DNA from: a virus
Reading direction: 5' to 3' (one strand)
IMG/VR virus record: IMGVR_UViG_3300020034_000005
Location: 1-64,000 of that record
Length of the DNA stretch: 64,000 nt
The notes under the pieces: generated by a model
What the model was told of the DNA's origin: nothing
Databases searched by the model: none
Seen by the model: only the letters and a program-made list of their open reading frames with translations
Position numbers and translations under genes: made by a program
Shown here: one piece after another, positions 1-64,000 of the stretch
How positions within the stretch are numbered: position 1 is the first letter of the stretch
How the letters are laid out: each line of letters starts with the position of its first letter

Positions 1-116
1 ACACGCGACGGCCGCCGACGGGTCTGGGGATCTGTGACCTGCGGCGATGTCATGGTGGTCTAGACCGTGGCTTCCAAGACCAGCCTTCATTTGCCTCATC
101 TATGCAGGTCAAAGGC

Positions 117-146
117 TTGTAGCCTACACGCCGCGATTGGTAGACT
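117..146 (+). promoter_or_regulatory. putative leaderless promoter for the primase-like gene
   Basis: A -35-like TTGTAG (117-122) and a -10 TAGACT (141-146) are 18 bases apart, and the ATG of the next gene begins six bases after the -10, where transcription would be expected to start, so the mRNA would be leaderless. Upstream, 57-66 is a perfect 10-bp palindrome, GGTCTAGACC, a possible operator. I see no gene in the first 116 bases. Confidence 0.45.
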
Positions 147-152
147 CATGGC

Positions 153-761
153 ATGTCGACTCACACCTGCACGGTCTGCGGCGGTCCGCTGCCGACGATG
201 CACCGGTCGGACCGCCGACAGTGCTCGCGGTCCTGTGAGGCAAAGGCGTACCGGACTCGGCGCAGGGAACGGGCTGCCGTAGATCCGATTCCCGCCGAGA
301 TGCGCCGACGGCCCCGCTGGGTGCGCTGGGACGGTCGGAAGATCCCCCTTCGCACCGACGCCCGGTTCGCTTCGGTCACGGATCCGTCCTCGTGGTCTGA
401 CTATGCGACAGCTTCACGGAGCACGATCGGAAGCGGCGTTGGCTACGTCCTGACGGTGGCCGACGACATCGTGTGCATCGACTTGGACCACGTCATCTCA
501 GACGAAGGCGTGCTGGCCGGCTGGGCAGCCGAATTGCTCGCTCAACTGCCGGAGACCTTCATCGAACTGAGCCAGTCCGGAACCGGCCTGCACGTCTGGG
601 GCCGCGGCGGTCTGGCCCAGGGGCGCCGGGTGGCAATGCCTGAGGGCACGGGTCTTGAGGTGTACGGGGACCGCCGGTACATCGCGATGACCGGCCAGGT
701 ATGGCGTGATGCTCCGAGTGTTCTTGCTGATCTGTCCGGAGTGCTTCCAGCCCTGACGTAG
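153..761 (+). CDS. primase-polymerase (Prim-Pol)-like protein, short form with N-terminal zinc knuckle
   Basis: A 202-residue protein. Residues 5-33 carry CTVC and C-x3-C pairs followed by a basic stretch, a likely zinc knuckle. The rest resembles the N-terminal primase-polymerase domain of bifunctional phage primases: an acidic CIDLDHV motif near 106-112 (the metal-binding D-x-D), an SGTGLHVWG segment near 142, and a YGDRRYIAMTG segment near 170, in family order. It ends straight after this domain, so no helicase is attached; a RepA-like helicase is encoded separately at 50312. It lies just upstream of the terminase genes, an unusual place for a replication enzyme. It may be an active stand-alone primase or a remnant. 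The fold assignment is by eye. Confidence 0.68.
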   Translation: MSTHTCTVCGGPLPTMHRSDRRQCSRSCEAKAYRTRRRERAAVDPIPAEMRRRPRWVRWDGRKIPLRTDARFASVTDPSSWSDYATASRSTIGSGVGYVLTVADDIVCIDLDHVISDEGVLAGWAAELLAQLPETFIELSQSGTGLHVWGRGGLAQGRRVAMPEGTGLEVYGDRRYIAMTGQVWRDAPSVLADLSGVLPALT

Positions 762-783
762 CTGTCGTGAGGGGGTGTTGGCC

Positions 784-1260
784 ATGGCAGGCCGAGGCCC
801 TCAACCGAAAGACCCATCGCGCCGTGCGCGAGGCAATAGGGACCCGGTCGCCCAGACGGTTCTGCGCTTCGAGCAGGCGGAAGCCCCGGAGTTGCCGACC
901 CTCCAGGTGATGAAGGACGGCGACCTCGTCGAGCACACTTGGCCGGCGCGCACGCTGGACTGGTGGGAGATGTGGAAGGCATCCCCGCAGGCTGAGCACT
1001 TCTCGTCGACTGACTGGGATTTCCTCCTCGACACGGCTGTAGTCCATGCCCGGCACTGGTCCGGCGATGGGGCGGCAGCAGGCGAGCTACGGCTACGGGT
1101 CGCGAAGTTCGGGGCTACTCCTGAGGACCGGGCTCGTCTGCGCATGCAGTTCGCGCAGGCGGATGAGGCTGACGGCAGGCGCCCTGAGGGCGGCCGGTCG
1201 GCCCGGGAGCGCCGCGGCACCTTGCACGCGCTGCCGGATCCGAAGGCGACGGACGGCTGA
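784..1260 (+). CDS. terminase small subunit
   Basis: A 158-residue protein that begins MAGRGPQPKDPSRRARGN, the typical opening of actinophage small terminases. It would recognise the packaging site on concatemeric DNA and recruit the large subunit. I chose ATG 784 because GAGGGGG (769-775) sits eight bases upstream; the frame is open to a GTG at 775, but that start would lose the ribosome site. The stop overlaps the start of the large subunit (TGATG), so the two are probably translationally coupled. A Trp-rich stretch in the middle (near residue 60) and a basic C-terminus are visible. No DNA-binding motif can be assigned by eye. Confidence 0.85.
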   Translation: MAGRGPQPKDPSRRARGNRDPVAQTVLRFEQAEAPELPTLQVMKDGDLVEHTWPARTLDWWEMWKASPQAEHFSSTDWDFLLDTAVVHARHWSGDGAAAGELRLRVAKFGATPEDRARLRMQFAQADEADGRRPEGGRSARERRGTLHALPDPKATDG

Positions 1261-2891
1261 TGCCATGGATCCCGCCTGAGCCGGGCGCCGTTCCGACGCT
1301 GGGTTACGGGGTCATCGACTGGATCTCGGAAATGCTGGCGGCCCCGGACCGCGGTGAGTACGAACCCTTCCTGCTGTATCCGGAGCAGGAGGATTTCGTC
1401 CTCCGCTACTACGAACTGAATCCGCGTACAGGCAAGCGGCGTTTCCGCCGCGGTGTCATCAGCCGGCCGCGCGGGTGGGGGAAGAGCCCGTTCCTTGCCG
1501 CGCTGGCGATCGTCGAGGCCCTTGGCCCTGTAGTGCCGGACGGTTGGGATGCCGAGGGGCAGCCGGTGGGCAAGCCTTGGTCGGAGGTGCGGACGCCGCT
1601 GGTGCAGATCGCGGCGGTGTCGGAGACGCAGACGAAGAACACCTGGACGCCGCTGCTGGAGATGCTTCAGGGGCCGGTGATCGACGAGTACCCGGGCCTG
1701 GAGCCGCTGGACACTTTCGTGAACCTGCCGCGCGGCCGTATCGAGCCGATCACGTCGTCGGCGCGGACGGTGAAAGGCAACAAGCCGGTCTTCGCGGTGC
1801 TGGACCAGACTGAGGAGTGGGTCAGGTCGAACCGGGGGAACCGGCTGGCGGAGACGATGCGGATCAACGCCGCCAAGATCGGCGGTACGACCATCGAGTC
1901 CCCGAACGCCTTCATCCCCGGCGAGGGCAGCGTCGCGGAGGAGTCCGCAGCGTTCTGGGCAAAGATCCGCGAGGGTCGCGCCCGTGACGACGGACTCTTC
2001 TACGACCACCGTGAGGCGCCCGCCGAGACGGACATGACGGACCGGCAGTCCCTGATCGCAGGTCTGACCTTCACTTACGGGGATTCGGCGGACCGCAACG
2101 GCGGCCACGTCGACCTGGACACGCTGGTGGCGACGATCTGGGATCCGAGCACGGACCCGCAGACGGCCCGCGCCGACTTCCTCAACCAGATCACGCACGC
2201 CTCCGACTCGTGGATCACGCAGCCCGAGTGGGCGAGCGTGGCCGCCGCCGACAAGGTTGTGGCCCGCGGCGAGGAGATCGTCCTCGGCTTCGACGGTTCG
2301 CGCCGCAGGAACCGCGGGGTCACGGATGCGACGGCCCTGGTGGGTTGCCGCGTCTCGGATGGCCACCTCTTCCTGGTGGGGTGCTGGGAGCAGCCTGACG
2401 GGCCCTTCGGGCGGGACTGGCAGGTGCCCACGGTTGAGGTGCTGGCCGCTGTCGAGGACGCGTTCCGTGAGTACCGGGTCGTCGGCATGTACGCCGACCC
2501 GGCCCGCTGGGAGTCCCACGTGGCGAAGTGGGAGGCGGATCACGGGAAGCGCATGAAGCTGAAGTCCTCGTTGCAGCATCCGATCGAGTGGTGGATGACC
2601 GGCGGCAGGGCGCATCAGATCGTCAGGGCGCTGGAGAAGTTCCGCTCGAGCGTGGTGGACGGGGAGCTGACGCATGACGGAACGAGCGTGATGACCCGGC
2701 ACATCCTCAACGCCCGCCGGCGTGAGTCCCGCAGCGGCATCCAGATCATGAAGGAGCACCCGGACAGTTCCAAAAAGATCGACGTGGCGGTGGCTGCGGT
2801 CCTCGCCTGGCAGTGCCGTGTGGATGCGATGGCCAAGGGCCTTGGCAAGAAGAAGTCCGGACGATCGGGACGGGTGGTGGTGCTGCGATGA
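1260..2891 (+). CDS. terminase large subunit (packaging ATPase and nuclease)
   Basis: A 543-residue DNA-packaging motor protein. The Walker A-like element SRPRGWGKSPF (about 67-77) is the deviant P-loop of siphophage large terminases. A Walker B-like FAVLDQTEEW lies near 177-186. The C-terminal RNase H-like nuclease region begins at VLGFDGSRRRNRG near 341, with further acidic residues at MYADPARW near 411. It would translocate DNA into the prohead and cut at headful or cos. The start codon shares a base with the small-subunit stop, and its own stop overlaps the portal start (ATGA). Length is normal for the family. Confidence 0.95.
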   Translation: MPWIPPEPGAVPTLGYGVIDWISEMLAAPDRGEYEPFLLYPEQEDFVLRYYELNPRTGKRRFRRGVISRPRGWGKSPFLAALAIVEALGPVVPDGWDAEGQPVGKPWSEVRTPLVQIAAVSETQTKNTWTPLLEMLQGPVIDEYPGLEPLDTFVNLPRGRIEPITSSARTVKGNKPVFAVLDQTEEWVRSNRGNRLAETMRINAAKIGGTTIESPNAFIPGEGSVAEESAAFWAKIREGRARDDGLFYDHREAPAETDMTDRQSLIAGLTFTYGDSADRNGGHVDLDTLVATIWDPSTDPQTARADFLNQITHASDSWITQPEWASVAAADKVVARGEEIVLGFDGSRRRNRGVTDATALVGCRVSDGHLFLVGCWEQPDGPFGRDWQVPTVEVLAAVEDAFREYRVVGMYADPARWESHVAKWEADHGKRMKLKSSLQHPIEWWMTGGRAHQIVRALEKFRSSVVDGELTHDGTSVMTRHILNARRRESRSGIQIMKEHPDSSKKIDVAVAAVLAWQCRVDAMAKGLGKKKSGRSGRVVVLR

Positions 2892-4354
2892 CCGTCTCGA
2901 TCCCCGAGCTCCCGCTCCTGCATCTGTCGGACGACGAGCTGGCCTTGATCAACGTTCTGCGCGGGGATCTGGTGCGCGACCGGTGGCTGCTGCAGCTGCG
3001 GGACGCATATTTCAACGGCGAGCAGCTGGTCCGCGACCTGGGCATCAGCATTCCGCCACAGCTGAGGAGCCTGCACACGGTCATCGGCTGGCCGCGCGTG
3101 GGTGTGGAGTCCCTGGAGGAGCGCCTCGACCTGGAGGCCTTCCGGTGGGCTGATGGTTCGGATTCGTCTGACCTGGCGGAGATCGCCGATGCGAACGACT
3201 TGCTGGACGAGTCGAGCCTCGCCCACCTGGATTCGCTGATCTATGGCCGCGAGTACCTGGCGGTCGGTTCAGGGGATTGCGGGACTGATGACTGCCCGCC
3301 ACTGATCAGCGTCGAGTCGCCGCTGGACATGACACTGCTGTGGGACGCGCGGACCCGGATGGGTACGGCGGCGCTGCGGGAGTGCCAGACGGACAACCTC
3401 ATCGAGTCCGGTATGGATGACCGGATGCTGGTCCTGTACTTGCCGGAGCAGACGGTGACGGCGGTCCCGACCACGTCGGGCGGCTGGGAGATCGTCGACC
3501 GGGACCTTCACAATCTGGGCGTCGTCCCGGTGGTGCGGCTCGCGAACCGCCAGCGCACCAGCGACCGGGTCGGTAAGTCGGAGATTACTCCGGACGTCAT
3601 GTCCATCACGGACGCGGCCTGCCGGCGCCTGATGGGTATCGAAGTGGCCGCCGAATTTTTCGGCGCCCCGCAGCGCTACATCCTCGGCGCCTCCGAGTCC
3701 GCGTTCCAGGATGCGGAGGGCAACGCCAAGTCGGCGTGGGAGACGTACATCGGGCGGATGCTGGCCCTGGAACGGGATGAGGACGGCAACGTCCCGCAGG
3801 TGGGCGCATTTCCGGCCCATGACCCGTCCGGCCAGACGAAGATCGTTGACTTGTACGCGCGGATCATGTCGAGCCAGTTCGGGCTGCCGCCGCACATGCT
3901 CGGCTACACCACCGACAACCCGGCGAGCGCGGACGCGATCCGCTCGACCGAGGCCAAGCTGGTCAAGCGCTCCGAGCGGCGGATCCGCCGGTTCGGGGCG
4001 GGCTGGCAGCAGGCCATGCGCCTTGCCCTTTGGGTGCGGGACGGTGTGCCCCCGGACAAGGCGCGCCGCATCGAGACGGTGTGGCGCAACCCGGCGACGC
4101 CGACGGTGGCCGCCCAGGCGGACGCCACGGTGAAGCTGGTGCAGGCGGGCATTCTGCCTGCGGAGTCGGATGTGGTCCTGGAGATGGCGGGCCTCACCGA
4201 GGGGCAGCGGCAGCGGGTGCGGGCGGATCGTGTCCGGGCCACGGGCCGGGCGTCGAGTTCGGCCCTGATGGACCGGCTGGAAGCCCTCGGCAGCGAGCCC
4301 GCCACCCCCGCTTCCGTCGACGTAGGGACCGGCGATGGCAACGGTCTCGGATGA
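2888..4354 (+). CDS. portal protein
   Basis: A 488-residue protein of the SPP1/Gp6-type portal family common in actinophages. It would form the dodecameric ring at the capsid vertex through which DNA passes. The family is recognised by position after the large terminase, by length, and by an N-terminal segment rich in acidic residues, followed by a QRTSDRVGKSEITPDV segment and a C-terminal helical clip region. ATG 2888 overlaps the terminase stop by four bases. The C-terminus overlaps the MuF gene by 20 bases. Confidence 0.93.
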   Translation: MTVSIPELPLLHLSDDELALINVLRGDLVRDRWLLQLRDAYFNGEQLVRDLGISIPPQLRSLHTVIGWPRVGVESLEERLDLEAFRWADGSDSSDLAEIADANDLLDESSLAHLDSLIYGREYLAVGSGDCGTDDCPPLISVESPLDMTLLWDARTRMGTAALRECQTDNLIESGMDDRMLVLYLPEQTVTAVPTTSGGWEIVDRDLHNLGVVPVVRLANRQRTSDRVGKSEITPDVMSITDAACRRLMGIEVAAEFFGAPQRYILGASESAFQDAEGNAKSAWETYIGRMLALERDEDGNVPQVGAFPAHDPSGQTKIVDLYARIMSSQFGLPPHMLGYTTDNPASADAIRSTEAKLVKRSERRIRRFGAGWQQAMRLALWVRDGVPPDKARRIETVWRNPATPTVAAQADATVKLVQAGILPAESDVVLEMAGLTEGQRQRVRADRVRATGRASSSALMDRLEALGSEPATPASVDVGTGDGNGLG

Positions 4355-5120
4355 CGGCGCAGTACCCCGTCGGCAGCGTGCCGTGCAGCGAGGACTGACG
4401 CGTCTGCTGGTGCGGGACATGCAGAAACTCCGCGCTCTGATCGTCCCATCCAGGCTGCAACAGACGATCCCGGCCTGGATTGCGGCAATGGATGCCTTGA
4501 TCCGCCAGTACGGCGAGACGTCCGCGTCCCTGGCGGCGGACTTCTTCGATGCGCAGCGGGACGCGGCGGGGGTGCCTGGTTCGTTCACGGTACCGCTGCC
4601 GGATGCGCCCCCGCCTGAGCAGGTGGAGGCGTCGCTGCGCTGGGCGTCGAAGGACGTGTGGCCGCGTGACGAGGCGCGCGCCACCCAGGTCCAGTTGCGG
4701 CCGGTGGACGAGCGGGTCGCCGCAGCGCAGGCGAAGGCCGAGGAGGTCGCCCAGAAGTTGGTGGCGGACCAGGGGCGGGAAACGGTGCGGCAAGCGGTCC
4801 GCGCGGACCGGCAGGCTGTTGGCTATGCCCGCGCTGCCGCCCTCGGGGCGTGCGCCTTCTGCCGTCTGATGGCGTCTCGCGGCATGGTTTACGCCTCGGC
4901 CGGAACGGCTGGGCAGGACGCCAACGATCGCTTCCTCGGGGACGGTACAGCGAAGTACCACAACTCGTGTTCGTGCTGCGTCGTTCCCGTTTTCCGTGGC
5001 CAGCGCTTCGAGTTGTCCGCGCATGCCGCGGAGTGGGACCGGCTGTACCGGGAGTACGCGGCTCCGTTCCCGGGTGATCAGCTGCGCCGGTTCCGGCAGG
5101 CGATTGCCGAGCACGGCTGA
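4335..5120 (+). CDS. MuF-like minor head protein
   Basis: A 261-residue protein placed between portal and scaffold, the usual position of MuF/SPP1 gp7-like minor head proteins. Residues about 171-215 show the actinophage signature: ACAFCRLMASRGMVY, then KYHNSCSCCVVPVF, which gives a probable Cys/His metal site. Proteins of this type ride inside the head and may be ejected or act in capsid maturation. The start at 4335 lies inside the portal gene, so translation is coupled. No separate maturation protease gene is visible, so that role could fall here, but no catalytic triad is obvious. Confidence 0.85.
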   Translation: MATVSDDGAVPRRQRAVQRGLTRLLVRDMQKLRALIVPSRLQQTIPAWIAAMDALIRQYGETSASLAADFFDAQRDAAGVPGSFTVPLPDAPPPEQVEASLRWASKDVWPRDEARATQVQLRPVDERVAAAQAKAEEVAQKLVADQGRETVRQAVRADRQAVGYARAAALGACAFCRLMASRGMVYASAGTAGQDANDRFLGDGTAKYHNSCSCCVVPVFRGQRFELSAHAAEWDRLYREYAAPFPGDQLRRFRQAIAEHG

Positions 5121-5150
5121 CGGCCGTGCCTACTGACTGACCCATCGCAT

Positions 5151-5175
5151 GGTCGCCCTGGTGGCGGCCTTTCTC
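5151..5175 (+). terminator. hairpin terminator or attenuator before the scaffold gene
   Basis: GGTCGCC (5151-5157) pairs with GGCGGCC (5163-5169), with one G-U pair and a five-base loop, followed by TTTCTC. It lies in an 86-base gap inside the late operon, where full termination would cut off the capsid genes. It is therefore more likely a partial terminator or a processing/stability hairpin upstream of highly expressed genes. Confidence 0.6.
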
Positions 5176-5206
5176 ATTTCCACAGCCCCTGGAGGGCCGT
5201 TTCGTC

Positions 5207-5842
5207 ATGCCTGAAGAGATCGAGAACACCGAGCTGGCCGAGGTCGACGAGTCCACCGAGGTGGAGGAGGCCGACACCGGTACGGAGGGCGACTCGGAGG
5301 AGTCGGCTGACACCGCCCAGGAGGCGGAGAAGCCGAAGCCTGAGGAGCCGTTCGACCGGAAGCGCGCCGAAGCCAAGATCGCCAAGGCCAACTCGGAGGC
5401 CAGGAACCTCCGGGAACGGCTGAAGAAGCTGGAGCCAATTGCGGCGGAACTCCAGGCGATCAAGGACGCGGACAAGTCCGAAACCGAACGCCTGGCGGAC
5501 AAGCTGGCCGCGGCGGAGGAGCGCATCGCTTCGACGCGTCAGCGGCTCGCAAAGAGCACCGTTCAGGCCCTCGCGGGTGCCGCGTTCGCGGATCCCGAGG
5601 ACGCAGTCGGCGCGCTGGATCTCGACTCGTACATCGACTCTGACGGCGACATCGACGAGGCGGCCATCGAGGCCGACCTCCAGACGCTCTTGGAGCGCAA
5701 GCCGCACTGGGCAAAGCCCCAGCCCCAGGAGGGCCCGCGGCGCCCGGCACCGGACCGCACTCAAGCGTCCGGCGCCAACAAGACACGGACCCTCGACCCC
5801 GCTGAAGAGTTCGCGGGGTTCCTCCATAAGCAGCTGAAGTAG
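5207..5842 (+). CDS. scaffolding protein
   Basis: A 211-residue, highly charged protein directly upstream of the major capsid gene. It has a very acidic N-terminus (residues 1-45, mostly Glu, Asp, Thr and Ser), then a long predicted coiled coil (about 48-125, rich in Ala, Glu, Lys and Leu), then a basic Pro-rich tail. This is the usual composition of actinophage scaffolds, which direct prohead assembly and then leave or are degraded. Start ATG 5207 has a GGAGGG site at 5190-5195. No protease motif is visible. Confidence 0.88.
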   Translation: MPEEIENTELAEVDESTEVEEADTGTEGDSEESADTAQEAEKPKPEEPFDRKRAEAKIAKANSEARNLRERLKKLEPIAAELQAIKDADKSETERLADKLAAAEERIASTRQRLAKSTVQALAGAAFADPEDAVGALDLDSYIDSDGDIDEAAIEADLQTLLERKPHWAKPQPQEGPRRPAPDRTQASGANKTRTLDPAEEFAGFLHKQLK

Positions 5843-5860
5843 CTGTCGAAAGAAGGACTC

Positions 5861-6820
5861 ATGGTGGCTACGGCCCCCCTCAAGCTGAGTGATATCAACG
5901 CATCACTCCTGCCGCGGACCCTCGCAGGTCCCATCTTCGAGAAGAGCGTCGAGCAGTCGGCGGTGATGGCGCTCGCGCGTCCGGCGCCGCTGGCGATCGA
6001 CGCGACCACGTCTATCCCGATCCCGATGGACGTGCCGGTCGCCGACTGGGTCGGCCAGGCCAGCCGGAAGCCGCTGTCGAGCGGCGGCGTCAGCATCAAG
6101 CAGATGACGGCGAAGAAGGTCGCCGTCCTGATCCCTGTGGCCGAAGAGGTCGCGATGACCAACGCTGGCGGGCTGTACACCCAGCTCCAGCGTGACCTGC
6201 CGACCGCGTTCGCGAGGGCTTTCGACCACGCGGCGATCCACGGCCTGACCATGAAGGGTGCGGCCGGGCCGTTCGACGACTACCTCGCGGAGACCACCAA
6301 CTCGGTGGCGCTCGGCACGGCAGACCAGGCCCATGGCGGCGTCTGGGCGGACTTCGTGAACGGCATGGGCCTGGTCATCAACGATGACTGGGACTACACC
6401 GGTACGGTCGCCGACCACCGCCTCAAGCCGCGGCTGCTGCTCGCGACGGACACCACGGGCCGGCCGATCCTGGTCGACACCACGGTGCCGGGGACGCAAA
6501 TGGCGTCTGCGGGCACGCTGATCGGTGAGCCGCTGGCGTACTCGCGGTCGGTGTCGGGCAAGCAGCGGCGTCAGTCGACTTCGGCGGACACCGGGCTGCG
6601 TGCGATCGGCGGTGACTGGTCCCAGGCTGCTTACGGCGTGGGAATGGACATCACGGTACGTATCAGCAAGGAAGCGACATATGTGGACGAGGATGGCGGC
6701 GTCCACTCGGCGTTCCAGGAGAACCTCGTCCTCATTCTCGCGGAGGCCTACTACGGCTACGTGCAGGGCGACGCGCAGGCGTTCGTGAAGTACACCGGCA
6801 CGGCTGGCTCCAGCTCGTGA
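5861..6820 (+). CDS. major capsid protein, HK97-like fold
   Basis: A 319-residue protein following the scaffold gene. Length, position, and family segments such as an N-terminal arm, WVGQASRKPLSSGG and a KKVAVLIPVAEEV strand (the spine/E-loop region of HK97-like capsid proteins) support the call. It would form the hexamers and pentamers of the icosahedral head. AGAAGGA (5851-5857) precedes ATG 5861. The stop overlaps the GTG of the glycosyltransferase by four bases, tying that enzyme to capsid expression. The C-terminus ends in a Gly/Ser-rich stretch, a chemically plausible target for O-linked sugars, but that is inference. Confidence 0.93.
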   Translation: MVATAPLKLSDINASLLPRTLAGPIFEKSVEQSAVMALARPAPLAIDATTSIPIPMDVPVADWVGQASRKPLSSGGVSIKQMTAKKVAVLIPVAEEVAMTNAGGLYTQLQRDLPTAFARAFDHAAIHGLTMKGAAGPFDDYLAETTNSVALGTADQAHGGVWADFVNGMGLVINDDWDYTGTVADHRLKPRLLLATDTTGRPILVDTTVPGTQMASAGTLIGEPLAYSRSVSGKQRRQSTSADTGLRAIGGDWSQAAYGVGMDITVRISKEATYVDEDGGVHSAFQENLVLILAEAYYGYVQGDAQAFVKYTGTAGSSS

Positions 6821-7827
6821 CGGCAGCGGGCGGTGGCCGTCCGATGCAGGTCGTCGCCCGGCTGCACGCTGCTCCGCCCCGGCACAACGCCGGGGCGGAG
6901 TGGATGGCCTGGAGCATGTTCCGGGCTCTGGTCGAGCGGGGGCATGAGGTCACGGTGTGGCTGTCCCGCTACGGCGAGGATCACGAACCGTATGAGCTGG
7001 ACGGCGTGAAGGTCGTGCCGCTGGAGTCGAGACTGGACTTCGCGTCTGCGGTGCGCCGCGGAAGCGTCCTGGTGTCACACCTGGAGAACGTTCCGCCGAC
7101 GGCGGCCCTGTCGCGAGGCTATGGGAAGCCGTTCGTGGCGATCTGCCACAACACGTTCCTGCCGACGTTCAGGGACATGGCGTCGGGTGGAACAGCCTTG
7201 GCGGTCTACAACTCACAGTGGATGGCGAAGGAAGCCGAGCTCCACTTCGTGGATCACCCCAAGTCGGTGCGGCCCGAGGCGTCGATCATTGTGCGGCCCC
7301 CGGTGTTCGCCAAGGAGTACGCGACGAAGCCCGGCGACCGCGTGACACTGATCAACACCAACCCCGACAAGGGCGGCCTGCTGTTCCACAAGCTGGCCAA
7401 GCGGATGCCGGACACCAAGTTCCTGGTCGTGAAGGGCTCCTACGGAGAGCAGACCGACTACTCGGATCTCCCGAACGTTGAGGAAGTCCAGCACGTGTCA
7501 GGGCACGAAATGCGCGAGGCGGTGTACGCGCGAACGCGTCTGCTGCTGATGCCGTCGTTCTACGAGTCGTGGGGACGTGCCGGTGTAGAGGCTCTCGCGT
7601 CTGGCATCCCGGTCCTGGCCCACCCCACACCCGGCCTATGCGAATCCCTCGGCGAGGGCGGGATCTTCATCGAACGCCAGGACCTCGACGGCTACGAGGC
7701 GGTCATCCGCAAGCTCAAGACGCCAGCCGAGTACCGGCTGGCGTCCAAGCGGGCGAAGGCCCGCAGCGCCGAGCTGGACCCGGCATCCGATCTGGCCGCC
7801 TGGTGTGAGGCTGTCGAATCCCTGTAG
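6817..7827 (+). CDS. glycosyltransferase, GT4-like (GT-B fold), inside the virion operon
   Basis: A 336-residue protein resembling family-4, GT-B fold transferases. The N-terminal domain opens with a strand-loop containing HAAPPRHNAGAEWMAWSM (about 17-34). The C-terminal nucleotide-sugar domain ends with the diagnostic MPSFYESWGRAGVEALASG segment (about 245-263) and PVLAHPTPGLCESLG, which fit the family's E-x7-E donor-binding motif. It would move a sugar from a nucleotide donor onto an unknown acceptor in the cytoplasm. GTG 6817 overlaps the capsid stop (GTGA); ATG 6844 is the alternative. Its place between the capsid and head-tail connector genes suggests a virion protein as acceptor. Glycosylated virions with phage-encoded transferases are known in mycobacteriophages. 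Confidence 0.85.
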   Translation: MTAAGGGRPMQVVARLHAAPPRHNAGAEWMAWSMFRALVERGHEVTVWLSRYGEDHEPYELDGVKVVPLESRLDFASAVRRGSVLVSHLENVPPTAALSRGYGKPFVAICHNTFLPTFRDMASGGTALAVYNSQWMAKEAELHFVDHPKSVRPEASIIVRPPVFAKEYATKPGDRVTLINTNPDKGGLLFHKLAKRMPDTKFLVVKGSYGEQTDYSDLPNVEEVQHVSGHEMREAVYARTRLLLMPSFYESWGRAGVEALASGIPVLAHPTPGLCESLGEGGIFIERQDLDGYEAVIRKLKTPAEYRLASKRAKARSAELDPASDLAAWCEAVESL

Positions 7828-7835
7828 GAGGCGCT

Positions 7836-8249
7836 GTGTTCACTGCTCCTACGGCCGAGGATCTCGGCCTCTACCTGGGTCTCGAAGAGATCAGCGGGGA
7901 ACGTGCGGACCTTCTGATCGCGCAGGCTGTTTCGCTGTGCCTGTCGGTGGTGAAGCCGTTGCCGGACGAGGCGACCGCGGTGGTCCTTTCGGTTGCGGCC
8001 CGCGCGTATGTGAATCCGCAGCAGGTGTCCTACGAGACGATCGGCCCGATGTCCGTGCAGCGCCCGTCCGGCTCGGGCGGCCTGTATCTGACGAAGGCGG
8101 ACAAGGCGGCCCTCAAGGCGCTGGCTGGCCGTGGTGGTGCGTTCACCGTGGATCCGACCCCGGCCACGGCGGACCCGTCGCCGACGTGGCCGATCGACGC
8201 CACTCCGGGGCCAGGTCTCGAGTGCGAGCCGGGCTGGGGGTACATCTGA
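7836..8249 (+). CDS. head-tail adaptor (connector)
   Basis: A 137-residue protein of the gp6-like head-tail connector type. It starts MFTAPTAEDLGLYLG, with a helical first half whose conserved spacing (YLG...ANLLI-like, VVLSVAARAYVNP) is typical. It would bind under the portal. GTG 7836 has GGAGG at 7827-7831. The C-terminal 40 residues are Pro/Gly-rich and probably unstructured. The stop overlaps the next start (TGATG). Confidence 0.78.
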   Translation: MFTAPTAEDLGLYLGLEEISGERADLLIAQAVSLCLSVVKPLPDEATAVVLSVAARAYVNPQQVSYETIGPMSVQRPSGSGGLYLTKADKAALKALAGRGGAFTVDPTPATADPSPTWPIDATPGPGLECEPGWGYI

Positions 8250-8611
8250 TGTCTGCCCCGTACCCGTTCGGGGAGACCGTGCGGATCGTCCGTACCGGCA
8301 CGTCGCCGGGCCGTGATCCCCGCGGTCAGCCGCTTCCCGGTGTGGACGAGTCGTTCGATCTGCACGGCTGTGTGGTGACCCCGCGGGCGGAGACGCCCGC
8401 GGTGGGCGGCGCGCAGCAGCAGGACCGGGACACGGTGATTGTCGGCTGGACCGTGTACGCCTTTGCCGGCCACCCGTTGCGAACCACGGACGGCGCGGTC
8501 ATCCGTGGGGTCCGGTGTGAGATCACCGGGGAGCCCGGCGACTGGGGTCGCAGCCCCTTCACCGGCCTCCGGGGTCCGCTGCAGTTCGCTGCGGACCGGG
8601 TCACGGGGTAG
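8249..8611 (+). CDS. head-tail stopper
   Basis: A 120-residue, beta-rich protein in the position of the head-completion stopper (SPP1 gp16 / HK97 gp7-like). It begins MSAPYPFGETVRIVR and has alternating hydrophobic strands (TVIVGWTVYAF). It would plug the portal after packaging and join head to tail. The stop at 8611 overlaps the 3' end of an opposite-strand gene by 11 bases. Assignment is mostly by position. Confidence 0.72.
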   Translation: MSAPYPFGETVRIVRTGTSPGRDPRGQPLPGVDESFDLHGCVVTPRAETPAVGGAQQQDRDTVIVGWTVYAFAGHPLRTTDGAVIRGVRCEITGEPGDWGRSPFTGLRGPLQFAADRVTG

Positions 8612-8927
8612 GGCGGGCCTGTTCGACGGCGGCCACGAGTTTCTCCGCGGCGTCGTTGGCGCTGCGGCGGATGGACAAGCTGTGCGGGTCGGACTGTGGC
8701 GGCCGGCCGCCGGACAGCAGGCCCTTCGATTCGGTGGCGGGTGTGCTGCCGGGCAGGACGAACTGCATGTAGCCGTGGAACAGGCGTGTGCCAGGCTTGA
8801 GCCTGGTGCCGGTCACCTCGGCGGCCCGGATGCGGAACTGCCGCTGCTGCTGGCCGACTTCCTTCTTCGTAATGGTGATCCATTCGCCGTCGAAGTTCAC
8901 AGATCCCATGACGCCTTTGACGTCCAT
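8601..8927 (-). CDS. DUF4429-like protein encoded against the head-tail operon
   Basis: A 108-residue protein on the minus strand, filling the 343-base gap in the late operon. Residues 9-20 (SVNFDGEWITIT) and later RLFHGYMQFVLPGS, DPHSLSIRR and NDAAEKLVAAVEQ follow the pattern of DUF4429-type domains with a SHOCT-like C-terminal helix found in Streptomyces proteins. ATG 8927 has a GGGGG run about six bases upstream. The 3' end overlaps the stopper gene tail to tail. It is probably a moron expressed independently of the late genes, perhaps in the lysogen. I see no clear promoter: one would have to lie inside the next gene. Function unknown; the domain call is by eye. Confidence 0.7.
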   Translation of the reverse strand: MDVKGVMGSVNFDGEWITITKKEVGQQQRQFRIRAAEVTGTRLKPGTRLFHGYMQFVLPGSTPATESKGLLSGGRPPQSDPHSLSIRRSANDAAEKLVAAVEQARPTP

Positions 8928-8954
8928 GCCGCCCCCAGGTGAGTCGAGGTGGTC

Positions 8955-9287
8955 ATGATGCCCGCGAAGTTCAAGATGTCCAAGAAGGGCGTCGGACAGC
9001 TGCTGAAGTCCCGCATGATCCAGGCGGACATGCTGGCCCGGGCAGAGCGAATCGAGGCGGCCGCAGTGGGCCTCTCTCCGGCGGGCGGCGCGTCCGACCC
9101 CCACCCGGGGCACTACAAGGGGTCGTTCATCGTGACGACCACGGCCCGCGGGGGGCGCCGCAGAGACCGTGCGACGGCCACGGTCACGAACACCGCGTAC
9201 TACGCCCGCTGGGTGGAGTACGGCACGGAGAAGGTCCCCGCGCATCACGTACTCCTGCGGGCTGCCGCTGCGGGTGGAGGGGCCTGA
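8955..9287 (+). CDS. HK97 gp10-like tail completion / minor structural protein
   Basis: About 110 residues. A basic N-terminal helix (KFKMSKKGVGQLLKSRMIQADMLARAERIE) is followed by YKGSF, TATVTNTAYYARWVEYGTEK and H-x-L-x-x-A. The AYYARWVEYGTE pattern is characteristic of HK97 gp10/putative tail-completion proteins. It would help seal the head-tail joint. ATG 8955 and ATG 8958 are adjacent candidate starts, with GAGG at 8946-8949. The stop overlaps the next start (TGATG). Confidence 0.75.
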   Translation: MMPAKFKMSKKGVGQLLKSRMIQADMLARAERIEAAAVGLSPAGGASDPHPGHYKGSFIVTTTARGGRRRDRATATVTNTAYYARWVEYGTEKVPAHHVLLRAAAAGGGA

Positions 9288-9688
9288 TGGCCGCCGTCGG
9301 GTCGGTAGACGTGGAGCTGGACCTCATCGGCTGGCTGCAGGCGAAATTCGGCGGCGACGCGGTGGTCCGCGACGAGGTCGACAACAACCTCCTCAACGAA
9401 CTGCCGACCGTGCAACTGCAGCGGCTCCCCGCCGGCGGCGACGACGGGTACCGCCTGGACCGCGCCCTGATCGACATCGACGTGTACGCGGCGACGCGCG
9501 GCGAAGCCATTGCGATGGCCTCTCTGATCCGGGGCTGGCTCCTCACCGAGCTGCGCGGATCCTCGACCAGCCGTGCCGTGTACGGGCTCATCAGATCCTC
9601 ACCACCGCCCGCCATCCGCCCCTACGAAAATCTAGGGCTCCGACGTGTCGGGGCCACCTACGAGATCTACTGTCACCCGGTTTCCTGA
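9287..9688 (+). CDS. tail terminator protein
   Basis: A 133-residue protein in the tail-terminator position, directly before the major tail protein. It starts MAAVGSVDVELDLIGWLQAKF, then LPTVQLQRLPAGG, a charged LDRALIDIDVYAATRGEAIAMA helix and VGATYEIYCHPV at the end, in line with the mixed alpha/beta gpU-like fold. It would cap the tail tube once full length is reached. Assignment is by position and general pattern. Confidence 0.72.
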   Translation: MAAVGSVDVELDLIGWLQAKFGGDAVVRDEVDNNLLNELPTVQLQRLPAGGDDGYRLDRALIDIDVYAATRGEAIAMASLIRGWLLTELRGSSTSRAVYGLIRSSPPPAIRPYENLGLRRVGATYEIYCHPVS

Positions 9689-9719
9689 CCGGTTGGGCCC
9701 GCGCCGGACCCTATTCCTG

Positions 9720-9740
9720 ACCCCGCCATGCGGGGTCTTT
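9720..9740 (+). terminator. hairpin terminator or attenuator before the major tail gene
   Basis: ACCCCGC (9720-9726) and GCGGGGT (9730-9736) form a perfect 7-bp stem with a three-base loop, followed by CTTT. It sits between the tail terminator and major tail protein genes, so it is likely a partial terminator or a 5'-end stabilising hairpin for the abundant tail-tube mRNA. Confidence 0.6.
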
Positions 9741-9758
9741 CCTGTTGGGAGACCTTTC

Positions 9759-10346
9759 ATGGTCAACATCACGCGTGCTGCAGATCTGATGGAGGTCGGT
9801 GCCAACGGCGGCGGCTGGTGCGCCGACCTCGGTACGGCGTCCCCGGGCGATCCGGCGGTTCAGCCGGGGGTCCTGTGGTCGCCGATCGGCGCGATCAGCG
9901 ACGACGGCCTGGTGCAGGGTTTCGACGAGGACTCCCAGACGTACACCCCGTGGGGGTTCACGTCTCCTGTCCGTACCACGATCACGAAGTCCCTGCGCAC
10001 GTTCAAGATCACCGCGTGGGAGACGGGCCGCACCACCGTCCAGTCGCTCCAGTACCGCATCCCGGTCGCCGACCTGGCCCCGAGTGTCGGCGGGCTGACC
10101 GCGTTCGCTGAGACGGCGTCGCCGCAGCCGGACCGGCGTGCGTTCTGGTTCATCGTCGAGGACGGTGAGCTGCTGCGCGGATTCTTCTGCCCGGAGGCGG
10201 AGGTGTCGGACCGGTCCGACGTCACGCACAAGCAGGACGAAATGGCCGGCTTCGAGTGGACCATCACCTGCTACCCGGACGAGGCAGGCAACACCGTCTA
10301 CCACGCGGACCGGGTACCGGAGACCGCCGAGTACACCGGTTCCTGA
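9759..10346 (+). CDS. major tail protein
   Basis: A 195-residue protein that would polymerise into the tail tube. It begins MVNITRAADLMEVGANGGGW, has the SDDGLVQGFDEDSQTYTPWG and SLRTFKITAWETGRTTVQSL segments typical of siphophage tube proteins, and ends with an EWTITCYPDEAGNT strand. It is flanked on both sides by strong hairpins and followed by the frameshifted chaperone genes, the standard order. GGGAGA lies shortly upstream of ATG 9759. Confidence 0.88.
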   Translation: MVNITRAADLMEVGANGGGWCADLGTASPGDPAVQPGVLWSPIGAISDDGLVQGFDEDSQTYTPWGFTSPVRTTITKSLRTFKITAWETGRTTVQSLQYRIPVADLAPSVGGLTAFAETASPQPDRRAFWFIVEDGELLRGFFCPEAEVSDRSDVTHKQDEMAGFEWTITCYPDEAGNTVYHADRVPETAEYTGS

Positions 10347-10412
10347 CCCGCCCCCGAACTGGATGGGCGGGCTTTCTGCTGGCGCGGGCCCGGCCCGCCC
10401 ATCCTGCAATTT
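10347..10412 (+). terminator. two mutually exclusive hairpins after the major tail gene
   Basis: CCCGCCC (10347-10353) can pair with GGGCGGG (10365-10371), followed by CTTTCTG. The same right arm, as GATGGGCGGG (10362-10371), can instead pair perfectly over 10 bp with CCCGCCCATC (10394-10403), followed nine bases on by a T5 run. The two folds cannot form together. This is the layout of a terminator with an alternative fold. It would lower expression of the downstream chaperones and tape measure relative to the tail tube. Confidence 0.65.
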
Positions 10413-10451
10413 TTCCCTTTGCCCGCGCCCTGATTGAGGAGGCCCGCGCCC

Positions 10452-10874
10452 ATGGCTGCGAACGCCCGAACTGCCACCGCCCGAACCCGAACCGCCCGCA
10501 CTGCCCGTGCTTCGGTGAAGCCCGCCCCGGTGGAGGACTTCACGGACGACGAGGTCGAGCCGCTTTCCGACGCCGAGGCCCAGGAGCTGGAGGCGACGGG
10601 ACGGCATATCAGCGTGAGCCTCTGCGGGGAGCCCGTGCGCGTGGTGCCTGCCGGCGCCTGGCGGTCCTCCGCGCAGCGCAAGCTCCGCGTCGGCGACCTG
10701 GACGGGTTCATGACGTCGGTGCTGCACGAGGACGACTACGAGCTGTACGAGGAACTCGATCCCACCCAGGAGGAGTTCGTTCAGTTCGTCGCTGACGCCC
10801 AGGAGATCTCCGGGGAGTCGCGGGGAAAGCCTCGTGGGCCGCAGGGGTCGTCGAGGCGCACGCGACGGCGGTAG
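10452..10874 (+). CDS. tail assembly chaperone, short form (gpG-like)
   Basis: A 140-residue protein made when ribosomes do not shift frame. The N-terminus is a run of Ala/Arg/Thr repeats; the middle is acidic (PVEDFTDDEVEPLSDAEAQELEATG) and the body resembles actinophage G-type chaperones that coat the tape measure during tail assembly. GGAGG (10437-10441) precedes ATG 10452. Close to its 3' end (10823-10829) is the GGGAAAG slip site, read as GGA AAG in this frame. The last 14 residues after it are Arg/Ser-rich. Confidence 0.85.
   Translation: MAANARTATARTRTARTARASVKPAPVEDFTDDEVEPLSDAEAQELEATGRHISVSLCGEPVRVVPAGAWRSSAQRKLRVGDLDGFMTSVLHEDDYELYEELDPTQEEFVQFVADAQEISGESRGKPRGPQGSSRRTRRR
10823..10829 (+). 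promoter_or_regulatory. programmed -1 ribosomal frameshift site GGGAAAG
   Basis: The heptamer G GGA AAG is in the correct X-XXY-YYZ register of the upstream frame and is the same slip sequence used by phage lambda G-T. A short stem (CCTCG 10830-10834 with a CGAGG downstream) could stimulate slipping. After the shift, the frame from 10829 is open to 11290. Confidence 0.85.
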
Positions 10875-11290
10875 AGGCCGACCTGGCCGCCCGCTACCCG
10901 CGCGACGCCGATCAGATCGGCGCGTACTGGCGCGGGGAGATGACGCCCCGGCGTCTGGGGGTGCTCCTGCATCACCTTCCGCCGGAGTCGCACACGATGA
11001 CTGCCCTGCGTAATGCGATGCCGGATGAGGAGATCGCGGCGCAGGCCGAGTCGGGTGAGCCGGAGAAGGGCCGCTGGTCGCAGTCCGAGCAGCTCATGGC
11101 CCTGATCGCCGACCGGGTCGCGCAGCTCGTCTATGTGACGGTCTGCGCGAACGTCGAGAAGAAATCGGACCGCCCGCCCGCTCCGGAGCCAATCCGCCGT
11201 CCGGGCGCGGCCCCTCGCAAACCCAAGCGCGCCCTGTCTGAACCGAATGCAACCCGGCTCTTCCAGTTGATCAACGGCGGCGCTGCCTGA
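10829..11290 (+). CDS. tail assembly chaperone, frameshift extension (gpT-like part of GT)
   Basis: This frame is reached by a -1 shift at 10823-10829. It adds 153 residues (starting ASWAAGVVEAHATAVEADLA) to 126 residues of the short form, for a fusion of about 279 residues. The extension has YPRDADQIGAYWRGEMTPRRLGVLLHHLP, typical of T-like domains, and a basic Pro-rich C-terminus. There is no good start codon or ribosome site for separate translation. The fusion binds the tape measure and recruits tail tube subunits in related phages. Confidence 0.85.
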   Translation, partial: ASWAAGVVEAHATAVEADLAARYPRDADQIGAYWRGEMTPRRLGVLLHHLPPESHTMTALRNAMPDEEIAAQAESGEPEKGRWSQSEQLMALIADRVAQLVYVTVCANVEKKSDRPPAPEPIRRPGAAPRKPKRALSEPNATRLFQLINGGAA

Positions 11291-11311
11291 CGTGCGAGAG
11301 GAGACCCTCTC

Positions 11312-14300
11312 GTGGCGATCAGTGTTGGCTCCGTTGAGGTCGATGTCATCCCCAACACCCAGGGGATTCTGGCCCGGTTGCAGGCGGCTTTGGTGCCGCC
11401 TGCAACGCAGGTCGGCGACGAGGTCGGCGAGATCATCGGCAAGCGTATCGCCGCGAAGGTCGGCAGCGCTGTCCGTGACGGCATCAACGACGGGGCGCGG
11501 GCGGCGCGCCCGGCAGCTACCCGGCAGGGAGACGACACGGGCGGTGCTTTCGCCCGCGCGATGAAGGCCCGCCTGGAGGCGGCCTTCAAGTCCCTCCCGA
11601 AGATCAACATTGGGGCGGACACCTCCGAGGCGGATTCGGACCTGCAGGCGCTGCGGGCCCGCATGGAAACCCTTGCGGGCAAACGCATCGGTATCGAAAT
11701 CGACGCCGCCGAAGCGCGGACCGAGATCTCCGACATCGAGGAGCAGCTCCGCCGCCTCGGAGCGTCGCACCCCAACGTCGCCGTCCGCGCCGACACAGCC
11801 GCGGCGATAGCCCAGCTCCAGGCGGTGCGCGAGGAAATCGACCGGGTCTCCGCGAACCCCGGGCACATCCGCCTGGAGACGGACGGCACCCTCGGACAGA
11901 GACTGCGGGCCGCGGTCGCCGAGGCCGAGGCGTCCCTCCCGAACATCAACATCGACGCCGACACCACACCCGCCCAGGCAGAGATCGCCTCCCTGCGCAG
12001 CCAGCTGACGGCCCTGCGGGATGTCCGGATCGGCATCGACATGGATGCGGGCGCCGCCCTGGCGCGCATCGAGGAGATCCAGGTCCGCCTCGCACGGCTG
12101 TCCGCGAGCAACGCGGATATCGCGGTACGGGTCGACGCAGGAGCTGCCTCCTCGCAGCTCCTCGCGGTGGGCGCACTGGCCAGCGCCCTGGACGCCAAGC
12201 GCGTCAACATCAACGTCAGCGCCGCTCAGGCGATGGCGGCGGTCTTCCAGCTGTCCGTGGCCATCGCAGGTCTCGCCGCGATCCCTGCCATCCCCATCCT
12301 CGCGGCGGGGATCGGATCGATCGCGGCCGCCGGTGTCGCCGCGGGCGCCGGTGTGGGCGCCCTCGCGGCGGTGGCGATTCCCGCGTTCAAGGGCATCGCC
12401 AGCACCTTGCAGGCGCAGAAGACCGCGCAGGACGCGGCGACCACGGCGTCCATCAAGGGCGGCCAGGCGGCCGGCCAGGGTGCGGCGAAAGCGCTGCAAC
12501 TGGCCGGGGCGCAGCAGGCTTTGGCGTCGGCGGAGCGCAACGGCGCCCGGCAGATCGCCCAGGCCCAGCAGCAGGTTCAGCAGGCCAAGACGGCGGCTGC
12601 GGATGCGATCGTGCAGGCGGCCCAGCGCAACGCGCAGGCAGCCCGGCAGGTTCAGGACGCGGAGAAGGCTCTCGTCCAGTCGCAGAAGGACGCCAAGCAG
12701 GCGCAGCTCGACCTGACCGCGGCCCGCAAGCAGGCCGGGCAGGAGCTCGAGGACCTCGCGAACCGGTACGTCGACGCACAGCTGTCTCAGCGGGATGCGG
12801 CGCTCGGTGTTCAGGAGGCCCAGCAGCGGCTGGCGCAGGTCAATGCGGCGGGCTCGAAGGCGACTGTTCTGGAACGCCAGCAGGCGCAGCTCGCCTACGA
12901 CCAGGCGTTGCAGCGGCTGCGCGAGCAGACCACCGACACGAAACGGCTGAAGGACCAGCAGGCCGAAGCCGCCAAGACCGGCGTCAAGGGCACCGACACC
13001 TACAAGCAGGCCCAGGACCAGCTCGCGAAAGCCCAGCAGAACGTCGCTGACAAGACTCAGGCCGTCGGCGACGCGCAGACGTCGGCTGCCCAGACGCAGG
13101 TGCAGTCGGCCCGGCAGATCGCGGACGCCCAGCAGCGGGTGTCTGAGGCGACGGCGAACGTCGCGGTCGCCCAGCAGTCCGCCGCTGATGCGGTGTCCAG
13201 TGCTCAGCGTCAGATAGCCTCCGCGTCGCAGTCTGCGGCCGGGGGCGTCGATCAGGCTGCCGTCGCGCAGGCCAAATATCAGGCTGAGCTGGCGAAACTC
13301 ACCCCGGCCGCGCGGGGGACGTTCAACGCGTTCCTGTCGCTGAAGACGGCATTCTCCGACTGGTCGAAGGCGCTGCAGCCTGCGGTGATGCCACTCTTCA
13401 CCCGGGCCCTGGTTGGCCTGAAGAACGCGCTGCCGGGGCTGACCCCGTTCGTACTCGCCGCGGCGAAAGCGATCGGCACGCTGCAGGACCGGGCGTCTGC
13501 CGGGTTCAAGTCCCCGTGGTGGAAGGGCTTCAAAAAGGATCTGGCGGGCTCTGTCGGGCCTGCGATCGTCGGGTTGGGCGTCTCCTTCGGACGCATCTTC
13601 AAAGGCATGGCCGGTGTGATCCAGGCCTTCCTGCCCCACATGAATTCGATCTCCGCGACCATGCAGCGGATCACCGGCCGGTTCGCGACCTGGGGCACCA
13701 GCCTCAAGGGCTCCCCGAAGTTCGAACGGTTCCTCGCCTACGCCGCCCAGCAGGGACCTGTGGTCGCACGGGCCATGGGCGACATCGGCGGTGGGCTCTT
13801 CGACGTCTCAAGGGCACTGTCCCCGCTGTCGGGTCCGGTGCTGCAGAGTCTGGGTGCGGTGGCGCGGGCCGTCGGGTCGATTGCCCGGGATCTGCCGTGG
13901 CTCCTCCAGCTGCTGTACCTGGCTTTCGTCGCGACGAAGCTGTGGACCCTCGCCATGGTCGCGTTCAACCTGGTGGCGGACGCCAACCCGATCACCCTGA
14001 TCGTCCTCGCGATCGTCGCGCTCGTCGCCGCAGTGATCTACGCCTACAAGAACTTCGGCTGGTTCCGCGACCTGGTCAACACCGTCTGGGCGGCAATCCA
14101 GACGGCCGTGCTCTTCGCGTGGAACACGGTCCTCAAGCCCACGTTCGACGCGATCTGGGGTGCGCTTCAAACGATCGGCCGCTGGGCTACCTGGCTCTGG
14201 CAGACGGTCCTCAAGCCGGTGTTCTCGTTCATCTCCGAGGCGGCCAGGCTGCTGTTTACGGCACTCGTCGTGATCGCGATCCTGCCGATCATCCTTGCGG

Positions 14301-15982
14301 TCAAGCTCCTTGGGGCCCACGCGCAGTGGCTGTGGAACACCGCTTTCAAGCCCACGTTCAACGCGATCGCCGCCGGTGCGATGTGGCTGTGGAAGAACTA
14401 CCTGTCGCCGATCTTCGGATGGATCGGGGACAAGGCAAAGTGGCTGTGGAATAACGCGGTCAAGCCCGCATTCGCACTCTTCAAGCAGGGCATGGTTCAG
14501 GTCGGCGACCAGGCAAAGGCGCTGTGGAAGAACGTCATCAGCCCCGTCTTCGGGTGGATCGGCGACCGGGCCAAATGGCTCTGGGCCAACGTCTTGAAAC
14601 CGCAGTTCGCCCTCATCAAATCTGGGGTCGGGCTCGTCGGCGACGCCTTCAAAACGGTCGTCGGCGCCATCAAAACCCAGTGGGACAAACTGGAAGGAAT
14701 CGCCAAAAAGCCCGTCGCGTTCATCGTCAACACCGTCTACAGCAAGGGCCTCAGGCCCACCTGGAACAACGTGGCCAAAGCGTTCGGGGCACCCCAGCTC
14801 CCGGCCGCGAAAGGCTTTGCCCAGGGCGGTGTCCTCCCCGGCTACACCCCGGGTAGGGACGTCCACCGGTTCACGTCCCCGACGGGCGGCGGCCTCGACC
14901 TGTCCGGCGGCGAGGCCATCATGCGCCCCGAGTTCACCCGCGGCGTGGGCTCCGGCTTCGTCTCCTACTTCAACGGGCTCGCCAAGTCGTCGGGCGCCAG
15001 CGGAGTTCGTGCTGCCCTGGCCCCGGTGCTGGGCGGGAACCCGAACACCCCCACCGACCGCAGCCTCGCCTACAAGGACGGCGGGATCTTCGGGTGGATC
15101 GGCAAGGGCGCCTCCGCGGTGGCCGGCGCCGGGTCGGCTGCCTGGAACGGCATCAAGGACGGTGCGTCCTGGCTGACCGACACCCTGGAAGGGTCCGCGC
15201 GCGCAGGGGTCAAGGCTGCTGTGAGCCCGCTGCTCGCGGGTTTCCCGGGCATGGACACGGGGTTCGGGCAGATGCTCCGCAAGGTCCCCGACCACATGAT
15301 CGACGCCCTGTTCGGCTACTCGAAGGACGCCGACACGAAGGGCGCGGGCGGCATCGGCGGCCCGAAGATCCAAACCGCCCTGAACTGGGTGAAGACGCAG
15401 GCGGGCAAGCCCTATCAGTGGGGCGGAAACGGGAACCCCAGCTGGGACTGCTCGGGGCTGCAATCCGCGATCGAATCCGTCATCCGGGGCCAGAAACCGC
15501 ACCGCCGGTGGGCGACCGGGGCGTTCTCCGGGAAGACGGCCCCGCCCGGGTGGGTCCTCAACGGCAACAGCCCCTTCCGCATCGGGATCACCAACGCCGG
15601 GGTGGGCCACACCGCGGGCACCCTCGGCAAAACCAACGTCGAATCGTCCGGTGGCGCAGGCGTCCACATGGGTGCGAGCGCCCGCGGCTGGAACGACCCC
15701 ATGTTCACCAGCCACTACGGGTTCATGCCCGGCAAATTCGACTCCGGCGGCTACCTCCAGCCGGGAATGAACCTTGCCTACAACGGCACCGGGCGGCCCG
15801 AGCCCGTGTTCACCAGCCAGCAGGCCAACGCCCTGACACAGCAGGCCTCGGCTCCCGCCGGCGGCACCTTCGAGGGCGCCCTGGTCCTCGACTCCGGGGA
15901 GTTCCTCGGCCGGGTGCGCGGCGAAGTTCACCAGCAGATGGCTGGCCTGACGACGGTTCTGCGCGCCGGAAGGACGGGGTGA
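11312..15982 (+). CDS. tail tape measure protein with NlpC/P60-like peptidase domain
   Basis: 1556 residues, the largest gene here; its length sets tail length. The N-terminal part holds repeated IN-I-ADT / IGI-IDA units (about 90-300), then a hydrophobic stretch (about 305-365). A long Gln/Ala-rich coiled coil follows (about 370-660), then a central hydrophobic region (about 850-1000). Trp-rich tandem repeats of the type LWxxxxKPxFxxI come next (about 920-1110). Near 1360-1450 is an NlpC/P60-like (C40) peptidase domain with YQWGG, the nucleophile in WDCSG (C about 1379) and a VGHTAG histidine about 50 residues later. It could nick peptidoglycan during DNA injection. GTG 11312 has GAGAGGAGA upstream. 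Confidence 0.93.
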   Translation: MAISVGSVEVDVIPNTQGILARLQAALVPPATQVGDEVGEIIGKRIAAKVGSAVRDGINDGARAARPAATRQGDDTGGAFARAMKARLEAAFKSLPKINIGADTSEADSDLQALRARMETLAGKRIGIEIDAAEARTEISDIEEQLRRLGASHPNVAVRADTAAAIAQLQAVREEIDRVSANPGHIRLETDGTLGQRLRAAVAEAEASLPNINIDADTTPAQAEIASLRSQLTALRDVRIGIDMDAGAALARIEEIQVRLARLSASNADIAVRVDAGAASSQLLAVGALASALDAKRVNINVSAAQAMAAVFQLSVAIAGLAAIPAIPILAAGIGSIAAAGVAAGAGVGALAAVAIPAFKGIASTLQAQKTAQDAATTASIKGGQAAGQGAAKALQLAGAQQALASAERNGARQIAQAQQQVQQAKTAAADAIVQAAQRNAQAARQVQDAEKALVQSQKDAKQAQLDLTAARKQAGQELEDLANRYVDAQLSQRDAALGVQEAQQRLAQVNAAGSKATVLERQQAQLAYDQALQRLREQTTDTKRLKDQQAEAAKTGVKGTDTYKQAQDQLAKAQQNVADKTQAVGDAQTSAAQTQVQSARQIADAQQRVSEATANVAVAQQSAADAVSSAQRQIASASQSAAGGVDQAAVAQAKYQAELAKLTPAARGTFNAFLSLKTAFSDWSKALQPAVMPLFTRALVGLKNALPGLTPFVLAAAKAIGTLQDRASAGFKSPWWKGFKKDLAGSVGPAIVGLGVSFGRIFKGMAGVIQAFLPHMNSISATMQRITGRFATWGTSLKGSPKFERFLAYAAQQGPVVARAMGDIGGGLFDVSRALSPLSGPVLQSLGAVARAVGSIARDLPWLLQLLYLAFVATKLWTLAMVAFNLVADANPITLIVLAIVALVAAVIYAYKNFGWFRDLVNTVWAAIQTAVLFAWNTVLKPTFDAIWGALQTIGRWATWLWQTVLKPVFSFISEAARLLFTALVVIAILPIILAVKLLGAHAQWLWNTAFKPTFNAIAAGAMWLWKNYLSPIFGWIGDKAKWLWNNAVKPAFALFKQGMVQVGDQAKALWKNVISPVFGWIGDRAKWLWANVLKPQFALIKSGVGLVGDAFKTVVGAIKTQWDKLEGIAKKPVAFIVNTVYSKGLRPTWNNVAKAFGAPQLPAAKGFAQGGVLPGYTPGRDVHRFTSPTGGGLDLSGGEAIMRPEFTRGVGSGFVSYFNGLAKSSGASGVRAALAPVLGGNPNTPTDRSLAYKDGGIFGWIGKGASAVAGAGSAAWNGIKDGASWLTDTLEGSARAGVKAAVSPLLAGFPGMDTGFGQMLRKVPDHMIDALFGYSKDADTKGAGGIGGPKIQTALNWVKTQAGKPYQWGGNGNPSWDCSGLQSAIESVIRGQKPHRRWATGAFSGKTAPPGWVLNGNSPFRIGITNAGVGHTAGTLGKTNVESSGGAGVHMGASARGWNDPMFTSHYGFMPGKFDSGGYLQPGMNLAYNGTGRPEPVFTSQQANALTQQASAPAGGTFEGALVLDSGEFLGRVRGEVHQQMAGLTTVLRAGRTG

Positions 15983-15985
15983 CCG

Positions 15986-18226
15986 ATGCCGATCCCGGGC
16001 AATTTCCTGAGCAGTACGACGGAGCGCGTCGACCCGAACACCAGCGGCTGGACAGCGAAACTCAACACGACGCTGTCGCTGGGTACGGGCGGGCGTAACG
16101 GTGACGGCTGCCTCAAACTCACCAGCATCGCGTCGGGAGAAATGCAGGCCCGCACGGTCGCCTCGTACCCCGTCCTGCCGTGGACGGAGTACGAGGCGTT
16201 CGCTGACGCGTCCGGGGCGACGGTTCCGGAGCGCATCGGGATACGGTGGCTGACCGCAGCGAATGCGGAGATCAGCATCGTCTGGTCGGTGACGACCGCA
16301 TCGGCGAGCGCCACCTGGCACCGGATCGCGGTCGCAGCCGAGGCCCCGGCCAACGCCGCCTACGCGCAGGTCATCGTCTCGTCCATAACCCCCGCCGGGC
16401 CTGGGGTGATCAACTACTTCGAGAACGTCTACCTGGGCCTCCCGATCAGGACGGTCGGCAACCTCCTCGCCTTCAACACCGAGACGATGGAACGGGACCT
16501 CACCGACTGGCTGAACGAAAACAACTGCACCATCACCCGCACCGTCCCACCCGTGCAGTGGGCCGTCGACTACTACCTGGGCGGCGGGCAGACCCTTGCC
16601 ATGTCGGTCACCGCCAACGGCGACGCCTGGACACGCACCACCGACTGGCCGGCCGCTACCCCGGGCGTGGAGTATCAGGGGTACTGCTACCTCAACCCGC
16701 CGACCTCCGGGTCCACAACGTGGGTCGAGCTCCGGTTCCACAATGCGGCGGGCACCCAACTGCAGGCCACCCGCAGCATCCTCACCGCACCGGGCACCGG
16801 CTACTACCGGCAGAAAGTCTCCGCGAAAGCCCCGGCGGGCACGGCGTCGTGCATGCTCGCGGCGGGCATCACCGGCGGCACAGCAGCGCAGGTCCTGCGG
16901 GTCGACGGGGCGGTCATCCTTCCCGTACCCGTGTTCCACGACGGCAGCGTCCTGCCGTATGCGGACTCCTCCTTCGAGCAGGGCATCGCAGGCTGGGTGA
17001 CGGCCTCCGGGGTGGCTGCGGTCACCCGCTCCACCCCGTGGGGCTTGCAGGCCTGGGACGGTTCCTACTCGGGGACCATCACCTCGGCGACCGCCACCAC
17101 CTCGGTGATCCGATCGGCGAAATTCCCGCTGCCCGCCGGGTCCGGCGGGCAGACATTCCGGGTCGAGACGATCGGGCAGACCACGGCGGGCGGCTGGACA
17201 CTGACCCGCTCGGTGCGCTGGTACAACGCCGCGAACACCGACCTCGGCGCCACCTCGTCGACAGCAGCCACCGCCCCCACACCCAACTGGTGGCAGCTCG
17301 GCAACAGCTTCACCGCCCCGGCCACGGCCACCCAGGCGGCCGTCGAATACACGCTCACCGCGACCGCCATCAACTCGGTGTACCGCATCGACCAGATCAG
17401 CCTGTGGCAGGACCAGCCGCAGACCGAGACCGACGTCGACGACACCAACGCCCGCATCACGATCACGTTCCGGGACCTGTTCACCGACTACACGATCAGC
17501 GTGTGGCGGGTCCTGCTGGACGGCTCACGCACCCCGGTCCGCGGCGCGGACGGCCTCATCGAAAACCAGGTCATCACCTCGGACACCCTCGTCATCGAGG
17601 ACTACGAGGCGCCGCTCGGGGTGGAGGTGTACTACGTCGCCGAGACCCGCGACGACCTCGGGGCGGTCGCCGAAACCCGTCGCACCGACAGCGTCACCCT
17701 CGACCCCGGCGATGTGCAGTACGCATGGCTGAAAGACCCCGGCAACCCACAACGGAACATCAAACTCATGGTGGCGAAGGGCCCGGACTGGCAGCGGCCC
17801 ATCTCCCAGTCGGAGTTCCGGGTCCGCGGCCGCCGCAACTCCGTGATCCTGTCCGATGTGCGCGGCGGACTGGAGGGCGACCTCGCTGTCTACACCCAGT
17901 CCGACGACGACCGCGCCGCCCTCCACTGGATCCTCGATTCCGGGAACGTCCTGCTCTGGCAGGCAGCCCCCGGCATGGGCGTCGCCGACATGTACGCCAA
18001 CGTCGGCCAGGCCACCGAAACCCGTGGCGGGGGCGTCGCACAGGACCCGTGGCGCACCTGGACGCTCCCGCTCAAAGAGGCGGACATGCCTGCCGCCGTC
18101 GGGATCGCCGGGTCCGCCGGCCGGACCTGGCAGGACGTCCTCACCGAGAACGAAACCTGGCAGGACGTGCGCGACCGGTACGCCACGTGGGAAGACGTTT
18201 TCTTCAACCGGCCGATCGGAGGCTGA
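15986..18226 (+). CDS. minor tail protein with repeated jelly-roll-like modules (distal tail/baseplate)
   Basis: A 746-residue protein that follows the tape measure, the usual site of the distal tail protein. Three or four beta-rich modules of about 150 residues share features such as WTRTTDWPAATPGVEYQG, NLLAFNTETMERDLTDW, SSFEQGIAGWV and YRQKVSAKAP. These look like carbohydrate-binding, jelly-roll-type modules. A Fibronectin-III-like stretch follows (about 490-570). The C-terminus (GRTWQDVLTENETWQDVRDRYATWEDV) has tandem TWQDV/TWEDV repeats. Probable role: baseplate hub with glycan recognition. Confidence 0.75.
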   Translation: MPIPGNFLSSTTERVDPNTSGWTAKLNTTLSLGTGGRNGDGCLKLTSIASGEMQARTVASYPVLPWTEYEAFADASGATVPERIGIRWLTAANAEISIVWSVTTASASATWHRIAVAAEAPANAAYAQVIVSSITPAGPGVINYFENVYLGLPIRTVGNLLAFNTETMERDLTDWLNENNCTITRTVPPVQWAVDYYLGGGQTLAMSVTANGDAWTRTTDWPAATPGVEYQGYCYLNPPTSGSTTWVELRFHNAAGTQLQATRSILTAPGTGYYRQKVSAKAPAGTASCMLAAGITGGTAAQVLRVDGAVILPVPVFHDGSVLPYADSSFEQGIAGWVTASGVAAVTRSTPWGLQAWDGSYSGTITSATATTSVIRSAKFPLPAGSGGQTFRVETIGQTTAGGWTLTRSVRWYNAANTDLGATSSTAATAPTPNWWQLGNSFTAPATATQAAVEYTLTATAINSVYRIDQISLWQDQPQTETDVDDTNARITITFRDLFTDYTISVWRVLLDGSRTPVRGADGLIENQVITSDTLVIEDYEAPLGVEVYYVAETRDDLGAVAETRRTDSVTLDPGDVQYAWLKDPGNPQRNIKLMVAKGPDWQRPISQSEFRVRGRRNSVILSDVRGGLEGDLAVYTQSDDDRAALHWILDSGNVLLWQAAPGMGVADMYANVGQATETRGGGVAQDPWRTWTLPLKEADMPAAVGIAGSAGRTWQDVLTENETWQDVRDRYATWEDVFFNRPIGG

Positions 18227-18228
18227 CC

Positions 18229-19320
18229 TTGTATGCGGTCTCCGACCGGTTCCTCGCCACCCTCGCCGAGGGCCACGATCCGATCACCCTGGTCCAGTTG
18301 TTCCGCACGGACGGGGTTGTCGAGACGCTCCCCATCACCGGCGGCAGCGTCCCCGTCGACCGGGGCAGCACGGTGCGCCGCACCTGCTCCGTCACCTCCG
18401 CCGACACCTCCCTGATCCCGCGCACCCCCACCGACAAACTCGCCGTCTACGGGGCGCAGTTGCGGATCAGCCGGGGCATCGCCTACTCCGACGGCACGCA
18501 GGAGATGGCGTCTCTCGGGGTGTTCCGGGTGGATGAGGTGTCCGGGGACGTCGATGACGGGCCGGTCACGATCAGCGGCAAAAGCCTGGAACAGGTGATC
18601 GCCGACGACAAATTCACCGCCCCGTACCGGGCGTCGGGCACCGCGGTCACCGCCATCACGGCGCTGATCGTGCGGTCCATCCCGGACGCCGCGGTCGTCA
18701 ACCGGGCCACCGACGCGGCGATCGGGGCCCGCACCTACGACACGCGGGGCGACCCGTGGACTGCGGTCACCGAGTGCGCGGCCGCGATCGGCGCCGAGTG
18801 CTACGCGGACGCCGACGGAGTGTTCGTCATCGCCGAGCTTCCCGACCTGCTCACCGCGACCCCGGTATGGACGGTCGCTGCGGGCGAGGGCGGGGTGTAC
18901 GTCTCCGCGAACCGCGGGACGTCCGCCGACGGGGTGTTCAACGGGGTGTACGCATCCGGCGAGAACACCGAGGCGAACGTGGCACCGGTGCACTCCCTGG
19001 TCGTCGACACAGACGCAGGGTCGCCCACGTACTGGTCCGGCCCGTTCGGTCACCGGCCGACGTTCTACTCCTCGGCGACGCTCATCACGACGGTGATGTG
19101 CACCAACGCCGCCACCCTGAAACTGCGCGCCGCGGTCGCCCCCAACTCCACTGCCGACATCAGCTCCCTGCCCAACCCGGCGCTGGAGCCCGGCGACGTG
19201 ATCCGCGTCGTCTACGAGGACGGGTCGAAGGAACTCCACCAGGTGGCTTCGTTCACTGTCCCCCTGGACGCCGGCGGGTCCTTCGCCATGCAGACGATCA
19301 GCGCCAAGGAGGGCACGTGA
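18229..19320 (+). CDS. minor tail protein, DUF5047-like
   Basis: A 363-residue protein. The start is TTG 18229: GGAGG (18218-18222) lies six bases upstream and no ATG or GTG in frame fits. It begins LYAVSDRFLATLAEGHDPITLVQLF, with RTCSVTSAD and a VRSIPDAAVV segment, a pattern seen in actinophage minor tail proteins carrying DUF5047, thought to be baseplate hub proteins. The stop overlaps the next start (GTGA). Confidence 0.78.
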   Translation: MYAVSDRFLATLAEGHDPITLVQLFRTDGVVETLPITGGSVPVDRGSTVRRTCSVTSADTSLIPRTPTDKLAVYGAQLRISRGIAYSDGTQEMASLGVFRVDEVSGDVDDGPVTISGKSLEQVIADDKFTAPYRASGTAVTAITALIVRSIPDAAVVNRATDAAIGARTYDTRGDPWTAVTECAAAIGAECYADADGVFVIAELPDLLTATPVWTVAAGEGGVYVSANRGTSADGVFNGVYASGENTEANVAPVHSLVVDTDAGSPTYWSGPFGHRPTFYSSATLITTVMCTNAATLKLRAAVAPNSTADISSLPNPALEPGDVIRVVYEDGSKELHQVASFTVPLDAGGSFAMQTISAKEGT

Positions 19321-20063
19321 GCGGCTCCTCGTCGCAGGCGGTCGCCCAGCAACTCGCCGACGCCATGCGGCAGTCCGCCGTGCAGGCAGGCGTCAGCAGC
19401 CCGGACGTGCGCGGCTCCGACTGGCAGACCGCCGTGGTCACCGCCGTCAACGGCGACGGGACCGTCAACGTCGGGGTGATCGTCGCCCGGTGTCTCGACT
19501 CCTACGCCATGCCCACTGTTGGCGACCTCATCTACCTCACCCAGTCCGGAGCCGGGAACTGGGTGGCCGTCGGCCGCACCTCCTCCGCGGCAGCGGGTGT
19601 CGGCGGGTTCGTGTTCCGCCGCAAAACCGCCGACGACGCCGTACCGAACACTCTGACGCTGACGACAGACACCCACCTCGTCGCCCCCGTCGCAGCCAAC
19701 GCCGTCTACACCATCGACGGCATGCTCTTCACCCTCGGCGCCGACTTCACCTCAGACTTTCGCCTCGGCTACGCCTTCCCGGCCAGCGCAGAAGTGCACT
19801 TCGGCGGGCCCGGCCCGCACACCGCCATTGCCTCCGGTGGCGGAGGGGACGCCGAGTTCGTCGCCCGCCAATCCCCGGACGCAATCAGCAACTTCATCCC
19901 CTACGGCACGTCACAGTCCCGCCTCGGCTTCCCCCTCAAGGGGCTGCTCATCACCGGCGGGACGGCAGGCAGCCTGTCCGTGCAGTGGGCCCGCAACGTC
20001 ACCGGCAGCGGCACCGTCACCGTGCGCGCCGCGTCCTGGCTCAAACTCCACCGCATGTCCTGA
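19317..20063 (+). CDS. minor tail protein
   Basis: A 248-residue protein starting with GTG 19317. An N-terminal helix (SSSQAVAQQLADAMRQSAVQAG) is followed by an OB-like strand segment, WQTAVVTAVNGDGTVNVGVIVARCLDSYAMPTVGDLIYLTQSG, which resembles the small oligonucleotide-binding barrels found in tail spike hubs. The C-terminal half is beta-rich with Gly-rich turns. A baseplate or spike component is likely. Confidence 0.7.
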   Translation: MSGSSSQAVAQQLADAMRQSAVQAGVSSPDVRGSDWQTAVVTAVNGDGTVNVGVIVARCLDSYAMPTVGDLIYLTQSGAGNWVAVGRTSSAAAGVGGFVFRRKTADDAVPNTLTLTTDTHLVAPVAANAVYTIDGMLFTLGADFTSDFRLGYAFPASAEVHFGGPGPHTAIASGGGGDAEFVARQSPDAISNFIPYGTSQSRLGFPLKGLLITGGTAGSLSVQWARNVTGSGTVTVRAASWLKLHRMS

Positions 20064-20081
20064 CCCACTCCTGGAGGCCGA

Positions 20082-20705
20082 ATGCCTACCGACCCCTACG
20101 GCCAGGGCATCGCTGTAACCGCCCTGACCGACGCCCCCGACGCCTCCGCCCTCGCCGCAGCCCTCGCAGGACTGTCCGGGCTCACCCCACGCACCGTCAT
20201 GCGGTTCGCGTCCGCATCCGCCCGCTCCGCCGCCCTCACCGGGGCCACCGCACCCGTCGCGGGGATGACGACCTGGCTGACCGCCGAGAAACGCCTCGAC
20301 TGCTACGACGGCAGCGCCTGGGTGTCCCAGGTCCCCGACCTCGTCACCTCGACCAGCGGCGCCACGGCCGCCTCGGGGTTCTCCCTCATCAGCTTCTCCG
20401 CCTACAAGGACGGCCGCTCCGTGCTGGTGAACCTGACGGTCGCCCGCACCGGGGCGGCGATCAACTCCGACGACCAGGGCAACATCGCCGACACCGACAT
20501 CGCGACCCTGCTTGCTGCCTGGCGGCCGCCCGAGCTGATTTTCGGAAGCGTCGGCGACGGCTTCGGCCAAGGCGAATGCTCCATCTCCACCGCCGGACTC
20601 ATCACTGTCCGCGCCTGGTCCAGCAACGGCCCCGGATCCAGCACCGTCGGCCTCATCGCGGGCCGCAACATCCGCCTGACGAAGTCTTTCATCCAGACCA
20701 CCTGA
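20082..20705 (+). CDS. minor tail / tail tip protein, possibly receptor-binding
   Basis: A 207-residue protein with GGAGG before ATG 20082. The first 70 residues (LTDAPDASALAAALAGLSGLTPRTVMRFASASAR...AGMTTWLTAEKRLDCYDGSAWV) form a module often found at the start of actinophage tail fibres, which ends in YDGSAWV. The remaining part is beta-rich. It is the last structural gene before lysis, which suits a short fibre or receptor-binding subunit. Confidence 0.68.
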   Translation: MPTDPYGQGIAVTALTDAPDASALAAALAGLSGLTPRTVMRFASASARSAALTGATAPVAGMTTWLTAEKRLDCYDGSAWVSQVPDLVTSTSGATAASGFSLISFSAYKDGRSVLVNLTVARTGAAINSDDQGNIADTDIATLLAAWRPPELIFGSVGDGFGQGECSISTAGLITVRAWSSNGPGSSTVGLIAGRNIRLTKSFIQTT

Positions 20706-20727
20706 CCCAATCTGCACCCCACCACCC

Positions 20728-20748
20728 GCCCCTTGACCGGGGCTTTCT
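20728..20748 (+). terminator. intrinsic terminator between tail and lysis genes
   Basis: GCCCC (20728-20732) pairs with GGGGC (20739-20743), with a six-base loop, followed by TTTCTT. The stem is short, so some read-through into the lysis genes is expected. Confidence 0.55.
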
Positions 20749-20765
20749 TCATGACTGGAGGCATC

Positions 20766-21719
20766 GTGGCCACACCCATGACGGCGGACGAGTTCGTCGC
20801 CGCTCTCCGCGCCGAGGGCCTGCACGTCGTAGAACACGCGGGGTGGCGCACCCACAACCGTGCTGGCCACGGGGCGTGGGGCGACATCCACGGCGCGGTC
20901 ATCCACCACACGGGAGGCTCAGGGCCCGGCGACGGGGACGTCGTCTATAACGGGCGCTCCGACCTGCCTGGCCCGTGCGCCCACAGCTATCTCGCCAAGA
21001 GCGGCACGGTCACGATGACCGGAAACGGGCGCGCGAACCACGCCGGCGGCGGCTCCCCGGCCGTGCTGTCCGCGGTCATCAACGAGTCCTACGACGGCGT
21101 TCCGCCCGCTACGCACTTCCACGACGGATCATCCGGCGCCGCCGACGGCAACGCCAGCTTCTACGGCCTGGAGGTCTCCAACCTCGGCACCAAGGCCGAC
21201 GCGTACCCGGCGGTGCAGTACGACGCCGCGGTCCGATGGGCTGCCGCGATCTGCCGCCACCACGCCTGGTCGGCGAAATCCACGATCGGCCACAAGGAAT
21301 GGTCCGACTGGAAGCCGGACCCCATCTACTCCATGACCCAGTTCCGGGCCGACGTCGCCGCCCGACTGGCCCACCCCGCGAGCTGGAACCCCGGCTCGAC
21401 CACCCCGCCCGAGGAGGACGACCCCATGGCCGGCATGACCCCCCGCCAGATCTACGACGCCGTGTGGCGCACCGACGTGATGACCCCGCCCGACGGCACT
21501 GCGACCGCCACGAACCCGACGTGGGCTGCCGAGTCCGTGCTGCGGGATGCGGCGAACCAGGCTCGCGCCTTGCGCGCCACCGTCCAGGCGCAGGGCGTCG
21601 CGATCACCCAGCTCGCCGCAGCCCTCGCCGCACACAACGGGTCCGTCGACGTCGACGCGCTGATCGAGCGCATCGAGACCGCCATCCAGGGCATCGACGT
21701 CCACCTCACCACCAGCTGA
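20766..21719 (+). CDS. endolysin, N-acetylmuramoyl-L-alanine amidase (PGRP/amidase-2 type)
   Basis: A 317-residue peptidoglycan hydrolase. The amidase domain (about 1-205) shows VIHHTGG near 46, HAGGGSP, and HKEWSDWKPDP near 176-186, giving the zinc ligands His, His and Asp of the family. The C-terminal 100 residues (after an acidic PPEEDDPMAGMTP linker) contain two short helical repeats and may bind the wall or multimerise. GTG 20766 has GGAGG four bases upstream; ATG 20751 and ATG 20778 are possible but less well placed. No signal peptide, so release depends on the holin encoded next. Confidence 0.9.
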   Translation: MATPMTADEFVAALRAEGLHVVEHAGWRTHNRAGHGAWGDIHGAVIHHTGGSGPGDGDVVYNGRSDLPGPCAHSYLAKSGTVTMTGNGRANHAGGGSPAVLSAVINESYDGVPPATHFHDGSSGAADGNASFYGLEVSNLGTKADAYPAVQYDAAVRWAAAICRHHAWSAKSTIGHKEWSDWKPDPIYSMTQFRADVAARLAHPASWNPGSTTPPEEDDPMAGMTPRQIYDAVWRTDVMTPPDGTATATNPTWAAESVLRDAANQARALRATVQAQGVAITQLAAALAAHNGSVDVDALIERIETAIQGIDVHLTTS

Positions 21720-21740
21720 CCACCAGAAACGGATCCCCTC

Positions 21741-22001
21741 ATGTCTGATGCCATCTCCCTCCCCGACTCGGGCACGATCGTGCGCAGCGCCGGCACCTAC
21801 GCCCGCGACCTCGCCGAGCGGGTCACCGCCACGTTCCTCCAGGCGTTCATCGGCGGCGTCGTCGTCACCCAGCCGTTCGACATCTCGATGTGGCAGGCGG
21901 CAGGCGTCGCCGGAATCGCCGCGGCGGCGTCCCTCGTCAAGGGCCTCATCGCCCGCTGGCGGGACGTCACCAACTCGGCGTCCCTCGCCAAGGGCATCTG
22001 A
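21741..22001 (+). CDS. holin (r1t-like)
   Basis: An 86-residue membrane protein with two hydrophobic segments (about 30-48, TFLQAFIGGVVVTQPF, and 51-69, WQAAGVAGIAAAASLVKGL) and a charged C-terminus. The layout and the sequence of the second segment fit r1t-like holins of actinophages. It would form lesions that let the endolysin reach the wall. It follows the endolysin by 21 bases. Confidence 0.85.
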   Translation: MSDAISLPDSGTIVRSAGTYARDLAERVTATFLQAFIGGVVVTQPFDISMWQAAGVAGIAAAASLVKGLIARWRDVTNSASLAKGI

Positions 22002-22032
22002 CCCTGCCCAACCTGCGCGACCGGGAGGGCCC

Positions 22033-22299
22033 ATGGACGCCGCCACGGTCACGGCGATAGCCGCACTCATCGGCTCGCTGCTGGCCGGAGGAGGCGCCGT
22101 CTACGGCCACCGGATAGCAGGACGGACCCAACGGGAGGGCGGAGTCATCGGCGGATACGACACTCTGACGGGCCGTCTTGAAGCGCGCCTAGAGAAGGCC
22201 GAAGCCAGCCAGACGGCGGCGGAGACGCGAGCGAAAGCAGCAGAGTCGGAGATCGTCCGTCTACAACGGATCGTCGTCCAGCTCGGAGGCACCCCATGA
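22033..22299 (+). CDS. small membrane protein with coiled coil, lysis cassette
   Basis: An 88-residue protein with one N-terminal membrane segment (about 5-26, VTAIAALIGSLLAGGGAVYG) and a C-terminal charged coiled coil (LEARLEKAEASQTAAETRAKAAESEIVRLQRI). Its position next to the holin suggests a role in lysis timing, such as an antiholin or second holin. The stop overlaps the next gene (ATGA). Confidence 0.75.
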   Translation: MDAATVTAIAALIGSLLAGGGAVYGHRIAGRTQREGGVIGGYDTLTGRLEARLEKAEASQTAAETRAKAAESEIVRLQRIVVQLGGTP

Positions 22300-22979
22300 C
22301 GCGCACCGAGCGCCTCTTCGCCCGACGCCGCCACCTCCTGTGGATCGCCACCGCACTCCTCGCCCTCGCCGCAGCGGTCATCCTGACCTGGCAGCGCGTC
22401 GACACCGAAGCCACCCGCGGCGACCAGCTCGCCGCCGAAGCGAACCTCCGCGGCAACGCCGTGTCCACCCTCGCCGGGGACGTCCGCCAGCTCCGATCCC
22501 AGCTCCAGGCCAACGGGCAGACACCAGCCGCGCCCGACCCGGCGCGGGCCGTATCCAACCTGCCGGCGCGCGCCGAGGTGCCCGTACCGATACCCGGGCC
22601 GCCCGGCCCACCCGGGAAGGACGGGAAGTCCGGCCAGAACGGTGCCACCGGGAGCCCCGGCTCATCCGGCACGCCCGGAGCGAATGGGGTGTCGGGTACG
22701 GACGGGCAGTCGGGTGCCACCGGACCCCAGGGCGCACCCGGCCCGGCCGGTGCGCAGGGCGAGCAAGGACCGCCCGGCGCCGACGGCAAGGACGGTTCCG
22801 ACGGCGCGGACGGCCGCAGCGGTCAGACGTGCCCGGACGGGTACAGCCTCCAGGCCCCAGCATCGGACCCGGACGCCCTGGTGTGCCGCCGGGACGGGGC
22901 GCCGCAGCCGACCGCGCCCAGTGGTGGGCTGCTCGGTACGGGGCTGCTGTCGATGACCGCCGCGTACAGGAGGCTGTGA
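22296..22979 (+). CDS. membrane-anchored collagen-like protein
   Basis: A 227-residue protein with a signal-anchor (about 14-33, HLLWIATALLALAAAVILTW), a short coiled coil (about 45-70) and then 25 unbroken Gly-X-Y triplets (about 100-175), followed by a Cys-containing module (TCPDGYSLQAP...LVCRRDG). Gly-X-Y repeats of this purity form triple helices. Predicted topology is N-in, with the collagen part outside the membrane. It lies in the lysis cassette, overlapping the coiled-coil membrane protein, so it could act across the cell wall during lysis, but a structural or host-surface role cannot be excluded. Confidence 0.85.
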   Translation: MTRTERLFARRRHLLWIATALLALAAAVILTWQRVDTEATRGDQLAAEANLRGNAVSTLAGDVRQLRSQLQANGQTPAAPDPARAVSNLPARAEVPVPIPGPPGPPGKDGKSGQNGATGSPGSSGTPGANGVSGTDGQSGATGPQGAPGPAGAQGEQGPPGADGKDGSDGADGRSGQTCPDGYSLQAPASDPDALVCRRDGAPQPTAPSGGLLGTGLLSMTAAYRRL

Positions 22980-23149
22980 TGTCCGACCGTCCCCCACGCC
23001 AGCTGCCGCCCCGACCTGATCCGGGTGCCGCTGATACCGACACTCAGGTCGACATGGGGTGGGTCGAACCCCAACCCGAACCGCCATCACCTGAGGGCCT
23101 CGACCTGCAGGCCGTCATCGAAGCCGACGGCGTCGTCGAGACCCCGTGA
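22979..23149 (+). CDS. small acidic protein of unknown function at the end of the late operon
   Basis: A 56-residue protein whose ATG overlaps the collagen-like gene stop (TGATG). It is Pro-rich and acidic, ending LDLQAVIEADGVVETP, with no membrane segment. Support comes from coupling and codon use; it is the last gene before the late terminator. Confidence 0.62.
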   Translation: MSDRPPRQLPPRPDPGAADTDTQVDMGWVEPQPEPPSPEGLDLQAVIEADGVVETP

Positions 23150-23158
23150 ACCTCACCT

Positions 23159-23195
23159 AGCCCCGCCCCTGCTTCGGCAGGCGGCGGGGGCTTTT
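23159..23195 (+). terminator. strong intrinsic terminator of the late operon
   Basis: A compound hairpin: an outer stem, CCCCGCC (23161-23167) with GGCGGGG (23183-23189) and a one-base bulge, encloses an inner stem, CCTGC-TTCG-GCAGG, with a TTCG tetraloop (23168-23181). A TTTT run follows. It is the best terminator in the window and separates the late genes from the converging lipoprotein gene. Confidence 0.85.
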
Positions 23196-23235
23196 CGCTG
23201 CCCGGCGGCATAACGTTCCCTTGTGCGCCTGCGGG

Positions 23236-23865
23236 CTACCGCGCGAGCGCCTTCTTCAGCTTGGCCACCTCGGGGCCAGCGTCGCTTGGGGGCATCGTCC
23301 ACCTGTACGCGGTGCCGGCGCCGTCGACATAGATGAGGGTCCCGCCTCGCTGGGCGGTGGTCAGGTCGAACGCTGCCGACCCCCACTCGTAGGTGCCAGG
23401 CTGGATCGCCCCTCCGCCCAGGAACCCGTCCGGGGTGACGTTCGTGACGTTCCCGCTGAGGGTGTCGATGGCTTGCCCGTCCGGGGCCAGCCACTTCCAC
23501 CCGCCGCCGTCGATAGGTGCGGTCTCCGCGGCGGCCACCGGCTTGGTCGACTTCGCCTTGTACGCCACGACGGCAAAGATGCCGTTGGCGGGCTTCTCCC
23601 CGGTGCCGGCGGTGACGTACACGATCGACGTCGGTGTGATTTCGAGGACGCCGCCGCCGGGTCCTTCGATCGGGTTCGGTGCCCCGATGGTCTCGGCCGA
23701 GGTGCCCAACTTGTGGTCCTGGCTGGTGTCGCTGGCGCCGGCGGTTGGCGACGAGTCGACGGTCGGGCTGCTGGAGGCGGAGCGGGCCGCCTTGCCGTCA
23801 CTGCCGCAGGCGGAGAGCGGCAGGCAGGCGGTCAGTAGTAGTGCAGCGATCAGGCGAGTGCGCAT
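23236..23865 (-). CDS. lipoprotein with lipobox, candidate lysogenic conversion or exclusion gene
   Basis: A 209-residue protein. Residues 1-20 form a signal peptide (MRTRLIAALLLTACLPLSAC) with lipobox LSAC, so the mature protein would be a lipoprotein on the outer face of the membrane. A Ser/Thr-rich linker (about 22-45) is followed by a beta-rich domain (VLEITPTSIVYVT, GGGAIQPGTYEWGSAAFDL). ATG 23865 has a GGGGG run upstream; the upstream extension of the frame lacks a signal. It is transcribed away from the late genes. Phage lipoproteins of lysogens often block superinfection, which is inference here. Confidence 0.75.
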   Translation of the reverse strand: MRTRLIAALLLTACLPLSACGSDGKAARSASSSPTVDSSPTAGASDTSQDHKLGTSAETIGAPNPIEGPGGGVLEITPTSIVYVTAGTGEKPANGIFAVVAYKAKSTKPVAAAETAPIDGGGWKWLAPDGQAIDTLSGNVTNVTPDGFLGGGAIQPGTYEWGSAAFDLTTAQRGGTLIYVDGAGTAYRWTMPPSDAGPEVAKLKKALAR

Positions 23866-24034
23866 TCGAACCCCCGAGGCGTGATGTGGTGACGCCCATA
23901 GCTTCGGCCGGGAAGAACGCCTGGCCGTGTTGCCGCCTCGCGACACGCGGGGAGGACGTCAACAGGGGACGGCTGGACGGGCGTTCGAAGCCATCCACTC
24001 TCGATAACATGCCATATCACGGGCGAAAAAACGG

Positions 24035-24040
24035 TACAAT
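24035..24040 (+). promoter_or_regulatory. -10 element TACAAT of a likely leaderless promoter
   Basis: TACAAT is five bases upstream of the ATG at 24046, so transcription would begin at or next to the start codon. No convincing -35 is seen; an A6 run lies just upstream. It would drive the three-gene operon ending in the recombinase. Confidence 0.5.
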
Positions 24041-24045
24041 TAGCC

Positions 24046-24507
24046 ATGCCTCAAAGCCCTGCTGTCGAGCCAACCACGCCCCGAACCGAAGCCATTGCCG
24101 CCGCCGACTGGTGGGCTCAGCAACTTGAGCAAGAGCCCGTCCATGGAATCGGCTCCCCGGAACAGACGGACTTCGCGAACGCCGCCACTACCGTCGGTCG
24201 GATCCCAAAGACGCCCGAGCAGATCGAAGCCTTCCGCGTTGCACTCGCGGAAGTGATCGAACGGAAGCTGAGCGACCGCCCGGAGGACTGGCGACCTGAC
24301 AATCCATCGTGGGGAAGCTACTCCCGCACCATCGCGGGTGACTACCGTCCCGCCGAGGAGTTGGAGACGGCCGCCGAGGAAGCGGGCTTCAAGCTGAAGA
24401 TGTTTGACATGCCTATGAAGACGGTCATGTGGGTCAACCCCGGGGTCGTCAAGGTGGCAGTCGGGCATGGCGGCATCACCGAAGTCGTATGGCAGGTGAG
24501 TCGGTGA
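24046..24507 (+). CDS. hypothetical protein upstream of the first recombinase
   Basis: A 153-residue soluble, mostly helical protein that I do not recognise. It has a Trp-rich start (AAADWWAQQL), an acidic middle, and a C-terminal strand-rich part (KMFDMPMKTVMWVNPGVVKVAVGHGG). It lacks a Shine-Dalgarno sequence and is likely leaderless. Its stop overlaps the next gene (TGATG), forming an operon with the recombinase; a regulator of recombination is one option. Confidence 0.75.
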   Translation: MPQSPAVEPTTPRTEAIAAADWWAQQLEQEPVHGIGSPEQTDFANAATTVGRIPKTPEQIEAFRVALAEVIERKLSDRPEDWRPDNPSWGSYSRTIAGDYRPAEELETAAEEAGFKLKMFDMPMKTVMWVNPGVVKVAVGHGGITEVVWQVSR

Positions 24508-24731
24508 TGTTCAAGACTGAGGAGACCCGGCGCGTCCGCCTCAAGGGCGGCACCCGCGTTCACGATGTACCCATCCCGCACGCGCAGCCGATGATGGCCA
24601 CGGCCTGCGGCAAGCGCATCCTCTTGGAGGACATGCGCGGACGTGCCGTCGACCGGCCGTTGTCCGGGACGGACGACATCGCCGTCACCTGCCGCGCCTG
24701 CCTGCGGGCCACTGCAAAGGCGGAAGCGTGA
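24507..24731 (+). CDS. small Cys-containing protein in the recombinase operon
   Basis: A 74-residue basic protein beginning MFKTEETRRVRLKGGTRVHDVPIP and ending in VTCRACLRATAKAEA, with a CG...CRAC pattern that could bind zinc. It is coupled on both sides (TGATG upstream, GTGA downstream). Possibly a recombination directionality or accessory factor by location; function unknown. Confidence 0.7.
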   Translation: MFKTEETRRVRLKGGTRVHDVPIPHAQPMMATACGKRILLEDMRGRAVDRPLSGTDDIAVTCRACLRATAKAEA

Positions 24732-25744
24732 CCAGCCTCGTCCCGCGCCAGCCGGACGCGACCCCCGCCGTCTACGACGCTGCGACGCTCGCCGTCCTCG
24801 CCGCCATCGAGAAGGCTGCTGACGAACATCTCGACAGGATCATCCCCAACAACACCAGACGCGGATACGAGAACGACTGGAACCTCTGGAAGAAGTTCCA
24901 CGCCTGGCTCGCCGAACGCACCGCCCACGAACTGCCGTTGACCGCCGTCACCAAAGGCACGCTCGTCGGATTCGTCGTCTGGCTCGACACCGTCGAACTC
25001 GCCGCACCCAGCAGCATCGACCGCAGGATCACCGGAGTCACCGTCACCGCGCGCGGACTCGGAGTCGAAGTCCCCAAGGAAGCCACCGTCGCCGCACGCA
25101 AAGCCCTCAAGCCACTGAAGGCCGACGAAGACCGCATCGCACGCGGACGAGGTGCCGCGAAAGCCGCCACCCCCGACCAACTCCGACAAATGGCCGCCGC
25201 CATACCCGACAACCTCACCGGCATCCGCGACCGCGCCCTCTGGCTCATGGCGTTCTTCATCGCAGGCCGCTCCGCCGAAGTCGCCGCCCTCCGCACCGAC
25301 GGCATCAACCTCCACAGCGAAGGCCTCAAAGTCCGCGTCCCCGGCGTCAAAGGCAGACCCGCCCGCGAAGTCGTCGTCATGTACGGCAAAAACCCCGACA
25401 CCTGCCCCGTCCGCGCCTGGTCCACCTGGCAAGCCGCCAGCGGCATCACCACCGGAGCCGCCTTCCGCGCCATCGACACCTGGGGCAACATCGCCGACCG
25501 GCACCTCACCGCCGAATCCATCCGCGACATCATCGCCCGCAACGCCGAACGCGCAGGCGTAGCCGTCCGCCTGACCGGCCACAGCATGCGCGCCGGATTC
25601 ATCACCACGTCACGGCGGGCAGGGAAGCGCGAGGAGAAGATCCGCGAACAGTCCGGTCACGCTCAGAACTCGCCAGCGTTCTGGGGGTACATTCGCGAAG
25701 CCGACAAATGGACCGACGCCGCCAGCGACGACATCGGGCTGTGA
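24728..25744 (+). CDS. tyrosine recombinase (first of two)
   Basis: A 338-residue protein with an N-terminal SAM-like core-binding domain (about 20-130) and the catalytic domain of tyrosine recombinases. The first Arg is in FFIAGRSAEVAAL (R about 180); H-x-x-R is HSMRAGF (about 285-288), then SGHAQNSPAFWGYI with the His and the Tyr nucleophile (about 320). All catalytic positions seem present. It lacks the arm-binding N-terminal domain of the other integrase. GTG 24728 overlaps the upstream stop. It may serve as a second integrase or in dimer resolution. Its 3' end meets a converging gene one base away, leaving no room for a classical attP downstream. Confidence 0.88.
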   Translation: MTSLVPRQPDATPAVYDAATLAVLAAIEKAADEHLDRIIPNNTRRGYENDWNLWKKFHAWLAERTAHELPLTAVTKGTLVGFVVWLDTVELAAPSSIDRRITGVTVTARGLGVEVPKEATVAARKALKPLKADEDRIARGRGAAKAATPDQLRQMAAAIPDNLTGIRDRALWLMAFFIAGRSAEVAALRTDGINLHSEGLKVRVPGVKGRPAREVVVMYGKNPDTCPVRAWSTWQAASGITTGAAFRAIDTWGNIADRHLTAESIRDIIARNAERAGVAVRLTGHSMRAGFITTSRRAGKREEKIREQSGHAQNSPAFWGYIREADKWTDAASDDIGL

Positions 25745-25745
25745 A

Positions 25746-26231
25746 TCACTTCTTCGTGTGAAGCAACTGGTCGAGGCCGCTCCACGCTCCGCAGCACAAC
25801 TCCCCAGACCCCTTCGTCACAACCGGACGGAGCTCGTCTACCCCTTGCTGCCTGGCGGTGGCGCGCACCTCATGCGCATCGAACATCCACTTGGCCGCGT
25901 GCTGTCCCTCCAGGGTCATCGGGAGCGCGGCAGACCCGGGCAGTGGGTGCAGGGCGACAATCTTCATGCCAGTCCGCGTAGCGAAGAAGGCTTGCGTGAT
26001 CTGGCACGCCCCCCGGCCTTTATTGCGGGCCTCGATGAAGACCAGGATCTGCGGCGGGGCTCCGCCACCGAAGGCGGCGCCAGGGGACGCCGACACCTTC
26101 GGCCTCGATCCGCTCCACTTCCAGATCATGGTCTGCCACGCAAACGAGACCAGGGTGGCCGCCAGCGCGGATGCCGCCACAGCAACACCCACCACTGCTG
26201 TCCAGGGGATGTCCGAGGCCACGGCCGTCAC
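25746..26231 (-). CDS. membrane-anchored protein of unknown function
   Basis: A 161-residue protein with one N-terminal membrane segment (about 10-33, WTAVVGVAVAASALAATLVSFAW) followed by a soluble beta-rich domain (QILVFIEARNKGRGACQITQAFF, KIVALHPLPGSAALPMTLEGQHAAKW). The stop lies one base from the recombinase stop, a tail-to-tail arrangement. GTG 26231 is the best start, but the ribosome site is weak (AAGTAAG). Single-pass proteins of this layout are often lysogen-expressed exclusion factors; this is inference. Confidence 0.65.
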   Translation of the reverse strand: MTAVASDIPWTAVVGVAVAASALAATLVSFAWQTMIWKWSGSRPKVSASPGAAFGGGAPPQILVFIEARNKGRGACQITQAFFATRTGMKIVALHPLPGSAALPMTLEGQHAAKWMFDAHEVRATARQQGVDELRPVVTKGSGELCCGAWSGLDQLLHTKK

Positions 26232-26282
26232 CTACTTACTTGCGCCGCATGTACATACCTCCAGGGTGCGCCTCTCACTCGT

Positions 26283-26639
26283 TCAGGGCATCCCGAGCTC
26301 AGCCTCCGGCGTGCACACGTCGCACGCTTCGATGACCGCGCCGGCGAGCCCCTCCCGCGCGCTGTCGGCGTCGATGGCGAGCGTCCCGATCCCGTCGTCG
26401 CGTACCCAGCAGTCGGGCCCGTGGAGGATGGGCGGCCGGCCGTGGCGGGTCTGGGTGACGTAAGGCGGCCGGGGCAGCGGGGCGCGCGTTGGTTCCGGCG
26501 GGGGCTTGGGTTTCTGCTGGTCGGCAAGTTGCTGTTCGGCTTGGGCGATCCACCGGTCGGTGCGGGCGAGGTCATCAACCTGGACGCGGCGCAGGAGACG
26601 GAGCGCGGTGAGTCGCTCCTCGGCGGATGGTTCGATCAT
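26283..26639 (-). CDS. hypothetical protein, resembles Streptomyces DUF6233 proteins
   Basis: A 118-residue protein. A helical first third (LTALRLLRRVQVDDLARTDRWIAQAEQQLA) is followed by a Pro-rich linker and an HGPDCWVRDDGIGTLAIDADSAREGLAGAVIEACDVC module. The architecture recalls small Streptomyces proteins named DUF6233, but the match is from memory and weak. The start at 26639 lies seven bases after a -10-like TAGACT, so it is likely leaderless. Confidence 0.7.
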   Translation of the reverse strand: MIEPSAEERLTALRLLRRVQVDDLARTDRWIAQAEQQLADQQKPKPPPEPTRAPLPRPPYVTQTRHGRPPILHGPDCWVRDDGIGTLAIDADSAREGLAGAVIEACDVCTPEAELGMP

Positions 26640-26646
26640 GTGTTCG

Positions 26647-26652
26647 AGTCTA
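26647..26652 (-). promoter_or_regulatory. -10 element TAGACT of a likely leaderless promoter (leftward)
   Basis: On the minus strand TAGACT ends seven bases before ATG 26639. It is identical to the -10 proposed for the gene at 153. No clear -35. Confidence 0.45.
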
Positions 26653-26733
26653 CGGTCACGGCGATCCACCACCATCCGAGCCCGCACACCCCCGCCCGCC
26701 TGCCACACTGGCCGGACACCCCAGGAGGACGCC

Positions 26734-26973
26734 GTGCCGTACCGCCCGTACCCCAACGCCGACCGTGCGCTCCGGCAGATCGACCGCCACTACCCGCCGC
26801 AGCCGGTGCAGGTCTCCGAGGCCACGCTCAAGCTGGCCGAGCAGGCGAACCTCGCACTCGCGAGGGCGGCTGAGGTCGTGCGGCCGATAGCGGAGGCCGC
26901 CGCGCGCATGATGGTCGCGCCGCCTCGGATCCAGTTCGGCGACGCGCTGGCCAAGATTCGCCGCACCGCCTGA
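26734..26973 (+). CDS. small hypothetical protein
   Basis: A 79-residue protein starting with GTG 26734 and with GGAGGA at 26724-26729. It is helical, with VSEATLKLAEQANLALARAAEVVRPIAEAAARMM in the middle and a basic end. It is divergent from the gene at 26639. No recognisable domain. Confidence 0.68.
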   Translation: MPYRPYPNADRALRQIDRHYPPQPVQVSEATLKLAEQANLALARAAEVVRPIAEAAARMMVAPPRIQFGDALAKIRRTA

Positions 26974-27021
26974 CCCGCCGCACCGCCGTTGTCGTCCCCG
27001 CCTCTACTCTGGAGGCATCAA

Positions 27022-27046
27022 CAACCCCTAGCCAGAGTGGGGGTTG
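27022..27046. terminator. hairpin in the gap after the gene at 26973
   Basis: CAACCCC (27022-27028) pairs with GGGGTTG (27040-27046) over an 11-base loop, without a T run. The rest of the 144-base gap contains a second G+C-rich stem near 27081-27100 and no gene that I can support. Confidence 0.35.
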
Positions 27047-27117
27047 CTCGCTGGCTGCGAGGTCGCCCCGTCACCGGTTCAGCGCCCGGGGGCGGGGCGC
27101 TCAGGCATCATGGGCGC

Positions 27118-27348
27118 ATGCCGCCGTTCCTCTGGTTCATCCTGCCCGCCGAGCTGATCTACTGCGCTGCGTGCGTCTATTTCGGTGCGCGGTATGGTGC
27201 GCCGCTCTGGTTGCGATGGCCGCACCTTCTGTGGGCTCGCATGCTGGGCACCGTCCCGCCTGAGGTTGGTCGCGTGCGGCCCGACTACCCGAAGATCCGG
27301 CGGCTTGAGCGGGAGCTCGGCATCAGCGATGAACGCCCGGCGCTGTGA
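27118..27348 (+). CDS. small membrane protein
   Basis: A 76-residue protein with an N-terminal membrane segment (about 4-25, FLWFILPAELIYCAACVYFG) and an aromatic amphipathic stretch, then a basic cytoplasmic tail (YPKIRRLERELG). The ATG lacks a good ribosome site and is preceded by GGCATCATG, the same nine bases at the same distance as the gene at 27373. Confidence 0.65.
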   Translation: MPPFLWFILPAELIYCAACVYFGARYGAPLWLRWPHLLWARMLGTVPPEVGRVRPDYPKIRRLERELGISDERPAL

Positions 27349-27372
27349 CCACCGTTCCGGCATCATGAACCC

Positions 27373-27525
27373 ATGACGACACAGACCCTTCGCGGAGCCC
27401 GCCAGCGTGTCCCGCTGACCGAGATCGATGTCCGTGGCGCTGTCGCGGCCCGGCAGCTCGGCCGGATCCTCCCCGCGTCCACGGGCCGTTCTCTGCGGGT
27501 GTCGACGTTCAACTCGGCGCTGTAG
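27373..27525 (+). CDS. small basic protein (50 residues)
   Basis: A short gene encoding 50 residues, rich in Arg, Thr and Val, starting MTTQTLRGARQRVPLTEIDVRG. Its TAG is directly followed by the ATG of the next gene, which suggests coupled translation. No domain recognised. Confidence 0.55.
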   Translation: MTTQTLRGARQRVPLTEIDVRGAVAARQLGRILPASTGRSLRVSTFNSAL

Positions 27526-27750
27526 ATGGACCGGTACGAATTCTGGGAGCGCGCGCACCGGCTCAAGGCAGCCGCCCACCGTGCTGCCGCCGCGCGTGAG
27601 GACATGGCGGCTGAAATGGTCAAGGCGACGAAGCCCATGCGGAACTTCGCTGCGATCATGCAGGGAGGTTTCGACCGTGATCTCGGCATGCACCCCGACC
27701 TGGCCGAACTGAACGTCCAGCTCGACGGCTACTACGGTGGGCGGCCGTAG
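27526..27750 (+). CDS. small hypothetical protein, helical
   Basis: A 74-residue protein whose ATG abuts the previous stop. Charged helices (YEFWERAHRLKAAAHRAAAAREDMAAEMVKA) dominate. It has no recognisable domain. It converges with the gene at 27752. Confidence 0.62.
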   Translation: MDRYEFWERAHRLKAAAHRAAAAREDMAAEMVKATKPMRNFAAIMQGGFDRDLGMHPDLAELNVQLDGYYGGRP

Positions 27751-27751
27751 C

Positions 27752-27943
27752 TCACGTCTCCCGCGCCGCTTTCTTCGCCGCCATCTCCAGCTCGGTGTTC
27801 CCAGCGCTCCGTAGGAACGCCTCGGCCGCCTCCAGCCACGGCGCCCAACCCTCCCGCGAGTACGGCTCGGACAGGGCTTTCACCCGCGCCGCCTCGGCCT
27901 CGCGCGCCAGCTTCATCACATGATCAGGGATCTCAATAGTCAC
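27752..27943 (-). CDS. small acidic helical protein
   Basis: A 63-residue protein starting GTG 27943 (TIEIPDHVMKLAREAEAARVKAL). A TATGAT (27952-27957 on the minus strand) ends eight bases upstream, consistent with a near-leaderless transcript. The N-terminal strand followed by a helix recalls antitoxin-like or ribbon-helix-helix proteins, but I cannot assign it. Confidence 0.6.
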   Translation of the reverse strand: MTIEIPDHVMKLAREAEAARVKALSEPYSREGWAPWLEAAEAFLRSAGNTELEMAAKKAARET

Positions 27944-27986
27944 AGCCGGGGATCATAAACGGGGGCACTGACACCGGGGCAGAGGC

Positions 27987-28100
27987 TCAGGCGACGGGCC
28001 CGTTGGCGGCCTTCTTCAGCAGCCTGAGCTGCTCGCGCGTCCATCCGGTGATGCGCGCGACGTCAGGCAACGAGCTGCAGGTGTGGGCCGTGCCGTCGCC
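27987..28100 (-). other. out-of-frame C-terminal tail of the endonuclease VII-like gene
   Basis: After the in-frame stop at 28063 the +1 frame stays open to 27987 and encodes AHTCSSLPDVARITGWT and then REQLRLLKKAANGPVA, a plausible helix-turn-helix-like tail. It would follow naturally on WRRH of the upstream gene if one base were absent near 28090. This suggests a frameshift mutation, a sequencing error or a recoding site. Confidence 0.5.
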
Positions 28101-28542
28101 ACAGGGCCGCCCAAGTTGTTTTCGCCAGAGTGCGATCATGCGCGTTGAATCGCACCCACCTCTCGCCCTGTCGGCGCCAGACCCTACCTTGACGCGTCCG
28201 AACCTCGACCCCCTCGGAAGGTTCGGGCATGCGATCCCAGGTTGGGCCGTGGCCGCAGAGCATTACCTTGTACCAGGGTTCGGACAGGTAGCGCTTCACG
28301 GCCCCCTGTTCCAGAACGTGGACGTGCGAGTCGAGCATCGTGTTGCAGCGAGAGCACAGCAGTCCGCGAACCGCCCAGTCGCCGGCTGTCGCGTCGTGGT
28401 CAATCACGAGAAATCCGTGCGGTGTCTCGGTGCCCGGGGTGCCGCAGATTTCGCAGCACCGTTGTGCACGCACTTGTAGAGCCTCGTAGTCGGCGCAGCT
28501 GAGCTGGTACTTCTTGTGTTGGCAGCGGGCGTGACGGTTCAC
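28063..28542 (-). CDS. recombination endonuclease VII-like HNH nuclease
   Basis: A 159-residue protein with a zinc-binding CEICG and a CSRCN pair flanking LVIDHDATAG (the catalytic DH), the order C-x2-C, DHD, C-x2-C of endonuclease VII (about 30-72). It would resolve branched DNA before packaging or act as a nickase. Its ATG overlaps the stop of the ribbon-helix-helix gene by four bases, so they form an operon. The C-terminus looks truncated by a frameshift: the family-like tail continues in the +1 frame to 27987. Confidence 0.85.
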   Translation of the reverse strand: MNRHARCQHKKYQLSCADYEALQVRAQRCCEICGTPGTETPHGFLVIDHDATAGDWAVRGLLCSRCNTMLDSHVHVLEQGAVKRYLSEPWYKVMLCGHGPTWDRMPEPSEGVEVRTRQGRVWRRQGERWVRFNAHDRTLAKTTWAALWRRHGPHLQLVA

Positions 28543-28733
28543 CGGTCCGCTTCTCCGCTGGCCTCCATCTCGGGTCGATGAGGCAGCTTCGCGCCGGGGC
28601 GTCGCAGGTACCAGGCGACGAGTTCCTTGATGGCCGCCGACCGGTCGCCGCCGGGTGCACGCTCGGCCAGCTCCTTCCAGTCCTCGTCGGAGATCCGGAC
28701 GGATCGGTGCTGAGTGCGCGGGGCGTTTGGCAT
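28539..28733 (-). CDS. ribbon-helix-helix (Arc/MetJ-like) regulator
   Basis: A 64-residue protein: HRSVRISDEDWKELAERAPGG (about 9-29) forms the beta strand and first helix, and RSAAIKELVAWYLRR (about 31-45) the second. This fits the ribbon-helix-helix fold of small DNA-binding dimers, with a basic C-terminal extension. It is the first gene of a leftward operon with the endonuclease VII-like gene, and its promoter region carries three copies of a GTGTACGTAC palindrome, probably its own operators. Confidence 0.8.
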   Translation of the reverse strand: MPNAPRTQHRSVRISDEDWKELAERAPGGDRSAAIKELVAWYLRRPGAKLPHRPEMEASGEADR

Positions 28734-28750
28734 GCGTCGATGCTAACCGG

Positions 28751-28820
28751 GTGTACGTACAAAAAGCTAGCCCAAAGGGGTTGTGGTGTACGTACGCCCC
28801 GGGTTACGGTGTACGTACAC
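28751..28820. promoter_or_regulatory. three copies of the GTGTACGTAC operator palindrome
   Basis: Copies at 28751-28760, 28786-28795 and 28809-28820. The last is a perfect 12-bp palindrome, GTGTACGTACAC. Start-to-start spacing is 35 and 23 bases. They fill the divergent region between the ribbon-helix-helix gene (leftward) and the gene at 28846 (rightward), so one regulator could control both. The binding claim is inference from position and symmetry. Confidence 0.7.
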
Positions 28821-28845
28821 CAAGCGGCGAGCAGGGGAGACGGAA

Positions 28846-29511
28846 ATGACGCAGACCATGACCAACCTGGGGACCGTCACCTACAACGGTGAGCCGCTTG
28901 CCCTGGTCGAGTCCAGCTGGAACTCCTGGACCGCCGACGGCATCACCCTCCACATCCTCCCGACCGGCCTGTGGGGAGCCAGCCGCACGGGCAGCTACCC
29001 CACCGGTGCCGACACCCCGCAGGAAGCCCTCGACAACCTCGTCGACCAGGAGCGCAAGGCAGCCCGCGCCGCGACCATCCGGGCCGGGCTCACCGACGGG
29101 CAGAGGTTCGCCCGAGACATGCGCCGCTACCTCGCCATCGGCGCCACCACCCGCCGCTACCGCAAAGGCGCCGACCTCCACGCAGAGATCCTGCGCCTTG
29201 GAATGGAACTGGTCACCAGCGGAACCGAGTACGGATACAGCGAGGACCTGATCAACGCCATCCGTCCGGCCTTCGGCGCGCTGCGGTCCTACGACTCGCA
29301 CATCACGACCGGACGGCTCGGCGGGCTCATCTGCCAGTACATCAACGCGATGTCCCCGTGGCAGCTGCTGGATCTGCTCGCGGAGATGACCGACGCCGGA
29401 ATCACCCACACTGGTGGCGGCGAGCGGTGGCTCCAGGACCTGGCCAAGACCCTCGTCGTCGCCGACGTCAACGCCCTTACCGGACGTCAGACCATCCGCC
29501 GCGCCGCTTAA
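28846..29511 (+). CDS. hypothetical protein under the ribbon-helix-helix operators
   Basis: A 221-residue protein I do not recognise. The first 55 residues are strand-rich (GTVTYNGEPLALVESSWNSWTADGITLHIL), and the rest is helical and basic (QRFARDMRRYLAIGATTRRYRKGADLHAEIL). GGGGAGA lies before ATG 28846. It is divergent from the ribbon-helix-helix operon and shares the palindromic operators. Confidence 0.78.
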   Translation: MTQTMTNLGTVTYNGEPLALVESSWNSWTADGITLHILPTGLWGASRTGSYPTGADTPQEALDNLVDQERKAARAATIRAGLTDGQRFARDMRRYLAIGATTRRYRKGADLHAEILRLGMELVTSGTEYGYSEDLINAIRPAFGALRSYDSHITTGRLGGLICQYINAMSPWQLLDLLAEMTDAGITHTGGGERWLQDLAKTLVVADVNALTGRQTIRRAA

Positions 29512-29536
29512 TCCGAGCCACCTCAGAGGCGGAGGC

Positions 29537-29719
29537 TCACGCCGCGCGCCCGACCTCGGCCTTCCACGCCTCCGTGTACCCGTGCCGCAACCGCTCGTAC
29601 TCCACCCGCTCCACCGACGACAGCGACCGCCCGTGCCGGGACCGCAGGAACACGCGGATCGCCTCATTCCACACGGACGACGGCCGTGAAGGGCCAGACG
29701 AGGTGGGGGTGGGGGGCAT
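29537..29719 (-). CDS. small basic protein
   Basis: A 60-residue protein starting MPPTPTSSGPSRPSSVWNEAIRV, with a basic helix RSRHGRSLSSVERVEYERLRHGY. A TATTCT (29726-29731, minus strand) ends six bases before the ATG, so the transcript is probably leaderless. No domain recognised. Confidence 0.55.
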   Translation of the reverse strand: MPPTPTSSGPSRPSSVWNEAIRVFLRSRHGRSLSSVERVEYERLRHGYTEAWKAEVGRAA

Positions 29720-29768
29720 GGATCAAGAATACGACGGCGGGCCGCAGATCAGGGCGTCGCAGACGAGA

Positions 29769-29780
29769 CGGCATATGCCG
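29769..29780. promoter_or_regulatory. 12-bp palindrome CGGCATATGCCG
   Basis: A perfect palindrome in the short space between the genes at 29719 and 29795. A 10-bp version (GGCATATGCC) recurs at 31382-31391. It may be an operator for one of the nearby regulators. Confidence 0.4.
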
Positions 29781-29794
29781 GGTTGGGGCTTTCG

Positions 29795-30040
29795 TCAGGC
29801 CCGCGGCGGGTGGTCAACCACGAACGTCCCGATGCCGCTCTCGCCACGCAGCCACCCCTCCGCACGCAGATGCGCCAAGGCTTTCTGGCTGGTGGAACTG
29901 GCGATCCCCAGCTCGGTGGCCAGACCAAGCGTCGACGGGACACGGCTCCCCGGCGGATAGGTGCCGTCCTCGATCCGTGCAATGACGATCGCGACGACCT
30001 GCCGCCACATCGCCCGCGTCCGGTCCAACTCTCCGCTCAT
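29795..30040 (-). CDS. GntR-family winged-helix regulator (DNA-binding domain only)
   Basis: An 81-residue protein. Almost the entire sequence is a GntR-type winged helix: MWRQVVAIVIARIEDGTYPPGSRVPST, LATELGIASSTSQKALAHLRAEGWLRGESGIGTFV. There is no effector domain. It resembles the one-domain GntR proteins often found in Streptomyces integrative elements and phages. ATG 30040 is the best start. The divergent gene at 30189 may share its control region. Confidence 0.82.
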   Translation of the reverse strand: MSGELDRTRAMWRQVVAIVIARIEDGTYPPGSRVPSTLGLATELGIASSTSQKALAHLRAEGWLRGESGIGTFVVDHPPRA

Positions 30041-30188
30041 GATCCAGACCGTGCCATCCCGCACCCTGCCGCGCGACCGCAGCAACCATCGCCATGGCGC
30101 GGTATGCCGCAGTAAGGTTGCGGGACGAATTGCCCCCGCGACCGATGACGCGGCCCGGGGGTACGGACGACACCGGAGGAGCGCCGCC

Positions 30189-30377
30189 ATGAAGCAGACT
30201 ACCCACCGCCCCGCGCACGCGGCAGAGCCCGCCACCGGGTGGTGCCACTGGCACAAAGGCGCATCCGAGACCGCGGTCCTGGTCCAGATCATCGAGCAGG
30301 CGTCGGCGTCCGGGGCCCGCCTGTACGCGTGCACCCCGTGCAGGGAACAGCACCACTTGGTCCCGGAGGCGTCATGA
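30189..30377 (+). CDS. small Cys/His-rich protein
   Basis: A 62-residue protein with WCHWHKG near 18-24 and YACTPCREQHH near 47-57, a Cys/His spacing that could hold one zinc ion. GGAGG lies upstream of ATG 30189. The stop overlaps the next start (ATGA). Confidence 0.65.
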   Translation: MKQTTHRPAHAAEPATGWCHWHKGASETAVLVQIIEQASASGARLYACTPCREQHHLVPEAS

Positions 30378-30586
30378 CCGAGGGCTACAAGATCGGCGAC
30401 TGGGTGTTCAGTGAGGACTACGGGCGCGGCGCCGGCGAGGTCATCATGGACCTCGGCGACGGACTGCTGCGCGCCGTGTTCGCGCGCGCCGAGGCCACGG
30501 TCCGCACCTACGCTGTACGCCGGGCGACCGATGAGGAGATCGCGGCGGCCCGTCAGGTACGCCAGGCCCGTGAGGCCTCCCGGTGA
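30374..30586 (+). CDS. small hypothetical protein
   Basis: A 70-residue protein (MTEGYKIGDWVFSEDYGRGAGEV...), beta-rich first half and helical, charged second half, resembling small RNA polymerase-binding (CarD/TudorD-like) barrels only in its KIGDWVF...GRGAGEVI pattern. It is coupled to both neighbours. Function unknown. Confidence 0.65.
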   Translation: MTEGYKIGDWVFSEDYGRGAGEVIMDLGDGLLRAVFARAEATVRTYAVRRATDEEIAAARQVRQAREASR

Positions 30587-30753
30587 GCGCCCCCACCGGG
30601 TACCGCAGCCCCGAATGCCGGGCCGCGGGCACCGACTGGCCGGACGGACACCGCCTCTGCCACGGACCCTGCGCCACCCCTGCGCCCGGTGGCGGGATAC
30701 CCGTTCAGGTCCTGCACTGCGCCTGCCCCTGCCATCGCAGGCCGCGCCCCTGA
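30583..30753 (+). CDS. tiny Cys-rich protein (56 residues)
   Basis: GTG 30583 overlaps the preceding stop (GTGA). The 56-residue product ends QVLHCACPCHRRPRP and has a second CHGPC earlier, suggesting a zinc site. Support is from coupling and codon use. Confidence 0.55.
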   Translation: MSAPTGYRSPECRAAGTDWPDGHRLCHGPCATPAPGGGIPVQVLHCACPCHRRPRP

Positions 30754-30756
30754 ACT

Positions 30757-30794
30757 CCCCGCCCGCGCGTCCGACGGCGGTCCCGCGGGCGGGG
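30757..30794 (+). terminator. perfect 11-bp hairpin after the small-gene operon
   Basis: CCCCGCCCGCG (30757-30767) and CGCGGGCGGGG (30784-30794) pair perfectly over a 16-base loop, four bases after the TGA. No T run follows, so it may be a Rho-type pause or a stability hairpin. Between it and 30958 I see no supported gene; the stretch has an AT-rich patch (CATATATCTGCATG, 30896-30909). Confidence 0.5.
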
Positions 30795-30958
30795 TCAACC
30801 GCTTCACCGGTGGCCTAGACCTCTGCTGTTGATGAAGGCTCTGGCCAGCGGTTTATACGGTGCGCGATCAGTTCACACCCCCTGAGTGCCGTGTGCATAT
30901 ATCTGCATGTAGGCGCCCTTGCGCTTACCGTCACAACAAGGAATGGTCAAGGCAAAGA

Positions 30959-30978
30959 AGCTGACTCCCCAGTCAGCT
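30959..30978 (-). terminator. terminator of the XRE regulator gene (leftward)
   Basis: AGCTGACT (30959-30966) and AGTCAGCT (30971-30978) form an 8-bp stem with a CCCC/GGGG loop. On the minus strand it is followed by TCTTTG, as expected for a leftward intrinsic terminator 37 bases after the XRE stop. Confidence 0.6.
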
Positions 30979-31015
30979 CATGCACCCCGGACCCCGGTGC
31001 GCGCGTCCATGCATG

Positions 31016-31243
31016 TCAGCTCAGGAGGTCCTTCACGTGCACCCGCAGCGCACGCGCGATCCGCAACAAGTGGCTGGTCTTCGACTCCCCGCCGTACTCG
31101 ATGCGCTGAATCGTGCTGCGGTCCAACTCCGACAGCTCGGCAAGCCGCTCCTGGGTCATGTCGAGGTACAGCCGGCGCACGCGCACGCGGTCGCCGATGG
31201 CCCGTCGGGCATCGAGGATCCACTGCGGCTGGTCGGCTGGCAT
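31016..31243 (-). CDS. XRE-family helix-turn-helix regulator
   Basis: A 75-residue protein with a Cro/C1-type HTH: MTQERLAELSELDRSTIQRIEYGG (about 29-52), the second part matching the recognition helix, and RIARALRVHVKDLL at the end. It is a small repressor-like protein. ATG 31243 has no strong ribosome site. Upstream, ATGATC (31264-31269) and GATCAT (31302-31307) form a weak inverted repeat. It is divergent from the SOS-box promoter at 31405. Confidence 0.82.
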   Translation of the reverse strand: MPADQPQWILDARRAIGDRVRVRRLYLDMTQERLAELSELDRSTIQRIEYGGESKTSHLLRIARALRVHVKDLLS

Positions 31244-31363
31244 CAGACAAACGCTCGACCGCAGATGATCTTATGTCAGCAGCAGATTTGCGGCATCTTT
31301 CGATCATGAAGAGCTGACCGGGCGCCCCAGACCCCGCCGCCCGGTCTCACCACCCATACCGCT

Positions 31364-31401
31364 CCAGCCCTGCGGCGCTCTGGCATATGCCGCAGGGCTG
31401 G
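31364..31401. repeat. perfect 13-bp inverted repeat upstream of the SOS-box promoter
   Basis: CCAGCCCTGCGGC (31364-31376) and GCCGCAGGGCTGG (31389-31401) pair without mismatch over a 12-base loop. The loop and right arm contain the GGCATATGCC palindrome (31382-31391). It ends only three bases before the proposed -10. It could be a bidirectional terminator or a regulator-binding site. Confidence 0.55.
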
Positions 31402-31404
31402 GGC

Positions 31405-31433
31405 TAGTGTCCATAAATCGAACGTGCGTTCAC
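31405..31433 (+). promoter_or_regulatory. promoter with LexA/SOS-box-like site
   Basis: A -10-like TAGTGT (31405-31410) is followed at the expected +1 region by TCGAAC-GTGC-GTTCAC (31418-31433), which matches the actinobacterial SOS box (TCGAAC, four bases, GTTCGA) at 10 of 12 fixed positions. No strong -35. LexA bound here would block the rightward transcript toward 31568. This is based on the known consensus and not shown experimentally. Confidence 0.6.
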
Positions 31434-31567
31434 TCGAAAGGATGAACAACCACGTGGGAACCGCATCCGTTGGACAGGGAAATTTGGTAGCGCTCTGGCT
31501 CAGGCCGGCGCGCCCACACGGGACCGCCGCTCCTGCCGCGGCGGTCCACGCCGACGGAGAGACACCG

Positions 31568-31798
31568 ATGACCCCCGACGCAATCCTCGCCCTCTACCCC
31601 TGGACGACCGGGTCGTGCTTCCGCTGCAGCGAGGACGACGTGTTCGTCACGCACATCGACGACATCGTCACCCCCTCCGGCGACGTCTACCGGCTGAGCG
31701 CCTGCGGCAGCTGCGTCATCATCCTCGAGACCGAGCGCTGGCGGCACGCCCTCCGCAAGGGAGAGGTGTACGAGCCGGGCCTACTCGGCGCATCGTAG
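31568..31798 (+). CDS. small zinc-finger-like protein downstream of the SOS box
   Basis: A 76-residue protein. CFRC (about 17-20) and CGSC (about 51-54) are spaced like a four-Cys zinc ribbon, with IDDIVTPSGDVYRL in between. GGAGAG upstream supports ATG 31568; the frame is open further upstream but without a ribosome site. If LexA regulates the promoter at 31405, this would be DNA-damage-induced and could act as an antirepressor. The 324-base stretch 31244-31567 holds only control elements that I can support. Confidence 0.68.
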   Translation: MTPDAILALYPWTTGSCFRCSEDDVFVTHIDDIVTPSGDVYRLSACGSCVIILETERWRHALRKGEVYEPGLLGAS

Positions 31799-31816
31799 AG
31801 ACACCCCGCCCATCAC

Positions 31817-31844
31817 GCCGCCCCGCAGACCGCGAGGCGGCTTT
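31817..31844 (+). terminator. hairpin terminator after the zinc-finger-like gene
   Basis: GCCGCC (31817-31822) pairs with GGCGGC (31836-31841) followed by TTT. It closes the short rightward transcript before the attP-like region. Confidence 0.5.
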
Positions 31845-31876
31845 CCGCTGGAGACACCCTGGCGGAGGGCCCGTTT

Positions 31877-32155
31877 CTGGGGAGCGCCTGGGGAGAATCT
31901 GGGGGTGGGCGGCACCTGGGGAGAGGTGGATCGGAACCCAACGACCCACCATCGGAACTCAACGCAACGCATCGGAACAGTCAAAAGGGCAGTTCAGCAC
32001 CATCCCGCAAAACGATTGAGGGGAACCCGCAGGCCCAGGATGCACGGCTAACAAAACCCGGCGTACAGGCCGACTCGTCCGCTGTCTGAACCTCTGACCT
32101 GGGAACTCTTGCCGAGTTCCTAGATCAACTGGGGTGCTGGGGAGAATCTGGGGAG
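31877..32155. other. putative attP region with integrase arm-type repeats
   Basis: CTGGGGAG occurs at 31877, 31888, 31916, 32137 and 32148, with near copies at 31899 (CTGGGGG) and 32129 (CTGGGGTG), several spaced 11 bp. The two clusters flank about 200 bp directly downstream of the integrase gene. Between them ATCGGAAC repeats at 31930, 31951 and 31971 (spacing 21 and 20), and an inverted repeat, GGAACTC/GAGTTCC (32102-32108, 32114-32120), is a core candidate. This is the layout of attP with P and P' arms. No tRNA 3' end is evident. The region 31845-32163 holds no supported gene. Confidence 0.65.
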
Positions 32156-32163
32156 ATCCATTT

Positions 32164-33501
32164 CTAAATGGAGTCCTCGGGCGCCTCATCCGCTCCACCG
32201 GCGTCATCCGAGCCGACGTCGGGGGTGAGCCACCGGCCGAGCGCCGTCAGCCCCATTGTCCCAGACGTCGGCAAGAAGTGGGCGTAGGTCCGCAACGTGA
32301 ACGCCGGATCTCCATGGCCGAGCCACGACGCCAGCTGAGTGATCGTCTCACCGGCCGCCAGCACGATCGACGAGAACGTATGGCGGGTGACGTGAAACCC
32401 GTCCTCCCGCGGCATGGCCCACTTCTTGCGCAGCGCGCGCTTGCCCTTCGCCGTCACGCTCTCCACGACCGTCGGCTCGGGCAGCACACCCGCCCGGCCG
32501 AGCGCCGGCTTCCACTGCTTCTCATCGAAGGTCGACCGGTTGATCGCGCCCCCGGCGCCGCCGTTGATCCTGGAGGTGACCACAAGAAGACGTACTGTCC
32601 GCATCGGCCGGCTCGTCCACGCGATGTTCGGCCGGTCGGGGTCAACCCAGCGCAGCGTCACCTCGACCGTGGGGTACGAGTTCGCGTACTCCTTCACCGC
32701 CGCGGCGAGCTCTACAGGGCACGGTGCGTCACGCAGCTTCCCCCGCTTCGGCGGGGCGAACGCCAGCTTCCCCCCGACCTTCACGATCTGCCGACGGACA
32801 TGGATGATCTCACCGTCGATGTCGTCGGGGGAGAAGCCGAAGCATTCGCCCTGACGGAGGCCGGCCGCCACGCCCAGGTCCAGCAGGATCCGGTAACGCG
32901 CATCGAGCCCAGCTCGCACAGCGGCCACAGTCTCTGGCGACCAGGCCTTTGCCGTCGACGGTGGTGACGCAGGCGGCGACAAGTCCTCGTCGCGGAAAGG
33001 GTTCTCCGCAATCCGCTTCGCCTTGTGCGCGGCCTGGAGAATCGACGAGAAGTACCGCCACGTGGTGCGCACCGTGTTGACGTCGACATCCTCCTCGACC
33101 CGGATCAACCAACCCTTGATCTCGTCCGAGCCGATGCGGTTCAGAGGCATGCTGCCCATGTGCGGCAGGATGTGCTTGAACACTCGCGGGCGCATCGACT
33201 CCTTGGTCGTCGGAGGCACCCGCAGGTTCGGCCACCACGTTTTGCGCACGTACTCGTCGAGGGTGATGTTGCCGTCCCGCGGGTCGTAGAACGTGCCGCG
33301 GGTCGAGTCGGTGGCGGACGCCTTCAACCAGGCCTTGGCCGGGACTTCCTTGGTGAACGAACGGTCGCGCACTCCGGGGATCCCGGCGACCCGCCAGCGT
33401 TTGCCCTTGCCGTGCCGGTCCGTGGGAACCCGGGTCGGCTTGCCCGTCTCAGGGTCTGCGGGGCCCTTCTTGTACCAGCGGTCCTCGATATACCCGGCCA
33501 T
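32164..33501 (-). CDS. tyrosine integrase (second recombinase, phage integration)
   Basis: A 445-residue integrase. The N-terminus has an arm-binding-like basic module (GYIEDRWYKKGPADPETGKPTRVP, KRWRVAGIPG, RDRSFTKEVPAKAWL), then a SAM-like core-binding domain (about 85-185). The catalytic domain follows with R in AAGLRQGECFGF (about 213), H-x-x-R in HVTRHTF (about 371-374) and the Tyr in TLRTYAHFLP (about 404). Iterated arm-type sites lie just downstream of its 3' end. It begins MAGYIEDRW, the common start of Streptomyces integrases, inside the end of the upstream gene by 53 bases. It would integrate and, with an excisionase, excise the prophage. Confidence 0.93.
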   Translation of the reverse strand: MAGYIEDRWYKKGPADPETGKPTRVPTDRHGKGKRWRVAGIPGVRDRSFTKEVPAKAWLKASATDSTRGTFYDPRDGNITLDEYVRKTWWPNLRVPPTTKESMRPRVFKHILPHMGSMPLNRIGSDEIKGWLIRVEEDVDVNTVRTTWRYFSSILQAAHKAKRIAENPFRDEDLSPPASPPSTAKAWSPETVAAVRAGLDARYRILLDLGVAAGLRQGECFGFSPDDIDGEIIHVRRQIVKVGGKLAFAPPKRGKLRDAPCPVELAAAVKEYANSYPTVEVTLRWVDPDRPNIAWTSRPMRTVRLLVVTSRINGGAGGAINRSTFDEKQWKPALGRAGVLPEPTVVESVTAKGKRALRKKWAMPREDGFHVTRHTFSSIVLAAGETITQLASWLGHGDPAFTLRTYAHFLPTSGTMGLTALGRWLTPDVGSDDAGGADEAPEDSI

Positions 33502-33733
33502 GACGCGCCCCCTTGAACGCCGGTGAGCGCGCCGTTATGACCTCGCCACGCCACAGTTGGAACCACTGTCCCCCGGCGAGGAGCTGCGTGACGGCCGAAT
33601 TGAGAGCCGCTACCCCTTCCGGGAGGAACAGTCCGCCGGCGAGCTCGTAGTTCACCCACCCCCGGCCTTCCTTGATACGGACGGGCGCGTCCTCGGAAAG
33701 GCTGGCCGACAACTCGAAGTTGATATTGAGCAC
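33449..33733 (-). CDS. hypothetical protein coupled to the integrase
   Basis: A 94-residue protein starting with GTG 33733, with GAGGGGG six bases upstream. It begins MLNINFELSASLSEDAPVRIKEG, then WVNYELAGGLFLPEGVAALNSAVTQLLAGG. Its last 53 bases overlap the integrase start region. No domain recognised. It is the first gene of the integrase operon. Confidence 0.68.
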   Translation of the reverse strand: MLNINFELSASLSEDAPVRIKEGRGWVNYELAGGLFLPEGVAALNSAVTQLLAGGQWFQLWRGEVITARSPAFKGARHGRVYRGPLVQEGPRRP

Positions 33734-33799
33734 GATCTACCCCCTCTGGGGCAATCAGGGAGGTGGGGGACCCCTGTGGTGAAAGTGTCCGGACCCGGA

Positions 33800-33828
33800 A
33801 ACATAACCCGACTTGGGTCGGTCTTCAA
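33800..33828 (-). promoter_or_regulatory. integrase-operon promoter (leftward)
   Basis: On the minus strand, -35 TTGAAG (33828-33823) and -10 TATGTT (33805-33800) are 17 bases apart. The spacer contains CCGAC-CCAA-GTCGG, an inverted repeat that could be an operator. The start codon at 33733 is 67 bases downstream of the -10. Confidence 0.5.
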
Positions 33829-33888
33829 CGGTCTGTTATGGATCCAGTTCAGGCATCAAGTAGAACCGCAGGCCAGCGACTTGTATGA

Positions 33889-34347
33889 CTATTCGGCGTC
33901 CCGTTTTGCGCGCTCGTCGGCCTCGATCATCGCCTTCCAGCGGCGGATCTCACCCTTCTCCATGCCCGCGAGGTGGGCGACGATGACGCGCACGTCCTCG
34001 TCGTAGCCGGCGAGCTCAGTGGCCTTGTAGTTCAGAAACTGGATCGCGGCGGCGCGCTGCACCACGGTGAGCGGCCTCTGGAGGCCGAAGGAGATGGCTT
34101 CCAGTCGCTCAGGAGTGGGGGCGGTGGCAATGGAGTTCGTGGCCATCTTCTGGAAATACGGCTTGGACAGCGGGACGCCGGCTGCTGCCGAGCGGTCGGC
34201 CATCTGCCGGTAGGAGACGCCGCGCCCGTCGTCGTTGATCTCGCGGATCATCTGGCTCAGGGCGTCGCGGTCCATGTCCCTGACAAGGTTGTCGGGAAGA
34301 CCGGACGTGGTGTCGTCGCGGGTGGGGGTGGGGGCAGGTGCCTCCAT
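33889..34347 (-). CDS. phage immunity repressor-like HTH protein
   Basis: A 152-residue protein. The middle carries an actinophage repressor-type HTH: VSYRQMADRSAAAGVPLSKPYFQKM (about 43-67) followed by PTPERLEAISFGLQRPLTVVQRAAAIQFLN; the N-terminus is Pro/Thr-rich. ATG 34347 has a GAGGAG site; the frame continues upstream to a GTG (34377), but that start is less likely. It faces the Cro-like gene across a 242-base control region, and the integrase operon lies downstream. It probably maintains lysogeny. Confidence 0.85.
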   Translation of the reverse strand: MEAPAPTPTRDDTTSGLPDNLVRDMDRDALSQMIREINDDGRGVSYRQMADRSAAAGVPLSKPYFQKMATNSIATAPTPERLEAISFGLQRPLTVVQRAAAIQFLNYKATELAGYDEDVRVIVAHLAGMEKGEIRRWKAMIEADERAKRDAE

Positions 34348-34589
34348 GCCGCTGTCTCCTCGGGTCTCATTCACACCGACTGTCTCTCGTGTAGTCCGCG
34401 CTGACTCTACAAATGGCAGGCCAGGCCGTACAACCATCGACGCACAAAGACGAATCGTCTACAGGTTGATGGTAACTAAGCGGTCGGTTCAGGGAAACTT
34501 CACTTCCGGCCGTTCGGATCTGTAGACGCAGCGGGTTTGATCTGATTCACTGTTCCCATCGAGAGCCGCACCGTTCCGATGGAGATCCT
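34348..34589. promoter_or_regulatory. divergent immunity control region between repressor and Cro-like gene
   Basis: TGTAG/CTACA half-sites occur at 34390-34394, 34407-34411, 34459-34463 and 34521-34525. The last two lie in exact 9-bp inverted copies, CGTCTACAG (34456-34464) and CTGTAGACG (34520-34528). A possible leftward promoter, TTGTAC-18-TAGAGT, overlaps the CTACA at 34407. Because the half-sites look like -10 hexamers (TAGANT), I cannot tell operators from promoters. No gene in this stretch. Confidence 0.5.
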
Positions 34590-34910
34590 TTGAACGTCCG
34601 CTATAACCTCCGCGCCCCACACATCCTGAGATGGGTGATGGATCACCCCGGGAGAGGGGTGCCCTACAGCACGCGAGAGCTCGCCAAGGAGATCGGACTC
34701 AGCTACCACAGCCTGATCGGACACCTCCTCACCGGCAAGCTCACCGACTGCCCCATCGAAGTCGCCCACCGCATCGCGGAGGTCACCGGCGTCGCCGTAC
34801 TGGTGCTTTTCGCGCCCCCAGCGTCTCCAGAACAGAACGAATCGGATCAAGACCGCAGTCGAAAGTCAGATGCGCTGCCCCCGCCCCCACCCCCAGGAGT
34901 ACCCCAGTGA
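34590..34910 (+). CDS. Cro-like / XRE HTH protein
   Basis: A 106-residue protein beginning with TTG 34590 (GGAGAT upstream). The HTH is YSTRELAKEIGLSYHSLIGHLLTGKLTDCPIEVAHRIAEVTG (about 26-66). The C-terminus is Ser/Asp/Pro-rich. It is the first rightward gene opposite the repressor, which fits a Cro-like or early regulator. The stop overlaps the next start (GTGA). Confidence 0.78.
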   Translation: MNVRYNLRAPHILRWVMDHPGRGVPYSTRELAKEIGLSYHSLIGHLLTGKLTDCPIEVAHRIAEVTGVAVLVLFAPPASPEQNESDQDRSRKSDALPPPPPPGVPQ

Positions 34911-35242
34911 CGAAGACCAGGAAGTTGGCCCAGCAGAAGCCCCCGCCCGGGGTTGTCTGGATCTACGACTACACGGACCCCGAGACCGGTGAAGTACTCC
35001 TCCCCGGAATCGCGACCCGTCTGGGCATCTCCCCGAACACCTTCCGGAAGTGGCGGATGGCCGACAAAGGGCCGAAGTCGTTCCTTCTCGGCAAGCCCGT
35101 CGCCGCGTTCATCGAGGACATAGACGCCTGGATCGCAGAGCAGGGCGGCCGGGAGTACGCGGCGGCAGTAGAGGCCCGCGCCGAGGGCCGGCCGCCGGAG
35201 CCCCGCCGCTCCACCGCCAAGCCGCTCGTACCTGCCGCCTGA
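34907..35242 (+). CDS. excisionase-like HTH protein
   Basis: A 111-residue basic protein. ATRLGISPNTFRKWRMADKGPKSFLLGKPVAAFIEDIDAWIAEQ (about 30-73) is the winged-helix (MerR/AlpA-type) pattern of phage excisionases. GTG 34907 has AGGAG upstream. It is coupled to the Cro-like gene and placed on the other side of the repressor from the integrase, a usual arrangement in actinophages. Recombination directionality factor is the best guess; a general transcription factor is possible. Confidence 0.78.
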   Translation: MTKTRKLAQQKPPPGVVWIYDYTDPETGEVLLPGIATRLGISPNTFRKWRMADKGPKSFLLGKPVAAFIEDIDAWIAEQGGREYAAAVEARAEGRPPEPRRSTAKPLVPAA

Positions 35243-35259
35243 CGCGGCAAACAGCCCCA

Positions 35260-35271
35260 ACCACCGGTGGT
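35260..35271. repeat. 12-bp palindrome ACCACCGGTGGT
   Basis: A perfect palindrome in the 98-base gap between the excisionase-like gene and the early gene block. It may act as a weak terminator stem (with GGCAGCCGGGGC nearby) or an operator. Confidence 0.35.
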
Positions 35272-35340
35272 CAGAGACCGGCAGCCGGGGCCTAGAGGAC
35301 TCCCTCACCTGCAACTACCTGCAAGCGAAAGAAGACCGTC

Positions 35341-35748
35341 GTGTCTCCATCCAACCAGAACCCTGACCCTGCCGCCTTCTTCGGCCTGGTCGAAGACATC
35401 CCTGAGCTGTCCGTGTGGGAGGCGTCGTTCGATGCCGCCGAGGACTTTCTGACGGAGACCCGTCCGGAGGGCTTCCAGGTCGAGGACATCGGCCGCCACG
35501 CCTGGGACCGCCTGCCCGAGAGGGACCGTCCGGCCGCGCTGAACGCCCTGTTCTACACGTACTGGTCGGCGATGGTGAGTGACCGCGAGGAGTTGGCCCG
35601 GTTCGAGCGGGACAACGACATGCGGGTCCTCCTCCGGGGCCGCCTGGATGAGTACGAGGACCTGGCCGCGGTCTCGATCCCCGCGCCTGCCGCCCTCGTC
35701 GCGGACATCGCAGCACTGGCCCGCCAGCTCGTCGGAGGTGCGGCATGA
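35341..35748 (+). CDS. hypothetical early protein
   Basis: A 135-residue acidic, helical protein starting with GTG 35341 and with GAAAGAAG upstream. No recognised domain. Its stop overlaps the next start (ATGA), the first of a long coupled chain. Confidence 0.78.
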   Translation: MSPSNQNPDPAAFFGLVEDIPELSVWEASFDAAEDFLTETRPEGFQVEDIGRHAWDRLPERDRPAALNALFYTYWSAMVSDREELARFERDNDMRVLLRGRLDEYEDLAAVSIPAPAALVADIAALARQLVGGAA

Positions 35749-36308
35749 ACGCCGTGAAGTGCAGCTGCATGTTCGGCCCGCGCACGGTCGACGGCGAAGT
35801 TGTCCACGAGGATGGCTGCCGGGTGACCCACCCGGTCCGTCACGCCTCCTGGCAGTCCATCCTCACGCTGGTCGCCGACCTGCCGGAGGGGACGGGTGGC
35901 ACGTCCCGGAGCATCGGGGAGTTCACCGAGGACGGCTTGGGCGGCAGTGCGATGCACGCCGCTTACACAGTGGGTCAGCCGGACGGTTCCGACACGGTCT
36001 ACACGATCACCGTGGCTGTCGAGCGGTCTGTCGACCATAACGACTCGTTCTGGGGTCCGGGCGGCACCCGTGACGGCGACGACCCGACGAAGCGGGTTGT
36101 GGTCGACGGGACGCACTACATCCTCGGTGACGACCGCCCCGGCGACACCTTCAAGGGATTCAGTGGGCACCGCTTCGACATCGAGTTCTTCGACGGCCGC
36201 ACAGTTGCCACTCGGGATCTCTGGTACCAGGGCGTGATCCCGCCGAAGTGGCGCGAGCGCTACCCCGACAACGCTCGCTTCATCCCCGCATCGGCGGTGA
36301 CGTCATGA
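35745..36308 (+). CDS. hypothetical early protein, Cys-containing
   Basis: A 187-residue protein starting MNAVKCSCMFGPRTVDGEVVHEDGC, then beta-rich (YTVGQPDGSDTVYTITVAVERSV; RVVVDGTHYILGDDRPGDTFKG; DIEFFDGRTVATRDLWYQG). Its pattern recurs in Streptomyces phages and integrative elements, but I know no function. Overlaps both neighbours by four bases. Confidence 0.78.
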   Translation: MNAVKCSCMFGPRTVDGEVVHEDGCRVTHPVRHASWQSILTLVADLPEGTGGTSRSIGEFTEDGLGGSAMHAAYTVGQPDGSDTVYTITVAVERSVDHNDSFWGPGGTRDGDDPTKRVVVDGTHYILGDDRPGDTFKGFSGHRFDIEFFDGRTVATRDLWYQGVIPPKWRERYPDNARFIPASAVTS

Positions 36309-36607
36309 GCGCCCGCAAGGCCTTGTATGCCGCGCTGATGGTGGGCGGCCCGCACTCTCCGGAGCGATCCGACCGGGCGAGCGCACGGATCGATGCCTAC
36401 CGCGCCGAGATCGTGGCCGCCACTCTCGCCGAGGTCGACCGCCTGCGCGCCGAGCTGGCCCGCCGGACTCCGGACACCTACCTGGCTGCTGCTGCTCTGA
36501 TCGAGGACCGGGCGTGCGACGCCGATTTCACCCACACCCCGCAGCACATTGCCGGGCTGCGTGAGGCCGTCGAGCTGCTGACCCGACGGGCCGGTGAAGT
36601 CCGATGA
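36305..36607 (+). CDS. hypothetical helical protein
   Basis: A 100-residue protein, two charged helices (ARIDAYRAEIVAATLAEVDRLRAELARR; IAGLREAVELLTRRAGEV) and the motif AAALIEDRACDADFTHTP. Part of the coupled chain of early genes; function unknown. Confidence 0.72.
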   Translation: MSARKALYAALMVGGPHSPERSDRASARIDAYRAEIVAATLAEVDRLRAELARRTPDTYLAAAALIEDRACDADFTHTPQHIAGLREAVELLTRRAGEVR

Positions 36608-36657
36608 GCGCCCGAGCTGACAACCTGCGCCGCCAGACCGAGGAGGCGACCTCATGA
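36604..36657 (+). CDS. tiny ORF (17 residues), translational coupler
   Basis: MSARADNLRRQTEEATS. Its ATG overlaps the preceding stop and its stop overlaps the next ATG (36654). It carries the GAGGAGG ribosome site for the next gene. It may do nothing more than keep ribosomes on the mRNA, or may be a genuine peptide. Confidence 0.4.
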   Translation: MSARADNLRRQTEEATS

Positions 36658-36869
36658 GTGTGCGAACTGTCCGCTTCCTGGACTGCGAGGGGCACGCCCT
36701 CCGCAACGACATCTCACTGTGCGGCGAGACGGAGCAGGGATTCCCCTGGGAGGCCGCCGTCGAACTGCGCCGCCGGGCTCGCTCTGAGGGGTGGCGGCGG
36801 ATCGACGGGCGCGACATTGGCCCCGAGTGTGCCGAGGTCCTCACCCAAGCGACGGAGGCGTCCCGATGA
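36654..36869 (+). CDS. small hypothetical protein
   Basis: A 71-residue protein (MSVRTVRFLDCEGHALRNDISLCGETEQGFPWEAAVELRR...), with two Cys and a basic helix (ELRRRARSEGWRRIDGRD). Resembles small Streptomyces phage proteins that carry a C-x-x-G-H motif. GAGGAGG lies upstream within the 17-codon ORF. Function unknown. Confidence 0.72.
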   Translation: MSVRTVRFLDCEGHALRNDISLCGETEQGFPWEAAVELRRRARSEGWRRIDGRDIGPECAEVLTQATEASR

Positions 36870-37078
36870 CTGCCGCCGACATCGCCCGCCTGGACGTACC
36901 GCAGGCCTCGCTGGAGCAGCAGATCGCGGAGCTGCGGGCGCACGCCGAGCAGCACCTCGCCGAGCGCGGAGAGTCCCCGTCGTCCTATCTCCTCGTCGAC
37001 TGGCACGACTTCCTCGACATCGACCCCGACCTGCGGGGCCGCAACTACACGCCACCGGAGGCGTCCGATGAGCACTGA
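36866..37078 (+). CDS. small hypothetical protein
   Basis: A 70-residue acidic protein with a helical first half (LEQQIAELRAHAEQHLAERG) and WHDFLDIDPDLRGRNY at the end. Coupled to the gene before it; its 3' end overlaps the next gene by 11 bases. Confidence 0.7.
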   Translation: MTAADIARLDVPQASLEQQIAELRAHAEQHLAERGESPSSYLLVDWHDFLDIDPDLRGRNYTPPEASDEH

Positions 37079-37304
37079 ACCGAATCTCCCCGACGTCCCG
37101 TCAGGGCCGGTGGAGTCCTCACCGGGGCCGTGGCTGGACGGCAACGGCAACACGGCGGTCCTGCACCACGTGCTGGCGCAAGCCGGAGTCGAGCTGGGCG
37201 CCTATGACCTGTCGACGCTCGCCTGGCTCGCCGGGTGGGAGTCCTCGACGGTCCTCACCATCGCCTCCTGGGTACACCGCGCATCGGCTGGAGGCCCGGC
37301 ATGA
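37068..37304 (+). CDS. small hypothetical protein
   Basis: A 78-residue protein. The N-terminal half is Pro/Gly-rich; the C-terminal half (TLAWLAGWESSTVLTIASWVHRA) resembles the short helical segment repeated in many small Streptomyces phage proteins. No function known. Confidence 0.7.
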   Translation: MSTEPNLPDVPSGPVESSPGPWLDGNGNTAVLHHVLAQAGVELGAYDLSTLAWLAGWESSTVLTIASWVHRASAGGPA

Positions 37305-37903
37305 CCGACTACCCCGAGGCGGCTGCCCGCTTCGCCCGCGAGACCCGTGGCCACGAGATGACCGTCCTGCACGACGACGGCCTGTACCGGCACCTCGTGT
37401 TCGCCGACCCTGACGGCGGCTTCTACCGCTTCGACCTGATCACCTGGCCGCACAACGCGTTCCTGCGCGGCGACGGCTTCAGCTTCGGCTTCTCGATCTA
37501 CCCGACCAAGGACATCTTCGACGTGTTCCGGGGTTCGAGCAGCGGCGGCATCAACCCCGGCTACTGGCAGGAGAAGGTGACTGCCGGGAAGGTTCAGGAC
37601 TGGTCGGAGGACCTCTTCCGCACCTGGGTGATCGGCGAGGCCGCAAAGGGCGAGAGTCGCCATCCGGGTCTGGTCGAAGCGGTCGGCAAGCAGATCCTGC
37701 ACTCGGACGAGCACAGCCTGGAGTACCGGGGCACCGCCGAGTACGCGGTTGCCTCGTTCCGCCACGGCGACTACCGGCTGCGCTTCCCGAACGACTGGGA
37801 GAAGGACTTCGAGGACTTCTCGTGGGAGTACCTGTTCGCCTGCCACGCCATCCTGTTCGGCATCCGCCAGTACGACGCCGCACGTCAGGCGGTGGCCGCA
37901 TGA
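37301..37903 (+). CDS. hypothetical protein, conserved early type
   Basis: A 200-residue soluble protein with an aromatic beta-rich first half (GLYRHLVFADPDGGFYRFDLITWPHNAFLRGDGFSFGFS) and a helical Phe/Trp-rich C-terminus (YRLRFPNDWEKDFEDFSWEYLFACHAILFGI). It has no domain that I recognise. It is one of the larger members of the coupled chain. Confidence 0.78.
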   Translation: MTDYPEAAARFARETRGHEMTVLHDDGLYRHLVFADPDGGFYRFDLITWPHNAFLRGDGFSFGFSIYPTKDIFDVFRGSSSGGINPGYWQEKVTAGKVQDWSEDLFRTWVIGEAAKGESRHPGLVEAVGKQILHSDEHSLEYRGTAEYAVASFRHGDYRLRFPNDWEKDFEDFSWEYLFACHAILFGIRQYDAARQAVAA

Positions 37904-38148
37904 CCGCCACCTTCCGGCTCCGCGTCGGCACGGACATCCGCATCGAGCACGACGACTACACCAACGCAGCCCCGGCACTCACCTTCCTGAACCCGGGCCA
38001 CCAGATCGCTGTGACCCTCCTCGCCGCGTTCGATGACGAGGACGCAGTAGCCGGAGCTGATCGGCTGGTTGCGGCCGTCAGCGAGTGGCGCGACGGAGTA
38101 CGAGCAGCCGTCGCCAAGCAGGCCGCAGCAGTGAAGGCGGCGGCGTGA
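37900..38148 (+). CDS. small hypothetical protein
   Basis: An 82-residue protein with a strand-rich start (FRLRVGTDIRIEHDDYTNAAP) and a C-terminal Ala-rich helix (EWRDGVRAAVAKQAAAVKAAA). Coupled; function unknown. Confidence 0.7.
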   Translation: MTATFRLRVGTDIRIEHDDYTNAAPALTFLNPGHQIAVTLLAAFDDEDAVAGADRLVAAVSEWRDGVRAAVAKQAAAVKAAA

Positions 38149-38324
38149 TGGTCACCCTCACGAAGCTCCCCGCCGCTGACCTCGAAGTTTTCCAACTCGC
38201 CCAGGCCGACCACCGGTTCCTCGCCGAGCACGGCCGGGAGGCGGGCTGGCAGCCCTGCGAGCGCGAGCACTACGAGGCGCTCATGGACGTCATCCACAAC
38301 CAGCGCAGGCGGAGGGCGGCATGA
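38148..38324 (+). CDS. small hypothetical protein
   Basis: A 58-residue protein beginning MVTLTKLPAADLEVFQLAQADHRFLAEHG, ending in a basic RRRR stretch. Its start shares a base with the previous stop (TGATG). Confidence 0.65.
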   Translation: MVTLTKLPAADLEVFQLAQADHRFLAEHGREAGWQPCEREHYEALMDVIHNQRRRRAA

Positions 38325-38584
38325 CGATCCTCCGCCCCGAGACGACCATCCTGGCCGCCGCCCTATGCGACCTCCCCGACGCCGACCCGGCCGTTCAGCA
38401 GCGGCTAGGCGCCGGGCTGGTCCGGGCGCTCCACGTCACCAACCGCGACCCCGACTTCGAGGACAGCTACAACTCCGGCCACGTCGAGACCGACCTCGAC
38501 GCCTGGGCGGCCCGCGTCGACACGAAAAACCACCGGCACAAGCCGCCCGCCCCGACACTCCGCCGCACCGGGGGGACCGCATGA
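38321..38584 (+). CDS. small hypothetical protein
   Basis: An 87-residue protein with an Ala/Leu-rich helix (ILAAALCDLPDADPAVQQRLGAGLVRAL) and a basic tail (KNHRHKPPAPTLRRTGG). Coupled on both sides. Confidence 0.67.
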   Translation: MTILRPETTILAAALCDLPDADPAVQQRLGAGLVRALHVTNRDPDFEDSYNSGHVETDLDAWAARVDTKNHRHKPPAPTLRRTGGTA

Positions 38585-38787
38585 GCATCCGCCGCACCCA
38601 CGGCATCGGCCCGGAGATCGTCGCCACGGAAGCCACGCTCATCGGCACCAGCGAGCTGGAGGCCCGCGACATGGCCGCCGCAGCCCGCACCGTCCGCGCC
38701 CACGCCCGTGATGAAGACGACCGCGCCATGTTGCTCGCCGTCCTCGGGCTCACCGCATACGACCGCACCAGGGGGAACCGATCATGA
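38581..38787 (+). CDS. small hypothetical protein
   Basis: A 68-residue protein (MSIRRTHGIGPEIVATEATLIGTSELEARDMAAAARTVR...), mostly helical with a basic end. Coupled on both sides; function unknown. Confidence 0.65.
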   Translation: MSIRRTHGIGPEIVATEATLIGTSELEARDMAAAARTVRAHARDEDDRAMLLAVLGLTAYDRTRGNRS

Positions 38788-39146
38788 GCACTGAGACCTG
38801 CACCTGCGGCGAGATCGCTGAGGCTGTCGAGATCGCCCGGATCCGTGAGGCTCAGACGCTGCGCCTCGACGCAGAGGTTGCCCGGCTGGCTAAGGAGCTC
38901 GCGGACACCACAGAATCCCGCGACTTCTACGCCCGCTCCGCCCGGCACATCGCGGCGAAACGGAACCTGGCCGAGGTCGTCATCTGCCTGTGGGACTCGG
39001 GCGATCTGCCCGCCGACACGGCGCTGCGAATGATCCGGTCCGCGCTCGATGTCGGGGACGTCCAGACGTTCGACGCGCTGACGGCGGCAACCACCTGCGC
39101 CAACTCCCGTACCCAGCAGGACCAGCGGAAGGCGGCGGAACTGTGA
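38784..39146 (+). CDS. hypothetical coiled-coil protein
   Basis: A 120-residue protein with an N-terminal CTCG motif and a long helix (ARIREAQTLRLDAEVARLAKELADTTESRDFYARSARHIAA). The rest is helical. Coupled on both sides. Confidence 0.7.
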   Translation: MSTETCTCGEIAEAVEIARIREAQTLRLDAEVARLAKELADTTESRDFYARSARHIAAKRNLAEVVICLWDSGDLPADTALRMIRSALDVGDVQTFDALTAATTCANSRTQQDQRKAAEL

Positions 39147-39661
39147 GCACCGTAGACACCGTGAAGGCCGTCGCCCGGCACCGGAAGCTGTCGTGGTTGG
39201 GCCTCGCCGCACTCGCCGGCGTGCAGGGCAAGGAGCTGAACACACTCCGGCCGCGGGTCGCCGAACTGGAGGCGGCGCTGGACAACGCGGCGTTCCGCCT
39301 CGACGGGGCCCTGCTCCTCGCCGGGGGGCTCCGCCTGCAGCTCGACGAAGCCCACGACATCCGCGACGACATCAACGCCAAGGCCGTCCGCTACGACGAA
39401 GCCGAACACCGTGCCACCGCAGCCGAGCAGCAGCTCGCCGCTAAGGACGAAGAACTGATCGCGCTCCGCCAGTTCAAGGCCAACGTCCAGTCCGTCGACG
39501 TCACCCAGCTCGGCCACCGCGACATCGACCCCGGCGACGCGGTCACCGTGCCCGTCCCGATCGTCAAGACGCTCGCCGAGGCGTTCGGCCAGGGCCGCGC
39601 CAGCACCGACCCCGCACGCACCACCTGGGGCCGCCGCAACGAGCAGGCAGGGGTGGCGTAG
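39143..39661 (+). CDS. hypothetical coiled-coil protein
   Basis: A 172-residue protein starting with GTG 39143. A basic N-terminal helix is followed by a coiled coil (RPRVAELEAALDNAAFRLDG; AEHRATAAEQQLAAKDEELIALRQFKANVQ). Its stop overlaps the methyltransferase start by one base (TAGTG). It is the last of the coupled chain of small genes before the methyltransferase. Confidence 0.7.
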   Translation: MSTVDTVKAVARHRKLSWLGLAALAGVQGKELNTLRPRVAELEAALDNAAFRLDGALLLAGGLRLQLDEAHDIRDDINAKAVRYDEAEHRATAAEQQLAAKDEELIALRQFKANVQSVDVTQLGHRDIDPGDAVTVPVPIVKTLAEAFGQGRASTDPARTTWGRRNEQAGVA

Positions 39662-41076
39662 TGGACGCCTACTGGGAGGACACGGACGCCGGGATCACCC
39701 TGTACCTCGGCGACTGCCTCACCGTGCTGCCCACCCTGGCCGACGCGTCCGTGGACTCCATCGTCACCGACCCGCCCTACGGGTTGACCGAGTTGGCAGC
39801 CGCGACGGTTCTGTCAGCGATAGCCGCATGGATGGCAGGCGACCGGACGCACGTGCCGGATGGGCGCGGGTTCATGGGCCGCGAGTGGGATCGTTTCGTG
39901 CCACCGCCTGGTGTGTGGGACGAGTGCCTACGGGTCCTGAAGCCGGGCGGTCACGTGCTGGCGTTCGCTGGTGCCCGCACCGTGGACCTGATGACGCTGT
40001 CGATCCGCATCGCCGGGTTCGAGATCCGCGACAGCATCGACTGGATCTACGGCAGTGGCTTCCCGAAATCACACGATGTTTCCAAGGCCATCGACAAGGC
40101 GGCCGGGGCGCAGCGCGAGGTAGTAGGGGCAAGCGCGCATAGCGCTAACCGGTCGGCCGGTTCCTGGCAGGCGGACGGCCGGGCCCCTACGAGAATGGCG
40201 AAAGGCAACGAGGGGGAACGCCAGATCACCGCCCCGGCCACCGCCGATGCGGCCCGCTGGGACGGGTGGGGCACGGCACTCAAGCCCGCCCACGAGCCCA
40301 TCGTTCTCGCCCGTAGGCCGCTCTCCGGGACCGTCGTCGTGAACGTCCTTCAGCACGGCACCGGGGCCCTCAACATCGACGACTGTCGGACCGTCGCCGG
40401 GCAGGACTACCGGCAGAAGTGCGCGTCCGTGGTGGGCATCGACAGTCCCCGCAACGGCGACACCGGCGGCGAACGGACCGGGGCCCGGGAGGACTCCGCG
40501 CACGTTGCGGGCCGTTGGCCGACGAACGTGATCCTCACCCACCCGCCGCTCCTCGATGACGACGGGCAGGTCGTGGGAGACGCGTGCGCAGACGGGTGCG
40601 TACCCGGCTGCCCCGTCGCGGAGATGGACGCGCAGAGCGGGGGCAGCACCAGCGCAGCAAAGGGCAAGGCCGGGGGCGCCTTCAAGTCCACGAGCCTGTA
40701 CGCGCAGGACGCGACCTCGCGCGGCATGGCCCGGACCGAACGCCCGACACACGGCGACAAGGGCGGCGCATCCCGCTTCTTCACCGTCTTCCGCTACGAG
40801 GCGAAGGCCCCGGCCTCAGAGCGTCCCCGGCTGGCGGACGGCACCGCGCACACCACGGTCAAACCGCTCGCCCTGATGCGGTGGCTGATCCGGCTCGTCA
40901 CCCCGCCCGGCGGAGCCGTCCTCGATCCGTTCGTCGGCTCCGGCACCACGCTGGAAGCGGCCCTCATCGAAGGGTTCCCCGCCATCGGTATCGAGCGCGA
41001 AGCCGACCACGCCGAACTGTGCGTGACCCGGCTCGCCAAGCCCATCACGTCGACCCTCTTCGGCGCCACCCCCTGA
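39661..41076 (+). CDS. DNA methyltransferase (N6-adenine/N4-cytosine type, DPPY)
   Basis: A 471-residue AdoMet-dependent DNA methyltransferase. The catalytic motif IV is TDPPYGLTEL (about 36-45) and motif I is DPFVGSGTTLEAA, near the C-terminus (about 421-433), so motif IV precedes motif I: beta-class order. FAGARTVDL and the C-terminal IGIERE segment fit AdoMet binding. The DPPY form suggests N6-adenine, though N4-cytosine cannot be excluded. The centre (residues about 140-320) holds a large insert that could recognise target DNA. It may protect phage DNA from host restriction. No cognate nuclease is obvious. Confidence 0.9.
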   Translation: MDAYWEDTDAGITLYLGDCLTVLPTLADASVDSIVTDPPYGLTELAAATVLSAIAAWMAGDRTHVPDGRGFMGREWDRFVPPPGVWDECLRVLKPGGHVLAFAGARTVDLMTLSIRIAGFEIRDSIDWIYGSGFPKSHDVSKAIDKAAGAQREVVGASAHSANRSAGSWQADGRAPTRMAKGNEGERQITAPATADAARWDGWGTALKPAHEPIVLARRPLSGTVVVNVLQHGTGALNIDDCRTVAGQDYRQKCASVVGIDSPRNGDTGGERTGAREDSAHVAGRWPTNVILTHPPLLDDDGQVVGDACADGCVPGCPVAEMDAQSGGSTSAAKGKAGGAFKSTSLYAQDATSRGMARTERPTHGDKGGASRFFTVFRYEAKAPASERPRLADGTAHTTVKPLALMRWLIRLVTPPGGAVLDPFVGSGTTLEAALIEGFPAIGIEREADHAELCVTRLAKPITSTLFGATP

Positions 41077-41078
41077 CC

Positions 41079-41120
41079 GGGCGCGCTGTCGCGGATGTCA
41101 CCGACCCCCACAGCGCGCCC
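41079..41120. repeat. perfect 11-bp hairpin between methyltransferase and VWA genes
   Basis: GGGCGCGCTGT (41079-41089) pairs exactly with ACAGCGCGCCC (41110-41120) over a 20-base loop. No T run. It is one of three similar large hairpins that bound the VWA and YqaJ-RecT genes. Confidence 0.55.
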
Positions 41121-41190
41121 TCACCACGTACCGCACCCGCCGAGGACAAGTCGGCGGGCGCCCACCCAGCACCCCAACAAGGAGATCACC

Positions 41191-41922
41191 GTGTTCCGTA
41201 AGACCCCCAGCGCCCCGCTCCCCACCCCGACCAGCACCGGTCCGGCGATCAGCTTCGACAAGGTGCCCGCCGGCCTCGTCAACCTGACCAAGACCGCCGC
41301 CGTCAGCCTGGAGAAGTCCGGGCTCACCGGGCAGCGCGCCGCCGTATACCTGGTCCTCGACCACTCCGGGAGCATGACCAGCTTCTACCGCGACGGGTCA
41401 GTGCAGCGCCTCGCCGAGCAGGCGCTCGGCCTGTCCGCGAACCTCGACGACGACGGCACCGTCCCCATCGGCTACTTCGGATCGACCGCCGAGCCCATGC
41501 TCGACGCCCGCCTCGACAACTACGCGGGGATCGTCGACCGCACCCACCCCGCGGTCCGCTGGGGGTCCACCAACTACGTGGCCGCCATGCAGGCCGTCAT
41601 CGACGAGCACCAGCGGTCCGGTGCCACAGACCCCGCGTTCGTGATCTTCCAGACGGACGGGTCCCCCGACGACCGTGGCGCAGCCGAGCGGATGCTCCGT
41701 GACGCCTCCCGGCTGCCGATCTTCTGGGCGTTCGTCGGGTTCGGAAACAACATCCACTTCCTGGAGAAGCTCGACGACCTTCGCGGCAGGGCTGTCGACA
41801 ACGCGTCGTTCTTCCACGCCGCGAACCCGCACCAGGTGACGGACGCCGACCTGTACGACGGCATCACGCACGAGTACGCGGGCTGGCTCGCCGCAGCGAC
41901 GGCCGCCGGAATCGTCGCCTGA
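41191..41922 (+). CDS. von Willebrand factor A (VWA) domain protein
   Basis: A 243-residue protein. VYLVLDHSGSM (about 52-62) is the D-x-S-x-S MIDAS motif; STNYVAAM (about 129) supplies the Thr and QTDGSPDD (about 153-160) the Asp of the metal site. It resembles the TerY/stress-type stand-alone VWA domains of Streptomyces. It probably binds a partner protein in a Mg-dependent way. GTG 41191 has AAGGAG upstream. It is flanked by hairpins and precedes the YqaJ-RecT pair. Role in a phage unknown. Confidence 0.88.
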   Translation: MFRKTPSAPLPTPTSTGPAISFDKVPAGLVNLTKTAAVSLEKSGLTGQRAAVYLVLDHSGSMTSFYRDGSVQRLAEQALGLSANLDDDGTVPIGYFGSTAEPMLDARLDNYAGIVDRTHPAVRWGSTNYVAAMQAVIDEHQRSGATDPAFVIFQTDGSPDDRGAAERMLRDASRLPIFWAFVGFGNNIHFLEKLDDLRGRAVDNASFFHAANPHQVTDADLYDGITHEYAGWLAAATAAGIVA

Positions 41923-41977
41923 CAGCCCCCTGACCGCTGTGGTGCAGCGCCCCCCTTCGCGCGCCACGGCACCCAGG

Positions 41978-42014
41978 CCCGCCGAGCCCGAACCCCCCGC
42001 CCGGGCTCGGCGGG
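41978..42014. repeat. perfect 13-bp hairpin between VWA and YqaJ genes
   Basis: CCCGCCGAGCCCG (41978-41990) and CGGGCTCGGCGGG (42002-42014) with an 11-base loop and no T run. It may stop or pause transcription between the two units, or stabilise mRNA ends. Confidence 0.6.
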
Positions 42015-42045
42015 TCCCCATCACTGCACCCGAAAGGCACGGCAC

Positions 42046-43047
42046 ATGAGCACCACAGAGCAGGCGAGCTTCTCGCCGCCACTCACTTACCCGACCGGGG
42101 CGACGGTCATCCTCGAGCCCGGAGCACCCAGAGAGGACTGGCACGCCGCCCGCCAAGGGGGCATCGGAGGCTCCGACATGGCCGCCATCTGCGGCCTCAA
42201 CCCCTACACCAGCCCGCTCGAGATCTGGTTCCAGAAGACCGGCCGGCCTGTCCCTCGCCGCGACAACCCGGTCCTCGACGAGGCCGCCATCTACGGCCAC
42301 CTCCTCGAGCCCGTCGTCGCCACCCGCTTCCTCGCCATCACCGGCCTGTACGCAGCCGAAGGGCCCGGCACTCTGGGGCGCCCCGATAAGCCGTGGATCG
42401 CCAACCTCGACCGCGTCACCCACGAAGACGGCCAGCCCGGCGTTGTCGAGATCAAGACCCGCTCGAGCTACGCCCTCAAGGACTGGCTCGACGAAGTGCC
42501 CGTCGCCGTCCAGATCCAGACCCAGTGGTATCTCGCCGTCACCGGCTGGCAGTTCGCCTACAGCGCCTGCTCCATCGGCGGCCAGCGCACGGTCATCCAC
42601 CGCCTCGAGCGCGACGACCAGATGATCGCAGACCTGGAGAAGATCGCAGACGAGTTCTGGGACCAGGTGCAGACCGGCACCCAGCCCGCCATCGACGGAT
42701 CCGCGGCCACCGGCGACCTCCTCGACCGGCTTCACGCGAACCCTCTCGAGTCCGTGGTCGTCGCCGACGCGCTCGAGGTCGAGGGCTGGCTCAAGCAGCG
42801 CGCCCACGCCAAAGAACAGATGGCCGCTGCGGACCTCGCCCTCACCGACGCCGAGAACCACCTCAAGGCCATCGCCGGGGACGCCACCGACGTCCACATC
42901 CGCGGCGAACTCGCCTACTCCTGGCGCCGCCGCAAAGGCCAGGTCTCGTGGAAGGCCGCAGCGCTCGAGGCCGACCCCGACATCAACCCCGAGGACTACC
43001 GGGGCGAACCCACCCGCGTCTTCAACATCCACCTGGAGAACCTGTGA
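42046..43047 (+). CDS. YqaJ-like viral recombinase (exonuclease)
   Basis: A 333-residue member of the YqaJ (lambda exo-like) nuclease family. The N-terminus has WHAARQGGIGGSDMAAICGLNPYTSPLEIW, then a Glu in LLEPVVA, an Asp in IANLDRVTH and the EIK of VVEIKTRS (about 138-146), forming the metal site. The C-terminal part is helical. It would chew 5' ends to give single strands for the RecT protein encoded next (overlap ATGA-like GTGA). Confidence 0.9.
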   Translation: MSTTEQASFSPPLTYPTGATVILEPGAPREDWHAARQGGIGGSDMAAICGLNPYTSPLEIWFQKTGRPVPRRDNPVLDEAAIYGHLLEPVVATRFLAITGLYAAEGPGTLGRPDKPWIANLDRVTHEDGQPGVVEIKTRSSYALKDWLDEVPVAVQIQTQWYLAVTGWQFAYSACSIGGQRTVIHRLERDDQMIADLEKIADEFWDQVQTGTQPAIDGSAATGDLLDRLHANPLESVVVADALEVEGWLKQRAHAKEQMAAADLALTDAENHLKAIAGDATDVHIRGELAYSWRRRKGQVSWKAAALEADPDINPEDYRGEPTRVFNIHLENL

Positions 43048-43847
43048 CCGACGCCCGCAACGCCGTCGCCCGCCGCGCCGAGAACGTCGGCGCCGTCCAG
43101 CAGAACGGCGAGCAGCAGCAGCCGACCATGGCGCAGCAGATCGAGAAGATGAAGCCGGAGCTGGCCCGCGCGCTGCCCAAGCACATGGACGCCGACCGGA
43201 TCGCCCGCATCGCCCTGACGTTGATCCGCAAGAACCCCGACCTGGCCACCTGCAGCACTGCATCGTTCCTCGGCGCGCTGATGACCTGCTCGCAGCTGGG
43301 CTTCGAGCCGGGCTCGCCCACGCAGGAGGCATTCATCGTCCCCTACAAGGGGGAGGCCTCGTTCCAGCTCGGTTACCAGGGCATGGTGACGCTCTTCTAC
43401 CAGCACCCGATGGCCTCGTCGGTGAAGGTCGAGACCGTCCGCGAGAACGACTACTTCGAGCACGAAGAGGGCCTCGAGGAGACGCTCGTCCACCGGCCGT
43501 TCGCCGGCGGGCCGCGGGGCCGCGCAGTCGCCTACTACTCCGTCGCCCGCCTCATCAACGGTGGCCGGACCTTCAAGGTCATGTACCCGTCGGAGATTGA
43601 GGAGCGGCGCCTGAAGATGCCCTCCAAGAACAGCCCTGCCTGGCGGAACAGTTACGACGAGATGGCCAAGAAGACCGTCCTGCGTAACCACTTCAAGGCC
43701 CTGCCGAAGAGCGCATCCCTGGCCCGCGCCATGGCCCACGACGGGACCGTGCGCACCGACATCCAGGCCGACGCCATTGACGTCGCGCCCCAGCACGACG
43801 GGCCGCCCGAGCTCACCGCCGGGGCCTCGAGCGACCAGCAGCAGTAA
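43044..43847 (+). CDS. recT: RecT single-strand annealing protein
   Basis: A 267-residue protein of the RecT family. The recognised core is LGFEPGSPTQEAFIVPYKGEASFQLGYQGMVTLFYQ (about 92-127), then WRNSYDEMAKKTVLRNHFKALPKS. GTG 43044 overlaps the YqaJ stop. It anneals single strands in replication-dependent recombination. A large hairpin follows the gene. Confidence 0.93.
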   Translation: MTDARNAVARRAENVGAVQQNGEQQQPTMAQQIEKMKPELARALPKHMDADRIARIALTLIRKNPDLATCSTASFLGALMTCSQLGFEPGSPTQEAFIVPYKGEASFQLGYQGMVTLFYQHPMASSVKVETVRENDYFEHEEGLEETLVHRPFAGGPRGRAVAYYSVARLINGGRTFKVMYPSEIEERRLKMPSKNSPAWRNSYDEMAKKTVLRNHFKALPKSASLARAMAHDGTVRTDIQADAIDVAPQHDGPPELTAGASSDQQQ

Positions 43848-43857
43848 CCGCCCCGTT

Positions 43858-43894
43858 GGGGCCCCCTGCCCGTCCGAAGCAGGCAGGGGGCCCC
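43858..43894 (+). terminator. perfect 13-bp hairpin after recT
   Basis: GGGGCCCCCTGCC (43858-43870) and GGCAGGGGGCCCC (43882-43894) pair over an 11-base loop, with no T run. It starts 11 bases after the recT stop and closes the YqaJ-RecT unit. Confidence 0.6.
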
Positions 43895-43930
43895 GGAACC
43901 CCATCGCACCACACCCGGAAGGAAACCGGC

Positions 43931-44209
43931 ATGACCGATCCCACCGCCACCCGCATGTACGACGCCGTTGAGTACGGGCTCTGGCAAGACCTCGCCGACG
44001 CACTCAACCGCATCGAGGAGTACGGCCTCGACCCCATCGCTCAACTCTGTGAGCAGCTCAACGCCAAGCCTGTTCAGGCCATCGACGCAGGTGACGTCAT
44101 CCACGGGAGTGGTGTCCGCAAGCCCGGCGGCTACCTCCTGCGCCACCGGTCCAGCCGGTTCGGCTGGACCGTCCAGGACCGCGCCAAGGCCCCGGAGGTC
44201 ACGTCATGA
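43931..44209 (+). CDS. hypothetical protein
   Basis: A 92-residue acidic protein with helices (DAVEYGLWQDLADALNRIEEYG) and a C-terminal basic part. ATG 43931, weak ribosome site (GGAAGGAAACC). Overlaps the next gene (ATGA). Confidence 0.72.
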   Translation: MTDPTATRMYDAVEYGLWQDLADALNRIEEYGLDPIAQLCEQLNAKPVQAIDAGDVIHGSGVRKPGGYLLRHRSSRFGWTVQDRAKAPEVTS

Positions 44210-44637
44210 CGACCCCCCTGTACGTCCTCGACATCCGCGAGGACGACGACGGCATCGAACAGCCCAACGAAGCCCTCTTCACCCCCACCCCGGAGAACGC
44301 CGCCGAGTACGGCTTCATGACCCGCGACGGCATCCACCTCACCGGAGTCGGCGAGGAGGACGAGCCGCCCACCGAGTTCGTTGCCCTCGGCCACAACCAC
44401 ACCTGGACGGCGCTCGCGCTCCTCGCCGACGCATGGATGCGGAAGAACCACCCCGACGCCGACCTCCCCGTACACACCCGGCCGCCCGTCCGGAAGCACG
44501 CCGTGTTCATCACCCACCCCCACCCCGACCACCCGTGCGGCTGCGCATGGGACGGCCAGTGGCGGCTCGTCTACGCCCCCGCCACCGAACCCGGGGCTGT
44601 TGCGGTCACCGTCATCCCCGCAGGGAGGACGACATGA
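44206..44637 (+). CDS. hypothetical protein with His/Cys-rich C-terminus
   Basis: A 143-residue protein, acidic, with FITHPHPDHPCGCAWDGQW near 101-119, a His/Cys cluster. Not recognised as a metallo-beta-lactamase despite an H-x-H-x-D string. Coupled to the ASCH gene. Confidence 0.7.
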   Translation: MTTPLYVLDIREDDDGIEQPNEALFTPTPENAAEYGFMTRDGIHLTGVGEEDEPPTEFVALGHNHTWTALALLADAWMRKNHPDADLPVHTRPPVRKHAVFITHPHPDHPCGCAWDGQWRLVYAPATEPGAVAVTVIPAGRTT

Positions 44638-45029
44638 GGGCCCTGACGATCAAGCAGCCGTGGGCGGGTGCCATCGCCCACCAGACGAAGCGCGTCGAAA
44701 ACCGCACCTGGAAACTCCCCGCCAAGCACCACGGGGCCCGCATCCTCATCCACGCCGGCGCGGAACGAGACCGGTGGGCAGTCGTCCACGGCGACCACCT
44801 CGACGTGTACAGCGCGATCGTCGCCGTCGCCACGCTCACCGGCTGCCACTGGGCCGAGAGCGACCGCCTGTGCAGCCCCTGGAGCCAGGACGACGCCTAC
44901 CACTGGACGCTCGACGACGTCATTGCCCTTCCGCAGCCCGTGCCCGCGAAGGGGCGGCTGGGTCTCTGGGCACCCGACGCCGAACTGATCACCGCCGTCG
45001 AGCAGCAGCTGCAGGCGGTGACCCGATGA
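44634..45029 (+). CDS. ASCH domain protein
   Basis: A 131-residue protein. It begins MRALTIKQPWAGAIAHQTKRVENRTWK, the classic ASCH start (PWA...G.K..E.R.W), then RILIHAG and IVAVATLTG. ASCH domains bind RNA or modified nucleosides; some are nucleases or deaminases of modified cytidines. It may act on modified nucleotides of host or phage RNA. Coupled to both neighbours. Confidence 0.85.
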   Translation: MRALTIKQPWAGAIAHQTKRVENRTWKLPAKHHGARILIHAGAERDRWAVVHGDHLDVYSAIVAVATLTGCHWAESDRLCSPWSQDDAYHWTLDDVIALPQPVPAKGRLGLWAPDAELITAVEQQLQAVTR

Positions 45030-45784
45030 ACCGCTGGTACGTGGGTCAGCCCACGAAGCGTGGCGGCGTCCACCCTCCCCGCACGAAGACCAACCGGTAC
45101 GGCGAGCACTCGTCCGCCATGCGGCGCCAGGAGCAGCGCATCCACGACAAGGAGTTCCTCGCCAACTACGTGCAGCTCAAGCCCGGCATCCTCGTCGTCT
45201 GGGACGGGCAGCCGTACCGCGTCGTCGAGCTTGCCGAACGACCCCTCGACCTGTGGGGCGACAAGCATGAGGAGCGCTTCAAGGAAGCCCTCACCTACTG
45301 GGAGCGCTACCCGCGCGGCGACCGCCCCGAGAAGCTGACGTGGACCGGACGCCCCTACGCGTTCATCCTCGCCCCCGACGGCAGGCCGCAGGAGAAGCCC
45401 CTCCACCTGATCGGCCCCGCAGACCACTCCTGGGACGTGCTGCCCGAGCACTACGCGATCTGTTCCGCGTGCGGTGAACTCCCGCCCTGCCACGACGAAC
45501 TCGCCGAACGTGAAGGCGACCGGCAGGCCGCCCGCGCCGACGTCCTCATGGACATCGCACCCGGCCACTGCCTCGGCTGCGGCGAGTACGTCAACGCCCG
45601 CCAGAAGGCCGCCCGCTTCCCCGGCCCGAACCTGTGGCGGCCGGACCTCCCGGAGAACTCGGCGGTGTTCCACGCCCGGCAGGAGTGCTCCGACGAAGTC
45701 GACCGCTACCGCACCCAGTGGGAAGCGCGCGGCAACAACAACCCGCAGAGCAGCCTCTTCGCCGACGAGGAGAACACGTCATGA
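45026..45784 (+). CDS. hypothetical protein with zinc-ribbon motifs
   Basis: A 252-residue basic protein. CSACGELPPC (about 151-160) and CLGCGEYV (about 185-192) form possible zinc ribbons; VVELAERPLDLW lies near 71-82. No known function. It follows the ASCH gene (ATGA). Confidence 0.72.
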   Translation: MNRWYVGQPTKRGGVHPPRTKTNRYGEHSSAMRRQEQRIHDKEFLANYVQLKPGILVVWDGQPYRVVELAERPLDLWGDKHEERFKEALTYWERYPRGDRPEKLTWTGRPYAFILAPDGRPQEKPLHLIGPADHSWDVLPEHYAICSACGELPPCHDELAEREGDRQAARADVLMDIAPGHCLGCGEYVNARQKAARFPGPNLWRPDLPENSAVFHARQECSDEVDRYRTQWEARGNNNPQSSLFADEENTS

Positions 45785-46167
45785 CCATCACCTCCGCCGA
45801 GGCCCGCGACCTGGCGAACGCCGCGCTGGCCCGCCTGTACGGCAACGTCACCCAGTACGACCGGCTCCTCCTGGAGCAGGCCATCGACTCCATCGCCGGA
45901 GACGGCAGCCGGTTCAGCATGAACGAACTGCGCGCCGTGCTCCCCGAGATCGGCTACAAGGCCGCCGGCCTGTTCTTCCACGGCCTCGTCGCACCGCACA
46001 AGGTGCCGCTCGTCGAGATCGTCGACGAAGTCACCTCGGTCAACAAGAAAGCCCACGGGAAGACCGTCAAGGTCTACGTCCTCACCCCGCACGGCCGCGT
46101 CGCGTTCAGCAAGCGGCGGCGCGAGCGGGCAGCCCTCCGGGACCAGAACGCGAGGGCCGCCGCATGA
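45781..46167 (+). CDS. hypothetical DNA-binding-like protein
   Basis: A 128-residue protein. A helical first part (SAEARDLANAALARLYGNVTQYDRLLLEQAID) is followed by NELRAVLPEIGYKAAGLFFHGLV and a basic C-terminus (GRVAFSKRRRERAAL). The layout suggests a winged helix, but this is not certain. Confidence 0.68.
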   Translation: MTITSAEARDLANAALARLYGNVTQYDRLLLEQAIDSIAGDGSRFSMNELRAVLPEIGYKAAGLFFHGLVAPHKVPLVEIVDEVTSVNKKAHGKTVKVYVLTPHGRVAFSKRRRERAALRDQNARAAA

Positions 46168-46253
46168 GCAACCTCGCCTGGATCATCCCCGCGCTCATCA
46201 TCGCCGGGGCCCTCATCGCCGCAGCCGGAGCCTGGTTCAGGGGGCGGCGATGA
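46164..46253 (+). CDS. single-pass membrane mini-protein (29 residues)
   Basis: MSNLAWIIPALIIAGALIAAAG plus a basic tail (FRGRR). ATG 46164 overlaps the upstream stop and its TGA overlaps the ATG of the next membrane protein. It is supported by coupling and hydrophobicity. Confidence 0.6.
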   Translation: MSNLAWIIPALIIAGALIAAAGAWFRGRR

Positions 46254-46411
46254 GCTTCGAGACCTACGTCAACACCTTCTTCATCATCGCGTTCGCCGGC
46301 GCCCTCATCGTCACCGCCACCAAATGGCTGTTCGTCGCGACCGTCACCTTCTGGCTGCTGTACGGCCTCTGGTACGCCGCGATCCGCCTCGACACCTGGA
46401 GGCGGACGTGA
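46250..46411 (+). CDS. small membrane protein (53 residues)
   Basis: A 53-residue protein with two hydrophobic segments (about 9-27, TFFIIAFAGALIVTATKW, and 28-43, LFVATVTFWLLYGLWY). It forms a coupled pair with the 29-residue membrane protein (overlap ATGA) and is coupled to the GTG at 46408. Confidence 0.65.
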   Translation: MSFETYVNTFFIIAFAGALIVTATKWLFVATVTFWLLYGLWYAAIRLDTWRRT

Positions 46412-46662
46412 AGCTCCCCTGGTGGCTCCGACGGTCCTGGCAGCAAGCACAACGGACCGTGCACGAAGCCGAGATGAGCGTCGCCGCGTACCGGTTCCTC
46501 ACCGCCATCGAAGCCGAAGCCGCATGCCTCGACCAGCTCGCCGACGGCGTACCCGCCGCACCCGACAACCGGCCCGGCATCAACCTCGCCGCACACGACA
46601 CCTGCGAACTCATCTACGGCATGCCCGCCGACGACCACGACACCGAACGGGGGAAGCGATGA
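46408..46662 (+). CDS. small hypothetical protein
   Basis: An 84-residue protein starting GTG 46408 (KLPWWLRRSWQQAQRTVHEAEMSVAAYRFL). A Trp-rich amphipathic N-terminus may lie on the membrane. Acidic C-terminus. Coupled on both sides. Confidence 0.68.
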   Translation: MKLPWWLRRSWQQAQRTVHEAEMSVAAYRFLTAIEAEAACLDQLADGVPAAPDNRPGINLAAHDTCELIYGMPADDHDTERGKR

Positions 46663-47636
46663 CCACCGCAACCAACGAACCGCCCGCACACGGGACCTAC
46701 GCCCGCGGCAACGGCGCCCCCGGCTACCGACCGCCGTGCGACTGCCCGCCCTGCCGCAAAGCCCGGCTGCGGACCAAGAAGCACAACAAGGCCATGCGAG
46801 ACCTCGGCAAGGGCGCCCGCGTACCGGCAGACCAGGCCCGCACCCGACTCCAAGCCCTCTGCCAGACCATGACGTGGGACCAGATCGCCGCGGCCACCGG
46901 CTGCGAACCCGGCAACCTCCGCCTGATCAGCTCGGGCAGGCGGGCCGCGATCAACCGCAGCACCCAGAACAAGATCCTCGCCGTGGCACCGCAGCCCCCC
47001 AGCGCGCGCGGCAAATACGTCGACGCCACCGGAAGCCGCCGCCGACTCCAAGCCCTCCGCGCACTCGGCTACTCCGCCCGCCACATCGCCGACATCGGCG
47101 GGTTCGCCACCAGCGAGAGCCGCGTACACACCATCTGCGCCACCCGCCAGCCCACCGTCCGCCACCACCTGGCCGCGAAGATCACCGCCGCCTACACCGT
47201 CCTCGCCGGAACACTCCCGCCGCCCAGCGCCGGAACCACCATCGCCCGCAACTACGCCGCGAAACAGGGCTGGGCACCGCCCGGGGCCTGGGACAACATC
47301 GACGACCCGGCCGCCGTCCCCGACTCAACAGGGCACTGCGGCACCGACCGAGGCTGGTGGACCCACCGCAATACACACCTCCCCGTCTGCCAGCGGTGCG
47401 AGGCCGCCCACCAGGAGTGGAAGCGGGACCACCAGCACCTGGCCAGGACCGAGTTCATGAAGGCCCTCACGGCCGCCCGCTCCGCCGCCTCCCACCGCGG
47501 CGCCGACATTGCCGACGACGGCCGCGAACTCATCCGCCACGGCTGCGACTACGACACCGCCGCCGCCCGCATCGGCGTCACCCGCCAACACCTCCAACAA
47601 GAACTCCAACGCCACCCCGAAGGAGCCGCAGCATGA
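46659..47636 (+). CDS. helix-turn-helix DNA-binding protein
   Basis: A 325-residue basic protein. It starts with a Cys/Pro segment (YRPPCDCPPCRKA) and a basic stretch, then two HTH-like units: MTWDQIAAATGCEPGNLRLISSGRRAAINR (about 71-100) and LGYSARHIADIGGFATSESRVHTI (about 138-161), and a C-terminal DTAAARIGVTRQHLQQELQRH. Similar proteins in Streptomyces phages are annotated as HTH regulators. It is coupled to the C5 methyltransferase downstream. Confidence 0.75.
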   Translation: MTTATNEPPAHGTYARGNGAPGYRPPCDCPPCRKARLRTKKHNKAMRDLGKGARVPADQARTRLQALCQTMTWDQIAAATGCEPGNLRLISSGRRAAINRSTQNKILAVAPQPPSARGKYVDATGSRRRLQALRALGYSARHIADIGGFATSESRVHTICATRQPTVRHHLAAKITAAYTVLAGTLPPPSAGTTIARNYAAKQGWAPPGAWDNIDDPAAVPDSTGHCGTDRGWWTHRNTHLPVCQRCEAAHQEWKRDHQHLARTEFMKALTAARSAASHRGADIADDGRELIRHGCDYDTAAARIGVTRQHLQQELQRHPEGAAA

Positions 47637-49321
47637 GCTACCGCAACGACGACGACGCGCTCACCGTCATGGACTGGTTCTGCGGGGCCGGCGGGTCTTC
47701 CCAGGGCATGCACTCGGTGCCCGGGGTGCGGGTGGAGCGGGCCGCGAACCACTGGGCCAAGGCCATCGAGTCGCACGCAGCGAACTTCCCCCTCGTCGAC
47801 CACTACCGCGGCGACATCCGCGAGGCCCCGGTCGAGCGGTGGCCCGTCACCGACATCTTCTGGGCCAGCCCCGAGTGCCCGCAGTGGTCGAACGCCCGCG
47901 GCAAGAAGCGGGACTTCGCGAACACCCTGCAGGGCGACCTGTTCGGCGACGGCGCCCCCTCCGAAGAGGTCGAACGCTCCCGCGCCCTCATGGAGGAAGT
48001 CCCCATGTACCTGCGCGGGGTGCAGCAGCGCGGCGGACTCGTCAAGGCGGGCGTCGTCGAGAACGTCGTCGACGTCCGGGCCTGGGACCAGTGGGACCGG
48101 TGGATCGGCGAGATCAAGAAGCTCGGGTACGAGACCCGCACCATCGCCCTGAACTCCATGCACGCCGACCCGCGCACCGTCCACCAAGCACCCCAGTCCC
48201 GCGACCGCCTGTACGTCGCCTACTGGCACCAGTCCCTGGGCCGCACCCCCGACTGGAACAAGTGGCTCCGCCCGCGCGCCTGGTGCACCGGCTGCCAGGA
48301 ATGGGTGCGCGCCGTCCAGGTCTTCAAGGACCCCACCCGCGACATGGGCCGCTACCGCCAGCAGTACGTCTACCGCTGCCCTGAGGTGAAGTGCCGCAAC
48401 CAGATCGTCGAACCCTCCACCCTGCCCGCCGCCGTCGCCATCGACTGGAACCTCCCCGGCCAGCGCATCGGGGACAGGGCCAAACCGCTCGCCGACAAGA
48501 CCCTCGCCCGCATCCAGGCCGGCCTCGACAAGTTCGCCCGCCCCATGGTCGTCCCCGCTGGAGGGACCTGGCGCAACGACCCGGTGCCGCTCGACCAGCC
48601 CATGCCGACCCGCACCACCCGGGAGAACGACGGCCTCGCCATACCGCCCTTGCTCATCCCTGTTGAAGGACGGGACGGGAAGGAGCCCGCCTCCGCGAAC
48701 AACCCGCTCCGCACGCAGACCGCCCGCAACGAAACCGGCCTGGCCTGGCTGCCATTCATGGTCACCATGCGCGGCGGCGGCGACCAGCTCCGCGGTAAGT
48801 CCATCGGTGAGGCGCTCGGCACGGTCTCCGCGAACGGCAACCACCACGGGCTCGTCGCCCCGAACGTTCCCGCCATGGTCATGCGGAACAACGGCTCCAA
48901 AGGCGACGGCGGCGAACACTGCACCAGCGCCGCCGACTACCTCCGCACCATGACGACAGCCGGCCACCAGTCCCTCATCACCTGGGAGCACCTCCTCGTC
49001 CCCTACTACGGCACCGGAACCGCGCGCCCCGTCGCCGACCCGATCGGCACCCTGTCCACCCGCGACCGGTACGCCCTCGTCAAGGGCGACGTCGACATCA
49101 ACGACGTGCTCTTCCGGATGCTGGAGCCCCACGAGATCGGCCGGGCCATGAGCTTCGCCGACGAGTACGTGGTCCTCGGCAACAAGCGGGAGAAAGTCCG
49201 CCAGTACGGCAACGCCGTCACCCCGCCCGCCGCCGAAGTCATCGTCGCCGCCCTCGTCGAAGCCATCACCGGCGAAGAGATGTCCCGGCACGCGGCGCCC
49301 GAGCTGGCAGCCGCCGCATGA
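47633..49321 (+). CDS. C5-cytosine DNA methyltransferase
   Basis: A 562-residue methyltransferase. FCGAGGSSQGM near 16-26 is motif I, and SPECPQWS (about 80-87) is motif IV, with the Cys nucleophile in an SPEC rather than PPC context. GVVENVVDV (about 140-148) is the ENV motif VI, QSRDRLYV (about 190-197) is motif VIII, and GNAVTPPAAEV near the end is motif X. A long insert before motif X probably carries target recognition and two Cys clusters (WCTGC, CPEVKC). It would modify cytosine C5 in phage DNA. The SPEC variant appears in related actinophage enzymes. Whether it is active needs testing. Confidence 0.9.
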   Translation: MSYRNDDDALTVMDWFCGAGGSSQGMHSVPGVRVERAANHWAKAIESHAANFPLVDHYRGDIREAPVERWPVTDIFWASPECPQWSNARGKKRDFANTLQGDLFGDGAPSEEVERSRALMEEVPMYLRGVQQRGGLVKAGVVENVVDVRAWDQWDRWIGEIKKLGYETRTIALNSMHADPRTVHQAPQSRDRLYVAYWHQSLGRTPDWNKWLRPRAWCTGCQEWVRAVQVFKDPTRDMGRYRQQYVYRCPEVKCRNQIVEPSTLPAAVAIDWNLPGQRIGDRAKPLADKTLARIQAGLDKFARPMVVPAGGTWRNDPVPLDQPMPTRTTRENDGLAIPPLLIPVEGRDGKEPASANNPLRTQTARNETGLAWLPFMVTMRGGGDQLRGKSIGEALGTVSANGNHHGLVAPNVPAMVMRNNGSKGDGGEHCTSAADYLRTMTTAGHQSLITWEHLLVPYYGTGTARPVADPIGTLSTRDRYALVKGDVDINDVLFRMLEPHEIGRAMSFADEYVVLGNKREKVRQYGNAVTPPAAEVIVAALVEAITGEEMSRHAAPELAAAA

Positions 49322-49394
49322 CCGCCGCCGGGCCCTGACCGGCCGGCCACCACCGCACCTCCTATCCGCACCGTACTTTCGAGAGAAGCTGCAC

Positions 49395-50312
49395 ATGCCT
49401 TGGGCCAAGTTCGACGACCGGTTCCCGATGAACCGCAAGGTGCGTCCGCTCTCCGACCGCGCCTTCCGCCTGTACGTCTCCGCGATCTGCTGGTCCGCCG
49501 AGAACCTCACGGACGGCTTCGTCGCCGAGACCGAACTGCGCCTCGTCGCCGACATCCGGGGAGCCAAAGGTGCGGCCGCGGAGCTCGTTGACGTCGGCCT
49601 GTGGGTGCCGTCGACGCGCGTTCGTGCCGCGTTCGTGCCGCCGTCGCGTCAAGTTCGTGCCGCCGTCGTGTCGAAGTCGCGTCAAAGTCGCGTCGAAGTT
49701 CGTGCCGCGAACAACGACACGAAAGTACGCGGTTGGGAGATCCACGACTACCACGAGTACAACCCCACCGCCGAGCAGGTTCGCGCCGAGCGTGAGGCCA
49801 AGTCTGCACGTCAGCAGCGGTGGCGGAAGAAGTCCCGGGGCAACGGACCTGAGCCGGAACCGCCTGCCGACGACCAGGATGTAGACGCATCTACAGATGC
49901 GTCTCAAGACGCGTCGCGAGACGGTGCCGGAGACGCTGCCCCGCGCACGCGCGTTCCCGACCCGACCCGTACCCGTACCCCTTCTATGGCTGATGTAGGT
50001 GGGGAGGGTGCAGGTAGTAGTGCGCGCGAGTCCGCGCCGCCCGGCGAAGCCCCCATCGACGACGCAGGCTTCGCCGTCACCGACACGATGCGCCGCTGGG
50101 CGAACCTCACCTTCGGGGCGGCCGTCGACATCGAGCACTCCACGCAGCAGTTCGTCAGCCACTACCGATCCACCGGCGTCGACCGCCGCTCCTGGCCCGA
50201 CGCCTGGCAGAAGTGGATCAGGGATGACGCGAAGAAGACCGCCGACCGACAGCAGCGTTCCCATCTCCGCGCCGTCGCCGGCCAGAGCCCCGAAGAACGA
50301 GGGATCTTCTGA
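49395..50312 (+). CDS. replication initiator-like protein (contains iteron array)
   Basis: A 305-residue protein in the position of a replication initiator, upstream of a RepA/DnaB-like helicase. The N-terminus (MPWAKFDDRFPMNRKVRPLSD, LYVSAICWSAENLTDGFV, LRLVADIRGAKGAAAELVDVGLW) is a winged-helix-like fold seen in replisome organisers. A basic repeat stretch (SRQVRAAVV, SKSRQSRVEVRAANN) is encoded by the 11-bp repeats. The central part is acidic and disordered, and the C-terminal helical part (RRSWPDAWQKWIRDDAKKTADRQ) may contact the helicase. GAGAGAAG lies upstream. Phage lambda O is the analogue in having the origin inside the gene. Confidence 0.75.
   Translation: MPWAKFDDRFPMNRKVRPLSDRAFRLYVSAICWSAENLTDGFVAETELRLVADIRGAKGAAAELVDVGLWVPSTRVRAAFVPPSRQVRAAVVSKSRQSRVEVRAANNDTKVRGWEIHDYHEYNPTAEQVRAEREAKSARQQRWRKKSRGNGPEPEPPADDQDVDASTDASQDASRDGAGDAAPRTRVPDPTRTRTPSMADVGGEGAGSSARESAPPGEAPIDDAGFAVTDTMRRWANLTFGAAVDIEHSTQQFVSHYRSTGVDRRSWPDAWQKWIRDDAKKTADRQQRSHLRAVAGQSPEERGIF
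49620..49708. repeat. 11-bp iteron array within the initiator gene, putative replication origin
   Basis: GTTCGTGCCGC occurs at 49620, 49631, 49653 and 49698, separated by 11, 22 and 45 bases. Between them lie related 10-11-bp units: GTCGCGTCAA (49643), GTCGTGTCGAA (49665), GTCGCGTCAAA (49676) and GTCGCGTCGAA (49687). Nearly the whole 89 bp is a tandem array with about one helical turn per unit. Origins with iterons inside the initiator gene are known from lambdoid phages; the role here is inferred. Confidence 0.7.
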
Positions 50313-51640
50313 TGACCACCGACCTCGAACCCACCGACGACCTCGACACCCCGCGCACCCCACCCCAGGACATCTCCGCCGAGATCACCGCGCTGGGCTC
50401 CAGCCTCTTCAGCCGCCCCGCCCTGCGCGCCGTCCTCGACCGCCTCGACCCCGCCGCCTGCTACCAGCCCGCCCACACGCTGATCCTCACCGCCATGGGC
50501 GAGATGGCCGCGGCCGGCAAGGCAGTCGACCCGATCACCCTGTCCAAGCACCTTGGCGACACCGGACGCCTCACCCGGGCCGGCGGGCCCTCGTACATCC
50601 ACCAGCTGGCCAGCTGGACATTTACCGCGACCAGCCCCGCGAACGCCGCCGAGTACGCGGACATCGTCATGGACCGTGCGCAGCGCCGGGCCGTCATCAG
50701 TCTCGCCACCGACCTCAGCGAAACCGCCTACGGCACGACCACTGCAACGCCCGAGCTCGTCGAGCGGGCCGTCACCCAGATCCGCGAACTCCGCGACCAG
50801 GGCGCCGCAGCCGAAGAACTGCCCACCGAGGACATTCTCGACTTCGTCAACCACGAGGACACCTACGACTGGGTCGTCCCCGGCCTCCTCGAACACCAGG
50901 ACCGGCTGATCCTCACCGCGTCCGAAGGCGGCGGGAAGTCCACCCTGCTGCGCCAGATCTCCGTCACCCTCGCCGCGGGCCTCCACCCGTTCCGGACCGG
51001 GGAGACCATCGAGCCCGTCCGCGTCCTGACCCTCGACTGCGAGAACGGGGCGCCCGCCTCCCGCCGCAAGTTCCGGCCCATGCTCGCCGCTGCCGAGTCC
51101 GTCGAACGGCCCGTCAAGCGCGGCCAGTTCCACATCGAGTGCCGCCCCCAGGGCCTCGACCTGACCCGCCCCGCAGACCGGGCGTGGCTGATGCGCCGCA
51201 TCGAGAAGATCAAACCCCAGGTGCTGATCATCGGCCCCGTCTACCGGCTGCACGCCGGGAACCCCAACGACGAAGAGCTCGCCCGCAAGGTGTCCGTCGT
51301 GATCGACGAGGCCCGCGCCACCGCCGGATGCGCCGTCCTCATGGAAGCCCACGCCCCCCACGGCAACGGCATCGGACCCCGCAGCCTGCGCCCCCTCGGC
51401 AGCTCGCTGTGGATGCGCTGGCCCGAGTTCGGGTTCGGCCTGCGACCCGTCGACGACGAGAAGTCCGCACAGAACCACGAAGGCGCCCGTGGCCGGGCCG
51501 TCGTCCCCTGGCGCGGTATGCGCGACGAACGCGACTGGCCCAAGTTCATCAAGCAGGGCATCGCCTGGCCGTGGACCTCCTACCAGCCCATCGACGCCGA
51601 CCCGTACACGGGCTACTCCCCGACAGGAGCGATCTGGTGA
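50312..51640 (+). CDS. replicative helicase, DnaB-N plus RepA/RecA-like ATPase
   Basis: A 442-residue helicase. The N-terminal part (about 25-130: ALGSSLFSRPALRAVLDRLDPAACYQPAHTLIL...GGPSYIHQLAS) matches the DnaB N-terminal domain. The ATPase has Walker A ILTASEGGGKSTLL (about 199-212) and Walker B KPQVLIIGPVYRL (about 303-316), followed by a RepA-type C-terminus. It would unwind DNA at the origin. The ATG overlaps the initiator stop by one base (TGATG). Confidence 0.9.
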   Translation: MTTDLEPTDDLDTPRTPPQDISAEITALGSSLFSRPALRAVLDRLDPAACYQPAHTLILTAMGEMAAAGKAVDPITLSKHLGDTGRLTRAGGPSYIHQLASWTFTATSPANAAEYADIVMDRAQRRAVISLATDLSETAYGTTTATPELVERAVTQIRELRDQGAAAEELPTEDILDFVNHEDTYDWVVPGLLEHQDRLILTASEGGGKSTLLRQISVTLAAGLHPFRTGETIEPVRVLTLDCENGAPASRRKFRPMLAAAESVERPVKRGQFHIECRPQGLDLTRPADRAWLMRRIEKIKPQVLIIGPVYRLHAGNPNDEELARKVSVVIDEARATAGCAVLMEAHAPHGNGIGPRSLRPLGSSLWMRWPEFGFGLRPVDDEKSAQNHEGARGRAVVPWRGMRDERDWPKFIKQGIAWPWTSYQPIDADPYTGYSPTGAIW

Positions 51641-52359
51641 GCCAACGCAACGCCTTCGAAGCCTTCCTCGACCGCATCGAATCAAGGCATGCCCGACAGG
51701 AGAACCCGGCCGGCAGCCCCGGCGCCCTCGCCGGCGGCATGACCATCGAGGCCCTGCCCACCGTCTACCGCGGCACGACGTTCCGCTCAGCCCTGGAGGC
51801 GTCGTGGGCGTGCACCCTCGATGAGCTCAACGTCGCCTGGGAGTACGAACCGCAGACGATCGACCTCCCCTCGGGAGCCCGGTACATACCCGACTTCTGG
51901 CTCCCGCTGACAGGCACTTGGATCGAGGTCAAAGGGCCAGGCGTCCCGAGGATCGAGAAGGCCTACGAGCTTGGATCAACCAGGGCGTGCGATTGCCACG
52001 GCCTCACCTGCGACTGCCCGTTCCCCGGCGGTGAACTGGTCCTCATAGGCCACCCGCCCAAGTCGCTGGACACCACGGCCGGCGGCCCGTTCAACCACTG
52101 GCCGCTGCACTCCCTGGCCAGACTTCGCCGCCGCCACGGTGGCCACCCCACCTGGACATCCACGCGCCGCAGCAACGCCTGGCTGACCCGATGCCCCGAC
52201 TGCGCCCAGGTCACCTGGTTCGACTCGCCGTGCTGCCGGGCCTGCCGCGGCCCGCTCGCGGGCGCACACGGGGCCAGCTCCGGCGACCCCGACTTCACGT
52301 TCCACCGCGTCACCGGACCTCGCGCCGACACCGACGACCCAGAGGAGATGTCCGCATGA
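51637..52359 (+). CDS. PD-(D/E)XK nuclease-like protein
   Basis: A 240-residue protein starting GTG 51637. Residues about 48-100 read RSALEASWACTLDELNVAWEYEPQTIDLPSGARYIPDFWLPL and then WIEVKGPG: a PD ... EVK core of PD-(D/E)XK nucleases. The C-terminal part has zinc ribbons (CPDC, CCRAC). It lies between the helicase and a coiled-coil gene. Probable endonuclease in replication or recombination. Confidence 0.8.
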   Translation: MSQRNAFEAFLDRIESRHARQENPAGSPGALAGGMTIEALPTVYRGTTFRSALEASWACTLDELNVAWEYEPQTIDLPSGARYIPDFWLPLTGTWIEVKGPGVPRIEKAYELGSTRACDCHGLTCDCPFPGGELVLIGHPPKSLDTTAGGPFNHWPLHSLARLRRRHGGHPTWTSTRRSNAWLTRCPDCAQVTWFDSPCCRACRGPLAGAHGASSGDPDFTFHRVTGPRADTDDPEEMSA

Positions 52360-53615
52360 CCACCATCTGCGCCCGCTGCAAGGGCACGAAGATCGACCCG
52401 GTGTTCGCCGCCATGGAGGACCACGGCAACGGTGATGTCCGGGAGGTCCCGGAGCCGTGCGCGGACTGCCAGGTCCCCGCCCCGGCGCCTGAGTTCGGCA
52501 CTGACGGCTGTACGTGTGTCCCGTGGACCCGGCAGGGCGGCGAGCCCCGGCTGTGCGGGCCGAACGACACCGTCGACATGATCGGCGGCTGGCATTTCGG
52601 GAGCGACTGCCCGCACCACGCGCCGCGCAAGCCGTCGGACTCCGATCACCGCCTGGCCCTGTCGGAGGCGTTGGGTCTCGGGACGGGTGCGCCGTGGGAT
52701 GCGATCGAGGAGCGGGCGGCGGAGTTGACGGCGGCCGCCCTCACCGCACCCGCCGACCGGGCGCACCGCAGAGCGTGCCCGTCCCGTGAGCCGCTGCTCG
52801 ACGTCCAGTGCGCGAAGGAGGCCGGGCACGAGACGCACTCGGACCGGCCGGGGCGGATCTGGTATCCCGCACCCGCCGAACGGGCGGCCGTCAAGATGGG
52901 GGCCACCATCACGCGGCTGCGGGCTGAACGCGCCGAGCTCAACCGCCAGCTGGCCTGCATTCGTGGGGACATGCGGGACATGGAGGCCCACCTGCGCGAG
53001 CAGGACGCCGAGTTCGAGCGCCTCCGCGGGGGCCGGGCGGCTGTGCTGGCGGATGCCGAGGAACTGGCCGAACTCGACCGCGAGGGCGCGGAACTGGTCT
53101 GCGTGGACACGTGCGGCAGCTGCGACGCCTGCGGGATGGAGCCCTTCGGCACCCCCGCAGAGGGCTGGCGCGAGGCGGCCCGCTTCCTGCGCCGCACGGA
53201 CCGCGACTCGCCGGACTTCCTCGGCGCGATCCGGGGGGCCCGCCTCATCGAGACCGAGCTCCGCCGCCGGGCCGACGAGGCACAGCAGACCAAGCCCGAC
53301 GCGGATGATCTGACCGCCGAGGAGAACCGCGATCTCGCCGACGACCTTGGCCTCCAGCTGTACCGCGCGCAGGACGCCCTGGCGTTCGTCGCCGAATGCT
53401 GCGACATCGCCGACCGGGAACAGCGGCCTGTCACCACGGGCGTCGTGCGGGAGTGGTTGAAGGGCGCGCGCTGCGGACGGGAGTTGCGGGCCGACGAGGC
53501 GCAGCAGGGCGAGGCGGAGCGACCTGTCCAGCACGCTCCCGGGATCGCGATCCGGTGCCCTGCCTGCCGCTCCAAGGGCTACTCGGTCTGCCTGGCCGAG
53601 GGGGCGCAGCGATGA
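52356..53615 (+). CDS. hypothetical zinc-ribbon/coiled-coil protein
   Basis: A 419-residue protein with an N-terminal zinc ribbon (CARCKGTK, CADCQ), a C-x-C-x-P-W-x-R segment (about 52-58), a long coiled coil (about 185-240, ITRLRAERAELNRQLACIRGDMRDMEAHLREQ), a CGSCDACG motif (about 249-256) and a C-terminal CPACRSKGYSVC. Related multi-ribbon proteins occur in Streptomyces phages. Function unknown. Confidence 0.75.
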   Translation: MTTICARCKGTKIDPVFAAMEDHGNGDVREVPEPCADCQVPAPAPEFGTDGCTCVPWTRQGGEPRLCGPNDTVDMIGGWHFGSDCPHHAPRKPSDSDHRLALSEALGLGTGAPWDAIEERAAELTAAALTAPADRAHRRACPSREPLLDVQCAKEAGHETHSDRPGRIWYPAPAERAAVKMGATITRLRAERAELNRQLACIRGDMRDMEAHLREQDAEFERLRGGRAAVLADAEELAELDREGAELVCVDTCGSCDACGMEPFGTPAEGWREAARFLRRTDRDSPDFLGAIRGARLIETELRRRADEAQQTKPDADDLTAEENRDLADDLGLQLYRAQDALAFVAECCDIADREQRPVTTGVVREWLKGARCGRELRADEAQQGEAERPVQHAPGIAIRCPACRSKGYSVCLAEGAQR

Positions 53616-54505
53616 GCGAGCAGCCGCCCTACTACCAGGACGAGCAAGTGACGCTCCTCCTCGGCGACGCGCTGGAGCAGCTGCGTACCCTCCCCGACGG
53701 GTCCGTGGACTGCATCGTCACCAGCCCGCCCTACTACGGGCTCCGCTCATACGGCATCGACGGGCAGTACGGGCTGGAGGCAACGCTTCCGGAGTATGTC
53801 GCCACCATGCGTGCCGTATTCACCGAAGCGCGCCGGGTGTTGACCGATGACGGAACGCTGTGGTTGAACCTCGGCGACTCCTACAGCGCTGGCGGGCAAG
53901 GCGGCAACCGCGGCGGCAGGCTCATAGGCGGCGCACACCTGGATCGCGTCCCCGGTCGAACCCGGGTCCCAGGCTTCGCCCCGAAAAACCTGCTCATGAT
54001 TCCGGCGCGGGTAGCCATGGCGCTCCAGGACGACGGATGGGTCCTCCGTAACGAGATCGCCTGGCACAAGATCAACGCCAAGCCTGAGCCGGTCCGTGAC
54101 CGCATGTCCAGCAGGCACGAGAAGCTCTATCTGCTGACCAAGAGCCAGCGGTATGCGTTCAACCTTGACGCGGTCCGGGAGCCCTACACCTGCCCCAACG
54201 ACTCGCGGCTGAATCCGGAGCAGGTGGCTCGGGGCCGTAATCCCGGCGACGTGTGGGCCATCCCTACGGGTTCTTATCCGGGAGCCCATGAGGCTGTGTT
54301 CCCCATCGACCTGCCGCTGCGCTGCATTCGGGCTGGTTGCCGTCCTGGCGGAACCGTGCTGGATCTGTTCTCCGGGTCTGGGACGACGGGCGCTGCAGCC
54401 GTACAGCTCGGATGCCAGTACGTCGGTATCGACCTCAACGCGGCGTACCACGACCTCGCCAGAGAGCGGTTCACGCAGGGCGTTCTCGCGTTCGACACCC
54501 CGTGA
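53612..54505 (+). CDS. DNA methyltransferase (N4-cytosine type, SPPY)
   Basis: A 297-residue beta-class methyltransferase. IVTSPPYYGLRSY (about 33-45) carries the SPPY motif IV typical of N4-cytosine enzymes; motif I is DLFSGSGTTGAAA (about 250-262), followed by YVGIDLN. FAPKNLLMIPARVAMALQDDGW and NEIAWHK fit the family. Second of two SPPY/DPPY-type methyltransferases in the window. The ATG overlaps the upstream stop (ATGA). Confidence 0.92.
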   Translation: MSEQPPYYQDEQVTLLLGDALEQLRTLPDGSVDCIVTSPPYYGLRSYGIDGQYGLEATLPEYVATMRAVFTEARRVLTDDGTLWLNLGDSYSAGGQGGNRGGRLIGGAHLDRVPGRTRVPGFAPKNLLMIPARVAMALQDDGWVLRNEIAWHKINAKPEPVRDRMSSRHEKLYLLTKSQRYAFNLDAVREPYTCPNDSRLNPEQVARGRNPGDVWAIPTGSYPGAHEAVFPIDLPLRCIRAGCRPGGTVLDLFSGSGTTGAAAVQLGCQYVGIDLNAAYHDLARERFTQGVLAFDTP

Positions 54506-54519
54506 CCCCACCCCACACT

Positions 54520-54540
54520 GCCCCGGCTGCCGACCGGGGC
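54520..54540 (+). terminator. hairpin after the N4-type methyltransferase
   Basis: GCCCCGG (54520-54526) with CCGGGGC (54534-54540), a 7-bp stem with a seven-base loop, no T run. It lies in a 77-base gap. Confidence 0.4.
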
Positions 54541-54582
54541 GGCGCCCACCCAGCATCCCAACCCGACCCGAAGGAGAACCCC

Positions 54583-54804
54583 ATGCCCGAGAACATCACC
54601 GCCCTCGCGTACTTCATCCAGTCCCGCCCCGCCCCGGGTCAGCCGTGGCAGCAGGCGTCAGGGGTCCACTTCACCTGGAGGTCCAAGCCCCAGGCCCTGG
54701 CGAAGCTCGCCGCCCGCCGCGAGCAGCAGCCGAGTTGGGAGCACCGGCTGATGGAGCGGATCACCACCGTCACTGAGCGGCCCGCCGCGGAAGAGGGCCA
54801 GTGA
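54583..54804 (+). CDS. small hypothetical protein
   Basis: A 73-residue basic protein (MPENITALAYFIQSRPAPGQPWQQASGVHFTWRSKPQALAK), with AAGGAG upstream of ATG 54583. It has Trp and Arg typical of DNA-binding proteins. No assignment. Confidence 0.68.
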   Translation: MPENITALAYFIQSRPAPGQPWQQASGVHFTWRSKPQALAKLAARREQQPSWEHRLMERITTVTERPAAEEGQ

Positions 54805-54989
54805 CCGACCGAACCCCGGCCCGCCGTCCGCAGGCCCGCAGCCTCCTGACCTCCCAGTCGGAGGCCATCCTCACGACCCTGTACCCGGGGCAGGTGCGGG
54901 CTGTCGTCATCGAGCGGGCGCTGCAGTGTCTGGCCGCCGCCGACCGGAAGCGGGCACGGCGGGCGGCACGTGAAGGGGCGGGGTCGTGA
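54801..54989 (+). CDS. small basic protein
   Basis: A 62-residue protein starting GTG 54801 (TDRTPARRPQARSLLTSQSEAILTTLYPGQVRAVVIERALQCL). Basic and helical, possibly nucleic-acid binding. Coupled to both neighbours. Confidence 0.65.
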   Translation: MTDRTPARRPQARSLLTSQSEAILTTLYPGQVRAVVIERALQCLAAADRKRARRAAREGAGS

Positions 54990-55258
54990 GCGGGCCGACG
55001 ATCGCCGAGCTCCTGCATCTCGTCGACCGGGCGGAGCGGGGCACGTTGCTCGCCGGGGAGGCGGTTCAGCTCCGGGCGGGGATACGGGCGCTGGGGGCGG
55101 CTCGGGTCGCATCCGAGGATCCGGTCGGACCGCAGGAGGCCCGGGAGTGTGGCTGTGCGCCCGCCTCCCGGCCTCAGGACCAGAAAACGCAAAGCTCTAG
55201 CGGTCAACGAACTACAGGCCCCTCAGGGGCCCCTGAGGGGATTCGGCAGTGGAAGTAG
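54986..55258 (+). CDS. small hypothetical protein
   Basis: A 90-residue protein starting GTG 54986 (SGPTIAELLHLVDRAERGTLLAGEAVQLRAGIRALG). The first half is a DksA-like or HTH-like helix pair; the C-terminus is Ser/Gln-rich and is encoded across the 22-bp palindrome at 55219-55240. It overlaps the HNH gene by 10 bases. Confidence 0.62.
   Translation: MSGPTIAELLHLVDRAERGTLLAGEAVQLRAGIRALGAARVASEDPVGPQEARECGCAPASRPQDQKTQSSSGQRTTGPSGAPEGIRQWK
55219..55240. promoter_or_regulatory. 22-bp perfect palindrome covering the HNH ribosome site
   Basis: Two 11-bp arms, CCCCTCAGGGG and CCCCTGAGGGG, abut with no loop. The GAGGGG in the right arm (55235-55240) is the likely Shine-Dalgarno of GTG 55249, eight bases away. 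A hairpin would hide it, reducing translation of the nuclease unless ribosomes open the region from upstream. Alternatively it is a dimeric protein binding site or nuclease target. Confidence 0.6.
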
Positions 55259-55668
55259 ATCGGCACCTGAAGCACTGGACCGACACTCAGCGATGGATCA
55301 TCGCCGCGGAAACGGGTTTCGCCTGCGCCTACTGCCAGATCATCTTCGGGTCGGTCGTCAGCAGGCCCGGCCATGAACCGCGCGTCCTTCGGATGCAGGT
55401 CGACCACTTCATCCCCGTCTCCTGGACCGGCCGGGAGGGCGACAGAGCGAACTGCGTCGCGGCCTGCCAGATATGCAACGCCCTCAAGCAAGACGCGATC
55501 TTCGACTCTGTGGTCAACGCGCGCCGGCAACTTGACCGGCTGTGGGTCAAAGGCGGGTACCGGGTCGAGTTCATACCCGCGCGGTCCAACTTCGAGGACC
55601 CCGACGGATGGGCTCGTGACTACGCGCGATACCTGCGGACCGTCGGCGTCCGGATGGATGCCGAGTAG
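55249..55668 (+). CDS. HNH endonuclease
   Basis: A 139-residue protein. CAYCQIIF (about 26-33), then MQVDHFIPVSWTG (the DH at about 53-54), NCVAACQICNALK (about 68-80): the C-x2-C, D-H, N, C-x2-C-N order of HNH nucleases. Such genes near the right part of actinophage genomes may cut at packaging or act as homing nucleases. GTG 55249 depends on a ribosome site inside a perfect palindrome. Confidence 0.88.
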   Translation: MEVDRHLKHWTDTQRWIIAAETGFACAYCQIIFGSVVSRPGHEPRVLRMQVDHFIPVSWTGREGDRANCVAACQICNALKQDAIFDSVVNARRQLDRLWVKGGYRVEFIPARSNFEDPDGWARDYARYLRTVGVRMDAE

Positions 55669-55705
55669 CGCCAGCCACCACCAACTCGACCTGAATGGAA
55701 CCGAT

Positions 55706-56185
55706 ATGACCGACCCCACGATCACCGACCTCCGCCGCGAACTGGAGAAAGCGCAGATCGCCCTGATCGCCGCGCTGAAACATCTCGGCGCGCACGCCGA
55801 AATGAACGCCGCCCTCCACTGCGCGGACCGCGTCATGTATTCACCACTCCACGCCAAGATCGAAAGCACCATCGACGGCATCGACCACGCCCTCGCCCGC
55901 ACCGAACAGACCGAACCCTCCACGCTGTTCGCGCGGTCTCTCGCGGACACCGCCGGACTCGTCAAGATCCTCACGGACCTCGACCGGTGCCAGCACGGCC
56001 GCCACCAAGGCGACGACTGCGGGCCCGCCGACGCCTGCACCGGCACCTCCGCAGGCAACCCGCACATGCAGCCGGGCGACGTCATCGGCTACGGCCTGCG
56101 TCGCGACACCATCGTCATGCCCGACCGCGACCACAAACACGACCCGAAGGCGTGGCGCGGCACGGACATCGAGGAGCCGAAGTGA
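55706..56185 (+). CDS. hypothetical protein
   Basis: A 159-residue protein with a helical first half (DLRRELEKAQIALIAALKHLGAHAEMNAALH) and a His/Cys stretch (RCQHGRHQGDDCGPADACTG, about 103-122). ATG 55706. Function unknown. It starts a second coupled chain of small Cys-rich genes. Confidence 0.72.
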   Translation: MTDPTITDLRRELEKAQIALIAALKHLGAHAEMNAALHCADRVMYSPLHAKIESTIDGIDHALARTEQTEPSTLFARSLADTAGLVKILTDLDRCQHGRHQGDDCGPADACTGTSAGNPHMQPGDVIGYGLRRDTIVMPDRDHKHDPKAWRGTDIEEPK

Positions 56186-56508
56186 TCACACCGCCGCTCG
56201 GCCGGGAGATGGACACCAGCCGCCAGCCCTGCGGGTACTCGCCCGGCGACACCGACGCCGACACCTGCATGCGGCCCGCCACCTGGCACATCGCCTGGGA
56301 CGTCGCGATGGAGAACGGGCTCGCCTGCGACGAACACATGGCATCCGCCAAGAAGTTCGCCTACGTCGACCGGCACCCCGTCGGCGCCGACTGCTCCATG
56401 CCCGGCAGTGCCTGGTTCTTCGAGGAACAGCGCTGCGGATACCCCGATGAGGCTCCGGTTCTGCAACTGGCCGAAGCCCTCACAGTGCCCACCAAGGAGC
56501 CGAAGTGA
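56182..56508 (+). CDS. hypothetical Cys-rich protein
   Basis: A 108-residue protein starting GTG 56182. Two Cys pairs (QPCGYSPGDTDADTCMRPA, about 16-34; ACDEHMASA) could form a zinc fold. Coupled on both sides. Confidence 0.68.
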   Translation: MITPPLGREMDTSRQPCGYSPGDTDADTCMRPATWHIAWDVAMENGLACDEHMASAKKFAYVDRHPVGADCSMPGSAWFFEEQRCGYPDEAPVLQLAEALTVPTKEPK

Positions 56509-56891
56509 CCGACCCCCGCCAGCCTGCGTCCTTCACCTGTCCGACCTGCACCGAGACGTATCAGCCGCACTGGCGTGACCCAGGCTCCGACCTGTGCCGC
56601 TCGTGCGGCCAAAGCCGCGACGGGTTCTGCAAGTGGGCCGACGAACACCCCCAGCACCTCGACCAGCATCCGTGCAGCGGCAGCAGTGAGGAACCCGGTA
56701 GTCCGTGCCGGTACTGCGCGGCCCCGGTACCGCTCAACGGTGATCCATGCCCGCACTGTTGGCAGACCTTCGACGGCATGAGCATCGCCGACGTCAAGGC
56801 CGTGTTCGCGGCCGACGCGGAGGCCATGGAGGGAGAGCCCGTCTTCAACATCACGCCCATCCTCGACGCGCCCACCGAGGAGACCCGATGA
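56505..56891 (+). CDS. zinc-ribbon protein
   Basis: A 128-residue protein with repeated C-x2-C pairs: CPTCTETY (about 13), CRSCGQS (about 31), CRYCAAP (about 67) and CPHCWQTF (about 81). At least two zinc ribbons. GTG 56505 overlaps the upstream stop. Role unknown. Confidence 0.72.
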   Translation: MTDPRQPASFTCPTCTETYQPHWRDPGSDLCRSCGQSRDGFCKWADEHPQHLDQHPCSGSSEEPGSPCRYCAAPVPLNGDPCPHCWQTFDGMSIADVKAVFAADAEAMEGEPVFNITPILDAPTEETR

Positions 56892-57760
56892 CCGACCAGC
56901 CGACCTCCGACCCGATCACCGCCCTCCTCGCCCACCTGGAGGCGGAGCAGGCGAAAGCCCAACGCACCGCCGACGAGGCGGGTCGGCGCCCTGCGGATGA
57001 CCTCACCGCCGTCGAGGCCCTGTACGCGGCCGGCGGGATGGCGTGCGGGTTCCGGCAGGCCGCGGTCCTCGCCGTCCACCACCTGCGCGGGCCGGAAGCC
57101 CGGGACGCGTACATCGCCGCGACCGAGGGGCAGCAGGCGGTGGGGACCGACGCCACCCCCGTCGGCCGATGCGTGTCCAGCCACTGCGTCGAAGGCGATC
57201 ACATCTTCATGAGCCCCGAAGAGACGCCCGCGACCAGCACGGACACGCCGGACACCTGCTGCTCCTGCGGCGGCACCCCGGTCGTCTACCGGAACTACCG
57301 CGACCTGTCGTTCTGCGCCCACTGCGCGAACTGTGCGTGCGGGGAACGGCCGTGCGTGCGGGCGACCGACATAGCTGGCGACGACAGCGAGCTGGCCCAG
57401 CTGCGTGCCGAGCTGGCCCGGATGCAGGAGGCGGGCGACCACCACCTCGGCGGCGCCGAACGGGAACGCGCCGACGTCCAGCGGGACCGCGACCAGCACG
57501 CCGCCGTACTCACCGACGTACTGGGCCGGTTCTCACGCGACGCCAACGAGGAGGGCGCCGCCGGGTACCAGTGCCTCCTGACCGTTCCGGGCCCGATCTT
57601 CGAGCGCTGGCGCAGCATGGTCGCGCCGACCGTCGAGCGCCCGTGGTGGGAACAGGTCAGGCAGTACGAGCAGGCGGCCGTCGACGCCACACGCCACGTG
57701 CTGGAGCTGAAGGCCATCATCAACGCCGTCCGCGCCGCCCTCGACGGAGACCCGAAGTGA
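56888..57760 (+). CDS. hypothetical zinc-ribbon/coiled-coil protein
   Basis: A 290-residue protein. N-terminal helices (TALLAHLEAEQAKAQRTADEAG), a zinc-ribbon cluster in the centre (CCSCGGTPVVYRNYRDLSFCAHCANCACG, about 118-147), then a coiled coil (LAQLRAELARMQEAGDHH) and an amphipathic C-terminus. Its layout resembles the protein at 52356; the two may be paralogues. Confidence 0.72.
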   Translation: MTDQPTSDPITALLAHLEAEQAKAQRTADEAGRRPADDLTAVEALYAAGGMACGFRQAAVLAVHHLRGPEARDAYIAATEGQQAVGTDATPVGRCVSSHCVEGDHIFMSPEETPATSTDTPDTCCSCGGTPVVYRNYRDLSFCAHCANCACGERPCVRATDIAGDDSELAQLRAELARMQEAGDHHLGGAERERADVQRDRDQHAAVLTDVLGRFSRDANEEGAAGYQCLLTVPGPIFERWRSMVAPTVERPWWEQVRQYEQAAVDATRHVLELKAIINAVRAALDGDPK

Positions 57761-57987
57761 TCGCCGACCTGGCGGGCCGTCTCGCCATCCACCTCACCCG
57801 GTACGCACACCGCCACGGGGTGCACCGGTACCTGGCCACGTCGTGTTTGCACGGTGATCACGCGTACTGCGCCGGGGAGACCGGCCGGGTCGGGGCGAAG
57901 GCGCCGGCGCGGTGCAAGTTCTGCCCGGACGGTGCGGGCAGCTGCGTCTGCCCGTGCCACCGGATCGGGGTGGCCGACCATGCCTGA
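57757..57987 (+). CDS. small Cys/His-rich protein
   Basis: A 76-residue protein starting GTG 57757. CLHGDHAYC (about 30-38) and KFCPDGAGSCVCPCH (about 54-68) form a cysteine/histidine cluster, probably binding zinc. Coupled to the upstream gene. Confidence 0.68.
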   Translation: MIADLAGRLAIHLTRYAHRHGVHRYLATSCLHGDHAYCAGETGRVGAKAPARCKFCPDGAGSCVCPCHRIGVADHA

Positions 57988-58141
57988 CCCGATCGCGTTG
58001 ATGCCGCCGGGGGTCGACCTCTGGCTGAACGCCGGCGAGAGGTGGATCCACATCCCCGCGCCGCCCACCCCCGCCGAGAAGGCGTTGGCCATCCTGCGCC
58101 CGCACCTCGCCTGGCAGCCCCGGTACCGCCCCACCCCCTGA
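57980..58141 (+). CDS. small hypothetical protein (53 residues)
   Basis: A 53-residue Pro-rich protein (MPDPIALMPPGVDLWLNAGERWIHIPAPPTPAEKALAIL...). ATG 57980 lies 8 bases before the end of the upstream gene. No domain recognised. Confidence 0.6.
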   Translation: MPDPIALMPPGVDLWLNAGERWIHIPAPPTPAEKALAILRPHLAWQPRYRPTP

Positions 58142-58159
58142 CCCACCAGGAGACCCACC

Positions 58160-58570
58160 GTGACCAAACCGGCAGCAACCGACCCGCTGGCCAAGTCCAA
58201 CGAGTCCTGCCCCTTCTGCCTGATCAACCTCGGCCGCGCGCCCGCCACGTTCGTGGGCGAGTGGGCCGACGCCTTCGCGATCGTCCCGCGCCAACCGGTG
58301 GTCGAGGGGCACATCCTCGTCATCCCGAAGAGCCACGTCGTCGATTTCGCGGACGACCCCGACGTGACCGGGGCGACCGCGCGGCGGGCGGCGCAGCTCT
58401 GCCGCGACCTGGACCTGGTGCACGCCAACCTGATCACCAGCCGAGGCGTACACGCCACGCAGTCCGTTTCCCACCTTCACCTGCACCTGATTCCCCGGAC
58501 GGAGAACGACGGACTGGCCCTGCCCTGGCACTCCGGCCGCACCCGGCGCACCTCGGGAGACGCGCCATGA
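58160..58570 (+). CDS. HIT-family nucleotide-binding protein
   Basis: A 136-residue protein with the histidine triad HLHLHLIP (about 108-115), CPFCLI at the N-terminus and GHILVIPKSHV (about 50-60). HIT proteins hydrolyse or transfer nucleotidyl groups from dinucleoside polyphosphates or aminoacyl-adenylates. GTG 58160 has AGGAGAC upstream. An enzyme of nucleotide metabolism in the early region is plausible; substrate unknown. Confidence 0.9.
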   Translation: MTKPAATDPLAKSNESCPFCLINLGRAPATFVGEWADAFAIVPRQPVVEGHILVIPKSHVVDFADDPDVTGATARRAAQLCRDLDLVHANLITSRGVHATQSVSHLHLHLIPRTENDGLALPWHSGRTRRTSGDAP

Positions 58571-58737
58571 AGCGGCAACCGCCCCCGTGCCCGTCGGGGA
58601 AGTGGCGCTACCGCGACCGCATCGCCGCCATGTTCGCGCTCGCGGGTATCGACCGCACTGGATCGAAGCGGCGCGAGCAGCGCGCGTACCGGTGTTCCGC
58701 CTGCCGCGGCTGGCACCTCACCAGCCGACCTGCCTGA
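58567..58737 (+). CDS. small zinc-ribbon-like protein
   Basis: A 56-residue basic protein (MKRQPPPCPSGKWRYRDRIAAMFALAGID) with CSACRGWHLTSRP at the end. It is a common small Streptomyces phage protein type with a C...YRCSACRGWHLT motif. The ATG overlaps the HIT stop. Confidence 0.72.
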   Translation: MKRQPPPCPSGKWRYRDRIAAMFALAGIDRTGSKRREQRAYRCSACRGWHLTSRPA

Positions 58738-58745
58738 CCCACCGC

Positions 58746-58771
58746 GCCTGCGTAGGAACCCCTACGCAGGC
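58746..58771 (+). terminator. perfect 11-bp hairpin after the zinc-ribbon-like gene
   Basis: GCCTGCGTAGG (58746-58756) and CCTACGCAGGC (58761-58771) with an AACC tetraloop, no T run. It lies nine bases after the stop and probably ends or pauses the upstream transcript. The rest of the 152-base gap to 58889 holds no supported gene. Confidence 0.55.
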
Positions 58772-58889
58772 CACGGCCCGCACCCTCATCACCCAGGCGC
58801 AACAACCGAACCCATTCACCCCAACAGCCCGCAAGCCGCCACCACAACCTGATGCACTCCCACATTCAACAGAAAGCCCGGGGGAACCC

Positions 58890-59060
58890 ATGTCAGACCA
58901 CGGCCAACTCGCACACACCGGAATCGGCACCGTCGTCATCGGCGGCACCGCCTACTACATCGGCGGCTGGATGATCCTCGCCGCGCTCCTCCTCGTCGCC
59001 ACCGGAACCCTCCTCATCCGCCTCCGCTTCCGCCGCGGACGCACCGTCGGTGAGAAGTGA
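58890..59060 (+). CDS. 56-residue membrane protein with LAXTG-like sorting motif
   Basis: A 56-residue protein beginning MSDHGQLAHTGIGTVVIGG. LAHTG near 7-11 fits the LAXTG sorting motif of class E sortases, followed by a hydrophobic segment (about 28-43, WMILAALLLVATGTLLI) and a basic tail RLRFRRGR, the three parts of a cell-wall sorting signal. It has no signal peptide and almost no protein in front of the motif, which is unusual. ATG 58890 has GGGGA upstream. It overlaps the GT2 start by four bases, so the two are co-expressed. The motif may be coincidental. Confidence 0.65.
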   Translation: MSDHGQLAHTGIGTVVIGGTAYYIGGWMILAALLLVATGTLLIRLRFRRGRTVGEK

Positions 59061-60550
59061 CCGGACGCCGCCGCCGGACCCCGGTACTGGCCGCCCACCA
59101 GCACCGCTCCGGCACCATCCTCATCGGCATCGTCGTCCTCGGATGCGCCGCCGCCTGGGCCGCACAACACGCCCTCGCCGCCTCCGATTACGCCCACACA
59201 AGCAGCCGCCTCAGCCTCGTCTGGGTGGCCCTGTTCTTCGCGTTCATGACGCAGACGCTCATGTACCACCTGGAGCGCCCCAGGAAGGTCAGCGCCCGGC
59301 AGCAGCGGTATCTCGACAGCCTCCACATATCGATCCTCGTGCCCGTCTACAACGAGGACCCCGGATACCTGCGCCTCGGTCTGGAATCGTTCCTCCGCCA
59401 GACCCGCATGCCGGACTCCGTGCACATCGTCGACGACGGCAGCACCAGCTCCGACTACACCCACATCCGCACCTGGTGGCAGCAGGCAGCCCGTAACGCC
59501 GGACTTCACACCACCTGGCAGCGCATCCCCAACGCGGGGAAACGGCACGCCCAGGCCAACGCCGTCGACCGCAGCGGCGACGCGGACATTTACATCACGT
59601 GCGACTCCGACAGCTGCTTTGCCCCCAACGCTGTTGCCGAAGCCCTCGCCCCGTTCGCCCGGCCGCGCGTGCAGTCGGTCGCCGGGATCGTCATCGCCAC
59701 GAACAACCACGCCAGTCTCCTGGCCCGTGTCACTGACCTGTGGTTCACCACCACCCAGCTCGTCGACCGGTCCGGGCAGTCCGCGGTCGGCGCCGTCATG
59801 GTGAACTCCGGTCCCCTCGCCGCGTACCGGGCGGGCATCATCCGCGACAACCTCGGCAGCTATTTGAACGAAACGTTCATGGGCCGCCCGGTGATGTTCT
59901 CCGACGACAGCCTCCTCACCCTGTACGCGCAGGAGCGCGGCCTGACCGTTCAGCAGCCGTCCGCGGTGGTGTTCACGGCGATGCCGGAGAGCTGGGGGCA
60001 TTTCTCCCGCATGTACCTGCGGTGGATGCGCGGCTCCACGATCCGGTCGGTGTGGCGGATGCGGTACCTGTCGGTGGCGCGGCCTGCGTTCTGGCTGCAC
60101 CTGCTGCGCTGGTTCCAGGTGTTCCTCGTCCAGATGGTCACCGTGTGGCTGGTGCTCGTCGAGCCGATCGCGTACACGAATCTGCCGCCGTTGAGCATGC
60201 TGTGGGTGCCGTTCCTCATCGGCTGGGCGCAGGGGTTGCGCTACCTGAGTGTGATCCGCAGCGATGAGCGGATCCGGTCGCGGGCGGTGACGTGGCTCCT
60301 GATGCCCCTGGCGATCGTCCTGGCGTGGACGGCGCTGCGGTGGTTGCGCTGGTACGGCATCGCGACGTGCGCCCGCACCGGCTGGGGGACCCGCCAGAAC
60401 GGCGCCGAAGTGTCCCTCGCCACCGCGGTCGGCCCGCAGCCCCTGGCGGCGGCGATGCTCGCAGACTTCCCGACGGCGCGAGTGCGGGCCGTCAAGCTCC
60501 TCGATGTGGACACCGAGACCACCCTGCAAACCGCCCTGCCCCGCCGGTAG
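59057..60550 (+). CDS. membrane glycosyltransferase family 2 (hyaluronan synthase-like)
   Basis: A 497-residue protein. Two N-terminal membrane segments (about 17-36 and 54-71) precede the GT-A domain: LVPVYNED (about 97-104), a first Asp region HIVDDGSTSSD (about 122-132), the D-x-D ITCDSDSC (about 178-184), then FSDDSLLTL (about 279-287) and SRMYLRWMRGS (about 316-326). The last corresponds to the Q-x2-R-W processivity motif, with Met replacing Gln. Three to four further membrane segments follow (about 345-420). It would make or transfer a glycan at the inner membrane. GTG 59057 overlaps the 56-residue LAXTG-like gene. A phage could use it to alter the receptor or coat. Confidence 0.85.
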   Translation: MTGRRRRTPVLAAHQHRSGTILIGIVVLGCAAAWAAQHALAASDYAHTSSRLSLVWVALFFAFMTQTLMYHLERPRKVSARQQRYLDSLHISILVPVYNEDPGYLRLGLESFLRQTRMPDSVHIVDDGSTSSDYTHIRTWWQQAARNAGLHTTWQRIPNAGKRHAQANAVDRSGDADIYITCDSDSCFAPNAVAEALAPFARPRVQSVAGIVIATNNHASLLARVTDLWFTTTQLVDRSGQSAVGAVMVNSGPLAAYRAGIIRDNLGSYLNETFMGRPVMFSDDSLLTLYAQERGLTVQQPSAVVFTAMPESWGHFSRMYLRWMRGSTIRSVWRMRYLSVARPAFWLHLLRWFQVFLVQMVTVWLVLVEPIAYTNLPPLSMLWVPFLIGWAQGLRYLSVIRSDERIRSRAVTWLLMPLAIVLAWTALRWLRWYGIATCARTGWGTRQNGAEVSLATAVGPQPLAAAMLADFPTARVRAVKLLDVDTETTLQTALPRR

Positions 60551-60573
60551 GCCCCATGCGATTGCGGCCCCCG

Positions 60574-60605
60574 ACCCGTGTGGGCCGGGGGCCGCAGACG
60601 TGTAC
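60574..60605. terminator. large hairpin after the GT2 gene
   Basis: 14-base arms (60574-60587 and 60592-60605) pair with one mismatch over a four-base loop. It separates the rightward GT2 gene from the leftward genes and may act in both directions. Confidence 0.65.
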
Positions 60606-60623
60606 GGACGGTGAGGGTCGCCG

Positions 60624-60809
60624 CTACTCCGACGGCAGCCGGCCCGCGATCTGCCCGGCCAGGATGTGCGCGTCCGTGGCGTGCTCGCCGGATCCGCCGG
60701 CCAGCACCTGCAGCAGCCGGACCGCCTCCCGCGCCTCGTCCAATGTGATCAGCGGGAGGCGGGTGGGCTCGGGGAAGTCGCCGGTGACCGGGGGTGCGAT
60801 GCCGTCCAT
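60624..60809 (-). CDS. small hypothetical protein
   Basis: A 61-residue protein with LDEAREAVRLLQVLAGGSGEHATDAHILAGQIAGRL, a helix-turn pattern with a His. ATG 60809, weak ribosome site. Short and of uncertain reality, but codon use fits. Confidence 0.52.
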   Translation of the reverse strand: MDGIAPPVTGDFPEPTRLPLITLDEAREAVRLLQVLAGGSGEHATDAHILAGQIAGRLPSE

Positions 60810-60840
60810 GACCAGGGCAACGGGGCGGGGGAGGGTCCGG

Positions 60841-61128
60841 TTACGGCACGTCGACGATCCTCACGTAGCCCGCCGCGTCCAGCTCGGCCAGCAGCTCGTC
60901 GATGTCCTCCGGTGGCAGCCCCGTGGCGCGCCGCTCCAGCTCAGCAGCCCGCGCGTCCTCGATGCTCCAGTCGCCAGCTGCCGCGAGGAGCTCGCTGAGG
61001 AGACCGACCGCACCGAGGCTCAACGGGGCGTTCTGGATCAAGTCGTTGGGGATGTACGTCACCGGCCTCTCCGGATCACGGAGCACGCTGTCGAGGATGT
61101 GCGGCTGTACGTGGACTTCCTTCGTCAC
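60841..61128 (-). CDS. small winged-helix-like protein
   Basis: A 95-residue protein (VTYIPNDLIQNAPLSLGAVGLLSELLAAAGDWSIEDARAAELERRATGLPPEDIDELLAELDAAGYVRI). The helices plus a terminal wing-like strand recall the small winged-helix proteins of actinobacterial phages and integrative elements. GTG 61128 has AAGGGG upstream. Between 61129 and 61347 I see no supported gene. Confidence 0.72.
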   Translation of the reverse strand: MTKEVHVQPHILDSVLRDPERPVTYIPNDLIQNAPLSLGAVGLLSELLAAAGDWSIEDARAAELERRATGLPPEDIDELLAELDAAGYVRIVDVP

Positions 61129-61347
61129 GGTCGTTCGCCCCTTCGTTGCCAGCCTGCAATCGATCAAGCCTCGCGCGCACGCACTAAGGCCGAAGGGCCA
61201 CCACGGGCGTGTTGGCAAGCCGGATATTGATGCCTTCTCCGTATTGGGTAACCCGTCTTGGTAGTGAAGACCCCGGACCGCCGAACCCCTCGCCCGTGAC
61301 ACCTTCGCCGAAGGCGTCGTCACCGAAGGTGTCGCCAGTGGCGACCT

Positions 61348-61692
61348 CTAAATGTCCGGTTTCGTGGAGCGGTTGTAGACCGTCAACGTCGTCACGAAGC
61401 CGCCCCCACCCGGCTGTCCCGCAGGAACCTTCGATCGCACACGGGTCAGGTAGCCGTACTCCTCCAGCTCGGCGAACGCCATACGGAAAGCCCTCTTGCT
61501 CTCCGCCCGATCACCCCGATGCCGGTGGGCCTTCTCCCACATCTTCTGGGCGTTCGTCTGCCATCCCGGCGGCCGCGCCAGGATCTCGACCAGCACCATG
61601 CGGGACAGCATCCCGAGCCGCTCGTCGAACACCATCTCGTTCGGGGGCTGGGAGAAGCCCTTCTTGATCTCGGACCGTTGGACTATCAGCAC
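61348..61692 (-). CDS. winged-helix DNA-binding protein
   Basis: A 114-residue protein: NEMVFDERLGMLSRMVLVEILARPPGWQTNAQKMWEKA (about 18-55), then KRAFRMAFAELEEYGYLTRVRSK (about 66-88), a winged-helix pattern common in Streptomyces integrative elements and phages. The GTG 61692 ribosome site (GGAGG) is in the 3' arm of a perfect 8-bp hairpin, and an 18-codon ORF overlaps the start. Likely an early regulator. Confidence 0.78.
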   Translation of the reverse strand: MLIVQRSEIKKGFSQPPNEMVFDERLGMLSRMVLVEILARPPGWQTNAQKMWEKAHRHRGDRAESKRAFRMAFAELEEYGYLTRVRSKVPAGQPGGGGFVTTLTVYNRSTKPDI

Positions 61693-61739
61693 CTTTCGGC
61701 CTCCGTCTGGCAGGCGGAGGCCGGGGCGGCTATCGTCAT
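61686..61739 (-). CDS. possible 17-residue leader peptide with SD-sequestering hairpin
   Basis: ATG 61739 opens an ORF encoding MTIAAPASACQTEAERC. Its stop overlaps the GTG at 61692. The hairpin GGCCTCCG/CGGAGGCC (61698-61705 and 61715-61722) lies in it and would hide the ribosome site of the next gene, so translation of the leader could open it. It is preceded by the conserved start-associated sequence described in the cassette entry. Confidence 0.4.
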   Translation of the reverse strand: MTIAAPASACQTEAERC

Positions 61740-61844
61740 GAGAGGTGCCTTACTTCGAGGTGGGACACTGACGAGGCGGGCTGGTAACCCGCTCCATACG
61801 CACAGCGGCCGGACGGAGAACCCCCGTCCGGCCGCTGCCGTTTT
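61740..61844 (-). repeat. intergenic cassette copy A: hairpin plus conserved start-associated sequence
   Basis: Reading leftward: a perfect 13-bp hairpin (61836-61824 with 61816-61804), then AGCGGGTTACC (61793-61783), CAGTG, TCC-ACC and CGAAGTAAGG, ending at ATG 61739. The copy at 62230-62316 has the same order at nearly the same distances. On the plus strand the hairpin is followed by GCCG and TTTT, so it can also end rightward transcription. A 7-nt loop with a GGT anticodon-like triplet is present, but it is not a tRNA. Confidence 0.6.
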
Positions 61845-61917
61845 GCTGACATTCTACGTGGCGCATGTGACCCAAGTGGCATATTCACGCGGGCAGTTAC
61901 GCCTGATCCGCACCGCT

Positions 61918-62229
61918 CTACAGCTCGGTGATCTCGAACGGTTCTGGCAGTGGCAGCAACGGCACGCCCAGCGCCGTCCCGATCAGTGCGCGGGCCAGAA
62001 TGTCGTGCTCGACCGGGTCGCGGCCAGGCGGCATCAGCACGCAGAACGACCCGTCCGCGCGGACCGCGACACCACCGCAGAACGTCCGGTCGGTGATCGA
62101 GGACGTCACCAGGGCCACACCCAGCTCGGCCAGCAGGTCCGGCAGCGGGGCGTTGAGGAGGTGGGCGGGGGTCGGCCGAGGTCCCACAGGGGTGCGGGTT
62201 GTAGACGGCGTTGCTAAGGTTGCAGACAC
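61918..62229 (-). CDS. hypothetical protein
   Basis: A 103-residue protein: helical/Pro start (TPAHLLNAPLPDLLAELGVALVTSSI), then a beta-rich part (TFCGGVAVRADGSFCVLMPPG) and a helical end (EHDILARALIGTALGVPLLPLPEPFEI). GTG 62229 has AAGGAG upstream, at the end of the conserved cassette. Not recognised. Confidence 0.72.
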   Translation of the reverse strand: MSATLATPSTTRTPVGPRPTPAHLLNAPLPDLLAELGVALVTSSITDRTFCGGVAVRADGSFCVLMPPGRDPVEHDILARALIGTALGVPLLPLPEPFEITEL

Positions 62230-62316
62230 GAGTGCTCCTTCTTCGCGGTAGGAACTCACTGATCAGCAGGTGGCAACCCGCTGGTTGGGCTGGCCGGACG
62301 TTCGCAGCGTCCGGCC
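62230..62316 (-). repeat. intergenic cassette copy B: hairpin plus conserved start-associated sequence
   Basis: Reading leftward: hairpin GGCCGGACG/CGTCCGGCC (62316-62308 with 62300-62292), then AGCGGGTTGCC (62282-62272), CAGTG, TCC-ACC and CGAAGAAGGAG before GTG 62229. The AGCGGGTTRCC element begins 43 bases from the start codon here and 44 in copy A; the hairpin lies 10 and 11 bases beyond it. Confidence 0.6.
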
Positions 62317-62365
62317 TTTCACGTCCCCCCCAATTCAACGACGTGGGCGGGGATGCGTCTCGGTG

Positions 62366-62779
62366 TCAGTGCGGGAGTACGCCATCGAGGTACTCCTGCA
62401 CCGGTCCGAACAGCCCGTAGGGCACGTACTCCGCGATCTCCGAGTGCGCGATCCAGGCGACCGCGTCCAACTCCTCGTCGTCAGCGACCCGGGCCTCACC
62501 GCCGACGGGGCGGACCGCGACGTAGTGCATCGGCACCTTCGACTTCGGGTGGACTCGATCACCGAGCACCTTGATCACTTCCACCTTCAGGCCGGTCTCC
62601 TCGTCGACCTCGCGGACCGCCGCCTCCTCCGGGGACTCGCCGGCCTCGATCGCGCCCCCCGGGAAGACCCAGGAGATCTCACCCTCAGAGGCGCGGCGGC
62701 GGGCCATGAGGACCTTCCCGCCATCGGTGATGATCGCCACCGACACGGGGGGCTTCTCGGCAGTCGTCTCGGTCGTCAT
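62366..62779 (-). CDS. NUDIX hydrolase
   Basis: A 137-residue protein with a complete Nudix box, G-x5-E-x7-REVDEETGL (residues 42-64). Beta strands VSVAIITDGGKVLMARRR and HYVAVRPVG flank it. It would hydrolyse a nucleoside diphosphate linked to X (for example ADP-ribose or a damaged nucleotide). Its ATG overlaps the stop of the HTH-NUDIX gene. Nothing in it indicates the substrate. Confidence 0.9.
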   Translation of the reverse strand: MTTETTAEKPPVSVAIITDGGKVLMARRRASEGEISWVFPGGAIEAGESPEEAAVREVDEETGLKVEVIKVLGDRVHPKSKVPMHYVAVRPVGGEARVADDEELDAVAWIAHSEIAEYVPYGLFGPVQEYLDGVLPH

Positions 62780-63414
62780 ACGGTGGCCTCCAGGGCGTCC
62801 AGGATCGGCGGGTAGATGCGGTCGGCGGGGATGTAGCGGGAGAGCTCCGCTATGGGAGCCCATGCCACGTCGGCGTTTTCGGAAGCGTCCCCATTGACCG
62901 CTTCGCCGCGCACGAAATCGCAGAGATAGTAGTTGCAGTAGGCGCGGGTTACGGGATGAAGTCGTTCACCGAGGTGCTCACGGACCATGCAGTGGATGCC
63001 TGTTTCGTCGAGCGTTTCGCGGACCGCGACCTTGGTGGCGGATCCGCCCGGCTTGACGATTCCGGCAGGGAACTGCCAGGTGATGTCCGTGCCGTCCTGC
63101 CTGCAGACGAGGAGCACCTCACCCCCGCGGCGCACCACGGCGATGGCTACACGCAAGGCCTGTGCCTGCATCTGCTGGGGCTGGGCGCGCGTGTAGTGGA
63201 TGAACCGCCGACGCACCGCATCACCTGCCTTCTCCGTGTAGGCCGTATTCAGAATCCGGCGGGTTTCCAACTTCGGGACCATGTCCGGCGACTTGTGCCA
63301 TGACGCGACACTCCGGACGGAGACCCCGAGGCGCGCAGCGAATTCCTCCTGCGAGTCCTCGAATGCGTCCTGGAGACAGCACGCGTGTCGTCCGGTCCAC
63401 TGGGTGACATCCAC
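62776..63414 (-). CDS. HTH-NUDIX fusion protein, probable regulator
   Basis: A 212-residue protein. The N-terminal HTH is SQEEFAARLGVSVRSVASWH (about 22-41), XRE-like. The NUDIX domain starts near 85: VAIAVVRRGGEVLLVCRQDG, a Nudix-box-like PAGIVKPGGSATKVAVRETLDETGIH, in which the Glu of G-x5-E is Gly but the RE..DE.G part is kept. The fold may therefore sense a nucleotide rather than hydrolyse it. GTG 63414 has AAGGAG seven bases upstream. An array of five CTGCA(T/G)G units lies just upstream of the gene and may be its operator. It is coupled to the second NUDIX gene. Confidence 0.85.
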   Translation of the reverse strand: MDVTQWTGRHACCLQDAFEDSQEEFAARLGVSVRSVASWHKSPDMVPKLETRRILNTAYTEKAGDAVRRRFIHYTRAQPQQMQAQALRVAIAVVRRGGEVLLVCRQDGTDITWQFPAGIVKPGGSATKVAVRETLDETGIHCMVREHLGERLHPVTRAYCNYYLCDFVRGEAVNGDASENADVAWAPIAELSRYIPADRIYPPILDALEATV

Positions 63415-63457
63415 TATCGGCTCCTTGGCCGCGCCTGTGGGGGCTGTTGCGGCGAAG

Positions 63458-63507
63458 CTGCAGGGTGCCTGCATGTCCGCTGCATGATCACTGCATGTTG
63501 CTGCAGG
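63458..63507. promoter_or_regulatory. CTGCA(T/G)G operator array, 11-bp phased
   Basis: CTGCA starts at 63458, 63469, 63480, 63491 and 63501, thus spaced 11, 11, 11 and 10 bases. The outer copies are CTGCAGG (each in GCTGCAGGGTG, 63457-63467 and 63500-63510) and the inner three CTGCATG. All units lie on one face of the helix, 44-93 bases upstream of the HTH-NUDIX start. This fits cooperative binding by the HTH protein. Confidence 0.65.
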
Positions 63508-63564
63508 GTGACTTCATGGTCCAGGGACGCGCACGCGCGTTGACTCGATCCCATGAAGCCACCG

Positions 63565-63819
63565 TCACTCTCCCTTGCCGTACTGGAAGGCGCGTTGGTA
63601 CGTGACGCCTCCCATGATCTTGCCGATCTGCTTCCAGGTCGTCGTGGGGGTCTTGAGCCCCTGGGCGATCTCTTGGCGTTGGCGTCTGCGGAACAGTTCG
63701 AGTTCCTCTTCGAGGTGCTTGGCGAGGTTGACGAATGCGGCCCAGCGCTCGGGGAGGTCTTCGATCGCGCGCAGCTCGTCGTCGTAGCGCGTGTAGGGAG
63801 CGTCGGAAGAGATGGCCAT
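63565..63819 (-). CDS. hypothetical helical protein next to the HTH-NUDIX gene
   Basis: An 84-residue protein: YTRYDDELRAIEDLPERWAAFVNLAKHLEEELELFRRRQRQEIAQGLKTPTTTWKQIGKIMGGVTYQRAFQYGKG. The QEIAQ...TTWKQIGKIMGG..YQRAFQ part looks like an HTH. It has the best promoter in the window, with the start codon six bases after the -10. It may regulate or pair with the NUDIX genes. Confidence 0.72.
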   Translation of the reverse strand: MAISSDAPYTRYDDELRAIEDLPERWAAFVNLAKHLEEELELFRRRQRQEIAQGLKTPTTTWKQIGKIMGGVTYQRAFQYGKGE

Positions 63820-63825
63820 GACGTG

Positions 63826-63854
63826 AGAGTACGGGCGATCCGACGCTCACTCAA
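63826..63854 (-). promoter_or_regulatory. leftward promoter, leaderless
   Basis: On the minus strand -35 TTGAGT (63854-63849) and -10 TACTCT (63831-63826) are 17 bases apart; the ATG at 63819 begins six bases after the -10. The inverted repeat CTCACT (63846-63851) / AGTGAG (63870-63875) overlaps it. Confidence 0.65.
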
Positions 63855-63883
63855 GACTCAGCTAGAGAAAGTGAGTTGGGTGC

Positions 63884-63912
63884 TTGACTCCCCGTCGTGC
63901 GACCTCTACGGT
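63884..63912 (+). promoter_or_regulatory. rightward promoter at the right edge, pointing out of the window
   Basis: -35 TTGACT (63884-63889), 17-base spacer, -10 TACGGT (63907-63912). It is back to back with the leftward promoter at 63826, separated by about 30 bases with ACTCA/TGAGT-type repeats. Its target lies beyond 64000. If the ends of the phage genome join, it could read into the terminase block. The last 88 bases hold no supported gene. Confidence 0.6.
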
Positions 63913-64000
63913 CGAGACATCGAAGCCTCAAGCTGCGATTTGAGAATGATCGTCGTCCACTCCTACCGGACCCAGTCCGCGGACGATGAACAACCAAACA

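Follow-up and report, generated by a model that had tools for sequence, protein, structure and literature searches.

A glycosyltransferase gene overlapping the capsid gene, and the conserved C-terminal serines of capsid and tail tube proteins, as a candidate system for virion glycosylation in Streptomyces-type phages

What might a glycosyltransferase be doing among the structural genes of a tailed phage, with its start codon lying inside the stop codon of the major capsid gene? The question is raised by a 64,000-nucleotide stretch of viral DNA (hereafter the window; positions 1 to 64,000 of IMG/VR record IMGVR_UViG_3300020034_000005), which belongs to a virus record of 90,318 bases. A first-pass annotation of the window had pointed out the gene and proposed that its product glycosylates virion proteins; our analysis confirmed the observation of a capsid-coupled glycosyltransferase gene and partly supported the interpretation placed upon it. 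On the basis of comparative sequence evidence, we consider it likely that the glycosyltransferase (GT) O-glycosylates the C-terminal serine tails of both the capsid and the tail tube subunits, in a manner resembling that of mycobacteriophages but by means of a non-homologous, capsid-coupled enzyme.

The glycosyltransferase and its place in the structural operon

Table 1. Coordinates in the window of the genes and sequence features discussed in the text.
Feature	Position	Strand	Description and evidence
Major capsid protein (MCP)	5861..6820	+	HK97-type, 319 aa; Pfam Phage_capsid 1.8e-18; PHROG 10 major head protein 3e-39; TIGR01554
C-terminal tail of MCP, residues 313-319	6797..6817	+	Ser-ended, proposed acceptor; terminal S/T statistics, disorder in model
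GTGA stop-start overlap of MCP and GT	6817..6820	+	Start overlap common to 116/135 distinct junctions
GT4-type glycosyltransferase (GT)	6817..7827	+	336 aa, GTG start, GT-B fold; Pfam, PHROG 26352, AlphaFold, Foldseek
His111 of GT	7147..7149	+	Candidate N-domain active-site His; invariant in 55 aligned relatives
EX7E motif of GT, E250-SWGRAGV-E258	7564..7590	+	Both Glu invariant in 55 relatives
Head-tail adaptor Ad1	7836..8249	+	Gene right after GT in the operon; PHROG 137 3.8e-12
Major tail (tube) protein (MTP)	9759..10346	+	195 aa; PHROG 117/476 major tail protein
C-terminal YTGS of MTP	10332..10343	+	Proposed second acceptor; terminal-Ser statistics, lowest-entropy tail position

The TGA stop codon of the MCP gene and the GTG start codon of the GT gene share letters as GTGA, and this overlap, together with Pfam matches to GT4-type families, confirms the first-pass description of a GT4-like gene that begins inside the capsid stop codon. 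The arrangement is common, an overlap of this kind being present at 116 of 135 distinct MCP-GT junctions (85 TGATG, 30 GTGA, and 1 other). An internal ATG of the window at 6844 was also considered as the start of GT and was rejected, because most relatives lack a start codon at that position and start instead at the overlap with the MCP stop, which makes GTG 6817 the preferred start. The stop-start layout is that expected for translational coupling from MCP to GT, by which the enzyme would be made along with MCP in the late structural operon. A frameshift fusion of the two proteins was set aside: although GT does lie in the -1 frame, the layout is accounted for by the overlap together with the conserved ATG/GTG, and visual inspection showed no apparent slippery site.

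GT matched three Pfam families above their curated cut-offs, Glyco_trans_1_4 (6.8e-11), Glycos_transf_1 (8.5e-11), and Glyco_transf_4 (2.8e-7), with bit scores of 43 against a cut-off of 27 for PF13692 and 42.1 against 26.4 for PF00534. It was also matched over its whole length (residues 7-336) by PHROG 26352 at 2.4e-158, a family annotated as function unknown. EX7E is the motif of retaining GT4 enzymes and it is intact in GT, with residues E250, E258, H111, K185, and G26 all invariant in an alignment of 55 relatives; judging by GT4 enzymes in general, His111 is a candidate for the active-site histidine of the N-domain. The AlphaFold model of GT has a pLDDT of 93.2 and in a Foldseek comparison with solved structures was nearest to the GT-B enzymes MshA, BshA, PglA, and PimA, with SdgB lower at rank 44, while the TIGR models for MshA and BshA matched GT weakly, far below their equivalog cut-offs. 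Purifying selection is evidenced by dN/dS values of 0.12-0.26 relative to seven relatives. GT is thus intact and under selection, is probably active as an enzyme, and would be a soluble, retaining GT4-type enzyme. A role in anti-phage defense (GT4-conflict) was rejected, as GT had no match in PADLOC; a match to PF20706 covers residues 232-281 only, that is, a generic motif.

Upstream of GT in the window are the genes for terminase, portal, a VG15/head-maturation protein, scaffold, and the HK97-type capsid, and downstream are those for Ad1, the tail terminator, MTP, and a long tape-measure-like ORF. The first-pass statement that the transferase precedes the connector genes holds, the next gene being that of the adaptor. 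Inside the operon, between stopper and g10, the window has a minus-strand ORF (8601-9248); in a plasmid relative this place is occupied by a DUF4429 gene, also on the minus strand.

The gene order MCP-GT-Ad1-MTP was seen in 125 related loci from viral contigs and bacterial genomes, and all MCP relatives of at least 59% identity carry GT directly downstream of MCP. (The scans of viral contigs located GT in 37 loci, MCP in 80, and MTP in 23.) Such a recurrent order, combined with the frequency of the start overlap, shows that the association of MCP with GT is not due to chance. Three MTP loci had no GT match (L118, L129, and L135), and their contigs begin within ~2.5 kb upstream of MTP. The MCP of Spartoi, used as a query against the viral contigs, gave no match.

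The bacterial genomes that carry GT are those of Streptomyces and a few Kitasatospora, Actinomadura, Nonomuraea, and Kutzneria, in support of the Streptomyces-type host suggested by the first-pass annotation. Two relatives with GT were deposited as plasmids, NZ_CP108705.1 (L310; 88,191 bp, circular) and NZ_CP109578.1 (92,397 bp), and in the former the terminase, portal, capsid, GT, and tail genes are ordered as in the window. The group therefore includes phage-plasmids. Streptomyces phage ZL12 (pZL12) was rejected as a close relative, as the annotation of its morphogenesis region differs and the stretches examined contain no annotated full-length GT.

Terminal serines of the capsid and tail tube proteins

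The MCP of the window ends in TGTAGSSS, with residues 316-319 modelled as disordered (pLDDT <50), and its MTP ends in ETAEYTGS. The capsid C-terminus had been described in the first-pass annotation as Gly/Ser-rich; a short S/G tail is indeed present, but what matters is that its terminal serine is conserved, not that the stretch as a whole is Gly/Ser-rich. Among GT-bearing loci, 101 of 106 distinct MCPs end in S or T and 109 of 110 distinct MTPs end in S, compared with S/T ends in 13 of 65 MCPs and serine ends in none of 21 MTPs from GT-less relatives (Hum25-type capsids). Fisher tests of these differences gave values of 1e-25 (MCP) and 2e-23 (MTP) that ignore the kinship of the loci, and as the loci are phylogenetically related the counts overstate their independence. 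Twelve named GT-less phages also fit the pattern, AppleCloud being the only one with an MCP ending in S. Thus the terminal-serine signature on MCP and MTP tracks the presence of GT. Variability along the tail is lowest at the final residue (0.97 bits in MCP and 0.22 bits in MTP), and the MTP tails vary ahead of their final serine (e.g., YTGS, YSGS, ADPLS, SETVS, AEPAS, and GGGGS).

Other proteins of the same loci mostly end differently, with S or T at the terminus in 0-15% of cases for terminase, portal, VG15, scaffold, GT, stopper, g10, and g13, and in 19% for Ad1. The exceptions are the tape measure, Ser-ended in 32% of loci, and above all the tail terminator, g11, at 83%; for this reason a terminal serine alone is no proof of an acceptor. 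The serine of g11 (9269-9688, + strand, in the window) may reflect ancestry, or g11 may be a third acceptor.

Serine ends were also found on other capsids that are accompanied by the same GT family: an HK97-type MCP of 21-25% identity (TTAAS), the P22-type MCP of L205 (GSSSGS; its MTP ends in ASSS), and the MCP of TurkishDelight (SPGSTS; its MTP ends in CVAS). Conversely, locus L031 has kept MCP and GT and has an MTP of a different type, which ends in GAAS. That the tail tube protein shares the signature, and more strictly than the capsid protein, makes the glycosylated heads of the first-pass annotation too narrow a proposal.

In the mechanism that we favor, GT would draw on a host nucleotide-sugar as donor and transfer the sugar to the hydroxyl of serine (or threonine) in the tails, short and flexible, at the C-termini of MCP and MTP. 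Sugars on both tails would produce a glycosylated virion surface, and the benefit to the phage may lie in particle stability or in surface chemistry. Immune recognition, which had been put forward at first, is not a convincing purpose in a phage-plasmid from soil.

Which substrate? Two-enzyme phages and other explanations

One alternative, which we regard as unlikely although not negligible, is that GT modifies one protein only, most likely the tail tube, and that the other protein either retains its terminal serine for some other reason or is the substrate of a second enzyme. It draws on 13 loci with another capsid type, in which two GT paralogues flank the head-tail adaptor (MCP'-GT'-Ad2-GT-MTP), one copy following the capsid gene and one being nearer the tail genes. 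In the GT tree the first copies group together in a clade of their own and the second copies occur in two places, one set beside the GT of L172 and the other inside the group formed by the window and other single-GT loci. L172 itself has a single GT that does not adjoin MCP, and its MCP ends in ADVA and its MTP in EEHMS; the greater strictness of the MTP serine (109/110) relative to that of MCP also fits. These features are hints, at the level of sequence, that two-GT phages may have head- and tail-specific enzymes. However, the group to which the window belongs has one GT, placed against MCP, yet both MCP and MTP are Ser-ended, and in L031, where MCP and GT are kept, the different MTP is again Ser-ended. 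The MTP of L211 ends in LTP, and L211-L213 are mixed; based on the two-GT phages, L172, and L211, the assignment of enzymes to head or tail is not uniform. (Two-GT phages with a different capsid are L027, L029, L030, L033-L037, L160, L164, L174, L175, L178, and L192.)

That the enzyme acts instead on the host, changing glycans of the cell wall or cell surface while the phage infects or persists as a lysogen (superinfection exclusion), would be in keeping with the small-molecule and lipid substrates of the nearest solved folds (MshA, PimA, and BshA) and with the weak TIGR matches. We think this very improbable, given that GT is locked between capsid and adaptor with a stop-start overlap in more than 100 loci, that its operon neighbors are virion genes and not surface-glycan genes, and that the serine signature of MCP and MTP tracks it. 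DNA glucosyltransferases are among the phage enzymes with this class of fold, so glucosylation of phage DNA was considered as well; we rejected it and give it almost no weight, as the thymidylate-synthase-type base hydroxymethylase that would be expected (PF00303) is absent from the 90-kb record, and an early-gene role would be expected whereas GT is in the late structural operon. Equally implausible to us is a selfish or regulatory passenger, with the terminal serine reflecting ancestry or a stop-codon context suited to coupling. Related loci do share ancestry, and coupling does constrain the last MCP codon, but the serine is stricter on MTP, the product of a gene uncoupled from GT; moreover, unrelated capsid families with GT are Ser-ended too, the residues before the last vary when the last does not, and GT is under purifying selection.

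The GT family is not restricted to virions, since homologs of ~50-57% identity are found in Streptomyces and Kitasatospora chromosomes (within L176-L209), many of them without capsid or tail genes by family searches. In the three loci checked (L180, L181, and L197) their neighbors include NHL/Kelch/beta-propeller proteins. These chromosomal homologs may have a function unconnected with phages.

Comparison with known systems and wider meaning

The cluster F1 mycobacteriophage Che8 is reported to have glycans on its major capsid protein (cited in PMC11256854), and PMC12619734 places mycobacteriophage glycosylation sites at the C-termini of the capsid and tail tube subunits; virion glycosylation of the Che8 type, by a phage-encoded GT, is also cited in PMC11600133. 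Like the window, Che8 has Ser-terminated tails on both proteins, its MCP ending in NKTGS and its MTP in SDGS. Unlike the window, with its one GT4-type gene coupled to MCP, Che8 has three GT2/GT25-type genes near the right end of its genome, and an hmmsearch with the GT family of the window found no match in these Che8 proteins (gp108-110). The tails are therefore of the same kind and the enzymes of different families, which would make this a case of convergence rather than one shared system. The mycobacteriophage-like glycosylation of the first-pass annotation stands as a resemblance in the serine tails, but not as homology of the enzymes. Its description as a new case for a Streptomyces phage would apply to experimental demonstration only, as the abstract of a 2023 Cell Host Microbe article by Freeman et al. 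reportedly mentions putative GTs encoded by some Streptomyces phages.

More tentatively, and with somewhat less than even confidence, we suggest that in the virions of tailed phages the terminal-serine tail may serve as a portable tag for glycosylation. The tag would be gained by unrelated capsid and tail tube proteins when a phage encodes a dedicated GT, non-homologous enzymes (GT4-type here, GT2/GT25-type in Che8, and perhaps that of L309) would have converged on it, and separate paralogs would serve head and tail in the two-GT phages. L309 (IMGVR_UViG_3300022214_000032) is the only MCP relative without this GT family whose MCP ends in TGS (NLTGS). Its 15.7 kb contig has four PF00535 (GT2-like) matches, two of them above the cut-off, and PF00535 was found in none of 19 control contigs of 15-44 kb with other MCP tails; PF00534 was found in none of these 20 contigs. 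This is one successful retrodiction, the GT content of L309 having been asked after its MCP tail was seen. The GT2-like matches cluster downstream of the capsid gene and may represent a further virion-glycosylation system. A second GT is also present in the window (59057-60550, + strand; 497 aa), of GT2 type, with NodC and PgaC/IcaA as its nearest NCBIfam models and no PHROG match; four related records of 87-90 kb had no match to PF00535.

In the literature searched we found no report of phage virion glycosylation beyond some mycobacteriophages. GT belongs to another family and is locked to the capsid gene in more than 100 phage loci of Streptomyces and its relatives; if it does glycosylate both tails, virion glycosylation would be widespread in actinobacterial phages and have arisen more than once. 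The terminal-serine signature is an inexpensive predictor and defines exactly which peptides to target by mass spectrometry, and were the tag indeed portable, C-terminal residues alone would help to predict virion glycosylation.

Among individual enzymes, gp20 of the Streptomyces phage TurkishDelight belongs to the same family as GT and similarly is encoded between an MCP and a major tail protein that are both Ser-ended, but it has 678 aa with two tandem PHROG 26352 domains, is 36-38% identical, accompanies a different capsid, and is not coupled to MCP. MshA, BshA, PimA, and PglA share the GT-B fold with GT, in which EX7E is present, but at 13-20% identity and with small molecules or lipids as acceptors. 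The staphylococcal SD-repeat protein O-glycosyltransferase SdgB is much longer than GT, has 17% identity to it, and modifies repeats rather than a C-terminus; it is nevertheless a GT-B enzyme that acts on the serines of proteins, as we propose for GT.
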